Origin: Luminiphilus sp.
GTDB taxonomy: Bacteria > Pseudomonadota > Gammaproteobacteria > Pseudomonadales > Halieaceae
NCBI GenBank assembly: GCA_016779445.1
Contig: JADHNP010000016.1
Location: forward strand, 1-40,577
Length of the DNA stretch: 40,577 nt
Direction: 5' to 3'
Shown here one piece after another: positions 1-40,577 of this stretch. The notes beneath the pieces are model-generated. The model searched no databases, was not told the DNA's origin, and was given only the letters and a program-made list of their open reading frames with translations. Made by a program: the position numbers and the translations under genes. The number at the start of each line of letters is the position of its first letter. Position 1 is the first letter of the stretch.

Positions 1-86
1 GGTAGGTCGCTACAGGCGAACGGTGACGTTCGTCGCAGATGAATGATCGTCCAAGACAGAACCCGGCTTATCGACCGACTCACTTT
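1..86 (+). ncRNA. rnpB: RNase P RNA, 3' end (partial)
   Basis: This is the 3' part of bacterial type A RNase P RNA, the catalytic subunit that matures tRNA 5' ends. The run GACAGAACCCGGCTTATCG at about 55-73 is the highly conserved 3' segment of the family, preceded by the typical GATGAATGATCGTCC stretch at 39-53. The terminal CGACCGACTC would pair with the RNA's 5' end, which lies before the window. The exact 3' end near 86 is estimated by comparison with the E. coli RNA. A location just upstream of mraZ is also known from Pseudomonas. Confidence 0.93.
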
Positions 87-104
87 GCCCCCCGAAAGGG
101 GGGC
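87..104 (+). terminator. Terminator-like hairpin after rnpB
   Basis: A perfect 7-bp GC stem (GCCCCCC, loop GAAA, GGGGGGC) starts directly after the RNase P RNA 3' end. A stable GNRA-type tetraloop closes it. The downstream sequence (TCCCTCTT) is only weakly T-rich, so termination may be incomplete or may need Rho or processing. Confidence 0.65.
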
Positions 105-189
105 TCCCTCTTGCAGCCTGGTTGCAAGGTACTTCTTTGCCTGCAATGCCCCCGACCGTGATACTAATTAGAGCTAAAAAATACCATCA

Positions 190-210
190 TTATATTTTTA
201 TGAAATATAA
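190..210. repeat. AT-rich inverted repeat
   Basis: TTATATTT and AAATATAA form a perfect 8-bp inverted repeat around a 5-nt loop (TTATG). It lies in an AT-rich island within otherwise GC-richer DNA between rnpB and mraZ. No gene is evident at 105-343. The function is unknown; a curved or easily melted site, or a weak hairpin, is possible. Confidence 0.5.
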
Positions 211-231
211 TATAAGGTTAAACCTGCAAGT

Positions 232-285
232 GCGGGATAAAAACCTGTTTTAAAGACGGTTTCCCGCCCCCTCTTTTTTGTTTTT
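232..285 (+). terminator. Rho-independent terminator upstream of mraZ
   Basis: GCGGG (232-236) pairs with CCCGC (263-267), and AAACC (241-245) with GGTTT (258-262). A 4-nt bulge lies on the left arm and the loop is 12 nt. T-runs follow at 274-279 and 281-285. It probably stops read-through from rnpB or a short transcript in the spacer before the mraZ promoter. Confidence 0.55.
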
Positions 286-343
286 CTTCCTGCGTAGGTG
301 CGTCTAAAGCACTGAAAAGCCACGTTTTTTCGCCAAATGATCG

Positions 344-373
344 TTGACCACTGGTCTTTATCGCGAGTATAGT
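344..373 (+). promoter_or_regulatory. Predicted sigma-70 promoter of the mraZ/dcw operon
   Basis: TTGACC (344-349) and TATAGT (368-373) match the -35 and -10 consensus with an 18-bp spacer. The -10 box touches the first of the MraZ-type GTGG repeats, so repressor binding would cover the start region. This is a sequence prediction only. It sits where the main dcw promoter is expected, about 70 bp before mraZ. Confidence 0.7.
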
Positions 374-436
374 GGTGAAACGTGGAGAAAAGTGGGTAGT
401 AAACCCATTTAGTGGGAAATGCAGGGGGCCGGTGGG
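372..436 (+). promoter_or_regulatory. MraZ operator: 10-bp phased GTGG(G) boxes
   Basis: GTGG occurs at 372, 382, 392, 412 and 432, all in one 10-bp register; the last three are GTGGG. The registers at 402 and 422 are degenerate. E. coli MraZ binds TGGG-type direct repeats with the same spacing upstream of its own gene and represses the operon. Here the array runs from the -10 box almost to the mraZ start, which supports autoregulation of the dcw cluster and a start at 446 rather than 419. Confidence 0.75.
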
Positions 437-445
437 CGCGACGTC

Positions 446-898
446 ATGTTTCGAGGGGTGCAATACATCAATCTCGATGCCAAGGGCAGAATGGCGGTGC
501 CTGCGCGTCAGCGCGAGCAGTTATCGGTGATCTGCGAAGGTCAAATGGTGATGACTGTGGATACACAGGCTAGCTGTCTCGCCCTTTATCCGTTGCCGGA
601 ATGGGAGCGCATTGAGCGTGATGTGCAGGCCTTACCCGCTTTAAATCCTGCTATCAAACGTTTTCAGCGATTGGTTCTGGGCTATGCCAGCGATCTCCAG
701 TTGGATGGGAATGGGCGCGTACTGGTTCCGCCTGCGCTGAGGGAATATGCGCAGCTGGAAAAGCGCGCGGTTTTGGTGGGGCAGGGGAACAAGTTGGAAT
801 TGTGGTCTGAAGAGCTTTGGCAGAGGGAGTGTGAGGTTGCTTTGGGCGCCGACTCGGCGGGAGCGCTCCCGGCGGAGCTAATGCAGCTCAATCTTTGA
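446..898 (+). CDS. mraZ: Transcriptional regulator MraZ
   Basis: MraZ is a DNA-binding protein that autoregulates the division and cell-wall cluster; the family forms ring-shaped oligomers. The 150-residue product has the two expected SpoVT/AbrB-type half-domains, each with a DxxGR motif (DAKGR at residues 11-15 and DGNGR at 87-91), close to the 152 residues of the E. coli protein. An upstream in-frame ATG at 419 would add nine residues (beginning MQGAGG), run into the GTGG operator and lack family support. The start at 446 gives the typical MFRG N-terminus. The stop overlaps the rsmH start (TGATG), indicating translational coupling. Confidence 0.95.
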   Translation: MFRGVQYINLDAKGRMAVPARQREQLSVICEGQMVMTVDTQASCLALYPLPEWERIERDVQALPALNPAIKRFQRLVLGYASDLQLDGNGRVLVPPALREYAQLEKRAVLVGQGNKLELWSEELWQRECEVALGADSAGALPAELMQLNL

Positions 899-1812
899 TG
901 GACCGGCCGCATCAACCGGTTTTACTAGAGGAGGCGATTGCAGCGTTGATGGTATCGGCTGACGGCGTATACCTAGATGGCACTTTTGGCCGGGGCGGGC
1001 ACAGTTCCCGTATTCTCGATGCGCTGTCGCCCGAAGGCGCGCTGATTGGTTTTGATCAAGACCCCGAGGCGGCCAAATCCGCCAGTCAGCTCGCTGACCG
1101 AGACCCTCGCTTTCAATTCCATGGGGTCAATTTTCAGTCCTTGGGTGATCAGGTGGAGCCTGAAAGCCTCGACGGCGTCCTGCTGGATTTGGGCGTGTCG
1201 TCGCCGCAGCTGGATGAGCCATCCCGGGGCTTTAGTTTTTCGCATGATGGGCCCCTTGATATGCGTATGAATCCTGGCGAGGGGCAATCAGCAGCAACCT
1301 GGCTCTCGACGGCGACTGAATCAGAGATAGCGAGGGTGCTCAAAACGCTGGGTGAGGAGCGATTTGCGCGGAGAATTGCCGGCGCTATCGTTGCGGCCAG
1401 AGCGCAAGCGCCGATAGAGCGCACGGGCCAGCTGGCAGAAGTAGTTGCTGCGGCGAATCCCCGGTGGGAGCACCACAAGCACCCGGCGACCCGAAGTTTT
1501 CAGGCGATTCGCCTGCACATTAATCGAGAGTTAGAGGTGTTACCGGCCGCTCTGGAGCAGGTTGTCAAGGCGTTGACGCCGGGTGGCAGGCTAGTCGTGA
1601 TCAGTTTTCACTCTCTCGAAGACCGCATTGTAAAGCGATTCATTCGAGATAAAGCCCGGGGGGAGCGCCTGCCGCCGGGAGTCCCTGTTCAATATGAGCC
1701 ACCATCAGGCGTGATGCGAGCAATCGGTAAGGCCATTGTGCCGGGTTCTGATGAAATCACCCGTAATGCCAGATCGCGGTCCGCCGTCATGCGGGTTGCG
1801 GAGCGCTTGTGA
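898..1812 (+). CDS. rsmH: 16S rRNA (cytosine-1402-N4)-methyltransferase RsmH
   Basis: RsmH (MraW) methylates N4 of C1402 in the 16S rRNA P-site using S-adenosylmethionine. The 304-residue protein has the SAM-binding motif DGTFGRGGHS at 27-36, a second cofactor-contact motif GFDQDP at 51-56, a DLGVSSPQLD stretch, and ISFHSLEDR near the C-terminus, all diagnostic of the family. The ATG at 898 overlaps the mraZ stop by one base; a TTG one codon earlier is possible but unnecessary. The stop TGA overlaps the ftsL ATG in the same way. Confidence 0.96.
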   Translation: MDRPHQPVLLEEAIAALMVSADGVYLDGTFGRGGHSSRILDALSPEGALIGFDQDPEAAKSASQLADRDPRFQFHGVNFQSLGDQVEPESLDGVLLDLGVSSPQLDEPSRGFSFSHDGPLDMRMNPGEGQSAATWLSTATESEIARVLKTLGEERFARRIAGAIVAARAQAPIERTGQLAEVVAAANPRWEHHKHPATRSFQAIRLHINRELEVLPAALEQVVKALTPGGRLVVISFHSLEDRIVKRFIRDKARGERLPPGVPVQYEPPSGVMRAIGKAIVPGSDEITRNARSRSAVMRVAERL

Positions 1813-2093
1813 TGCGCACTCTGCCACTATCCCCGCCGGTGCTCGGCGTACTCCTGGCTATCGCACTGGTGGCATCTGGGCTGGGGTTGGTCTGGAGTAC
1901 TCACGAAGTCCGGGCCGGATACGCGCGTCTTCAGGTGCTTGAGTTAGAGCGCTGGCAATTGCAGGAGGAATACACTCGCTTGCTGCTCGAGCTCAACACT
2001 TGGGCTGCTCCTCACCGGATTAGTCAGATTGCCTCAGACAAGCTTTTCATGTTGCCGCCAGCGCTCAGTCTCTCTCGGGTGATTGAGCAATGA
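1812..2093 (+). CDS. ftsL: Cell division protein FtsL
   Basis: FtsL is a small bitopic membrane protein that joins FtsB and FtsQ in the divisome and activates FtsWI. The 93-residue product has a short cytoplasmic tail, one hydrophobic segment (about residues 9-27) and a periplasmic coiled-coil-like stretch with LELERWQLQEEYTRLLLEL spacing. It ends in the conserved region before the family C-terminus (RISQIASDKLFM). Sequence identity in this family is low, so the call rests on size, topology and position between rsmH and ftsI. It overlaps both neighbours (ATG within TGATG upstream, ATGA with ftsI). Confidence 0.92.
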   Translation: MRTLPLSPPVLGVLLAIALVASGLGLVWSTHEVRAGYARLQVLELERWQLQEEYTRLLLELNTWAAPHRISQIASDKLFMLPPALSLSRVIEQ

Positions 2094-3814
2094 CGGCAGC
2101 ATCACCATTTGGGCTCTCGAAGTGGCGTTATGGCCTCGTGTGTCTGCTGCTTATGGGCCTGGCCGGTTTGCTGATCGGGCGACTGGTCATGCTGCAGCTT
2201 ACCGATAGTGGGAGTGGCGCGGTGTTTCTTCGAGAGCAAGGCGCGCTTCGCACTATCCGGACCGCAGAGATACCGGTTTATCGAGGGTTGATCGAAGACA
2301 GAAATGGCACGCCTCTGGCGGTGAGTTCGCCGGTGGTATCACTGTGGGCCAATCCGAAGCTACTGAAAGACAGTCTGCGATTGGGGGAGCTGGCTGATCT
2401 GCTTTCTATTGATCCCAATGCGCTCAAAGAGAAGTTGGCGTTTTATGGTGATAAACAGTTTATGTACCTCGCGCGGCACCAGACCCCGGAGTTTGCTCGA
2501 AAAATTTTGCAAGGCCAATTTCCGGGAGTAAAGGGTGAACGTGAATACCGTCGTTATTACCCCGCTGGAGAGGTGACGGCTCAAGTATTGGGTCTGACAA
2601 ATGTCGATGGGCGGGGTATCGCCGGTGTAGAAATGGCGTTTGAGGATTGGCTAAGGGGAGTGCCCGGAAAGAAGCGCTTTATTAAGGATCTCCATGGCGA
2701 GATGGTCAGGGATTTTGGTGTGATTGACGAGCCGCGTCCCGGAAAAACGTTAACTCTCAGCCTCGATTTGCGCTTGCAATATGTTCAACACCGCGAATTG
2801 CAGAGAGCCATGAAGGAGACGGGCGCGGTGGCTGGGTCAGCCGTCACGCTTGATGCCTGGACGGGGGAAGTGCTGGCAATCAGCAACTATCCCGTGTTTA
2901 ACCCAAATGCCCGGTCAACGCTTGATTACGGCAGCGCTCGGAATCGCGCCGTCACCGACGTATACGAGCCCGGATCAACTGTTAAGACGTTGACCCTCGT
3001 AGCGGCGCTAGAGAGCGGTCAGTTCAGCCTGGACACTTTGATTGATACCGCCCCAGGACGCATACGAGTGGGATCTAAGGTGCTCCATGATCCCCGTAAC
3101 TACGGTGAGATGACGCTCTCCAGAGTCATTGAAAAATCGAGTCAAGTGGGTGTTACCAAGCTCGCGCAAGCGGTGGGGCACGAAGCCATTCTCGACGTGC
3201 TCCATCGTTTTGGCTTGGGTGCGGATACGGGTACCGGCTTTCCCGGTGAGCGCGCTGGTGTGTTGCCAAACCACGCGCACTGGAGTGACATCGAAAAAGT
3301 TACGTTGGCATTTGGCTATGGTTTAAATGCGACGCCAATCCAGTTAGCGCGCGCCTATGCGGTTTTTGCCAACGAGGGTGTTCGACGCCCTCTTACCCTC
3401 CTCAAATACGATTCTGACAATACCCTCCGAGGGGATCGTGTCGTCACGGCTGAAATTGCGCGCGATGTGCTGACAGTCCTCGGACGGGTTACTAAACCCG
3501 GTGGTACCGCAACGCTCGCGCAAGTGCGAGGATTCTCGGTGGGGGGCAAAACCGGCACGGTTCACAAAGTCGGTGAGGGTGGCTATCTCGACGATCAGTA
3601 CGTGGCGTTATTTGTGGGGATCGCTCCAATCAACGAACCGCGATATGTCACTGCCATTTTGGTCGATCAGCCGCTTGGTGATCACTACGGTGGGGGGTTG
3701 GCGGCGGCGCCGGTTTATTCGCGGATCACCGAAGAGGTTTTGCGGATCAGGAATGCGCGTCCGGAGCGCTCTGATACCGGTGCGTTGCTGGCCGATGCGG
3801 GGGTAGCCCAGTGA
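2090..3814 (+). CDS. ftsI: Peptidoglycan D,D-transpeptidase FtsI (PBP3)
   Basis: FtsI cross-links septal peptidoglycan in the periplasm together with the glycosyltransferase FtsW. The 574-residue protein has one N-terminal membrane anchor (about 15-36), a PBP dimerisation/pedestal region and a C-terminal transpeptidase domain. The nucleophile motif STVK lies at S296-K299 and the KTG motif at K487-G489. The middle motif, normally SxN, reads SSQ (S350-Q352), so glutamine replaces the usual asparagine. Length and order match monofunctional class B PBPs. The gene overlaps ftsL by 4 nt and its TGA overlaps the murE ATG. Confidence 0.96.
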   Translation: MTAASPFGLSKWRYGLVCLLLMGLAGLLIGRLVMLQLTDSGSGAVFLREQGALRTIRTAEIPVYRGLIEDRNGTPLAVSSPVVSLWANPKLLKDSLRLGELADLLSIDPNALKEKLAFYGDKQFMYLARHQTPEFARKILQGQFPGVKGEREYRRYYPAGEVTAQVLGLTNVDGRGIAGVEMAFEDWLRGVPGKKRFIKDLHGEMVRDFGVIDEPRPGKTLTLSLDLRLQYVQHRELQRAMKETGAVAGSAVTLDAWTGEVLAISNYPVFNPNARSTLDYGSARNRAVTDVYEPGSTVKTLTLVAALESGQFSLDTLIDTAPGRIRVGSKVLHDPRNYGEMTLSRVIEKSSQVGVTKLAQAVGHEAILDVLHRFGLGADTGTGFPGERAGVLPNHAHWSDIEKVTLAFGYGLNATPIQLARAYAVFANEGVRRPLTLLKYDSDNTLRGDRVVTAEIARDVLTVLGRVTKPGGTATLAQVRGFSVGGKTGTVHKVGEGGYLDDQYVALFVGIAPINEPRYVTAILVDQPLGDHYGGGLAAAPVYSRITEEVLRIRNARPERSDTGALLADAGVAQ

Positions 3815-5256
3815 TGGTGGGCTTGCGGCATTTGCTCAGTGATCCCGCTGTGCCTGATATCACTGTGTCAAACATGACGCTGGACAGTCGTCAGGTCAGT
3901 GCAGGTGATCTTTTCGTCGCGCTGCCAGGTCTACATCATGATGGTCGGGATTTTATAGAGGCTGCATTTACACAAGGGGCGGCAGCGGTACTGACCGAAA
4001 CAGTACCAGAGGCGCTACTGGAGGATGATCGAGTCATCCCCATCCCTCGATTGAAGGTGCGCCTTGGCGAATTGGCAAATCGTTTTTACCGCGCGCCATC
4101 AAAAAAACTCAAGCTGATCGCGGTTACGGGCACCAACGGCAAAACGTCGATCGTAGAATTGGCCAGTCAAATGTTGCGCTCGATGGGATATCGAGCTGGT
4201 TCAATCGGTACGCTAGGCATGAAGCTGGTTGATAGGCCCAGCGAGACTCGTAATACCACGCCGGACTGCGTCAGTATTCACCGGCAGCTGGCGAAGTGGT
4301 GTGATGCATCCGTAGAGTGGGTTGCGATGGAGGCTTCCAGTCATGCGCTAGATCAAGGCCGTTTAGACGGCTTGTCCATTGATGCGGCGGTCTTCAGCAA
4401 TCTCTCCAGGGACCATCTCGATTACCACTCCTCAATGGAGGCATACTGCGAGGCAAAACTACGTTTGTTTCGCGACTTCGCGCCGGCGGTCAGGATTTTT
4501 AACGCGGACGACGCACTGCTGACCTCCCACCGCAACGTATGGGGCAAAGCAGGGCTTGGGATTTCTTGCGAAGGCGCGCTCGCAGACATTCAAGTCCTCG
4601 TAAAGGGTGCGGCACCGCTAGCACTGCAGCTGAAAACGCCCTGGGGAGCGACGCACATTCAATCCGCCCTCGCGGGGCGTTTCAATGCTTTTAATCTCTC
4701 GGCGGCGGTTACTTTACTCGCGGCTATGGGCTTGCCATTTGATGCAGTGATTTCGGCTGCCGAGCAGGTCGATCCCGTTCGCGGACGCCTTCAAAAGGTT
4801 GAATTCGAATCAGACATTGCGGTTTTTATTGACTACGCACACACACCAGATGCGCTCGATCGCGCTTTGTGTGCGTTATCTGACTTCGGGGTGAAAGGCC
4901 ATATCTGGGTGGTTTTCGGTTGTGGCGGGGATCGCGATCGTGGCAAACGAGCGGAAATGGGGGCAACGGCAGCAGCGATAGCTGATCGACTCGTCGTCAC
5001 CAGCGACAATCCTCGATCCGAGTCGCCTGTCGCCATCATCGACGACATTTTGGAAGGCTGTCGTCATGTTGTTCCTATGGTTGAGGTGGATCGTGCGGCG
5101 GCGATTGCGCTGGCTGTCTCGCAAGCCGATACCGGCGATGTTGTCTTGATCGCCGGTAAGGGTCATGAGACCTATCAGGAAGTGGGCAGCGTCCGCCAAC
5201 CCTTTTGTGACAGTGATCATGCGCGCAAGAATCTCGCTATTAGGCGGGCAGCCTGA
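3814..5256 (+). CDS. murE: UDP-MurNAc-L-alanyl-D-glutamate--meso-diaminopimelate ligase
   Basis: MurE adds meso-diaminopimelate to UDP-MurNAc-L-Ala-D-Glu in the cytoplasm, using ATP. The 480-residue product shows the Mur ligase three-domain pattern: an N-terminal UDP-binding domain (SRQVSAGDLFVAL), a central ATPase domain with the P-loop GTNGKTS, and a C-terminal domain with DNPR, the motif for choosing diaminopimelate over lysine. This implies a Gram-negative DAP-type wall. ATG at 3814 overlaps the ftsI stop; a GTG one codon upstream is the only near alternative. The end overlaps murF. Confidence 0.97.
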   Translation: MVGLRHLLSDPAVPDITVSNMTLDSRQVSAGDLFVALPGLHHDGRDFIEAAFTQGAAAVLTETVPEALLEDDRVIPIPRLKVRLGELANRFYRAPSKKLKLIAVTGTNGKTSIVELASQMLRSMGYRAGSIGTLGMKLVDRPSETRNTTPDCVSIHRQLAKWCDASVEWVAMEASSHALDQGRLDGLSIDAAVFSNLSRDHLDYHSSMEAYCEAKLRLFRDFAPAVRIFNADDALLTSHRNVWGKAGLGISCEGALADIQVLVKGAAPLALQLKTPWGATHIQSALAGRFNAFNLSAAVTLLAAMGLPFDAVISAAEQVDPVRGRLQKVEFESDIAVFIDYAHTPDALDRALCALSDFGVKGHIWVVFGCGGDRDRGKRAEMGATAAAIADRLVVTSDNPRSESPVAIIDDILEGCRHVVPMVEVDRAAAIALAVSQADTGDVVLIAGKGHETYQEVGSVRQPFCDSDHARKNLAIRRAA

Positions 5257-6629
5257 TGACGGCGGTCGAATTGCAGATGCTCGCTGATAGCACGGGTGGG
5301 CACCTGATAGGTCAATCGGTAGCCCTTCAAGGGTTGGCGATTGATAGTCGCGCTGTAAAGGGCGGTGAACTATTTGCCGCGATACGCGGCGCCCGGGTCG
5401 ATGGACATGAATTTGCGGCAAAAGCGATGTCGTCCGGTGCGGCAGCATTGCTGACTGAGCGGCGTCTTGAGGGATTGACCCCGCAACTGGTGGTTTCAGA
5501 TGTCACGAGTGCGTCTGGCACCTTTGCGCGGCTCAAGCGTAGGTCATTTGCCGGGCCCGTTATTGCGATCACCGGCAGCGCAGGCAAAACCACGACCAAA
5601 AACCTAGTGTCGGCGGCGGTATCGGTGGCCGGATCTGTTCACGCCACTCTGGGGAATCAGAATAACGAGCTGGGTGTGCCGCTGACATTGGCAGGGCTTA
5701 ACCGGCAACACCAATTCGCGGTGATTGAAATGGGCGCCGGGCAACCGGGCGACATTGCATATCTGTGTGATGTGGCAGAACCGGATATTGCTGTCTGTCT
5801 TAATGCCTCCGCGGCTCACCTTGCGCATTTCGATAGCGTCGACGCCATAGCGCGCACCAAGGGAGAAATTTTTCAAGGCCTGAAAGGAGAGGGCCTCGCC
5901 GTAATCAATGCTGATCAGCCGTGGCTCAGTCAGTGGATTCAACAAGCGGGTGGCGCCAGACACGTGACTTTTGGGTTCTCTGCGCAGGCAGATTATCGAG
6001 CCGTTCATGTGAAGAATCACGGCCTCGCCGGAACGCAATTTCAGCTGCATGTTAAGGGAGTGCGAGTGCCTGTGAGGCTGGTCTTACCGGGAGAACAGCA
6101 TGTGTCGAATGCACTGGTGGCACTGGCTGTCGCTATCGAACTGGGCGTATCTCCCGAGCAGGCTGCAGATGCACTGCTGGGGGTGCAGGTAGGAGCGGGT
6201 CGTGGAGAGGTTCGAACGGGATGCTGGGGCGGCCGGGTCATTGATGACACATACAACGCTAATCCCGCCGCGGTGAAAGCGGCCATTGATGTGTTGGCCA
6301 TGGAGCCTGGGCATCGCGTGTTGATTTTGGGTGCCATGCTCGAGTTAGGCAGTACCAGTGAGGCCCTCCACGAGGACGTGGGTGTCTATGCAAGGTCGGC
6401 CGGCATCGATCAATTGATTGCAGTAGGGGACGGCGCTAAGGGTGCTGCACGTGGTTTTGGTGGTGGGGCGATGTTTTTTTCAGACCAACTGACTCTCAAA
6501 GCCGAGTTTCCAGTGTTGCCCCCGGACCATGTGATCTGGGTGAAGGCCTCGCGTGGTGCGGCGCTTGAGCAGACAGTCGGCTGGTTGGCGCCTATGGGGG
6601 GGGTGAATCATGCTGATGTGGCTGAGTGA
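5256..6629 (+). CDS. murF: UDP-MurNAc-tripeptide--D-alanyl-D-alanine ligase
   Basis: MurF attaches D-Ala-D-Ala to the UDP-MurNAc tripeptide, completing the cytoplasmic pentapeptide precursor. The 457-residue protein carries [13 protein letters not shown] in the N-terminal domain, the P-loop GSAGKTTTK in the ATPase domain, [11 protein letters not shown] (a MurF signature) and [10 protein letters not shown] in the C-terminal part. It starts at an ATG overlapping the murE stop and runs 20 nt into mraY. The D-Ala-D-Ala substrate is made by the ddl product in the same cluster. Confidence 0.97.
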
Positions 6630-7692
6630 GCAACTGCTATTTATCGACCCGGGATTCTCGGTTTTCCAATATCTGACCTTGCGCGGTATTTTGGCAGCCT
6701 GCACAGCGCTTGCTATTTCCATGCTCATTGGCCCGGTGATGATCGCGCGACTCAATCAGTTGCAGATTGGTCAAACCATCCGAGAGGACGGTCCGCAATC
6801 TCACCTCCAAAAAGCCGGCACGCCAACTATGGGTGGTGCTTTGATACTGGTCACCGTGATGGGGTCGACCCTGTTATGGGCGGATCTTAGCAGTCGTTAT
6901 ATTTGGGTTGCAGTCGTCACGACAACTGCCTTTGGTTTGATCGGGTGGGTCGATGACTATCGTAAAGTGGTGCGCAGGGACACACGCGGGCTTCCCGCTC
7001 GCTGGAAGTATCTGTGGCAATCGCTCTGTGCTTTTGGCATCACGCTCTACCTCTTTGACACCGCCCTCATTCCAGAAGAGACCACCTTGTACGTTCCATT
7101 TTTCAAAGATGTCGCTTTGACGATGGGTTGGTTGTTTGTGCCATTCAGTTACCTAGTTGTTGTCGGTGCGAGTAACGCGGTGAATCTGACAGATGGTCTC
7201 GACGGATTAGCCATTATGCCCACCGTTATGGTGGCTAGTGGATTGGGTGTGATCGCCTATCTCTGTGGGCATGTCGAGTTCGCTGAATACCTGAACATCG
7301 CTTATTTGCCCGGTACCGGGGAATTGATGGTCTTCTGCGGCGCCATTGCAGGTGCTGGCCTGGGTTTCCTGTGGTTCAACACCTACCCCGCAATGATATT
7401 TATGGGCGACGTCGGGGCGCTGGCTCTCGGTGCGGCGCTAGGTGTAGTAGCCGTTATGACGAGACATGAAATTGTCCTGTTCATTATGGGAGGCATTTTC
7501 GTATTGGAAACGGTCTCGGTGATGATTCAGGTGGCGTCGTTCAAATTGACTGGTAGGCGGGTTTTCCGGATGGCCCCTATTCATCATCATTTTGAGCTAA
7601 AGGGATGGCCTGAGCCAAGAGTCATCGTTCGTTTCTGGATTATCACAGTAATGCTGGTGCTTTTCGGGCTGGCGACACTGAAGTTGCGGTGA
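6610..7692 (+). CDS. mraY: Phospho-N-acetylmuramoyl-pentapeptide-transferase MraY
   Basis: MraY transfers phospho-MurNAc-pentapeptide from UDP to undecaprenyl phosphate, giving lipid I at the inner membrane. The 360-residue length equals the E. coli enzyme, with about ten hydrophobic segments. Visible motifs include the GTPTMGG loop, the catalytic WVDDYRKV aspartate pair, [10 protein letters not shown] and the cytoplasmic [14 protein letters not shown] histidine loop. The N-terminus MLMWL is typical of the family and fixes the start at 6610, inside the end of murF. murD follows after 4 nt. Confidence 0.97.
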
Positions 7693-7696
7693 GGCC

Positions 7697-9058
7697 ATGT
7701 CGATCTCTTCCTCAACCATCGCCAGTACGGAGAATCGTATGATTCTCGGGCTGGGTATCACGGGTCGCAGTGTTGCCCGATGGTGGAGTCAGCGAGGGAT
7801 TGCCTTTCACGCAATGGATACCCGCGAGGCACTGGCCGCTGAGACAGCTACGTGGTCCGAGATAGACGCTGCCTCATTGGCATTTGGAGAGCCAGCCGAG
7901 GATGCAGCCGACGGTGTTACTGAGCTGATCGTCAGCCCTGGTATTTCACTTGAGCACCCAATGGTGGCGCGCGCGAAGGACCGTGGCTGCCGCGTTCGCG
8001 GTGATATTGATTTGTTTATGGAGGTGGTCGATGTACCAGTGATCGGTATTACCGGTTCCAATGGTAAATCGACCGTTACCGCCTTGCTGAGTTCAATGAT
8101 CTCGGAATGCGGCGCTAGCGTCTCGATAGGAGGGAATTTTGGCAGGCCTGCCCTCGACCTGCTCTCTGACGAATCCGACTGTTATGTGTTGGAGCTGTCC
8201 AGTTTTCAATTAGAGCGGGCCGAGCCGCTGGGGTTGTCGGTTGCAACGGTCCTGAATATATCGGCTGATCATTTGGATCGATACCACACTATCGCTGCGT
8301 ACCATCAATCGAAGCATCGAATCTTTCATGGTGTGAAACATGTCGTGGCCAACCGCGATGACCCGCTTACGGTACCTCTGCTACCGGAGGAAGTGCCAGT
8401 GAAATGGTGGCGTCGGGGTGAGCCTGATTTGGGTGAGTACGGCTTGCGAGAGAGGGAGGGTGTGTTGTGGATCTGTCGTGGTTTTCAACCGCTACTCTCA
8501 ACGGCACAGCTGCCTCTGGCAGGGAGGCACAATTACCACAATGTGCTGGCGGCCTTGGCTCTGGGCGTTGCCATGGGTTTTTCAGAGGAGCAACTGCTTG
8601 CCGGCGCGGTTCGCTACCGGGGTTTGCCTCATCGCTGCGAGCGTGTTGCGGCAGTGGGGGACATCACCTTTTTTGATGACAGTAAGGGCACCAACGTGGG
8701 CGCGACCTTGGCCGCGCTCGAGGGGCTGGGCGGGGCTAACAACCTCTGGCTGATTTTGGGTGGTCAGGGGAAGGATCAGGACTTTTCGCTTCTCCGCTCT
8801 GCTGTAGCGAAGTATTGCGCCGGCATCGTCGTTATCGGGGAGGCTGCGGGAGAGATAGCTGGCGTATTGGCTGATGTGATCACAGTGCACCAAGCTGCGT
8901 CGCTTGAGTCGGCGGTAGGTCTTGCCTCAGACCTGGCTGAACCGGGCCAGACGGTATTATTGTCTCCGGCATGCGCAAGCCTCGATATGTTCAGGGATTA
9001 CGTTGAACGGGGCGAGCGATTTCAGTCTGCGGTGCTGGCGCTCGGAGCCGCCGCATGA
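7697..9058 (+). CDS. murD: UDP-MurNAc-L-alanine--D-glutamate ligase
   Basis: MurD adds D-glutamate to UDP-MurNAc-L-Ala in the cytoplasm. The 453-residue protein has an N-terminal Rossmann-like UDP-binding domain (GLGITGRSVARWW), the ATP P-loop GSNGKST, the NISADHLDRY segment of the central domain, and FFDDSKGTN in the C-terminal domain, all family signatures. It starts 4 nt after mraY and overlaps ftsW by ATGA at 9055-9058. The N-terminus before the Rossmann motif is about ten residues longer than usual; an internal ATG near residue 15 is an alternative start. Confidence 0.96.
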   Translation: MSISSSTIASTENRMILGLGITGRSVARWWSQRGIAFHAMDTREALAAETATWSEIDAASLAFGEPAEDAADGVTELIVSPGISLEHPMVARAKDRGCRVRGDIDLFMEVVDVPVIGITGSNGKSTVTALLSSMISECGASVSIGGNFGRPALDLLSDESDCYVLELSSFQLERAEPLGLSVATVLNISADHLDRYHTIAAYHQSKHRIFHGVKHVVANRDDPLTVPLLPEEVPVKWWRRGEPDLGEYGLREREGVLWICRGFQPLLSTAQLPLAGRHNYHNVLAALALGVAMGFSEEQLLAGAVRYRGLPHRCERVAAVGDITFFDDSKGTNVGATLAALEGLGGANNLWLILGGQGKDQDFSLLRSAVAKYCAGIVVIGEAAGEIAGVLADVITVHQAASLESAVGLASDLAEPGQTVLLSPACASLDMFRDYVERGERFQSAVLALGAAA

Positions 9059-10218
9059 ATCAATCCGAGATGCTGGCGTCATATCGAGGAGATCCCATGT
9101 TGATGGGAATCGGTGCCTCGCTGCTCTGTATCGGTCTCGTGGCAATCGCCTCGGCGTCTATTGAGTATGGTGACTTTCACTTTGGCAACCCTTGGCACCA
9201 CACCACGCGACATGCGCTATACCTTGCGCTGGGAGTCGCCGCTGGTGCCATCACCTACATGACCCCCACTCAGACTCTAAAACAGTTTTCACCTTGGCTA
9301 CTCTTCCTCGCATTTGCTCTCCTGATACTGGTTTTGATGCCGGGTATCGGCCGAGAGGTGAATGGAGCGCAGCGATGGTTACCGTTGGGTCCGTTAACTT
9401 TTCAGCCGTCTGAATTCGCGAAATTTGCCTTGCTGCTGTATGTGGCGGGTTATTTGGTGCGACAGGAAGCGTCAGTCCGTCACCAATGGCAAGGGTTGGC
9501 CAAATTGGTGGGTATCCTGGCGATCGTCGCTGTATTACTGCTGGCAGAGCCCGATTTTGGTGCAACTGTTATTGCGGTGGGTATGGTGGTGGGGATGATG
9601 TTTGTTGCCGGCGCCAAGCTGCAATACATCGGCGCAATGTTGATCGCTGTGGGCATGGCTTTGGTAGCGCTTGTGATCAGTGCACCCTATCGCTTGCAGA
9701 GACTGACCGCCTACCAAAACCCTTGGGACGATCCGTTTGGGTCCGGTTTCCAATTGGTACAGTCTCTGATTGCTTTTGGTCGCGGCGAGTGGTTTGGCGT
9801 GGGCCTAGGAAACAGCGTTCAAAAGCTCTTTTACCTGCCCGAGGCCCACACTGATTTCGTGTTTTCCATCTGGGCCGAAGAAACTGGTCTTGTCGGTGCT
9901 TTTGCGCTGATCATGCTTTTTGTATCTCTGGTTGCGCGCATCCTTAGGACTGCCTGGCGTGTTGCTGCGCTTGATCACCATTACGAAGCTTACGTTTGCT
10001 TTGGTGCTGCGCTCATGTTTGCGGGTCAGGTATTTATCAATATGGGAGCGAGCTCGGGCCTATTGCCGACAAAGGGTCTAACGCTACCGTTTGTGAGTTA
10101 TGGCGGTTCAAGTCTCATCATGAATTGTGCCCTGCTCGGCATTATTCTGAGAATTTCGGGCCAACATCTTTTTGATAAGCCGCCACTGTCTACCCGAAAA
10201 AGGCGGCAGCGCGCATGA
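9055..10218 (+). CDS. ftsW: Peptidoglycan glycosyltransferase FtsW
   Basis: FtsW is a SEDS-family lipid II polymerase that works with FtsI to build septal peptidoglycan. The 387-residue polytopic protein has about ten membrane segments, the NGAQRWLPLGPLTFQPSEFAK region typical of SEDS proteins, the EAHTDFVF periplasmic loop, and the GLLPTKGLTLPFVSYGGSS signature near the C-terminus. It overlaps murD by 4 nt and murG by 4 nt, keeping the membrane enzymes of the lipid II cycle side by side. FtsW rather than RodA is indicated by the dcw location. Confidence 0.95.
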   Translation: MNQSEMLASYRGDPMLMGIGASLLCIGLVAIASASIEYGDFHFGNPWHHTTRHALYLALGVAAGAITYMTPTQTLKQFSPWLLFLAFALLILVLMPGIGREVNGAQRWLPLGPLTFQPSEFAKFALLLYVAGYLVRQEASVRHQWQGLAKLVGILAIVAVLLLAEPDFGATVIAVGMVVGMMFVAGAKLQYIGAMLIAVGMALVALVISAPYRLQRLTAYQNPWDDPFGSGFQLVQSLIAFGRGEWFGVGLGNSVQKLFYLPEAHTDFVFSIWAEETGLVGAFALIMLFVSLVARILRTAWRVAALDHHYEAYVCFGAALMFAGQVFINMGASSGLLPTKGLTLPFVSYGGSSLIMNCALLGIILRISGQHLFDKPPLSTRKRRQRA

Positions 10219-11345
10219 CGAGCCCGACTACGCAATCGTTAACGGGTCGTGCCCTGATTGCAGCGGGAGGGACCGGTGGTCATGTCTATCCGGCCCTGGC
10301 CGTGGCGGACGTACTAAGCGATCGCGGTTGGTCTGTAGATTGGATTGGCACGGAGCGGGGTATTGAGCAGCGATTGGTACCCGCTGCCGGCTTGCCTTTA
10401 CACCGTCTATCAGTCTCAGGCTTGCGTGGGAAAACAGTTTTAGCTCGGGTCAAGGGTGTTTTGTTGCTGGGCCTCGCGGTTTTGCAGTCACTCCGCTTGA
10501 TACGTCGCACTCGACCCGATGTCATGTTGGGTATGGGCGGCTATGCGGCGGGTCCAGCAGGCCTTGCCGCCTGGGTGAGTCGTTGCCCACTTGTGATCCA
10601 TGAGCAAAATGCGATTGCTGGAACAACCAATCGTTGGCTGGCGCCACTCGCAGTGCAAGTGCTTCGCGGCCTGCCGGGAAGCTTCGGAGCGCGTCAGGAT
10701 ACGCCAGTAGTGGGGAACCCAGTGCGCGCACAATTGCACCCTGCTGATCGCAGTGAGCTGGATCACCTGGCTGAATTCAATGAGGTCCGACCCCTGAAAG
10801 TGCTCGTGTTAGGAGGCAGCCTCGGGGCCGCTCCGCTGAACGCTTTACTGCCATCGACCTGCGATCTGTTGTGCGAACTTGGTTTGGCGGGGCACGTCTC
10901 GATTTGGCAGCAGTGCGGCGATCGCAACCGCGCAGAGGCCGACCAATGCTGGCAGCACAGTCGCTTCAGCGGGCAGAGAGTGGATAACTATATTGACGAT
11001 GTGGCAGAGGCTTATCGATGGGCCGATGTGGTCATAGCAAGAGCGGGTGCGCTCACGATTTCTGAGCTAGCTGCCACCGCGTCTCCCTCTGCGCTGATTC
11101 CACTGCCCCACGCCATTGACGACCACCAGACGGCCAATGCCAAGGTGCTGTCGGAAGCAAATGCCGCCGTGCTGATGCCCCAGAGCGAGGCGACTCCTGA
11201 GCGACTCGCGACTCAACTGGTTAGCTGGATCAATAACCCTCGAGCGTTGGCAGAAATGGGCCGTGCAGCGGGTGCAATTGCTGCCCCGGAAGCGGCACAA
11301 AGTGTCGCAGACATAATGCAGGAGGTCGCCCGTGCTCGCGGCTGA
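10215..11345 (+). CDS. murG: UDP-GlcNAc--lipid I GlcNAc transferase MurG
   Basis: MurG converts lipid I to lipid II by adding GlcNAc at the cytoplasmic face of the inner membrane (GT28 family). The 376-residue protein has the N-terminal glycine-rich loop GGTGGHVYPALAVAD, a second loop MGGYAAGP, VIHEQNAIAGTTNR, and in the UDP-GlcNAc-binding C-terminal half GGSLGA and IARAGALTISELAA. The ATG at 10215 overlaps the ftsW stop. Its 3' end contains the ribosome-binding site and GTG start of murC. Confidence 0.96.
   Translation: MTSPTTQSLTGRALIAAGGTGGHVYPALAVADVLSDRGWSVDWIGTERGIEQRLVPAAGLPLHRLSVSGLRGKTVLARVKGVLLLGLAVLQSLRLIRRTRPDVMLGMGGYAAGPAGLAAWVSRCPLVIHEQNAIAGTTNRWLAPLAVQVLRGLPGSFGARQDTPVVGNPVRAQLHPADRSELDHLAEFNEVRPLKVLVLGGSLGAAPLNALLPSTCDLLCELGLAGHVSIWQQCGDRNRAEADQCWQHSRFSGQRVDNYIDDVAEAYRWADVVIARAGALTISELAATASPSALIPLPHAIDDHQTANAKVLSEANAAVLMPQSEATPERLATQLVSWINNPRALAEMGRAAGAIAAPEAAQSVADIMQEVARARG
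11320..11326 (+). promoter_or_regulatory. Ribosome-binding site setting the murC start
   Basis: AGGAGGT, a full anti-Shine-Dalgarno match, lies inside murG and 5 nt before GTG at 11332. It supports GTG over the ATG at 11368, which has no comparable site in front. Confidence 0.75.
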
Positions 11346-12768
11346 CCATCAATCCCTCGAGCGCGGAATGGGTGCAACCCGACATATTTTCATGGTGGGT
11401 ATTGGCGGCGCAGGCATGAGCGGTATCGCCGAGGTTCTGATCGGCTTGGGTTATATCGTATCGGGCTCGGATGAGTCCGAGAGCAAAACGCTGGATCGAT
11501 TGAGAGCTTTGGGGGTCCAAGTCCATCTGGGCCACAAATCTGAGTACGTAAGTGACGTCGATGTTTTGGTGGTATCGGCCGCGGTTCCCCCCACTAACCC
11601 AGAATGTCTCGCTGCACGGGCACAGCGTGTTCCAGTAGTACCGCGCGCTGAAATGTTGGCGGAACTCATGCGATATCGATTTGGTATTGCCGTGGCCGGA
11701 ACCCATGGCAAAACCACAACTACCAGTCTCATTGCCGCGATCTTGGGGGAGGCGGGAGAGGACCCCACCTTTGTGATAGGCGGATTGCTGAACCAAGCTG
11801 GTGCAAACGCAGCGTTAGGGGAGGGCCAGTATTTGGTTGTCGAGGCCGATGAGAGCGACGCCTCGTTCCTGCATCTGCAACCCATGATGTCGCTGGTGAC
11901 CAATATTGAAGCCGATCACATGGAACACTATGAGGGCGATGTGACTCGGTATGTGCAGGCGTTTAACGGTTTTCTGCAGAACCTACCCTTTTATGGTTCT
12001 GCTGTGATGTGCATTGACGACCGCGGTGTGCGGGACTTACTCCCGGAGCTCACCCGCAAGGTGGTGACTTACGGTCATCACAGTGACGCCGACTATCGGC
12101 TCGAAAATTATCGAGCCGAGGGTTTGAAGAGTCATTTCGATCTGGTTTGTCAGCGTACTGAAAAGACGCTCCCTCTGACGGTACGAATGCCGGGGTTTCA
12201 CAATGCGCAAAATGCCGCGGGCGCTGCAGCTCTCTGCCTGGAGCTCGGCGTCAACGAGTCCGCTATCAAGGAAGGCTTGGCAGAATTTGCTGGTGTCGGC
12301 CGTCGCTTCTCAGATCTTGGTGATGTGCGCTGGGCGGGGGGGTGCGCGCGTTTGATAGATGATTACGGTCATCATCCGACCGAGGTCGCGGTGACGCTGA
12401 AGGCAACCCGCGAGGCTTTTCCGGATCGGCGGGTGGTCATGGTGTACCAACCTCATCGTTTCAGCAGAACCCGCGATCATTTCGATGATTTTGTCGCAGT
12501 GTTGGGTGAGAGCGAAACGCTGTTGCTCCTCGAGGTCTATGCCGCTGGCGAGGCGGCCATTGCTGGCGCTAGCGCTGAGGCGCTGGCCCAGGCAATACGG
12601 GTCCGGCGCGGCGTTGAGCCCGTAGTGGTGTCGGATCAGCGGGAGTTGGCAGCCATCTTGATTGATGTACTGGAAGATCGGGACATCCTTTTAATGCAGG
12701 GAGCCGGTGACATTGGTCGCTTGTCTGCGACGTTGTCTGATTGTGGTTCTCTCGAGGTGTTGCTCTGA
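11332..12768 (+). CDS. murC: UDP-N-acetylmuramate--L-alanine ligase
   Basis: MurC adds L-alanine to UDP-MurNAc, the first committed step of the stem peptide. The 478-residue protein has the N-terminal FMVGIGGAGMSGIAEV nucleotide-binding loop, the P-loop GTHGKTTTTSL, EADESDASF, and DDYGHHPTEV plus YQPHRFSRT in the C-terminal domain. The GTG start at 11332 is chosen because of the strong ribosome-binding site ahead of it; starting at ATG 11368 would still leave the conserved core intact. It overlaps murG by 14 nt, and its stop overlaps the ddl ATG. Confidence 0.95.
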   Translation: MLAADHQSLERGMGATRHIFMVGIGGAGMSGIAEVLIGLGYIVSGSDESESKTLDRLRALGVQVHLGHKSEYVSDVDVLVVSAAVPPTNPECLAARAQRVPVVPRAEMLAELMRYRFGIAVAGTHGKTTTTSLIAAILGEAGEDPTFVIGGLLNQAGANAALGEGQYLVVEADESDASFLHLQPMMSLVTNIEADHMEHYEGDVTRYVQAFNGFLQNLPFYGSAVMCIDDRGVRDLLPELTRKVVTYGHHSDADYRLENYRAEGLKSHFDLVCQRTEKTLPLTVRMPGFHNAQNAAGAAALCLELGVNESAIKEGLAEFAGVGRRFSDLGDVRWAGGCARLIDDYGHHPTEVAVTLKATREAFPDRRVVMVYQPHRFSRTRDHFDDFVAVLGESETLLLLEVYAAGEAAIAGASAEALAQAIRVRRGVEPVVVSDQRELAAILIDVLEDRDILLMQGAGDIGRLSATLSDCGSLEVLL

Positions 12769-13697
12769 TGGCGTCAATTTTCAGCGGCAAAAAACTCGCG
12801 GTTACCTTGGGTGGTAATGCCGCAGAACGATCAATTTCTCTCGAGAGTGGGGGGAATGTGGCCCAGATTTTGGAGCAATCGGGAGCGAGTGTCCTTCGGG
12901 TTGATCCCTCTGAGACCGGTTGGCTGGAGCAACTGGCAGAGGCATCTTTTGTCTTCAATTTGTTGCACGGGCCGGGTGGAGAGGATGGAACCATACAGGG
13001 GCTGTTCGAATGGATGAATTTGCCATATAGCGGCTCAGGAGTGTTGGGCTCAGCCCTGACAATGGACAAGATTCGAACCAAATTGCTGTGGCAGGGCACG
13101 GGTCTACCTACACCTCGTTTTGTATCACTCTCCGCCGAAACAGACTGGTCGTCAGTCATCACAGATCTGGGCGCGGCTTTTGTGAAGCCGGCCTTGGAGG
13201 GTTCTTCTCTCGGCATGACCAAGGTGTCTGACGGCGAGACATTAAAGTTGGCGTATCAAAGCGCAGTTGCCTACGGCAGCGGTGTACTGGCCGAGCAGTT
13301 TATCGCTGGTGAGGAGTATACGGTCGCCATTTTGGGCGACAGGGCACTACCGAGTATCCGCATCGAGGTGCCCGGGGATTTCTATGATTTTGATGCCAAA
13401 TATCTCTCAGAGAAAACCGTGTTCACCTGCCCCTCTGGTCTGTCGCAAGCAGAAGAAAAAGAACTGGCTGATTTGGCACTGGAAGCCTTTCGGTTGTCAG
13501 GGTGTCAGGTTTGGGGCCGCGTTGATTTGATCAGAGAACACTCGGGGCGCTGGCAATTACTGGAGGTCAATACGGTTCCCGGTATGACCTCTCACAGTCT
13601 GGTCCCGATGGCGGCGCGCGCAGCGGGCCTGTCATCACTGGAGATGTTGATAGAAATATTTCGAGCGAGTGAGGAGGTGCGACGTGGCCAGCGCTAA
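12768..13697 (+). CDS. ddl: D-alanine--D-alanine ligase
   Basis: Ddl joins two D-alanines for use by MurF, an ATP-grasp reaction in the cytoplasm. The 309-residue product is close to E. coli DdlB (306). It shows VTLGGNAAERSISLESG at the N-terminus, HGPGGEDGTIQG, KPALEGSSLGM in the ATP-grasp lobe, and LLEVNTVPGMTSHSL with the metal-binding Glu and Asn. The ATG at 12768 overlaps the murC stop by one base. The DdlB-type position between murC and ftsQ is standard. Confidence 0.96.
   Translation: MASIFSGKKLAVTLGGNAAERSISLESGGNVAQILEQSGASVLRVDPSETGWLEQLAEASFVFNLLHGPGGEDGTIQGLFEWMNLPYSGSGVLGSALTMDKIRTKLLWQGTGLPTPRFVSLSAETDWSSVITDLGAAFVKPALEGSSLGMTKVSDGETLKLAYQSAVAYGSGVLAEQFIAGEEYTVAILGDRALPSIRIEVPGDFYDFDAKYLSEKTVFTCPSGLSQAEEKELADLALEAFRLSGCQVWGRVDLIREHSGRWQLLEVNTVPGMTSHSLVPMAARAAGLSSLEMLIEIFRASEEVRRGQR
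13672..13678 (+). promoter_or_regulatory. Ribosome-binding site setting the ftsQ start
   Basis: AGGAGGT inside the end of ddl lies 5 nt before GTG at 13684. This selects that GTG rather than the in-frame GTG at 13669, which precedes the site. Confidence 0.75.
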
Positions 13698-14496
13698 TCG
13701 AACTCACTCAAAAAACACGCGGCGTCGGCCGGCGGTGGGCGCCACATCGCCCTCAGCGACGACTACTTCGTTACTTCGAAAATGGGTGAATCGCGCCGTG
13801 CTGAGTGTTGGAGCCGGATTAGTGACCGCAGGGCTCTACACAGGCGGCACTGCGCTTTGGTCCCAGCAAGTAGAGACGCTCAGTGTGATGGGGGAAGTCC
13901 GGCATATCGACATTAATGCGATCGAGACGCGTTTGGCACCCCGTCTATCTGCAGGATTTCTCGCCACTGATCTGAGCGATCTGCGGAGTGAGCTGGAATC
14001 TCTTCCCTGGGTTTACAAGGTGAATACTCGCAAGCGGTGGCCATCAAAAATTGAAGTGAATTTGGTAGAGCAACGTCCACTTGCTCGATGGGGCGAGGCC
14101 GGATATCTGAATCATGAAGGGCAGTTCTTCGCGGCGAAACATTATCCGCTCTATGAGGCGCTCCCCAAGCTAGAGGGTCCCGATGGATCCAAGGCCTCGC
14201 TTATGCGCCGCTATCAGACTCTGGCATCAATGCTAGAACCGGAGCATCTCGTTATTCGCTCGTTGTCGCTGGACGAATTGGGTCAGGTATCAGTGCTGCT
14301 TGATAACGGCTTGGTGCTACAGCTTGGGTCGGTAGAAATGTTGCAGCGCATTACGCGATTCAGACAGTTGTGGCGTCAGGAGCTTATGGCTCAGACGGTG
14401 ACGAAAGTGGATCTTCGATATGAGCATGGTGCGGCGGTGACCTTTGGCACTTCGCGCCTTGCCATGCAGGTATCACGAATTGGGGGAGAGGGCTGA
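13684..14496 (+). CDS. ftsQ: Cell division protein FtsQ
   Basis: FtsQ is a bitopic inner-membrane protein that links FtsK-side and FtsBL-side divisome components. The 270-residue product has a basic cytoplasmic tail of about 35-40 residues, one membrane segment (about 41-60), then a POTRA domain (VETLSVMGEVRHI, followed by LESLPWVYKVNTRKRWP) and the FtsQ/DivIB beta domain (VEQRPLARWGEAGYLNHEG). The GTG start is set by the AGGAGGT 5 nt before it. It overlaps ddl by 14 nt and ftsA by one base. Confidence 0.94.
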   Translation: MASANRTHSKNTRRRPAVGATSPSATTTSLLRKWVNRAVLSVGAGLVTAGLYTGGTALWSQQVETLSVMGEVRHIDINAIETRLAPRLSAGFLATDLSDLRSELESLPWVYKVNTRKRWPSKIEVNLVEQRPLARWGEAGYLNHEGQFFAAKHYPLYEALPKLEGPDGSKASLMRRYQTLASMLEPEHLVIRSLSLDELGQVSVLLDNGLVLQLGSVEMLQRITRFRQLWRQELMAQTVTKVDLRYEHGAAVTFGTSRLAMQVSRIGGEG

Positions 14497-15734
14497 TGGC
14501 CAACAACGAGAGTAAACAAATGATCGTCGGGCTCGATATCGGCACCTCCAAGGTTGTGGCGGTGGTCGGCGAGATCAACTCCGAGGGGGGTATTGAGGTC
14601 GTAGGTATTGGGTCGCACCCCTCTCGCGGCATGAAAAAGGGCGTAGTGGTCAATATTGAATCCACCGTGAACGCAATTCAACGGGCCGTCGAAGAAGCAG
14701 AGCTGATGGCGGGATGCCAGATTCATTCAGTTTATGTCGGCATTGCCGGGAGCCACATTCGTTCTGTCAACTCCCATGGCATTGTCGCGATACGTGATCA
14801 AGAGGTGTTTCAGCAGGATGTGGATCGGGTTATTGATGCGGCTCAAGCGGTGGCGATTCCCGCTGACCAAAAAATCCTGCATGTGCTCCCACAGGAATAT
14901 GTGATTGACAACCAATCGGGGATCCGCGAACCGCTCGGAATGTCGGGTGTGCGTCTGGAGGCAAAAGTACATTTGGTCACGTGTGCGGTTAATGCAGCCC
15001 AGAATGTTGAAAAATGTGTCGAACGCTGCGGGTTATCAGTGGATGGCGTCATTCTGGAGCAACTGGCCTCAAGTTATTCGGTGATTACCGAGGATGAGCG
15101 CGATCTGGGCGTGTGTTTAGTTGATATTGGCGGCGGCACGTCTGACATAGCGATTTTCACTGATGGCTCCATTCGGCATACCGGCGTCATACCCATTGCG
15201 GGTGATCAGGTTACCAATGACATTGCGATGGCGCTGCGGACCCCGACCCAGCATGCCGAAGAGATCAAAATCCGCTACGCCTGTGCGCTGACTCAACTCG
15301 CAGGGCCCGAGGAGACGATCAAAGTCCCCAGTGTTGGTGACCGTCCGCCGAGAGATCTCTCCCGACAGTCTCTTGCGGAGGTTGTTGAGCCACGATACGA
15401 CGAGCTCTTCACGCTGATTCAGGCTGAACTTCGGCGCTCTGGTTATGAAGAATTGATCCCGGCCGGTGTGGTGCTGACCGGTGGCACCTCCAAAATGGAG
15501 GGCGCCGTGGAACTTGCCGAGGAGATTTTCCATATGCCCGTGCGGGTGGGGTCGCCACAGTATGCCCGGGGTCTTCACGACATTATCCGCAACCCTATCT
15601 ATGCCACCGCGGTTGGACTTTTGCTCTACGGCGCGGAAGAAGTGAGAGAAGGCAGTAAGCAAGGGCGGGATGCCAAGGGTGATGGTGTGACCTTTGTTGG
15701 CCGCGTCAAAGAGTGGTTGGCGCGACATTTTTGA
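14496..15734 (+). CDS. ftsA: Cell division protein FtsA
   Basis: FtsA is an actin-like ATPase that tethers FtsZ filaments to the inner membrane and recruits later divisome proteins. The 412-residue protein contains the phosphate-1 motif GLDIGTSKV, the phosphate-2 motif VDIGGGTSDIAIF and the adenosine motif LTGGTSKMEG. It ends in VKEWLARHF, the short amphipathic membrane-targeting helix. ATG at 14496 overlaps the ftsQ stop. It is separated from ftsZ by 55 nt, the largest gap in the cluster. Confidence 0.97.
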   Translation: MANNESKQMIVGLDIGTSKVVAVVGEINSEGGIEVVGIGSHPSRGMKKGVVVNIESTVNAIQRAVEEAELMAGCQIHSVYVGIAGSHIRSVNSHGIVAIRDQEVFQQDVDRVIDAAQAVAIPADQKILHVLPQEYVIDNQSGIREPLGMSGVRLEAKVHLVTCAVNAAQNVEKCVERCGLSVDGVILEQLASSYSVITEDERDLGVCLVDIGGGTSDIAIFTDGSIRHTGVIPIAGDQVTNDIAMALRTPTQHAEEIKIRYACALTQLAGPEETIKVPSVGDRPPRDLSRQSLAEVVEPRYDELFTLIQAELRRSGYEELIPAGVVLTGGTSKMEGAVELAEEIFHMPVRVGSPQYARGLHDIIRNPIYATAVGLLLYGAEEVREGSKQGRDAKGDGVTFVGRVKEWLARHF

Positions 15735-15748
15735 TGAGTTTTATAGCG

Positions 15749-15772
15749 AGCTCTGTTGTGTAGAGCTTTTTT
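15749..15772 (+). terminator. Terminator-like hairpin between ftsA and ftsZ
   Basis: AGCTCT (15749-15754) pairs with AGAGCT (15762-15767) around a 7-nt loop, followed at once by a T-run (15767-15772). This is a short Rho-independent-terminator-like structure just before the ftsZ ribosome-binding site (AAGGGGAGA). Partial termination or RNA processing could adjust the FtsA:FtsZ ratio. The 6-bp stem is weak, so function is uncertain. Confidence 0.45.
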
Positions 15773-15789
15773 AAAAAGGGGAGAAAGTC

Positions 15790-16953
15790 ATGTTTGAACT
15801 CGTAGACAGTGCACCACAAAGTGCCGTCATTAAAGTGATCGGTGTGGGCGGAGGTGGCGGGAACGCCGTTCGTCACATGATTGATCACAATGTCGACGGA
15901 GTCGATTTTATTTGCGCGAACACCGATGCTCAGGCTTTATTGGATATCAATTCGCGAACGGTACTCCAGCTGGGAGTGGGCATTACCAAGGGCCTTGGAG
16001 CGGGTGCCAACCCAGAAGTGGGTCGCGCTGCAGCATTGGAGGACAGGGATCGTATTGCCGACGCCTTGCATGGTGCTGATATGATTTTTGTCACCGCGGG
16101 TATGGGAGGTGGCACCGGCACTGGTGCGGCACCGATTGTCGCGGAAGTGGCACGTGAACTGGGGATTTTAACGGTGGCCGTTGTCACTCGCCCTTTCAGC
16201 TTTGAGGGTAAAAAGCGCCTCAGAACGGCTGATGAGGGCCTGAGAGAAATTGCTCAGCACTGCGATTCTTTGATCACCATTCCCAACGAGAAGCTCCTCG
16301 AGGTATTGGGATCTCAGACTTCGTTGCTGGATGCTTTCAAAGAAGCCAACGACGTGTTGTTGGGAGCAGTGCAAGGTATCGCCGATCTGATCATCAGGCC
16401 TGGCTTGGTTAACGTCGATTTTGCCGATGTGCGCACGGTCATGTCCGAGATGGGCTCGGCCATGATGGGCACTGGCACCGCATCTGGCGAGAATCGCGCT
16501 ATCGAAGCGGCTGAGCGGGCCATCAACAGCCCTTTGCTTGACGATATCGATCTTAGTGGTGCACGAGGCATTCTTGTCAACATTACTGCAGGATTGGATT
16601 TGTCGTTGGGCGAGTTTTCCGAGGTTGGTTCAACCATAGAAGATATCGCCTCCGAGGACGCCACGGTCGTCGTAGGCACAGTGATTGACCCCGAAATGAC
16701 CGACACATTAAAGGTCACAGTGGTCGCCACTGGGCTTCGCAATCTGGAGCTTCGCCCCACGCTTGCTACCGTAGAGACCGCAACGCCCAAGCGACCAGTG
16801 GCTACTGCGGCGGACTACAAAGATTACGATCTACCACCTGGGCGACGAGCGGTTTCCGCACCGGTCGATGGACAGACTGCTATCAAGATTGATGATTCTC
16901 TGGATGAGCAGCTGTTTGATGTCCCTGCTTTTCTTCGCCGGCAGGCAGATTAA
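15790..16953 (+). CDS. ftsZ: Cell division GTPase FtsZ
   Basis: FtsZ is the tubulin-like GTPase that forms the cytokinetic ring. The 387-residue protein has GVGGGGGNAV (18-27), the tubulin signature GGGTGTGAAP (106-115), the T7-loop region NVDFADVRTVM and, after a variable linker, the C-terminal peptide FDVPAFLRRQAD that binds FtsA and other partners. A strong ribosome-binding site (AAGGGGAGA) precedes the ATG, as expected for a protein needed in large amounts. About 100 nt without a clear terminator separate it from lpxC. Confidence 0.98.
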   Translation: MFELVDSAPQSAVIKVIGVGGGGGNAVRHMIDHNVDGVDFICANTDAQALLDINSRTVLQLGVGITKGLGAGANPEVGRAAALEDRDRIADALHGADMIFVTAGMGGGTGTGAAPIVAEVARELGILTVAVVTRPFSFEGKKRLRTADEGLREIAQHCDSLITIPNEKLLEVLGSQTSLLDAFKEANDVLLGAVQGIADLIIRPGLVNVDFADVRTVMSEMGSAMMGTGTASGENRAIEAAERAINSPLLDDIDLSGARGILVNITAGLDLSLGEFSEVGSTIEDIASEDATVVVGTVIDPEMTDTLKVTVVATGLRNLELRPTLATVETATPKRPVATAADYKDYDLPPGRRAVSAPVDGQTAIKIDDSLDEQLFDVPAFLRRQAD

Positions 16954-17056
16954 AGCGCTGTAAAGCCCTGATTGATGTGAATAATCAAAATGGGAAAACT
17001 GGAGTGCATTAGCGGATCCTAGTAATGTTCTGTCCTCATAAACAGAGGGCAAGGGC

Positions 17057-17974
17057 ATGCTAGGGCAGCGCACCCTGCGAGAGCCGATTCAATCGGCTGG
17101 CGTGGGGCTACACTCCGGTCAGAAGGTGCAGATGACGCTACATCCTGCACCGGTGAACACGGGTATTGTGTTTCGCCGCACTGATCTCAGTCCGGTCCGG
17201 GAAATCCCCGCCCGGGCCGACTGGGTTGAACAAACTGATCTCTCTACGGGTCTGGGCTCTGATGAAGCGCGGGTCACTACGGTAGAACACCTGCTCTCGG
17301 CACTGTGTGGACTGGGTATCGATAATGCCTATGTGGACCTCGATGGCGCTGAGGTGCCTATCATGGATGGATCTGCAGGCCCCTTCGTCTATTTGCTGCA
17401 AACCGCTGGCATCTGCGAGCAGGAAAGCCCCAAGCGATTTATCAGAATTCTGGAGCCGGTGTCTGTAACGCAGGACGACAAGACCGCGTCTCTCCGACCC
17501 TACGACGGATTTAAAGTGACGTTTGATATCGATTTTGACCATCCCGTATTTCGCGAGCAGAGTGGCCGCACGACGATGGAAATCACCAGCGAGGCTTTTG
17601 TGCGGGAAATCAGTCGGGCCCGGACGTTTGGTTTCGTTCACGAATTTGAATATATGCGTTCCCGCGGTTTAGCGCGGGGCGGTAGCGTCGATAATGCAAT
17701 AGTGATAGATGATTACCGGATATTGAACGAGGAAGGGCTTCGGTATGACGATGAATTTGTGAAGCATAAAATACTGGACGCGCTGGGCGACTTGTACCTT
17801 GCCGGGCACCAGATATTGGGTGAGTACGAGGGAATTAAATCTGGTCATTCGCTGAACAATCAGCTGGTCAGGGCGTTATTGAGCCGCCAGGACAGTTGGG
17901 AGTGGGCGACCTTTGAAGATGAGCGGGAGGCGCCCATGGAGTGGGCACTACCGGGTGATCTTCAATGGGCGTGA
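17057..17974 (+). CDS. lpxC: UDP-3-O-acyl-N-acetylglucosamine deacetylase LpxC
   Basis: LpxC is a zinc amidase and performs the first committed step of lipid A synthesis, showing that the cell has an LPS outer membrane. The 305-residue length equals the E. coli protein. Zinc and catalytic residues are recognisable in [10 protein letters not shown] (H78), the [10 protein letters not shown] helix (His and Asp) and [10 protein letters not shown] (His). The N-terminal [18 protein letters not shown] is typical. The 102-nt space before it probably holds its own promoter, but no box pair there is convincing. Confidence 0.97.
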
Positions 17975-18046
17975 TGGAATGACCTGAAATCCCATTAACA
18001 GGGTAAAATAAACACCATGAGACAGATTGAAAGCGCCTAAACTGCT

Positions 18047-18976
18047 GTGAAACTGATCCTTCTTAACCGCCATGCGGCATCGCGTACCCTCGAGTTGGGT
18101 AGATGGACCTGGGCGGTCCTATCGGTCTGCTTCATCGGCGTGCCCATCGGGCTCATCACACTGAGTTATCAGCTTGGTTTTGGTGACGGTATTTCCTCCC
18201 AGCAGGCATCCCGCATTTCGGAAAGTGAACAGCAGGCAGTAGAGCGAGCGGAAGCGCTGGCACAAATGGGCGTAGAAGCGCAGTCTAGATTAACGGCGAT
18301 GACCCGTCGTTTAGCCAGTATCCAGGCGCAAGTCACGCGTATTGATGCGCTTGGCACCCATTTGACGGAGTTGGCAGGTCTAGACTCCGGGGAATTTGAT
18401 TTTTCGGGCCCTCCCGCCGTGGGCGGGCCAATGGCGCAGCCAGCGTTGACCATTCCCATGAATGTGGCGGAAATTGATTCCCAATTTAGTGCGTTAGATG
18501 CCATTTTTTCCCAGCGTGAAGTGCAATTTGATCTATTGGCCGGATTGTTGTCGGCGGAGCAGCTCCAAGCGGCGGCTACTCCCGCAGGTAGACCCATTAG
18601 ACGGGGTTGGCAGTCTTCACCCTACGGAAATCGTATCGACCCCATTACGGGAAAACGTGCTTGGCATGATGGCGCCGACTTCGCCGGTCGTGAGGGGTCC
18701 GATATCCTCGCGGTGGCCAGCGGCGTGGTGAGTTGGAGCGGATACCAAAACGGTTACGGTAACTTGATTGAGGTATCTCATGGAGATGGCCTCAGCACAC
18801 GCTACGGACATAACGCCGAGAACCTGGTGGAGGTGGGTGATCTAGTGCGTCGAGGCGACGTGATTGCTCTGATGGGCAATACGGGTCGCTCAACGGGCCC
18901 CCATGTTCATTTTGAAGTCTTCAAAAATGGCCGCACGGTCGACCCCGCTACTTACGTCAAGCGCACCTATCGCTGA
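18047..18976 (+). CDS. M23 family metallopeptidase (LytM-type), membrane-anchored
   Basis: The 309-residue protein has an N-terminal membrane anchor (about residues 22-44), a helical, probably coiled-coil region (about 50-115) and a C-terminal M23/LytM domain. Zinc ligands are intact: H207 and D211 in WHDGADF and the H286-V-H288 pair in GPHVHFE. It is therefore likely an active peptidoglycan endopeptidase acting in the periplasm, not a degenerate EnvC-like activator. The GTG start at 18047 has only a weak ribosome-binding site. It occupies the position held by secM in E. coli. The exact cut site cannot be read from sequence. Confidence 0.88.
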   Translation: MKLILLNRHAASRTLELGRWTWAVLSVCFIGVPIGLITLSYQLGFGDGISSQQASRISESEQQAVERAEALAQMGVEAQSRLTAMTRRLASIQAQVTRIDALGTHLTELAGLDSGEFDFSGPPAVGGPMAQPALTIPMNVAEIDSQFSALDAIFSQREVQFDLLAGLLSAEQLQAAATPAGRPIRRGWQSSPYGNRIDPITGKRAWHDGADFAGREGSDILAVASGVVSWSGYQNGYGNLIEVSHGDGLSTRYGHNAENLVEVGDLVRRGDVIALMGNTGRSTGPHVHFEVFKNGRTVDPATYVKRTYR

Positions 18977-18997
18977 TTCTTATGTTCCCCGGCGCTC

Positions 18998-19025
18998 TTG
19001 CGTCCCACCCCAGACAATCTAATAA
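18998..19025 (+). promoter_or_regulatory. Possible secA promoter
   Basis: TTGCGT (18998-19003) and TAATAA (19020-19025) form a weak sigma-70-like pair with a 16-bp spacer, 26 nt before the secA ATG. It is offered only as a candidate; the preceding gene could also read through. Confidence 0.25.
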
Positions 19026-19051
19026 CCTCGTGACCGGCCAGTGAGACCTTC

Positions 19052-21766
19052 ATGTTGATCTCTACAGTGAAAAAAATTTTTGGCACCCGCAATGATCGGG
19101 AGCTAAAACGCATGGGCAAAGTTGTTTCCCGAATCACCGCAATGGAAGAAGACCTGCAGGCTCTCGATGATGCTGCGTTGCAATCCAAAACTGCAGAATT
19201 TCGAATGCGGCTTGGGGAGGGCGAGACCCTAGAACAGTTGTTACCTGAAGCTTTTGCGGTGGTGCGAGAGGCGGGAGTGCGCGCGTTGGGAATGCGCCAT
19301 TTCGATGTGCAGTTGATTGGCGGTATGACTCTGCATGACGGCAAGATTGCGGAGATGCGCACGGGTGAAGGTAAAACTCTGGTCGCCACCTTGCCGGCTT
19401 ATCTCAATGCTTTGCCTGACCACAGCGTGCACCTGATCACGGTGAATGACTATCTTGCCAAACGAGATGCGGCCTGGATGGGACCCCTGTATGAATTTTT
19501 GGGCCTCACAGTTGGGGTGGCGACCTCTGGACAGTCGGCCGAGGAAAAAAAAGCGGCCTACAATTGTGATGTGATTTATGGCACGAACAATGAATTTGGT
19601 TTTGATTACCTGCGAGACAACATGGCATTTAGCCAATCAGACAAAGCGCAGGGAAAATTGGCTTTTGCCATTGTGGATGAAGTGGACTCGATTCTGATCG
19701 ATGAAGCTCGAACGCCACTGATTATCTCTGGTGCAGTGGAGGACAGTTCCGAACTCTACAAAACCATTAATCGACTGGTGCCGCGACTCACTCCTGAATT
19801 GGAAGAACAGGAGGGAGATTACACCGTTGATGAGAAGCAGCGGAGCATAGAACTTACTGAAGCCGGGCACGAGAAGGTTGAACAAATGCTGATAGAGGCG
19901 GGGCTCTTGCAAGCTGAAGACTCACTCTATGCCGCGACCAACTTGGGCCTTCTGCATCATGTTCACTCTGGCTTGCGGGCCCATGTAATGTTCCAGCGAG
20001 ATGTGGAATACATTGTTCAGGACGGACAGGTGGTGCTGATTGATGAGCACACGGGGCGCACCATGCCCGGTAGGCGTTTGTCAGAGGGCCTCCACCAGGC
20101 TATCGAAGCCAAAGAAGGGGTGCGTATCCAGAGCGAGAGCCAGACTTTGGCCTCGACGACTTTCCAAAACTTCTTTCGCCTATACGACAAGTTGGCCGGC
20201 ATGACGGGTACGGCGGACACCGAGGCGTTTGAGTTTCGTCAGATATATGGTCTGGATTGTGTTGTGATTCCGACCAACGTGCCGATGCTACGTGATGATC
20301 TGAATGACCTCGTTTATCTCACGCGTGAAGAAAAGTTCGAAGCCATCATAGAGGATGTGCAGGCATGCATTGACAGTGGCTCACCCGTTTTGGTCGGTAC
20401 TGCCTCTGTCGAAACCTCTGAAGAATTGTCGCAAGCGTTTCAGCAAAAGCAGATTGCGCACAAAGTGCTGAACGCCAAGTATCACGAGCAGGAAGCCGAG
20501 ATCATCGCGCAAGCGGGCCGACCCGGGGTGGTGACCATCGCCACCAATATGGCGGGCCGCGGCACAGATATCGTTCTGGGTGGCAATTTGGAGGCCGAGC
20601 TTGCTGCCGCCGGACAAGGTCTGGATGAGGCAAAACGGGCGGAGATAACGGCTGAGTGGCAGACGCGACATGATGCAGTCATCGACGCGGGTGGTCTCCA
20701 CATTCTTGGGACAGAACGACACGAATCGCGTCGCATCGACAATCAGTTACGGGGTCGCTCAGGACGTCAGGGTGATCCTGGCGTTTCTCGTTTTTATCTG
20801 TCCTTGGAAGACAATCTGATGCGCATTTTTGCCTCGGACAGGGTGAAAAGTTTTATGCAAGCTATGGGCATGGAGCGGGGTGAGGCCATCGAGCACCGCA
20901 TGGTGAGCAATGCCATTGAAAAAGCGCAGCGCAAAGTTGAGGGTCGCAATTTCGATATTCGCAAGCAATTGCTTGAGTACGACGACGTCGCCAATGACCA
21001 GAGACAGATTATTTATCGTCAGCGCGATGAGCTGTTGTCTGAAGACAGCATTGGGGAGACGATTACGGCGATTCGTGCCGATGTGGTCAACGATGCCGTC
21101 GATGGGTTTATTCCTCCCATGAGCGTTGAGGAACAATGGGATATTCCGGGCCTCGAGAACCAGTTGGAGTCTGAATTTGGCCTGACATTGCCCGTTGCCC
21201 AGTGGCTGGAAGAAGACACTGGCCTGCATGAGGAAACGTTGCGGGAGCGCATTGTCGCGGCAGTACAAGCAGCCTATGACGAAAAATCGTCGGGCGTAGG
21301 TTCCGGTATGCGGCAGCTTGAAAAACAAATCATGCTGCAAGTACTCGATACGCTGTGGAAAGAGCATTTACAGGTCATGGATCAATTACGTCAGGGAATC
21401 CATTTGCGGGCCTACGCCAATAAGAACCCTAAGCAAGAATATAAGCGTGAGTCTTTTGCGCTATTTGAGGCGCTTTTGCAGCGTCTCAAATCCGAGGTGA
21501 TTCGATTTTTGAGTCATGTTCAGGTTCAGCGCTCCGATGAAGCTGCTGCGATTGAGCAACAAAGAAGAGAGGCTGCCGCTAAACAGAAAATGGCATTTGA
21601 ACATGCTGAGGCTGGGTCCGCTGTTCCTGCAGATCAGGGAGACACGCCGGATGCGGCGATCGCACAGCAGCCGATAACACGCACACAGCCTAAGGTGGGC
21701 CGCAATGATCCTTGTCCTTGCGGCAGCGGAAAGAAATACAAGCAGTGTCACGGTGCATTAAATTGA
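19052..21766 (+). CDS. secA: Preprotein translocase ATPase SecA
   Basis: SecA drives export of unfolded preproteins through SecYEG with ATP. The 904-residue protein (E. coli 901) has the Walker A motif MRTGEGKTL, the DEAD-like [21 protein letters not shown], motif-III-like GMTGTA and [14 protein letters not shown] in the second helicase domain. A C-terminal zinc finger with the [13 protein letters not shown] pattern binds SecB and lipid. The ATG at 19052 gives the usual N-terminus. argJ follows after 39 nt. Confidence 0.98.
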
Positions 21767-21805
21767 TGACTGCTGGTGACCCAATGCAGAACTAGGGAGA
21801 TTGTC

Positions 21806-22999
21806 ATGAGCTATGCGGTGCCGGGTGTGCGTTTGGGGGTCGCTCAGGCGGGTATCAAAAAGGCAGGAAAAGACGACCTCTTGCTCATCGGCCTCTCAGA
21901 AAACACGCAGACTGCCGCGGTTTTTACCCAAAATGCCTTTTGTGCAGCGCCGGTCAGGTTGGCGAGGAATCATCTGGCGCTGAGTCTGGGCCGACCCCAA
22001 TATTTACTTATCAATACGGGAAATGCGAATGCCGGCACCGGGGAAGAGGGCCTCGCTGGGGCTATGTCTTGCTGCGCTGCGCTGGGTGCTTTAGCGGAAA
22101 CCCCAGATACGGCCGTGTTGCCCTTTTCAACGGGTGTTATTGGTGAGCCGCTACCTGTTGATCGCATCGAAAAAGCGATTCCCTTGGCCTTTGATGCGCT
22201 ACAGGCTGATCACTGGGAGCGTGCCGCCGACGCCATTCTTACTACCGATACCCGACCCAAGTTGCGGACCTTGACGCTAAAGATCGATGGTCAGCTATGT
22301 GTGATTACCGGTATTGCAAAGGGTGCAGGGATGATCTGTCCCAATCTTGCAACGATGCTGGCATTTATCGCAACCGACGCGGCAATAGCATCACCCCTTT
22401 TGGATACATTGCTGCGCAATGCTGTGAACAAAAGCTTCAATCGCATTACTGTCGACGGAGATACGTCGACCAATGATGCCGTCACGTTGTCGGCAACCGG
22501 CGAGAGTGGTGTTGCCATTGAAGAGGGGTCTCAGCGGGCCACGGACTTCTCGGAAGCGCTAGAAGCCTTGATGATTGGGTTGGCGCAAGACATTGTGCGC
22601 GACGGTGAGGGCGCCACAAAGTTTGTGGAAATTCGGGTTGCGGGAGGAGAATCAGAAGCAGCTTGTGATCAGGTGGCACGGACTATTGCCCACTCACCCT
22701 TGGTCAAAACTGCGTTGTTCGCCGCAGATCCCAACTGGGGCCGCATCTTAGCCGCGATTGGGCGAGCCGGCCTTGAAGGATTGGATACCAAGATGGTGTC
22801 CATTGAGATCAATGGAGTATTGATTGCTGAGCAGGGTGCACGCGCCGCAAGCTACACAGAATCGCTGGGCCAGAGCGCGATGGACGAGGATGAGCTGCGA
22901 TTGCGCGTAACGCTTCAGCGTGGCGCTGCCCAGTCGTTGCTGTGGACCACTGATCTGTCCTATGACTACGTTAAAATTAACGCGGAGTATCGAACCTGA
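21806..22999 (+). CDS. argJ: Bifunctional glutamate N-acetyltransferase / ornithine acetyltransferase ArgJ
   Basis: ArgJ moves the acetyl group from N-acetylornithine to glutamate in the arginine acetyl cycle, and some members also use acetyl-CoA. The 397-residue precursor self-cleaves before a threonine nucleophile. Here the site is in KGAGMICPNLATML, with T183 as the new N-terminus of the beta chain. The ATG at 21806 follows an AGGGAGA ribosome-binding site; an in-frame upstream GTG (21776) would add ten unconserved residues. Whether it is mono- or bifunctional cannot be told from sequence. Its stop overlaps the Nudix gene start by one base. Confidence 0.95.
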   Translation: MSYAVPGVRLGVAQAGIKKAGKDDLLLIGLSENTQTAAVFTQNAFCAAPVRLARNHLALSLGRPQYLLINTGNANAGTGEEGLAGAMSCCAALGALAETPDTAVLPFSTGVIGEPLPVDRIEKAIPLAFDALQADHWERAADAILTTDTRPKLRTLTLKIDGQLCVITGIAKGAGMICPNLATMLAFIATDAAIASPLLDTLLRNAVNKSFNRITVDGDTSTNDAVTLSATGESGVAIEEGSQRATDFSEALEALMIGLAQDIVRDGEGATKFVEIRVAGGESEAACDQVARTIAHSPLVKTALFAADPNWGRILAAIGRAGLEGLDTKMVSIEINGVLIAEQGARAASYTESLGQSAMDEDELRLRVTLQRGAAQSLLWTTDLSYDYVKINAEYRT

Positions 23000-23391
23000 T
23001 GACCACAGTTGTCTCGGTGGCAGTGGGCATTCTTCAGGACACTCAAGGCCGGGTGCTTGTTAGCCGCAGGGCAGCGGCGGCTCATCAGGGTGGCTTATGG
23101 GAATTCCCCGGTGGAAAAGTGGAGCCGAGTGAAACCACTGAGGCGGCTTTGGCACGGGAGTTCAAAGAGGAGCTGGGCGTCGAGGTGTTGGCGAGTGAAG
23201 ATTTGATGGTGGTTGAACACGATTACGGTGACAAGCAAGTTTGCCTTAAAGTGCGTCGCGTAACGCAATGGCGGGGCGAGGCGAGAGGGCTTGAGGGCCA
23301 GCCCTTGGCTTGGCAAAAGCCAGAAGTACTGGTTGATTGGTCATTTCCCGAGGCCAATACTCCGATTCTGATGCGACTGACTCGAGACTAA
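22999..23391 (+). CDS. mutT: MutT-type Nudix hydrolase
   Basis: The 130-residue protein contains the full Nudix box from GGKVEPSE through REFKEELGV (GX5EX7REUXEEXGU) and matches E. coli MutT in length (129). MutT removes 8-oxo-dGTP from the nucleotide pool. The LVSRRAAAAHQGGLWEFPGGKVE lead-in is typical of MutT among Nudix proteins, and the location near secA fits. It starts on the argJ stop and ends tail to tail with coaE, overlapping by 4 nt. Confidence 0.9.
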   Translation: MTTVVSVAVGILQDTQGRVLVSRRAAAAHQGGLWEFPGGKVEPSETTEAALAREFKEELGVEVLASEDLMVVEHDYGDKQVCLKVRRVTQWRGEARGLEGQPLAWQKPEVLVDWSFPEANTPILMRLTRD

Positions 23392-23987
23392 GTATTGGTC
23401 GCCCGCGCCAGCAAAGTCTGGTGGAGAATTGTCGCTTGTTCGTGAAGTTCTGTGAGCGAGGCACTGTTATCAATGACGATGTCGGCACGGCTCTTTCGGG
23501 TCTCCCGATCCAGTTGCGCCGCCATAATGCCCTCCACCAACGCTTGGTCGTTGCCATCCCTCTCCATGGTCCGTGCGATCTGAGTGGCCTCGGGTGCATC
23601 GACGACGACACTCACATCGATCAACTCGGATTGACCGCTCTCCAGAAGCAATGGGGAACTCAGTACGACGTAGGCAGAATCGGCAGCCGCAAGTTGGCGT
23701 ATCAGTTCCTCCCGGATACGCGAATGTGTCATCGCCTCCAGCGCCTTGCGCTTGCCTGCATCTTCAAACACCAGTTTGCGAAGTGCCGCACGGTTCAGCT
23801 GGCCATCGGGCAGGAGGTACTCATCGCCAAACGCCGCAATGATCTCGGCCAGCGCCGGCTGACCGGGGGCGACCACAACTCGGGCCGCGAGGTCCGCGTC
23901 AACTACGGTAATACCCTTTTCAGTCAGCCAGTCGGTCAGAGCTGTTTTACCGCTCCCGATGCCACCGGTAACACCTACTCGCAGCAT
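23388..23987 (-). CDS. coaE: Dephospho-CoA kinase
   Basis: CoaE phosphorylates dephospho-CoA to coenzyme A, the last step of CoA synthesis. The 199-residue protein begins VGVTGGIGSGKT, a P-loop, then has DADLAARVVV and the LIDVSVVVDAPEATQIARTMERD lid region typical of the family. The ATG at 23987 is used because longer in-frame starts add residues inside pilD that no CoaE has. It lies 1 nt after the pilD stop and so is the last gene of the pilus transcript. The stop overlaps mutT on the opposite strand. Confidence 0.96.
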   Translation of the reverse strand: MLRVGVTGGIGSGKTALTDWLTEKGITVVDADLAARVVVAPGQPALAEIIAAFGDEYLLPDGQLNRAALRKLVFEDAGKRKALEAMTHSRIREELIRQLAAADSAYVVLSSPLLLESGQSELIDVSVVVDAPEATQIARTMERDGNDQALVEGIMAAQLDRETRKSRADIVIDNSASLTELHEQATILHQTLLARATNT

Positions 23988-23988
23988 G

Positions 23989-24852
23989 TCAGAGGGCGAC
24001 CATAGACAAGTACTGATTGAGCAGGGAGTCGCCAAAAAACAATGTCAGCAGGCCCGCACCCGCCAGATAAGGACCAAAAGGCATTGGGGTATCCCTGCCT
24101 TGTTGCTTTGCTACGAGGATCGCAATACCCAATGCCGCGCCCACAAATGAGGAAAGCAGAATCATGAGTGGCACAGCTTGCCAACCGAACCAGGCACCCA
24201 GTGCTGCGAGTAACTTGAAATCGCCATAACCCATGCCCTCTTTACCGGTGGCCAGTTTAAATAGCCAGTAGACACTCCACAGTGATGCATAGCCCAACAT
24301 CGCCCCGAGCACGGCTGAAGACAGTGGTGTCCATGTGCCGAAAAGATTGACGCCCAGCCCGATCCACAGGAGGGGTAGGGTGATGGCGTCGGGCAGTAGT
24401 TGTGTATCTAGATCAATCCCGGTCAGTGCTATCAGCATCCAGATTAGTACCAGCGCACTGGCTGTCTCTTGGCCAAAGCCAAAATGCCAGGCGGCCGCGG
24501 CAGACAGCAGGCCCGTTACCAGCTCAACCAGCGGATATCTGACGGAAATAGGGTCACGGCATTGGTCGCAGCGAGCCCGGAGCCATACCCAGCTCAGCAC
24601 GGGAATATTGTGCCAAGGGCGGATCGGTGAGCCGCAATTCGGACACTGGGAACCAGGGAATGAAAGACTGATTTTCGGCTCATCGGGTGCGGGCTGGTTT
24701 ATGAGTTCACAGCATTCCCGGCGCCAGGATTGATCCATCATGCGGGGCAATCTCAAAATCACCACATTGAGAAAACTCCCCACAATCAACCCGAGGGCGC
24801 CGCAGTAAAGCGTAAAAACCGCGGGGTCAGTGAAAAAGGGCGGTATGGCCAG
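23989..24852 (-). CDS. pilD: Prepilin leader peptidase / N-methyltransferase PilD
   Basis: PilD cleaves type IV prepilin leaders and N-methylates the new first residue in the inner membrane. It has two CxxC pairs (CPNCG and CDQC), the catalytic Asp in TGIDLDTQLLPD and the GYGDFK (GxGD) motif. No ATG or GTG exists between the preceding in-frame stop (TAA at 24861-24859) and the conserved GSFLNVV. A CTG at 24852, 8 nt after AGAGGT, yields 287 residues (P. aeruginosa 290) and keeps the first membrane helix. A TTG at 24789 would delete most of that helix. The CTG start is my inference. Confidence 0.9.
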   Translation of the reverse strand: MAIPPFFTDPAVFTLYCGALGLIVGSFLNVVILRLPRMMDQSWRRECCELINQPAPDEPKISLSFPGSQCPNCGSPIRPWHNIPVLSWVWLRARCDQCRDPISVRYPLVELVTGLLSAAAAWHFGFGQETASALVLIWMLIALTGIDLDTQLLPDAITLPLLWIGLGVNLFGTWTPLSSAVLGAMLGYASLWSVYWLFKLATGKEGMGYGDFKLLAALGAWFGWQAVPLMILLSSFVGAALGIAILVAKQQGRDTPMPFGPYLAGAGLLTLFFGDSLLNQYLSMVAL

Positions 24853-24860
24853 AAGCTGTT

Positions 24861-24866
24861 ACCTCT
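24861..24866 (-). promoter_or_regulatory. Ribosome-binding site for the proposed CTG start of pilD
   Basis: On the minus strand AGAGGT (24866-24861) lies 8 nt upstream of CTG at 24852-24850. Its final T is the first base of the in-frame TAA (24861-24859). No other start codon in this frame has such a site. Confidence 0.45.
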
Positions 24867-24894
24867 GTCAGGTCAGGAACGTGATTCTATCTGT

Positions 24895-26106
24895 TTACAT
24901 CACAGATCCGAGCATAAATATGGGCATGTACATCGCGACCATCAAGCCACCGACCAAAACACCCAGAATCGACATGATCATGGGCTCCATCAGAGAGCTC
25001 AGGCTGTCTACCGCGTTGTCCACGGCTGCCTCGTAATGATTTGCCACTTTGCCCAGCATATCATCCAGTGAACCCGACTCTTCACCGATTGCCGTCATTT
25101 GCAGCAACATCGTGGGGAATAGCCCGGTACTGCGTACAGCGACAGCCAGTGCCGTACCGGTAGTGACGTCTTCCCGAATACGCCTGATCGCCTTGCTGTA
25201 GATGGCGTTACCCGCGGCGCCGGCGGTTGAGTCGAGCGCCTCTACCAGAGGCACACCGGCCGCAAAAGTCGTGGAGAGTGTTCGTGAGAAACGCGCAATG
25301 ACCGCATCATGAACCACGTTGCCAATAATCGGTATTTTGAGAGAGACGCTGTCGAGCCAGTCGGCAAATCGCTTGTTTCGCCGTTTGGCTTGGGATAACG
25401 CATAGCTCGCGGAAAATAAGCCCAGCAACATCATAAACCACCAGCTCTGTACCCATTCGGATATGGCTAGCACAAACAGCGTAAAGCCCGGCAAGTCGGC
25501 GCCAAAACCTCGGAAAGTTTCGGCGAATTGCGGCACTACTTTGATCAACAAAACACCCGTGACCACAATCGCCACCGCGATGACCGCTATTGGGTAGGTA
25601 AGCGCTTTTTTGATTTTTGCCTTGAGCGCTTCGGTTTTCTCCTTGTAGGTAGCAACCCGATCCAGCATGACTTCCAGTGTGCCGGAGTTCTCGCCGGACG
25701 CCACGAGAGCGCAAAAGAGATCGTCAAAGTACATGGGGTGTTTGGCGAGGGTGGCTGCGAGTCCTGTCCCCGATGCCACGTCGGTGCGAATGGTCGTAAT
25801 GAGCTCGCGCATTTTCTCGTGGTCGGTGCCCTCGGCTACAATGTCAAAGGCTTGAACCATTGGCACGCCCGCTTTCATCATAGTTGCCAGTTGGCGGGTA
25901 AAAATGGCTATGTCAGCGGCTTTGATCGGTTTGCCGCCCAGAGAGAATAGTGGTTTAGGCTTCCTCTTGAGAATTTTGGTTGTGACGCCCTGTTTCCGCA
26001 GCTGCACCCGGGCAATAGCTGCTGACGCGGCAAGCAATTCTCCTGCTGATTTGCGTCCGTTACGGTCAGTGCCACTCCAGACAAATACGGTGTTCTCTAC
26101 TGCCAT
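24895..26106 (-). CDS. pilC: Type IV pilus inner-membrane platform protein PilC
   Basis: PilC is the polytopic inner-membrane platform on which PilB works to insert pilin subunits. The 403-residue protein has two repeated type II secretion F domains, one with FTRQLATMMKAGVPMVQAFDI and the other with FSRTLSTTFAAGVPLVEALDS. Membrane segments lie near residues 172-192, 222-242 and at the C-terminus. Each half has the conserved GENSGTLEVML or GEESGSLDDML motif. It lies 63 nt after pilB and upstream of pilD in the same direction. Confidence 0.97.
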   Translation of the reverse strand: MAVENTVFVWSGTDRNGRKSAGELLAASAAIARVQLRKQGVTTKILKRKPKPLFSLGGKPIKAADIAIFTRQLATMMKAGVPMVQAFDIVAEGTDHEKMRELITTIRTDVASGTGLAATLAKHPMYFDDLFCALVASGENSGTLEVMLDRVATYKEKTEALKAKIKKALTYPIAVIAVAIVVTGVLLIKVVPQFAETFRGFGADLPGFTLFVLAISEWVQSWWFMMLLGLFSASYALSQAKRRNKRFADWLDSVSLKIPIIGNVVHDAVIARFSRTLSTTFAAGVPLVEALDSTAGAAGNAIYSKAIRRIREDVTTGTALAVAVRSTGLFPTMLLQMTAIGEESGSLDDMLGKVANHYEAAVDNAVDSLSSLMEPMIMSILGVLVGGLMVAMYMPIFMLGSVM

Positions 26107-26169
26107 TGTCTTTTTACCTGAGCCATATCCTGAAAAGAGTGTGAGCGGTTATCCAAGGCGCGATGCTCA

Positions 26170-27903
26170 TTAATCCGTGGTCACGCGGCTGACTTCCTCG
26201 AGGCTGATCAGGCCGTCGGCACATTTTTTGAGGGCCGACTGCCTGAGGTCATTAAATCCGGCCTCGCGAGCAGAGTGATCAAGCTCCAACGAATTCGCGC
26301 CGTCCATGATGGCCGATGCAATCGGCTTGGTAACCTTGACCACCTCGTAGATGCCCACACGACCCTTGTAGCCTCCTTCGCAGTGTTTGCAGCCCACAGG
26401 TTTTTTGATCTGGGCGTAATCTAATTGTTCGGTGCTGAATCCCAGTTGCAGGAGCGCTTCTTGGGGGACGCTTGCCTCTGGCTCGGCGCAATGGCTACAG
26501 AGTCGGCGAGCCAATCTCTGCGCAATAATTAAGGTGACTGAGGCGGCAATGTTGAAAGCAGGGACGCCCATATTGAGGAGTCGCATGACGGTCTCGGCAG
26601 CGCTATTGGTGTGCACCGTTGAGAGCACCAGGTGACCCGTTTGCGCCGCCTTAATGGCGATTTCCGCCGTCTCCAGATCACGAATCTCACCCACCATGAT
26701 TACGTCGGGGTCTTGGCGCAGAAATGATCTCAGCGCTTCCGCAAAGTTGAGCCCGACCTTGGGATTCACCAGTACCTGATTGATGCCCGCCATATTGATT
26801 TCCACCGGGTCCTCGGCAGTAGAAATATTGCGTTCAGGTTCATTGAGTATGCCGAGTCCGGTATAGAGCGAAACCGTCTTACCGGAGCCAGTTGGGCCTG
26901 TCACCAGGATCATGCCCTGGGGTTTTTGCAGCGCCTCAAGGTAGAGTGCTTTTTGCTCGGGCTCGTAGCCCAGCGCGTCGATGCCCATGCGCGCTGAGCT
27001 GGGATCGAGAATTCGCAGGACGATTTTTTCTCCATACAGTGTCGGGAGCGTATTCACCCGGAAGTCAATCGCGCGTTTCTTGGAGAGCTTCATCTGAATC
27101 CGCCCGTCCTGAGGTACGCGACGCTCCGAAATATCCATCCGCGACATCACCTTCAGGCGTGCCGCCAGACGTGGCGCGAGGTTGCGGGGTGGCTTGACGA
27201 CCTCTCGCAGAATGCCATCTGTACGAAAGCGCACACGGTAAACTTTTTCGTAGGGCTCAAAATGTATGTCTGATGCTCTCTGCCTGATGGCATCGAGCAG
27301 AATTTTGTTTACGAAGCGCACAATTGGCGTGTCGTCAGCGGCATCGTGTGGGTTAGCCTCCTCTTCTGCGGGGCTTGTCTGCATTTCCAGATCGTATTGA
27401 TCATCCGTGCTGAGCGCGGCCATGTCTCGATCGAGACCGTTAGAGCCCTCAGCAATGTCGCGAATGAGTTGATTGAGTGCAGCGTCGTCTGCAAGGACTG
27501 CGTCGGTATTCATGTCGGCGGCGAATTTAAATTCGTTGAGCGCCGCCAGATTCATGGGGTCCGACACAGCCACAAACAACCGATTACCGCGCCTGAACAA
27601 GGGCACGGCGTGGTGTTGCACCATCATATCGTTGCTGATTTGGTGGTCGGGTAGCAGGTCGCGGTTCATGGCGCTGACATCAAAGACTGGAATGCCATAT
27701 TCGGCTGAGGCCATTTCCGCGAGGGCTTTGCTGTCAATATTGACGGTATCGATCAGGTGGCGGATGAGAGAACGATTAGTTGAGCGAACATGTCGCTCAG
27801 CATCGTTTGATTGGTCGTGGGTCAGCATCCCTGCTGCGACCAAGCGGGTCGAGAGTCCCGAAAAGTGAGTGTTCTCGGGAGTATATGTAGCGGCAAAGTT
27901 CAT
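26170..27903 (-). CDS. pilB: Type IV pilus extension ATPase PilB
   Basis: PilB is the hexameric cytoplasmic ATPase that powers pilus extension. The 577-residue protein has an N-terminal GSPII_E/MshEN-type domain, the Walker A motif GPTGSGKT (K342), the Asp and His box regions (RQDPDVIMVGEIRD and TGHLVLSTVHTNSA), and a tetracysteine zinc site (CSHC and CKHC). This organisation separates it from the retraction ATPase PilT, which is shorter and lacks the zinc site. The MshEN-like region may bind c-di-GMP, but that is not certain from sequence alone. Confidence 0.97.
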   Translation of the reverse strand: MNFAATYTPENTHFSGLSTRLVAAGMLTHDQSNDAERHVRSTNRSLIRHLIDTVNIDSKALAEMASAEYGIPVFDVSAMNRDLLPDHQISNDMMVQHHAVPLFRRGNRLFVAVSDPMNLAALNEFKFAADMNTDAVLADDAALNQLIRDIAEGSNGLDRDMAALSTDDQYDLEMQTSPAEEEANPHDAADDTPIVRFVNKILLDAIRQRASDIHFEPYEKVYRVRFRTDGILREVVKPPRNLAPRLAARLKVMSRMDISERRVPQDGRIQMKLSKKRAIDFRVNTLPTLYGEKIVLRILDPSSARMGIDALGYEPEQKALYLEALQKPQGMILVTGPTGSGKTVSLYTGLGILNEPERNISTAEDPVEINMAGINQVLVNPKVGLNFAEALRSFLRQDPDVIMVGEIRDLETAEIAIKAAQTGHLVLSTVHTNSAAETVMRLLNMGVPAFNIAASVTLIIAQRLARRLCSHCAEPEASVPQEALLQLGFSTEQLDYAQIKKPVGCKHCEGGYKGRVGIYEVVKVTKPIASAIMDGANSLELDHSAREAGFNDLRQSALKKCADGLISLEEVSRVTTD

Positions 27904-27989
27904 TGCGTCTCTCGGTTAGTTAGGTTCGTCTTGGCGCTACATTTGGTGTCGAGTTTGGCGGTTCTGAGGCGCGACTGGTTAGCAGTAGA

Positions 27990-28015
27990 GGGGGCGGCAT
28001 TTCAGACCCGCCCCC
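27990..28015 (-). terminator. GC-rich hairpin between pilA and pilB
   Basis: An 8-bp stem (GGGGGCGG at 27990-27997 with CCGCCCCC at 28008-28015) encloses a 10-nt loop, 13 nt past the pilA stop. It lacks a T-tract on the minus strand, so it is more likely a partial terminator or an mRNA-stabilising 3' structure. Either would raise pilin output relative to pilBCD. Confidence 0.5.
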
Positions 28016-28027
28016 AGGTTTTACTGA

Positions 28028-28492
28028 TTAAGCGTTGGGGTCAGGGGCTACTGCACCTCGTCTGTCGCAAAGTCCAGCCGTCAGACATGTTGACAAAGCT
28101 TCGTCTAACGCCCAGGACAGAGCACCGTTGGCGGGCGTTGGGACCAAAACATAGGCGCTACCGTCGACCGGTGACGCACCCGTTGCGGTGATCGTGCCGA
28201 GATCGTCGGTGACAACGACTGACGCCACGTGGACGCCGCCGTTGGCGTTGGTGGCCGCATTAGATACGGCTTGGGAGTCAGTCCCATCACACACAGCCAA
28301 GTCCCCTTGGGTCTGATAACAGATGTCGATGGCTGACTTGACCGCCGTGGTTGCCATTACGACTTCTGAGAACTTCGCCTTCTTGGCGTAGGTTTGGTAG
28401 GCGGGCAGCGCGAGAGCGGCCAGGATGCCGATAATGGCGATGACGATCATCAATTCGATCAGGGTAAATCCTTTTTGTTGTTGCTGTGACAT
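28028..28492 (-). CDS. pilA: Type IV major pilin PilA
   Basis: The 154-residue prepilin has a short leader (MSQQQQKG), then [20 protein letters not shown], the class IVa processing site, with Phe as the mature first residue and Glu at +5. PilD would cleave after the Gly. Four cysteines occur: a pair around residues 62-73 ([13 protein letters not shown]) and a C-terminal pair (CLTAGLC), the latter like the D-region disulfide. The ATG at 28492 follows GGAGAG; the longer frame from 28513 adds residues before a normal leader and is not needed. Major pilin is inferred from position beside pilBCD. Confidence 0.94.
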
Positions 28493-28567
28493 GTTTCTCT
28501 CCTTTGAAATCATGTTGTTGCCCTATGTCAGCGGTGTGCTAGCACGTGCCGGCGACACCCGCAAAAA

Positions 28568-28597
28568 TGCATATTGCGTCATTTTTTGCATAATGCG
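28568..28597. repeat. Direct repeat upstream of pilA
   Basis: TGCATATTGCG (28568-28578) and TGCATAATGCG (28587-28597) are 10 of 11 identical and start 19 bp apart, about 75-105 bp upstream of the pilA start. Such a paired site could bind a dimeric activator. No regulator is identified. A convincing sigma-54 promoter was not found next to it. Confidence 0.45.
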
Positions 28598-28675
28598 AAT
28601 TTAGCCGTGGATAATCGGGTATTGCAAGCGCTTTGTCTCGGAATTCAGAAAATAGTCGACAATAAACGTTCTAAA

Positions 28676-28690
28676 TGACAATTTTTGTCA
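28676..28690. repeat. Inverted repeat TGACAA-N3-TTGTCA
   Basis: A perfect 6-bp dyad with a 3-nt centre lies about 185 bp upstream of pilA and 65 bp beyond the glcB stop. It has the shape of a dimeric repressor or activator site. No further evidence links it to a regulator. Confidence 0.4.
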
Positions 28691-28716
28691 CTCAGAACAA
28701 AAATACGCGTGATGTT

Positions 28717-28741
28717 GCCTCGATATGGAATATATCGAGGC
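28717..28741 (-). terminator. Hairpin downstream of glcB
   Basis: GCCTCGATAT and ATATCGAGGC form a perfect 10-bp stem with a 5-nt loop, 13 nt after the glcB stop. There is no immediate T-run, but TATTTTTG follows about 15 nt later on the minus strand. It probably marks the 3' end of the glcB transcript before the pilA control region. Confidence 0.5.
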
Positions 28742-28754
28742 GGCAGTATGGCCC

Positions 28755-30926
28755 CTAGGTTTTAGACTTGAAGGCCAGTCGCCGTGCGTGAAGCACGGGT
28801 TCGGTATAGCCGCTCGGTTGTGCGGTGCCCGCAAATACCAGCTCGCAGGCGGCCTGAAAAGCCTCACTGGCATCGAGGTCGCTAGTCATAGGATGGTAGT
28901 CGGGGTCCGCGCTATTTTGCTCGTCCACCACTGCTGCCATGCGGACCAGCGTCTCCTTAACTTGGGTTTCGCTTACCACGCCATGGTGCAACCAATTGGC
29001 AATATGCTGGCTGGAGATGCGCAGCGTCGCACGGTCTTCCATGAGTCCAATATTGTGTATGTCGGGTACCTTGGAGCACCCCACGCCGTGTTCTACCCAA
29101 CGCACCACATATCCCAAAATGCCCTGAGCATTGTTGTCAACCTCCTGGCGAATCGTTTCGGCTGAGAGTGCAGTGACCTCGCCAAGGGGAATCGTCAGCA
29201 GCTCATTGAGAGATCGGCGACGATGGCCACGTAACGACGATTGCACATCTGAGACCGATACTTGGTGATAGTGGGTTACGTGGAGCGTTGCTGCGGTGGG
29301 TGAGGGGACCCAGGCGCAACTGGCGCCCGCTTCGGGGTGTCCTGTTTTGGTGGTCAGCATTTCCGCCATAAGATCGGGCATCGCCCACATGCCCTTGCCA
29401 ATTTGCGCCTTGCCCTGCAGCCCACAGGCGAGCCCCGTATCCACGTTCCAGTCTTCGTAGGCACTGATCCAGGTCTCGGCTTTCATCGCAGTTTTGGCGG
29501 TGATGACGCCCGCCTCCATGCTGGTATGGATCTCGTCGCCTGTGCGGTCAAGAAAGCCCGTATTGATGAACACCACTCGCTCGCTGGCACGACGAATACA
29601 CTCTGCCAGATTCACGGTGGTGCGGCGCTCCTCATCCATGATGCCCACCTTGATGGTATTGCGAGGCAGCTGGAACAGATCCTCGATTTGAGAGAACAGC
29701 TCGACCGTCAAGCTGACCTCGTCGGGACCGTGCATCTTGGGTTTCACAATGTACATGGAGCCGGTGCGCGAGTTTTTTATCTCGGCAACACTTCTGAGGT
29801 CATGCAGCGCACAGAAGGTGGTGAACAGGCCGTCCATAAAGCCTTCTGGGATCTCGTTACCCTCGGTATCGAGAATGGCTGGGTTGGTCATGAGATGACC
29901 CACGTTGCGCACAAAGAGCAGGCTTCGGCCGGGAAGCGTGAGGGCGCCGCCGTCAGGGGTAGTAAATCGTCGGTCGGGGTTCAGGCGCCGGGTGAGGCTC
30001 GCGTCTCCTTTTTTAAAGGTGTCGGTCAGGTCGCCTTTCATGAGTCCCAGCCAGTTCCGATAGACCACAACTTTATCCTCGGCATCCACCGCCGCGACAG
30101 AGTCCTCGCAATCCTGAATCGTGGTGAGGGCCGACTCTAGACATATATCTTTGACTCCAGCCTTATCGGTGGCGCCCACTGGGTGCTCGCGATCAATCTG
30201 GATTTCGACATGCAGGCCATGATGTTTTAACAACACACTGCTTGGCAGGTCGCTATCCCCGGTATAGCCCACCAGCTGAGTGGTATCAGCCAATATTGAA
30301 GCGGCGTCCGAGGGTTGACCGACCCGGAGTGTTCCGTTGTCGATCGTATAGCGGGTGGCGTCACGGTGCCTGCCCTCAGCCAATGGAAAGTGGTCATCCA
30401 AAAAATCCCGCGCCCACGCGATCACGCGATCACCCCGTACTGGGTTATAGGCACCTCCCCGTAAGGCACCTCCATCCTCGGGGATGGCGTCTGTACCGTA
30501 CAGCGCGTCATACAAACTGCCCCAGCGTGCGTTGGCAGCATTGAGTGCATAGCGCGCATTCATGACCGGCACTACCAGTTGTGGTCCTGCTATCAGACCG
30601 ATTTCTGGATCGACTTGGGATGTCGTTATTTCAAAAGGGGCAGGTTCGGGGTGGAGATAGCCAATGTCGCGCAGAAAAGCCTCATAGGCCTCGGCATCCC
30701 ACGCTTTTCCTTTTTGCTCACGGTGCCACTGGTCTACCTGCGCTTGCAGCATATCCCGCTCCTGAAGCAGGCGCTGATTCTCAGGGCCCAGGGTCCCCCA
30801 GATCGTCGCTACCCCTTGCCAAAAAGCATCAGGATCGATGCCGGTGCCGGGTGCAATTTCGTCAACTAGGAGAGAGTGAAGCGCGGCGTCGATCTTCAGG
30901 CCAGCACATTCGATTCGTCGAGGCAT
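28755..30926 (-). CDS. glcB: Malate synthase G
   Basis: Malate synthase G condenses glyoxylate with acetyl-CoA to malate, allowing growth on glycolate, acetate or fatty acids. The 723-residue length is identical to the E. coli enzyme. The region [12 protein letters not shown] followed by [14 protein letters not shown] places C617 and the catalytic base D631 at the same numbers as in E. coli. [10 protein letters not shown] and [16 protein letters not shown] are further family signatures. AGGAGT precedes the ATG. Isocitrate lyase is not in the window. The neighbouring acyl-CoA dehydrogenase suggests a role in using acetyl-CoA from fatty acids. Confidence 0.97.
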
Positions 30927-31037
30927 GAAAAAGACTCCTGATGCCAGAGGGTAGGGTGTTGCTTACCGAAACCGTTACTCTACTGGCTTACCACTATTGA
31001 TCATAATGATTGCAGCGATAAAGGGTATTTCTGAAAT

Positions 31038-32000
31038 TTATGCGGGCTGGTTTGGCGGCGGGTCGAGTGACCGTGCAATCGCTGTAATGAACTGCCTTAC
31101 CCAGCGGTGCGGCGCATTATTGTGCAAGAGAGGACTCCATGCCATTTTCAGCTCCAAAGGGGGAATGTCGAAGGGCACCTGCCGCACCACAACGCGCGGA
31201 TTATCTCGTTTGAGCCAAGTAGCGCGGGTCGGGAGCGTTACAATCAGGTCGTTTTGCTCCGCCAGCGTCATTGCGGCCTGATAGTGACGGGTAAAAACGC
31301 GAATACGTCGTTTTTCGCCCAGATCCGCCAGCGCCGCATCGACCCAGCCCAGTCGCTGCACATCGCTCGGGTCTACACCCACGCCAATACCCATCCCGGT
31401 CTTGCTCACCCAGATGTGGTCTGCGCCGAGATAGTTGCTGAGGGAGAAATCATCGAGTATCGGATTGTCTGGGCTCAGCAAACACGAGAAGCTGTCTTGC
31501 CAAAGCGTAATCTGATGAAAGGATTGTGGCATCTGGTCAAAGCGATTGATAACCAAATCTACCTTGCCGCGCTCAACATCCAGAAAGCTAACGTCCGAGG
31601 GGTTCATGATATCCAGCGTAATGCCTGGCGCATTTTCGCGGATTTGGTTCAGCACTGCGGGAAACAGGGTCGACTCCGCGTAATCACTGGCCATGATCCG
31701 TACCACTATTTGAGCTTCCCCAGGTGCAAACTCGGTCGCGGGCTGCATGGCACGATCAATCCCTAACAAGATCTCTTTGACCAGCGGCTCTAGCTCTAAC
31801 GCCCGCTCGGTTGGGGTCATGCCCTCGGATGTCCGAACCAATAGCGGATCGTCAAACAACGCGCGAAGGCGTCGCAAACCATTGCTCATCGCGGGTTGAG
31901 ACAGCCCCAGCTGATTGGCTGCTTGTGTGACGTTGCGCTCACGCAGAAGCACTTCGAGATAGACCAGCAGGTTCAGATCAATTTGGTTCAGGTTTTTCAT
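31038..32000 (-). CDS. LysR-family transcriptional regulator
   Basis: The 320-residue protein has the N-terminal winged helix-turn-helix of LysR regulators (DLNLLVYLEVLLRERNVTQAANQLGLSQ with a recognition helix PAMSNGLRRLR, about residues 9-47). An effector-binding periplasmic-binding-protein-like domain follows. The FDDPLLVRTSEGMTPTERA pattern resembles the NodD/LinR/NahR-like subgroup. It lies upstream of glcB on the same strand (111 nt away) and is divergent from the acyl-CoA dehydrogenase, so either may be its target. The effector cannot be read from sequence. Confidence 0.93.
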   Translation of the reverse strand: MKNLNQIDLNLLVYLEVLLRERNVTQAANQLGLSQPAMSNGLRRLRALFDDPLLVRTSEGMTPTERALELEPLVKEILLGIDRAMQPATEFAPGEAQIVVRIMASDYAESTLFPAVLNQIRENAPGITLDIMNPSDVSFLDVERGKVDLVINRFDQMPQSFHQITLWQDSFSCLLSPDNPILDDFSLSNYLGADHIWVSKTGMGIGVGVDPSDVQRLGWVDAALADLGEKRRIRVFTRHYQAAMTLAEQNDLIVTLPTRATWLKRDNPRVVVRQVPFDIPPLELKMAWSPLLHNNAPHRWVRQFITAIARSLDPPPNQPA

Positions 32001-32028
32001 ATAATACGCGCGCAGGCAGTCCGCTTAT

Positions 32029-32043
32029 ATTCACGCCGTGAAT
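32029..32043. promoter_or_regulatory. Predicted LysR binding box (T-N11-A palindrome)
   Basis: ATTCACG-C-CGTGAAT is a perfect 15-bp palindrome containing T-N11-A with dyad symmetry, the classic LysR box. It sits in the 138-bp divergent region between lysR and the acyl-CoA dehydrogenase, 29 bp from the lysR start. It is the best candidate for the regulator's own site. Confidence 0.65.
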
Positions 32044-32138
32044 TATAACTACTTAGCCATATTTTTGCTGTATGGCTTCAGAATAGTCTTCGTGGACGGT
32101 GACGATGTTGGAACAGGGCTTAAAAAGAGGATCTGAAA

Positions 32139-33902
32139 ATGTACATGGCACCCACGGAAGATATGCAGTTCTTGATTGACGATGTGTTGGACGTAGGCAG
32201 GGTGCTGGGCGAACTGCCCCAGTATGCAGATTTGGGACTCGGACCTGATCTCACTACGGCAGTGCTGGATGAGGCGGCCAAATTTGCAGCCGACGTGGTA
32301 TCGCCATTAAGGCGTGTCGGCGATGCGCAACCAGCCAGTTGCCATGATGGCGTCGTAACGATTCCCCCTGGCTATGGTGATGCGATTCGGCAACTGGGTG
32401 CCGGTGGTTGGGTGGGCATTTCCGCTCCCCATGAGCAGGGTGGCCAGGGCCTGCCTGAACTTTTTGGAACCGCCGCTTGCGAAATGTGGAACAGCGCCGA
32501 CATGGCATTTGCACTGGAGCCTTTCTTGAGTGCGGGAGCGGCTCTCGCGATATCGGTCCATGCGAGTGACCCACTAAAGGCGATTTATCTGGGCAAGATT
32601 CATTCGGGCGAGTGGTCAGGCACTATGAATCTGACGGAGTCCGGTGCTGGCTCGGATCTGGGACCCATGAAGACCCGAGCCGAGCGCGAAGGTAATCAAT
32701 ACCGCATCTTCGGCCAGAAAATTTATATCACCTGGGGTGATCACGATGCGACCGAGAACATCATTCATCTGGTGTTGGCGCGCCTACCGGACGCACCGGC
32801 GGGTAGCCGGGGTATTTCCCTATTTTTGGTGCCTAAATTTTTGGTGAATGCCGATGGCTCGTTGGGGGAGCGTAACGACGCCTATCCCGTTTCGGTTGAG
32901 CACAAGCTGGGTATTCATGGTAGCCCAACCTGTGTCATGGCTTATGGCGATAATAGCGGCGCTATTGGTTACCTTGTGGGTGAGGAAAATCAAGGCCTCG
33001 CATGCATGTTCACGATGATGAACGAAGCGCGATTGAAGGTGGGTCTTCAGGGCTTAGGGGCTTCAGAAGGCGCTTACCAGAAGTCGGTGGCCTACGCCCG
33101 AGAGCGTGTGCAGGGAGGGGTGCCGATTATTGAGCACGCTGACGTGAAGCGCATGTTGCTGACCATGCGAGCGCTCAACGAGGCAATGCGAGCGTTAGCC
33201 TACGCTGAGGCTGTGACCATGGACCTCGCGCATGCTGGACCTGCCGAGGCTCGCGATGCCAATCAGCGCCGCATCGATCTCATGATTCCGGTGATAAAGG
33301 GATGGCTCACCGAATTGGGTATGGAAATCACTTCACTGGGTGTGCAGGTCCATGGCGGTATGGGCTACGTCGAGGAAACGGGTGCGGCGCAGTATCTGCG
33401 CGATGTGCGTATTACTCCGATTTATGAAGGGACTAACGGTATTCAGGCGGCGGATCTCCTCAACCGTAAGTTAGGGCGTGATGGCGGAGCTACTATGGAG
33501 GCGATGCAGGCTGAAATGGCCGAACTGATTGATGCGTTGCAAGCGCAAGCACACCCGGATCTTGCTGCGATCGGCGTGTGTCTGCAGGTGGCGCTGGCTG
33601 ATCACGTTGCCACTACAAACCAGTTGTTGGCGACTTTAGCTGAGGATCGATTCGCTGCTTTGGGAGGTTCTTTTGACTACATGATGCAAACCGGATACCT
33701 ATTTGGTGGATGGCAACTGGCGAGAGGAGCGTTGGTAGCAGCGTCTATTGCAGAGAGCGGAAGCCGGGTCGATTTCTCCGAGCGCAAAGTGGCGACAGCG
33801 CGGTTTTATATGGAGCGGCTTTTGCCCAGAGCGCGCGCTCATGCCGGCGTCATCGCTGCGCCGGGAGAGGGACTCTCAAACTTTTCTCTCGACTGGTTTT
33901 AG
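32139..33902 (+). CDS. Acyl-CoA dehydrogenase, long form (FadE5/DmdC type)
   Basis: This FAD enzyme introduces the alpha-beta double bond in an acyl-CoA. At 587 residues it is the long subtype with an extra C-terminal domain, as in mycobacterial FadE5, several proteobacterial FadE proteins and DmdC (methylmercaptopropionyl-CoA dehydrogenase). Motifs include MNLTESGAGSDLGPM and KIYITWGDHD in the beta domain, VQVHGGMGYVEE, and ITPIYEGTNGIQA with the likely catalytic base E430. AGAGGA precedes the ATG. Substrate choice (fatty acyl or DMSP-derived) cannot be settled; no dmdA, dmdB or dmdD is in the window. Confidence 0.93.
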   Translation: MYMAPTEDMQFLIDDVLDVGRVLGELPQYADLGLGPDLTTAVLDEAAKFAADVVSPLRRVGDAQPASCHDGVVTIPPGYGDAIRQLGAGGWVGISAPHEQGGQGLPELFGTAACEMWNSADMAFALEPFLSAGAALAISVHASDPLKAIYLGKIHSGEWSGTMNLTESGAGSDLGPMKTRAEREGNQYRIFGQKIYITWGDHDATENIIHLVLARLPDAPAGSRGISLFLVPKFLVNADGSLGERNDAYPVSVEHKLGIHGSPTCVMAYGDNSGAIGYLVGEENQGLACMFTMMNEARLKVGLQGLGASEGAYQKSVAYARERVQGGVPIIEHADVKRMLLTMRALNEAMRALAYAEAVTMDLAHAGPAEARDANQRRIDLMIPVIKGWLTELGMEITSLGVQVHGGMGYVEETGAAQYLRDVRITPIYEGTNGIQAADLLNRKLGRDGGATMEAMQAEMAELIDALQAQAHPDLAAIGVCLQVALADHVATTNQLLATLAEDRFAALGGSFDYMMQTGYLFGGWQLARGALVAASIAESGSRVDFSERKVATARFYMERLLPRARAHAGVIAAPGEGLSNFSLDWF

Positions 33903-33906
33903 CGCC

Positions 33907-34395
33907 ATGAATATTTTTACGACCCCAGATCTTTCGGACGACCACCCTGAGGCGTGCCATCTCCCCTTTCAGTTTCGGCTGTTCGGTCAGCGGTCGCGCT
34001 TTTTCGGCCGGGTATCCACTGTCTCCTGTGAAATAGATAATTCTCGGGTAGCTGAGGCCGTCTCAGAGCCAGGAAAGGGGCGCGTATTGCTGGTCGATGG
34101 CAAGGGTCTTATGCATCGTTCATTGCTGGGTGACCGCTTGGCGCAACTGGCCTCAGACAACGGGTGGGCCGGCGTCATAGTGATCGGCGCCATACGCGAT
34201 ATTGAGTTAATCGAGCGAATCGACCTGGGTGTGCAGGCGCTGGGCGTGTGTCCCGTCAAGACGCAGAAGCAAGGGCGCGGCGAACGCGACATTCCGCTCG
34301 CCTTCGTTTCAATAACAGTGCGTCCGGGAGATTGGCTCTACGCCGACCGAAACGGTGTGCTTGTGAGTAGCGTCGCACTCCTCTCTGACCGGTGA
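33907..34395 (+). CDS. RraA-fold protein (RNase E regulator or HMG aldolase)
   Basis: The 162-residue protein matches the RraA family (E. coli 161 residues): LLGDRLAQLASDNGWAGV, then GAIRD and LGVQALGVCPVKTQKQGRGERD, and RPGDWLYADRNGVLV. The conserved Arg-Asp pair in GAIRD is kept, which in aldolase members binds substrate and metal. Family members are either inhibitors of RNase E or 4-hydroxy-4-methyl-2-oxoglutarate/oxaloacetate-decarboxylating aldolases. The ATG at 33907 lies 4 nt after the acyl-CoA dehydrogenase stop, so the two are probably co-transcribed. A longer frame from 33748 lies inside that gene and is rejected. Confidence 0.88.
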   Translation: MNIFTTPDLSDDHPEACHLPFQFRLFGQRSRFFGRVSTVSCEIDNSRVAEAVSEPGKGRVLLVDGKGLMHRSLLGDRLAQLASDNGWAGVIVIGAIRDIELIERIDLGVQALGVCPVKTQKQGRGERDIPLAFVSITVRPGDWLYADRNGVLVSSVALLSDR

Positions 34396-34412
34396 TTGGG
34401 AGTCAACCGGTC
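34387..34412 (+). terminator. Inverted repeat over the rraA stop
   Basis: GACCGGT (34387-34393) and ACCGGTC (34406-34412) form a perfect 7-bp stem spanning the stop codon; TTTTT follows about 14 nt later. It may be a weak terminator in the 74-nt convergent gap before nadC. Confidence 0.35.
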
Positions 34413-34469
34413 GTGATGACTAACGTTTTTCGTGAGAGGGGTTCAGTCTTGTGCGCTGTTTCGCGTTGT

Positions 34470-35297
34470 TCACGCCATTCGCATAGACAGGTCCAGCGCC
34501 CTAATATGTTTGGTCAAAGCGCCAATGGAGATGATGTCAACGCCGGTCTCGGCGATATCGACTAAAGTTGCTTCGGTCACATTGCCCGAGGCCTCAAGTT
34601 CGGCCTTGCCCGCTACGTGGATGACCGCCTCGCGCAGCGCCTTCAGGCTAAAGTTGTCGAGCATAATCCGATCTGCGCCCGCAGCCAGCGCGTGGTCGAG
34701 TTCAGCGCCAGTTTCTACCTCTACCTCAATCGGCTTGTCGGGGAATAACTGGCGGGCCGTTGTTACAGCCTCGCTGATGCCTCCCGCCGCCAAGATGTGA
34801 TTTTCCTTGATCAGGAATGCATCGTATAAACCGATTCGATGGTTGTGGCAGCCGCCACATCGTACGGCGTATTTTTGCGCGAGGCGCAGCCCCGGCACGG
34901 TTTTGCGTGTGTCTAATAAGCGCACTCTGGTATGAGCGACCCGCTGGGCGTATTGTTTAGCGAGAGTGGCGGTGCCCGAAAGCAACTGTAAAAAATTCAG
35001 TGCCGTGCGCTCTGCAGTGAGCAGAGTCCGTGCGGGTCCGCTGATCTTTGCCAACACGGCTTGGGACTTGATCCAATCACCGTCGTCGGCAAACCATGTG
35101 ACCTCGCAGTCGTTATTAACCTGTTGAAAGGCTTCGGTCGCAAAAGCGGACCCACACAACACGCCATTTTCACGGGTAATGATGGTGGCGGTGCCTTGAG
35201 TTTCAGCACTGATTAGAGCCGCGGTAATATCGCCCTCGCCAATATCCTCTGCGAGAGCACGCTGAACCTGCTCAGAAATATGTGTTGCACTGATCAT
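34470..35297 (-). CDS. nadC: Nicotinate-nucleotide pyrophosphorylase (carboxylating), NadC
   Basis: NadC converts quinolinate and PRPP to nicotinate mononucleotide in NAD synthesis. The 275-residue protein has ALAEDIGEGDIT at the N-terminus, ERTALNFLQLLSGTAT, DTRKTVPGLR, the RCGGCHNHR phosphate/quinolinate region and IEVEVET with the metal Glu. The ATG at 35297 is chosen since it matches the family N-terminus; the frame extends to 35360 but adds 21 unconserved residues. No ribosome-binding site is obvious. It is divergent from ampD with 93 nt between, the arrangement seen in other gammaproteobacteria. Confidence 0.95.
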   Translation of the reverse strand: MISATHISEQVQRALAEDIGEGDITAALISAETQGTATIITRENGVLCGSAFATEAFQQVNNDCEVTWFADDGDWIKSQAVLAKISGPARTLLTAERTALNFLQLLSGTATLAKQYAQRVAHTRVRLLDTRKTVPGLRLAQKYAVRCGGCHNHRIGLYDAFLIKENHILAAGGISEAVTTARQLFPDKPIEVEVETGAELDHALAAGADRIMLDNFSLKALREAVIHVAGKAELEASGNVTEATLVDIAETGVDIISIGALTKHIRALDLSMRMA

Positions 35298-35390
35298 GAT
35301 GTGGAGGTTAGCCGACCTGATGGGCAAAAGATATTGAAGTGCGGCCGCGCAATGAGGCATTAAAGCGTATGAGTAGGATAGGATATCGTC

Positions 35391-35960
35391 GTGACGACAA
35401 CGACTGACAACTGGTTTTTTTCAGCGGGGTGGCTCAGCGCTGCAAGGCGTGTAGATTCGCCCAACTATAACCCGCGACCAGCGAGTAGTCCCCCAGCATT
35501 GATTGTGGTGCACGGGATCTCGCTGCCCCCAGGTTGCTATGGTGGTGGTGAAATCGAGTCGTTCTTTTGCAATACGTTGAATGCCGACGATCATCCCTAT
35601 TTCGGCGAGATCATTGATCTAAGGGTGTCGGCTCACTTTTTGGTTTGTCGCTCTGGCGCGCTCGTGCAGTTCGTGGACACCGACAGTCGAGCTTGGCACG
35701 CGGGGGTCTCTCGATGGAAAGGCCGTGAGAACTGCAACGATTTTAGTATCGGTATTGAGCTTGAGGGTTGTGATCATGAACCCTATGCGGAACCGCAGTA
35801 CGCGATGCTGAATAGGCTGATTCGTGCACTGCAAAACCAATACCCCCTGATTCAACACGATGCTATCGTTGGACATTGCGAAATTGCACCGGGGCGCAAG
35901 ACTGATCCAGGCCCGGCCTTCGATTGGTCTCGGGTACTGGGTTCATCCGCGAATCGTTAA
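35391..35960 (+). CDS. ampD: 1,6-anhydro-N-acetylmuramyl-L-alanine amidase AmpD
   Basis: AmpD splits 1,6-anhydroMurNAc peptides in the cytoplasm during peptidoglycan recycling and so limits AmpR-driven beta-lactamase induction where that exists. The 189-residue product has zinc ligands H41 (IVVHGIS), H162 and D172 (GHCEIAPGRKTDPG), matching H34, H154 and D164 of the Citrobacter enzyme, plus AWHAGVSRW and SIGIELEG. There is no signal peptide, as expected for the cytosolic form. The GTG start follows GGAT at moderate spacing. ampE follows after 14 nt. Confidence 0.94.
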   Translation: MTTTTDNWFFSAGWLSAARRVDSPNYNPRPASSPPALIVVHGISLPPGCYGGGEIESFFCNTLNADDHPYFGEIIDLRVSAHFLVCRSGALVQFVDTDSRAWHAGVSRWKGRENCNDFSIGIELEGCDHEPYAEPQYAMLNRLIRALQNQYPLIQHDAIVGHCEIAPGRKTDPGPAFDWSRVLGSSANR

Positions 35961-35974
35961 GGGAACACTGAGTA

Positions 35975-36787
35975 GTGTCGTATCTGGTTTTTATTGTCTC
36001 GGTAGGACTGCTGGCTCTTTTGGGTGCAGGGGGTCCTCTACATCGGGACACTTGGCTCGAGGCGTTAGATCGCCGCATTGATGCGATAGAAGTGGGCGTA
36101 TGGGTTTCGCTTTCCATGCGGATTTTCGCGCCTCTCTTCATGGCAGGCATTGCTTTGACCGTCACTCAGTTGTTTCTTGGGGACCTTGCTCAGGCGCTGA
36201 TCGGGGTCTTGTTGCTGTATTTTTCTTGGGGACGTGGTGATTACCCGACTGAATTGCAGCGGTTTCTCGCCCGTGCTCGCGTAGGCGATTCGGTGGGTGC
36301 AGGGGCGTTTCTTGATCTATCTAACAGCGAGCCAACCGCCACTGCCGCATGGGAGACAGAGGCGCTTGCGCATTTTACTTACCGCGGTTACGCCAGGTGG
36401 TTCCCACCCGTGCTCTATTTTTGTTTGCTGGGTCCCTTCGCCGCGGCGGCCTATCGGCTGGTTGTGCTGGCCAATGCGAGGTCTGGGGGGCGATTTGATG
36501 ACGCTCAGAACCTGCTCGAGTGGCTCCCTTCACGCTTGGTGATATTGACCTTCGCGGTGCTAGGGGATTTTGACAGTACCCGCAGGTTGGTAACCGCAAA
36601 TGAGGTTGATGGCGAAGTGTCGGTCAAGGCATTGTTGGCTGAAGGCGTTGAGCGGGCGTGGCATTTGGACGAGAGTGAGTTGCAGGGTGTCGATAAAACG
36701 ATTGCCGCTGTAGAAACCGCCGCCAAAGCCATTAATAGGAGCTGTGCAGTGTGGGTTATCCTGATCTCACTGGCCGCGCTGCTCTAA
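35975..36787 (+). CDS. ampE: AmpE-like inner-membrane protein
   Basis: The 270-residue protein has about four hydrophobic segments (roughly residues 2-20, 50-90 as two spans, 145-170 and the last 20) and the YFCLLGPFAAAAYRLVVL motif common to AmpE and distant CobD/CbiB relatives. AmpE has been proposed as a signalling partner of AmpD, but its biochemical role is not established. The GTG start lies 14 nt after ampD. The gene ends 4 nt from the convergent panE-like gene. Confidence 0.87.
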   Translation: MSYLVFIVSVGLLALLGAGGPLHRDTWLEALDRRIDAIEVGVWVSLSMRIFAPLFMAGIALTVTQLFLGDLAQALIGVLLLYFSWGRGDYPTELQRFLARARVGDSVGAGAFLDLSNSEPTATAAWETEALAHFTYRGYARWFPPVLYFCLLGPFAAAAYRLVVLANARSGGRFDDAQNLLEWLPSRLVILTFAVLGDFDSTRRLVTANEVDGEVSVKALLAEGVERAWHLDESELQGVDKTIAAVETAAKAINRSCAVWVILISLAALL

Positions 36788-36791
36788 ATGA

Positions 36792-37724
36792 CTAGCCCCC
36801 TGATACTGGAGTGGATGAAAGCTCCCTGTCCGCATGCAAAATGGTTTTGTAGAGCGAACTGAGCAGGGGCGTTGCGGGTGGATCGAAGCACAGGTGGTGG
36901 AGCAGCCAGCCGACGATGGACTCGATTTCCGTCTGATGACCGCGATCCATATCGACACGCATTGACGAGTGATTTTCTGCGGTAGCCAGACACACTAATC
37001 GGACCTGATCGGGGAGCGCATTCGCCAATTCCAGTTTTCCTGCAGCAGTCAGCAAGCTTTGGACTTCGGCTGTAATTTGCTCTGTTTGATCCAGAAATTG
37101 TGGACTGAACAAATCGCCATTAGCGACCCGATGTAATCCCGTGAGAGGGTTGATTACTGCATTAAGCGCCACTTTTGCGAGAAGCACTGGGAGAATGTCG
37201 TCGGTCCAGAGAAATGCCGGTACGCCCTTTTTCCAAACTGGCAGCCAATCTGGCGCGAAAGGGTGTGGGCGCGAATTGCCCAGATAGGTTGCACCGTTAC
37301 CCGATATCTGTCTCGTTCCCGCTGTGGTTAAACGACATCCTGCCGTGGTGGAACCCAGAACCAACGTCGCGCCATTGAGGTAGTGCTCGATCAACTCGGC
37401 GTGGCCCATGCCGTTACACATTATGACGACTGTGCTGTGTTTTGAGAGTCGATGCGCGACGGACGCGATTGCCGGCTCGATCGCCCAAGATTTGGTACAC
37501 ACCAATAGGTGCTCAATTTCCTGAGCCTCACAGATCCTTTGCGAGGGGAAGGTATGGCTACCCACCACATCGCCGCTGAGATTGATGGTTAAGTCGGCAG
37601 GCACCGGGTTGCTGCCGTGGTCACCGCGATCGAGTAGGGTCACTAAAGCCCCCCCCAATTGGAGTCGGCATGCAAAGAGGCCTCCAATGGCGCCGACGCC
37701 TAGTACATGCCAGCTAGAGGTCAT
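36792..37724 (-). CDS. panE: 2-dehydropantoate 2-reductase (PanE/ApbA family)
   Basis: PanE reduces ketopantoate to pantoate with NADPH on the way to coenzyme A. The 310-residue protein has the Rossmann motif GVGAIGG (9-15), the catalytic lysine K184 in LLAKVALNAVINPLTGL and the Glu pair in RGHQTEIESIVGWLL (E266/E268). In Salmonella the same gene was first named apbA because its loss affects pyrimidine/thiamin synthesis, which is notable as it closes a putative thiamin operon here. The ATG overlaps the kinase stop by 4 nt, so it is co-translated with it. Confidence 0.9.
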   Translation of the reverse strand: MTSSWHVLGVGAIGGLFACRLQLGGALVTLLDRGDHGSNPVPADLTINLSGDVVGSHTFPSQRICEAQEIEHLLVCTKSWAIEPAIASVAHRLSKHSTVVIMCNGMGHAELIEHYLNGATLVLGSTTAGCRLTTAGTRQISGNGATYLGNSRPHPFAPDWLPVWKKGVPAFLWTDDILPVLLAKVALNAVINPLTGLHRVANGDLFSPQFLDQTEQITAEVQSLLTAAGKLELANALPDQVRLVCLATAENHSSMRVDMDRGHQTEIESIVGWLLHHLCFDPPATPLLSSLYKTILHADRELSSTPVSGG

Positions 37725-38542
37725 ATCGCTTTGTTCTGCGCAGGCCAGAGTGAGGCCTCGATCAAAGAGTCAGTATCAAAGCACTGTTGCCATAGCAGGG
37801 TGCACAATCGAGCAATGAGTTTACCCGCAGCGACTAGATCACTGTCCGGTTGCTCATCAAAAACCGCACTCAGAAAAGCGTCCTGTGACTCGAGTGGCAG
37901 CGGTTCCATGGCAATAGCGACATCAAAGTAGCGACTCCCCATCGCGGCGTATTCCCAGTCAATCGCAACCAATTGCTCCTGTTTGTATAGAAGATTACCC
38001 GCTGTCAGATCATTGTGACAGAGTCGAGGCGTGTCGTGTTCCAGGCACCGCAGAGCTTGTGTTACGCGATGGTCGTCGACAATTAATTGCCACTTTGGCT
38101 TTGTCACCGCGGGCACGCGTTGCAAGTAATCGTTTATCACCTGATACAAGTCAAGCCGGTAAGCGGTTTTGGGTAATTGATGGATGGCGCGGGCTAGGGC
38201 TCCCAGTTTCTGGGCGCAAATGGGTTTTTCTTCAGGACAAAGTCGTTCACAAACGACGATTTCTTCTGCGTTGGCGACATAGGCTATCTGGGGTGCCAGT
38301 CCGCGATTTGCTGCGTGAGTCCAAGCGGCGATTTCTCTTGCAAAGCCTCCTGCCACTGTACTTGTGGATCGGTGGCGCAATCGGGCGCACAGAGCGGGAT
38401 TGTTAGCCAGAGTGTAGAGTCGGTGCCCACTGCCCTCGGCCCACACAGCCCCTAGCACTGGTATGGCTTCCAGTGGCGGTGTTAGGTCCCACTGGCGCCA
38501 CATGGAAAGAACGGCGGTTAGCTGATCTGTTGCTGCTGCCAT
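37721..38542 (-). CDS. Phosphotransferase of the APH/choline-kinase fold, ThiK-like
   Basis: The 273-residue protein has the catalytic loop HNDLTAGN (H176, D178, N183) and the metal-binding IDWEYA (D195), the form seen in thiamin kinase (ThiK) and choline kinases. Its partners (a YkoF-like domain and a PnuC-family permease) favour thiamin phosphorylation, trapping the vitamin after uptake. Choline or another small alcohol remains possible. The ATG at 38542 lies 25 nt inside the permease gene; the frame opens further upstream, and an ATG at 38503 after the permease stop is an alternative. None has a clear ribosome-binding site. Confidence 0.75.
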   Translation of the reverse strand: MAAATDQLTAVLSMWRQWDLTPPLEAIPVLGAVWAEGSGHRLYTLANNPALCARLRHRSTSTVAGGFAREIAAWTHAANRGLAPQIAYVANAEEIVVCERLCPEEKPICAQKLGALARAIHQLPKTAYRLDLYQVINDYLQRVPAVTKPKWQLIVDDHRVTQALRCLEHDTPRLCHNDLTAGNLLYKQEQLVAIDWEYAAMGSRYFDVAIAMEPLPLESQDAFLSAVFDEQPDSDLVAAGKLIARLCTLLWQQCFDTDSLIEASLWPAQNKAI

Positions 38543-39084
38543 TGCGCGCGCCAAGTGCGGTAGCCGAAAGCAGCTAGCACGATGTAACCGGTAAATAATG
38601 CTGCGGTCAGTGATAGGTCTCGTGACAGGTAAAGCCATACAGACGCCATATCAATAACTATCCAGTAGAGCCAGTTCTCAAGAATTTTCTGTGTGACCAG
38701 CCAGGTAGCGAGCAGTGCCGAAACTGTCGTGGCAGCGTCGACAAACGGGGCTGCCGCATCGGTCCAGCGCATCATCAGCGTACCCAGTAGCAGGGTCAGC
38801 GAGACCAGAACACTGAAGGCCAGCAGGTGGTATCGCCACGGCCAAGTTCGGATGGATCGCTCTGGGGTAGTATGAGTGCCGCGCCAGGCAAACCAGCCAT
38901 AGACAGCCATCCCGATATAAAAGGTCTGTAACACCGCCTCCAAATAAAGCTGAACTTGCCAAAAAATATAGATGTACAGAAACGCACTGTTGATCGAGGC
39001 GATCCAACACCATCGATTTTGATAAATAGCGAGTACGACATAGGATAGCGCCAATGCGACTGCGCAGCTCTCCGTCCAACTCAT
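38518..39084 (-). CDS. pnuT: PnuC-family vitamin permease (putative thiamin transporter PnuT)
   Basis: The 188-residue protein has about seven membrane segments and the family pattern: NRWCWIASINSAFLYIYIFW, LYLEAVLQTFYIGMAVYGW and ENWLYWIVIDMASVWLYLSRDL. PnuC proteins move nicotinamide riboside by facilitated diffusion; the PnuT branch carries thiamin and relies on a kinase to trap it. The neighbouring kinase and YkoF-like gene point to the thiamin branch, but specificity residues are not decisive by eye. The ATG at 39084 starts 1 nt after the upstream stop; an earlier frame to 39207 lies inside that gene and is rejected. Confidence 0.85.
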   Translation of the reverse strand: MSWTESCAVALALSYVVLAIYQNRWCWIASINSAFLYIYIFWQVQLYLEAVLQTFYIGMAVYGWFAWRGTHTTPERSIRTWPWRYHLLAFSVLVSLTLLLGTLMMRWTDAAAPFVDAATTVSALLATWLVTQKILENWLYWIVIDMASVWLYLSRDLSLTAALFTGYIVLAAFGYRTWRAQWQQQQIS

Positions 39085-39085
39085 T

Positions 39086-39349
39086 TCAGTCGACGGGTCC
39101 AATGTCGGCAAAGTGCTCGGGTATGAATTTAGCGACCAGCACTTGACGCCCAAACTGCGCGTGGCTGGCTCTGAGCGCGTGCTGGATTGCAGCAAACACC
39201 GCCTCATCCTCCCCGCTTAACTGCGTGCTCATAGAGTTGGTGACTGCGACAACATCCTGGCCCTCGAGGAGCTTCTCGATAAAGGCGTGCACCGCAATCT
39301 TAAATTCCTCTCTCAAGGGGTAGAGGCTGAGCTCGGCTGTGAGTTTCAT
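39086..39349 (-). CDS. Single-domain YkoF-like thiamin/HMP-binding protein
   Basis: This 87-residue cytosolic protein (no signal peptide) resembles one repeat of YkoF, a Bacillus protein with tandem domains that bind thiamin and hydroxymethylpyrimidine. The pattern ELSLYPL at the start, then VVAVTNSMSTQLSGEDEAVFAAI, is the recognisable core of this ferredoxin-like fold. It may bind or hand over thiamin between permease and kinase, perhaps as a dimer mimicking the YkoF tandem. The ATG overlaps the receptor stop (ATGA) and the permease begins 1 nt after its stop. The related MTH1187 family is the main alternative. Confidence 0.72.
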   Translation of the reverse strand: MKLTAELSLYPLREEFKIAVHAFIEKLLEGQDVVAVTNSMSTQLSGEDEAVFAAIQHALRASHAQFGRQVLVAKFIPEHFADIGPVD

Positions 39350-40577
39350 TGATGTCCCTCAAAAAGTTCGTAGCGGATTGTCACGCCAACAACGCGTGGC
39401 TCGCCGTATTGACGATACGGCTCAACAGTGTACTGCTTGCGGGGGTCGTTGCCGAAGGTACCAAAGCCCCGCGTGTACGTATCCCGATCGGTCAGGTTGC
39501 GCCCCCACAATGTCCATTGCCAGCGTCCTCTCCCACCGGAGATGCTGGCGTTGAGTTGATGTATCTCGTCGTTGGCGACCTCATGACGATCTGAGAAAAA
39601 ATAACGATCACTGCCGGCTAACTCGAGCTGCACTGCGGCCAGCGGGTGGATGTCCCAGCGCGCCCCGAGTGAATACTGCCAAGAGGGGGACTGAGGTTGT
39701 TCACGGCCCGATAAATTCTCGCCCGTGGCGCTCACGTACTCATCGAATTGAGCATCGAGTATTCCCAAATTCAGTTGCCAGTGCCACTCTTCATTGGGCT
39801 GCCACCGCGCCTCCCATTCCAATCCGCGATGATGCCCGGCTGCTGCGTTATCGGTGTAATCGATAAATGCGGTACTGCCGTCATTACGAGGAATGACAAC
39901 CGACCCTCTGACCTGCTGATCATCTCTTTCCATTGCAAATATCGCCAGACGAGATTGAAGATTGATTTCCGGCCAGAAGCCTTGCCAACCCCATTCAAGA
40001 CTGATTAGCGTTTCTTCATCGAAGATACTGAACCCGCTGACACGGTTTTGATCGAGGTCAGGCAGCGCTTCAATCGAAGCCAGCAAGCCGGCATTGGCGC
40101 CGCCCGCTCGCGCGCCGCGAGAGAGGGTAAGGTAGGTTTGTTGTCCGCGCTGATAGGTCCAGGTGAGACCGGTACGTCCCGTCCAGTAGTCATGATCAAA
40201 GGGCGTATTGACCGCGGCGCTATCGCGGTAGTGGCTCTCGCGTCTTTCGAGTCGCGCCCCGATAAAACCAGAGAGAGTGTCCGTAAAAGCACGGTTTACC
40301 TCTGCAAAAATTGCGCCGGTGTCTGTTTCTATCTTGCTTGAGAACGGTCCAGGTAAGTAGCTGTAGTCGCGGGTTAACGTTTCTCGCTGATGTCTCAAAA
40401 ACGTGCCTAATATCCATGCGGTTCGTCCACCGCTAAGGGGTTGAACACGCCATTCCAGACTTGTCATTGTTCTGTCGCGACGATATTCATCAAATGATTG
40501 GTATTCCCAGCCCGGTGCGATGCCAACAAAACTCCAGTCCTCGTCGTAGCTATAAGTGGTCTCGGTGTCCGCATGGC
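39346..40577 (-). CDS. TonB-dependent outer-membrane receptor, C-terminal part
   Basis: The frame is open to the window edge and gives 410 codons with no start, so the signal peptide and plug domain lie outside. Repeated amphipathic beta-strand patterns with aromatic-rich turns (RTGLTWTYQRGQQTYLTLS, GARAGGANAGL, LEWEARWQPNEEWHWQLNLG, NLTDRDTYTRGFG) and the end GVTIRYELFEGHQ are those of a TonB-dependent barrel. Five extra residues follow the usual final aromatic strand. Placement ahead of thiamin-type genes suggests thiamin or a precursor as ligand, rather than a siderophore. Methionine codons such as 40465-40467 are internal. Confidence 0.88.
   Translation of the reverse strand, partial: HADTETTYSYDEDWSFVGIAPGWEYQSFDEYRRDRTMTSLEWRVQPLSGGRTAWILGTFLRHQRETLTRDYSYLPGPFSSKIETDTGAIFAEVNRAFTDTLSGFIGARLERRESHYRDSAAVNTPFDHDYWTGRTGLTWTYQRGQQTYLTLSRGARAGGANAGLLASIEALPDLDQNRVSGFSIFDEETLISLEWGWQGFWPEINLQSRLAIFAMERDDQQVRGSVVIPRNDGSTAFIDYTDNAAAGHHRGLEWEARWQPNEEWHWQLNLGILDAQFDEYVSATGENLSGREQPQSPSWQYSLGARWDIHPLAAVQLELAGSDRYFFSDRHEVANDEIHQLNASISGGRGRWQWTLWGRNLTDRDTYTRGFGTFGNDPRKQYTVEPYRQYGEPRVVGVTIRYELFEGHQ

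Follow-up and report, generated by a model that had tools for sequence, protein, structure and literature searches.

The window, a 40,577-nt stretch of Luminiphilus sp. DNA, carries at its end five minus-strand genes that very probably form a TPP-riboswitch-controlled thiamin uptake operon of thiamin-auxotrophic marine Halieaceae (OM60/NOR5 clade). In the direction of transcription, they encode a TonB-dependent receptor, a small YkoF-type protein, a PnuC-family permease, an APH-fold kinase and PanE. Profile searches confirmed these identities, which the first-pass annotation had proposed. Its description of five tightly spaced genes with junctions of "ATGA or closer" was also fair: the receptor and small protein genes met in an ATGA (−4), the small protein and PnuC genes were 1 nt apart, the PnuC and kinase genes overlapped by 25 nt, and the kinase and panE genes met in a second ATGA (−4), with the panE start over the kinase stop. 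The window ends where its contig (C4) ends, and the 5' end of the receptor gene is thereby cut off.

Table 1. Genes of the predicted thiamin uptake operon, in the order of transcription.
Feature	Position	Strand	Profile match and remarks
TonB-dependent receptor, 3' part	39346-40575	minus	PF00593 77 bits, E 2.9e-21; frame open to window end
YkoF/UPF0045-type small protein, single-domain, 87 aa	39086-39349	minus	PF07615 21.5 bits; PF01910 22.4 bits
PnuC-family permease, predicted PnuT, 188 aa	38518-39084	minus	PF04973 E 5.2e-48
APH/choline-kinase-fold kinase, 273 aa from ATG at 38542	37721-38542	minus	PF01636 48.9 bits, E 9.5e-13
PanE/ApbA ketopantoate reductase	36792-37724	minus	TIGR00745 178.7 bits

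No TPP riboswitch reached the gathering threshold within the window. The first-pass annotation had pointed to the sequence upstream of position 40577, and a TPP riboswitch was found there on a second contig of the same genome, C7, which overlaps the receptor gene of the window by 603 nt with 11 mismatches. C7 carries the 5' part of the receptor gene and, just upstream of it, the only TPP riboswitch found in the genome (1580-1680, minus strand; 69.7 bits, gathering score 54.3). The whole set is contiguous in a relative, L034, where the riboswitch (3430-3529) is followed by the receptor, YkoF-type, PnuC, kinase and PanE genes; its PnuC is 96% identical to that of the window. Among 37 genomes of the same genus, 35 contained a TPP riboswitch, one per genome, and in 35/35 it stood immediately before this receptor gene. 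Folding of the aptamer plus leader was no better than that of shuffled sequences, so no control mechanism is claimed; the presumed direction of control is that low TPP permits expression of the transcript.

The gene order, which the first-pass annotation had proposed to check in related genomes, was also conserved. A PnuC search of named genomes left 80 loci, and 59 of them, all from Gammaproteobacteria or unspecified Proteobacteria, had the four-gene core (receptor, YkoF-type protein, PnuC and kinase); panE followed the kinase gene in all 30 same-genus loci with readable DNA beyond the kinase (29 relatives and the window). Thus, the arrangement is not due to chance.

We surveyed 58 genomes for thiamin genes, the 37 same-genus genomes and 21 outgroups. 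ThiC, TPK and full-length ThiG were each found in 0/37 same-genus genomes. Only partial ThiG matches occurred in the genus (single matches of at most 25.4 bits; 34.1 bits in G030 together with its neighbours), against full ThiG in 16 outgroups at 297-385 bits. ThiE exceeded its cut-off in a single same-genus genome, G017, where the match lay in a 325-aa frame and is probably a fused MutT-type protein. ThiL was over its cut-off in 55/58 genomes. The source genome (86.8% complete) gave no ThiE or ThiC match, a best ThiG match of 18.9 bits and a ThiL match of 293.5 bits; hence the enzymes forming HMP, thiazole and TMP were missing from it and ThiL was kept, ThiN being outside the search. ThiC was absent from all five outgroups with a PnuT-like PnuC (E under 1e-30, a line set after the hits were known) and present in 15 of the remaining 16 (P 0.0003 by Fisher's test, with no correction for kinship). 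This marine bacterium apparently cannot make vitamin B1. Four cultured Halieaceae strains have been reported to require thiamin (PMC3679898).

The permease exceeded the curated cut-off of TIGR01528 (nicotinamide riboside transporter PnuC; 66.9 against 42.45). From the TPP riboswitch context, we infer that PnuT and PnuC are not told apart by this model. In a PnuC tree, with no proven nicotinamide riboside transporter among its rows, the window PnuC and the riboswitch-linked PnuC of Shewanella fell in a set of 80 of the 87 rows (support 98/97). The permease is a predicted facilitator, PnuT, that would carry thiamin; PnuT of Shewanella woodyi has been cited as a thiamin transporter (PMC7749635).

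The kinase, whose profile scores came from a longer 305-aa reading, was far under the curated cut-off of the ThiK model TIGR02721 (52.5 against 299.45 bits). Matches to this model at 1e-5 were present in 45/58 genomes, and none exceeded the cut-off (0/58). Assignment as ThiK by the family model was rejected, and the context carries the assignment instead. Of the proposed "ThiK-like kinase", the APH-fold kinase stood, and the likeness to ThiK is one that we infer. With TPK not found in the genome and ThiL present, the protein is a predicted thiamin kinase that would convert thiamin to TMP.

Of the profiles suggested in the first-pass annotation, PF04973 and PF01636 were recovered for the permease and kinase, and those for the small protein came out unevenly. 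It passed the gathering cut-off of PF07615 (YkoF) marginally, at 21.5 against 21, and it stayed under that of PF01910 (Thiamine_BP) at 22.4 against 24.9. At E 0.01, PF07615 matched 38 and PF01910 matched 41 of the 50 sequences scanned. A VIA run on the Foldseek top 1000 of the pdb library indicated that its fold agrees with Thiamine_BP. We consider it a predicted cytosolic protein that may bind thiamin.

The partial receptor in the window reached no equivalog or subfamily cut-off, siderophore and B12 models included, and the full-length L034 receptor was below the siderophore and B12 cut-offs (TIGR01783, 121 of 223.5; TIGR01779, 41 of 599.7). A receptor of the siderophore or B12 type, which the first-pass annotation had named as speaking against thiamin, was therefore seen neither with the window 3' part nor with the full-length relative. 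It is a predicted outer-membrane thiamin receptor of the OMthi type.

In the proposed route, the TonB-dependent receptor would take scarce thiamin through the outer membrane with TonB energy, and the PnuT-type PnuC would provide facilitated diffusion of thiamin across the inner membrane. The YkoF-like protein would bind thiamin in the cytosol; the APH-fold kinase would phosphorylate it to TMP, which should not exit via PnuT, and ThiL, encoded elsewhere, would convert TMP to TPP. This gives a testable account of how vitamin B1 could cross two membranes in marine bacteria apparently unable to make it, with all proposed uptake steps except ThiL in one operon. It draws attention to three proteins of predicted function, namely a TonB receptor for thiamin, a thiamin kinase that falls short of the ThiK model, and a binding protein of the YkoF type, here paired with a facilitated-diffusion permease.

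PanE has a different place in the locus. It exceeded the curated cut-off of TIGR00745 (141.35) and aligned with a ketopantoate reductase of known structure (residues 4-277 of 310). No second full-length ketopantoate reductase was found in the genome, where PanB is also present. Its listing as part of the thiamin salvage set was thus not borne out. A role as a thiamin enzyme, as the name ApbA would suggest, was rejected, because the link between PanE and thiamin in Salmonella goes through ThiC (PMC5965847). The gene is a lineage-specific part of the locus, presumably co-transcribed with it, and would be a passenger or a co-regulated terminal gene of the pantothenate pathway. A further possibility, compatible with thiamin uptake and added to it, is that panE has a function within the operon: the one copy would be expressed mainly from the TPP-riboswitch transcript, and TPP status would set the pantothenate/CoA supply. 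TPP and CoA are both used by pyruvate and 2-oxoglutarate dehydrogenase. In 29/30 same-genus loci the kinase and panE genes overlapped by 1-8 nt, and the operonic PanE sequences fell on one side of a branch (support 100/99). The single full-length copy and the presence of PanB fit this possibility, as does the lack of excess promoter-like sites at 36700-40577 (2, against 2.3 in shuffles), a count that is in itself uninformative, like that of internal terminators there (3, against 3.2). However, in outgroup G039 panE stands beside ampE/ampD without thiamin genes, which means that rearrangement may have joined the genes by accident; the reported Salmonella link goes through ThiC, which was not found here; and PanE is possibly replaced by IlvC. 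We regard functional membership as conceivable but somewhat doubtful. If panE does follow the riboswitch, two cofactor supplies would be linked by position. The fuller proposal, in which translational overlap welds the sole panE to the operon so that B1 status sets pantothenate/CoA and the YkoF-type protein is a cytosolic sink handing thiamin from permease to kinase, is unlikely.

Nicotinamide riboside salvage, with PnuC importing the riboside, the kinase phosphorylating it and the receptor bringing in the riboside or a precursor, would account for the TIGR01528 score and for nadC in the window (34470-35360). It is highly improbable: the TPP riboswitch stands upstream in every same-genus genome having one, ThiC is lacking in 5/5 outgroups with a PnuT-like PnuC and in 1/16 of the others, the small protein matches thiamin-binding families, the kinase is APH-type and not NadR-type, and ampDE lies on the other strand between nadC and the operon. 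Import of HMP or thiazole for completion in the cell, the other half of the first-pass proposal of thiamin (or HMP) salvage, is barely credible even though the title of Devedjiev 2004 calls YkoF a thiamin/HMP-binding protein and precursor transporters have also been reported under TPP riboswitches (PMC3766115), since ThiE was not over its cut-off in 36/37 genus genomes, the sole match being the 325-aa frame, no full-length ThiG was found in the genus and, without a convincing ThiE, the cell probably has no means of joining HMP to thiazole (ThiN aside). Thiamin itself is thus the part of that proposal that stands.

Several parts of the thiamin uptake operon have counterparts in known systems. 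The B. subtilis YkoF goes with the YkoEDC transporter. The window protein sits instead in a TonB-PnuT operon, and compared with YkoF and the UPF0045/MTH1187/TM0486 thiamin-binding family it is single-domain like UPF0045. E. coli ThiK (YcfN) is likewise an APH-fold kinase, and E. coli, one of the control genomes, also has ThiL and lacks TPK; by TIGR02721, however, the window kinase is not an orthologue of ThiK.

The four-gene core is of a kind already known: it occurs widely and is similar to the Shewanella SO2715/SO2713 locus, and parts of it were predicted earlier in Shewanella (PMC2659441, PMC5955497). The first-pass annotation did not recognise the five-gene combination, and the exact set was not found among the literature matches listed, from which subscription journals were mostly outside scope; the whole words thiamin, TPP and THI were absent from PMC3223726. 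The novelty here lies in panE and may extend to the small protein. In Shewanella, a TPP riboswitch precedes the TonB receptor gene SO2715 (PMC2659441), and the product of SO2713 (pnuT) belongs to the PnuC family and has been predicted to transport thiamin (PMC5955497), a combination also seen or predicted in the present operon. Shewanella sp. SR44-3 (L109) matches further, with riboswitch, receptor, YkoF-type, PnuC and kinase genes in this order, but its kinase gene is not followed by panE and its gaps are wider (35-108 nt, against −25 to +1 in the window). S. oneidensis is reported also to have thiC, unlike the source genome (PMC2659441). The Bacteroides OMthi-pnuT-tnr3 genes share the riboswitch and outer-membrane receptor and, with the predicted roles of the window proteins, PnuT and a thiamin-phosphorylating enzyme (PMC5613172). 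Its Tnr3 is a thiamin pyrophosphorylating enzyme, whereas in the window host an APH-type kinase and ThiL would act together, and a YkoF-like gene goes unmentioned in the excerpt of that paper. B. thetaiotaomicron is reported to synthesise its own thiamin, unlike the predicted window host; in a biosynthesis mutant of it, deletion of pnuT or OMthi raised the thiamin need approximately tenfold (PMC5613172).

Five packed minus-strand genes of the types proposed in the first-pass annotation were confirmed at the window's right end, running from the contig end to 36792, with junctions of -4, +1, -25 and -4 nt in order. An AmpE-like gene (AmpE model score 37.1 versus 238) is convergent with panE and lies 4 nt from its end. 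The genome assembly is 2.47 Mb in 132 contigs and 86.8% complete, and the window is one entire contig, C4 (40577 bases).

Genes of the operon in the window
Gene	Place	Strand	Remark
TonB receptor	first gene, contig end	minus	5' side cut off
Small protein	second gene	minus	87 aa
PnuC-family permease	third gene	minus	
APH-fold kinase	fourth gene	minus	
PanE	fifth gene, ends at 36792	minus	

An Rfam search of the window found no RNA family at the gathering threshold. The whole genome contained one TPP riboswitch, on a second contig (C7:1580-1680, minus strand, 69.7 bits), which begins within the same receptor gene as the window's end; the likely receptor start lies about 50 nt past the riboswitch end. 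The TPP riboswitch looked for upstream was found before the receptor gene. Window positions 39975-40577 and G000:C7:1-603 overlapped over 603 nt with 98.2% identity (11 mismatches, 2 residues changed). The break is as expected if assembly breaks on strain variation, and the overlap suggests a strain mixture in the assembly. Halieaceae bacterium CPC75 9680 (L034), whose PnuC is 96% identical, carries riboswitch, receptor, small protein, PnuC, kinase and PanE in that order on one contig, so the gene order does not rest on C4 and C7 alone.

The survey covered 58 genomes: 37 genus members (the window's genome included) and 21 outgroups of the order. PnuC was present in 33 of the 37 and in 6 of the 21. 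A single-copy TPP riboswitch was found in 35 of the 37 genus genomes (none in G013 and G029), and in 35/35 it directly preceded a receptor of the operon's type, as judged from 28 loci in one listing and 7 by cross-comparison of searches. PanE followed the kinase in 30/30 loci with readable DNA beyond the kinase, with an overlap of 1-8 nt in 29; in the other, L146 (G036), the PanE start could not be placed. The proposed gene order is conserved in relatives. PanE was split into two overlapping frames in L146 and in L073, by sequencing error or gene decay.

To assess thiamin synthesis, the search covered ThiC, ThiE, ThiG, TPK and ThiL. ThiC was found in 0/37 genus genomes versus 15/21 outgroups. 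ThiE exceeded the cut-off in one genus genome, G017, in a 325-aa frame that resembles second matches beside ThiE in outgroups and is probably a MutT-type fusion; matches in G026 and G034 fell under it. The genus had no full ThiG, only partial matches, single ones scoring at most 25.4 bits; those of G005, G006, G021 and G028 reached the cut-off of 23, as did G030 with neighbouring matches added (34.1). Full ThiG scored 297-385 bits in the 16 outgroups having one. TPK was found in none of the 58 genomes, and 7 of 14 control genomes matched. ThiL was present at C88:54754-55662 (293.5 bits). Because ThiC, full ThiG, a convincing ThiE and TPK were not found and ThiL was present, the cells are probably unable to use HMP or thiazole and need thiamin and a TMP-forming enzyme. 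The alternative substrate HMP was thus disfavoured, and the thiamin reading was supported. Four BChl a-containing Halieaceae strains, including Luminiphilus syltensis, are described as requiring thiamin in culture (PMC3679898). Among the 21 outgroups, ThiC occurred in 0/5 with a PnuT-like PnuC (E under 1e-30, a threshold chosen once the hits had been seen) versus 15/16 others (Fisher P 0.0003, uncorrected for kinship; 0.0017 when the distant PnuC copy of G056 was counted).

The window kinase has an APH fold, and HND and DWE motifs can be seen in its sequence. The family model did not identify it as ThiK (52.5 bits versus a cut-off of 299.45), and another frame in the genome, on C103, scored 45.2 bits. 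Its operon position and the need for a TMP-forming step point to a predicted thiamin kinase.

The operon's PanE is the genome's only full-length ketopantoate reductase match; within the genus, only G030 has a second, and PanB was found in 33/37 genomes. In a PanE tree, all 41 operonic rows shared the same side of one branch (100/99), and the PanE of some outgroups was closest to them. Luminiphilus-labelled L049 adjoined G028 in this tree, from which the genus is probably Luminiphilus. Sixteen PanE regions outside the operon were inspected (15 outgroup genomes and the second copy of G030; flanks about 1 kb, less for G030). In one, from outgroup G039 (L165, G039:C10:52500-56000), panE has ampE and ampD as neighbours, like the window's copy, but the gene upstream of it is divergent; the thiamin operon of G039 is on a different contig. 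This suggests that ampE/ampD without thiamin genes is an older neighbourhood of panE. Given this arrangement and the position of operonic PanE on one side of the branch, panE and the thiamin genes were probably joined once. A PanE-thiamin connection described in Salmonella runs via CoA and ThiC (PMC5965847), and is inapplicable if ThiC is absent.

Wider distribution was examined in the best 80 of 425 candidate PnuC-relative stretches in named genomes, a set overlapping the genus set (L041, for example, is the contig of G019). Receptor, YkoF-like gene, PnuC and kinase occurred together in 59/80 loci, including L067 with its receptor 3.4 kb away. Only the YkoF-like gene was missing in 4, receptor and PnuC lacked the kinase in 5 (one, L112, with the YkoF-like gene), and no receptor was seen in 12, several being short contigs. 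PanE came next in 13, of which 10 were labelled Halieaceae or Luminiphilus and the others Alteromonadaceae, Gammaproteobacteria and Proteobacteria; the panE linkage is a lineage-specific variant. A model built on 20 of these riboswitches (L041, L047 and L048 being contigs that supplied training sequences), with rough E-values, gave 65 matches in 63/80 loci. In 60 of these a match shared the strand of receptor and PnuC and stood upstream of both, and in 3 (L060, L091, L098) matches were only downstream of PnuC; 17/80 had no match. Second TPP-riboswitch-like matches, apart from the pre-receptor one, lay at L050:7381-7493 (+) and L108:1591-1702 (-). L065, L084, L094 and L111 had riboswitch match, receptor and PnuC, with APH kinase and YkoF-like gene not detected.

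In two Flavobacteriales loci (L039:3147-4511, L098:6488-7149), a NadR-type P-loop kinase domain of 176-181 aa comes after PnuC; it scored 113 and 67 bits with TIGR01526, short of the cut-off of 341. A YkoF-like gene precedes PnuC in L039, and a TPP riboswitch match lies just past the kinase in L098. The domain is possibly a different thiamin kinase, or part of an NR salvage pair.

In a PnuC tree of 87 rows, built without a proven NR transporter, the proteins of the window and of Shewanella fell in an 80-row set (98/97), outside which were G056, G045 and five Bacteroidota. The four-gene core, together with its riboswitch, is also present in Shewanella sp. SR44-3 (L109). For S. oneidensis, a TPP riboswitch is listed before SO2715, a TonB receptor (PMC2659441), and SO2713 is given as the predicted thiamin transporter pnuT (PMC5955497). 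PnuT is described as co-located with putative thiamin TonB transporters (PMC2771747), and S. woodyi PnuT is cited as a thiamin transporter (PMC7749635). Together, the Shewanella counterparts, these reports and the shared PnuC set indicate that the four-gene core is of a known kind. Thus, of the five-gene combination that the first-pass annotation did not recognise, the core was already known, and what sets the window's lineage apart is the panE linkage.
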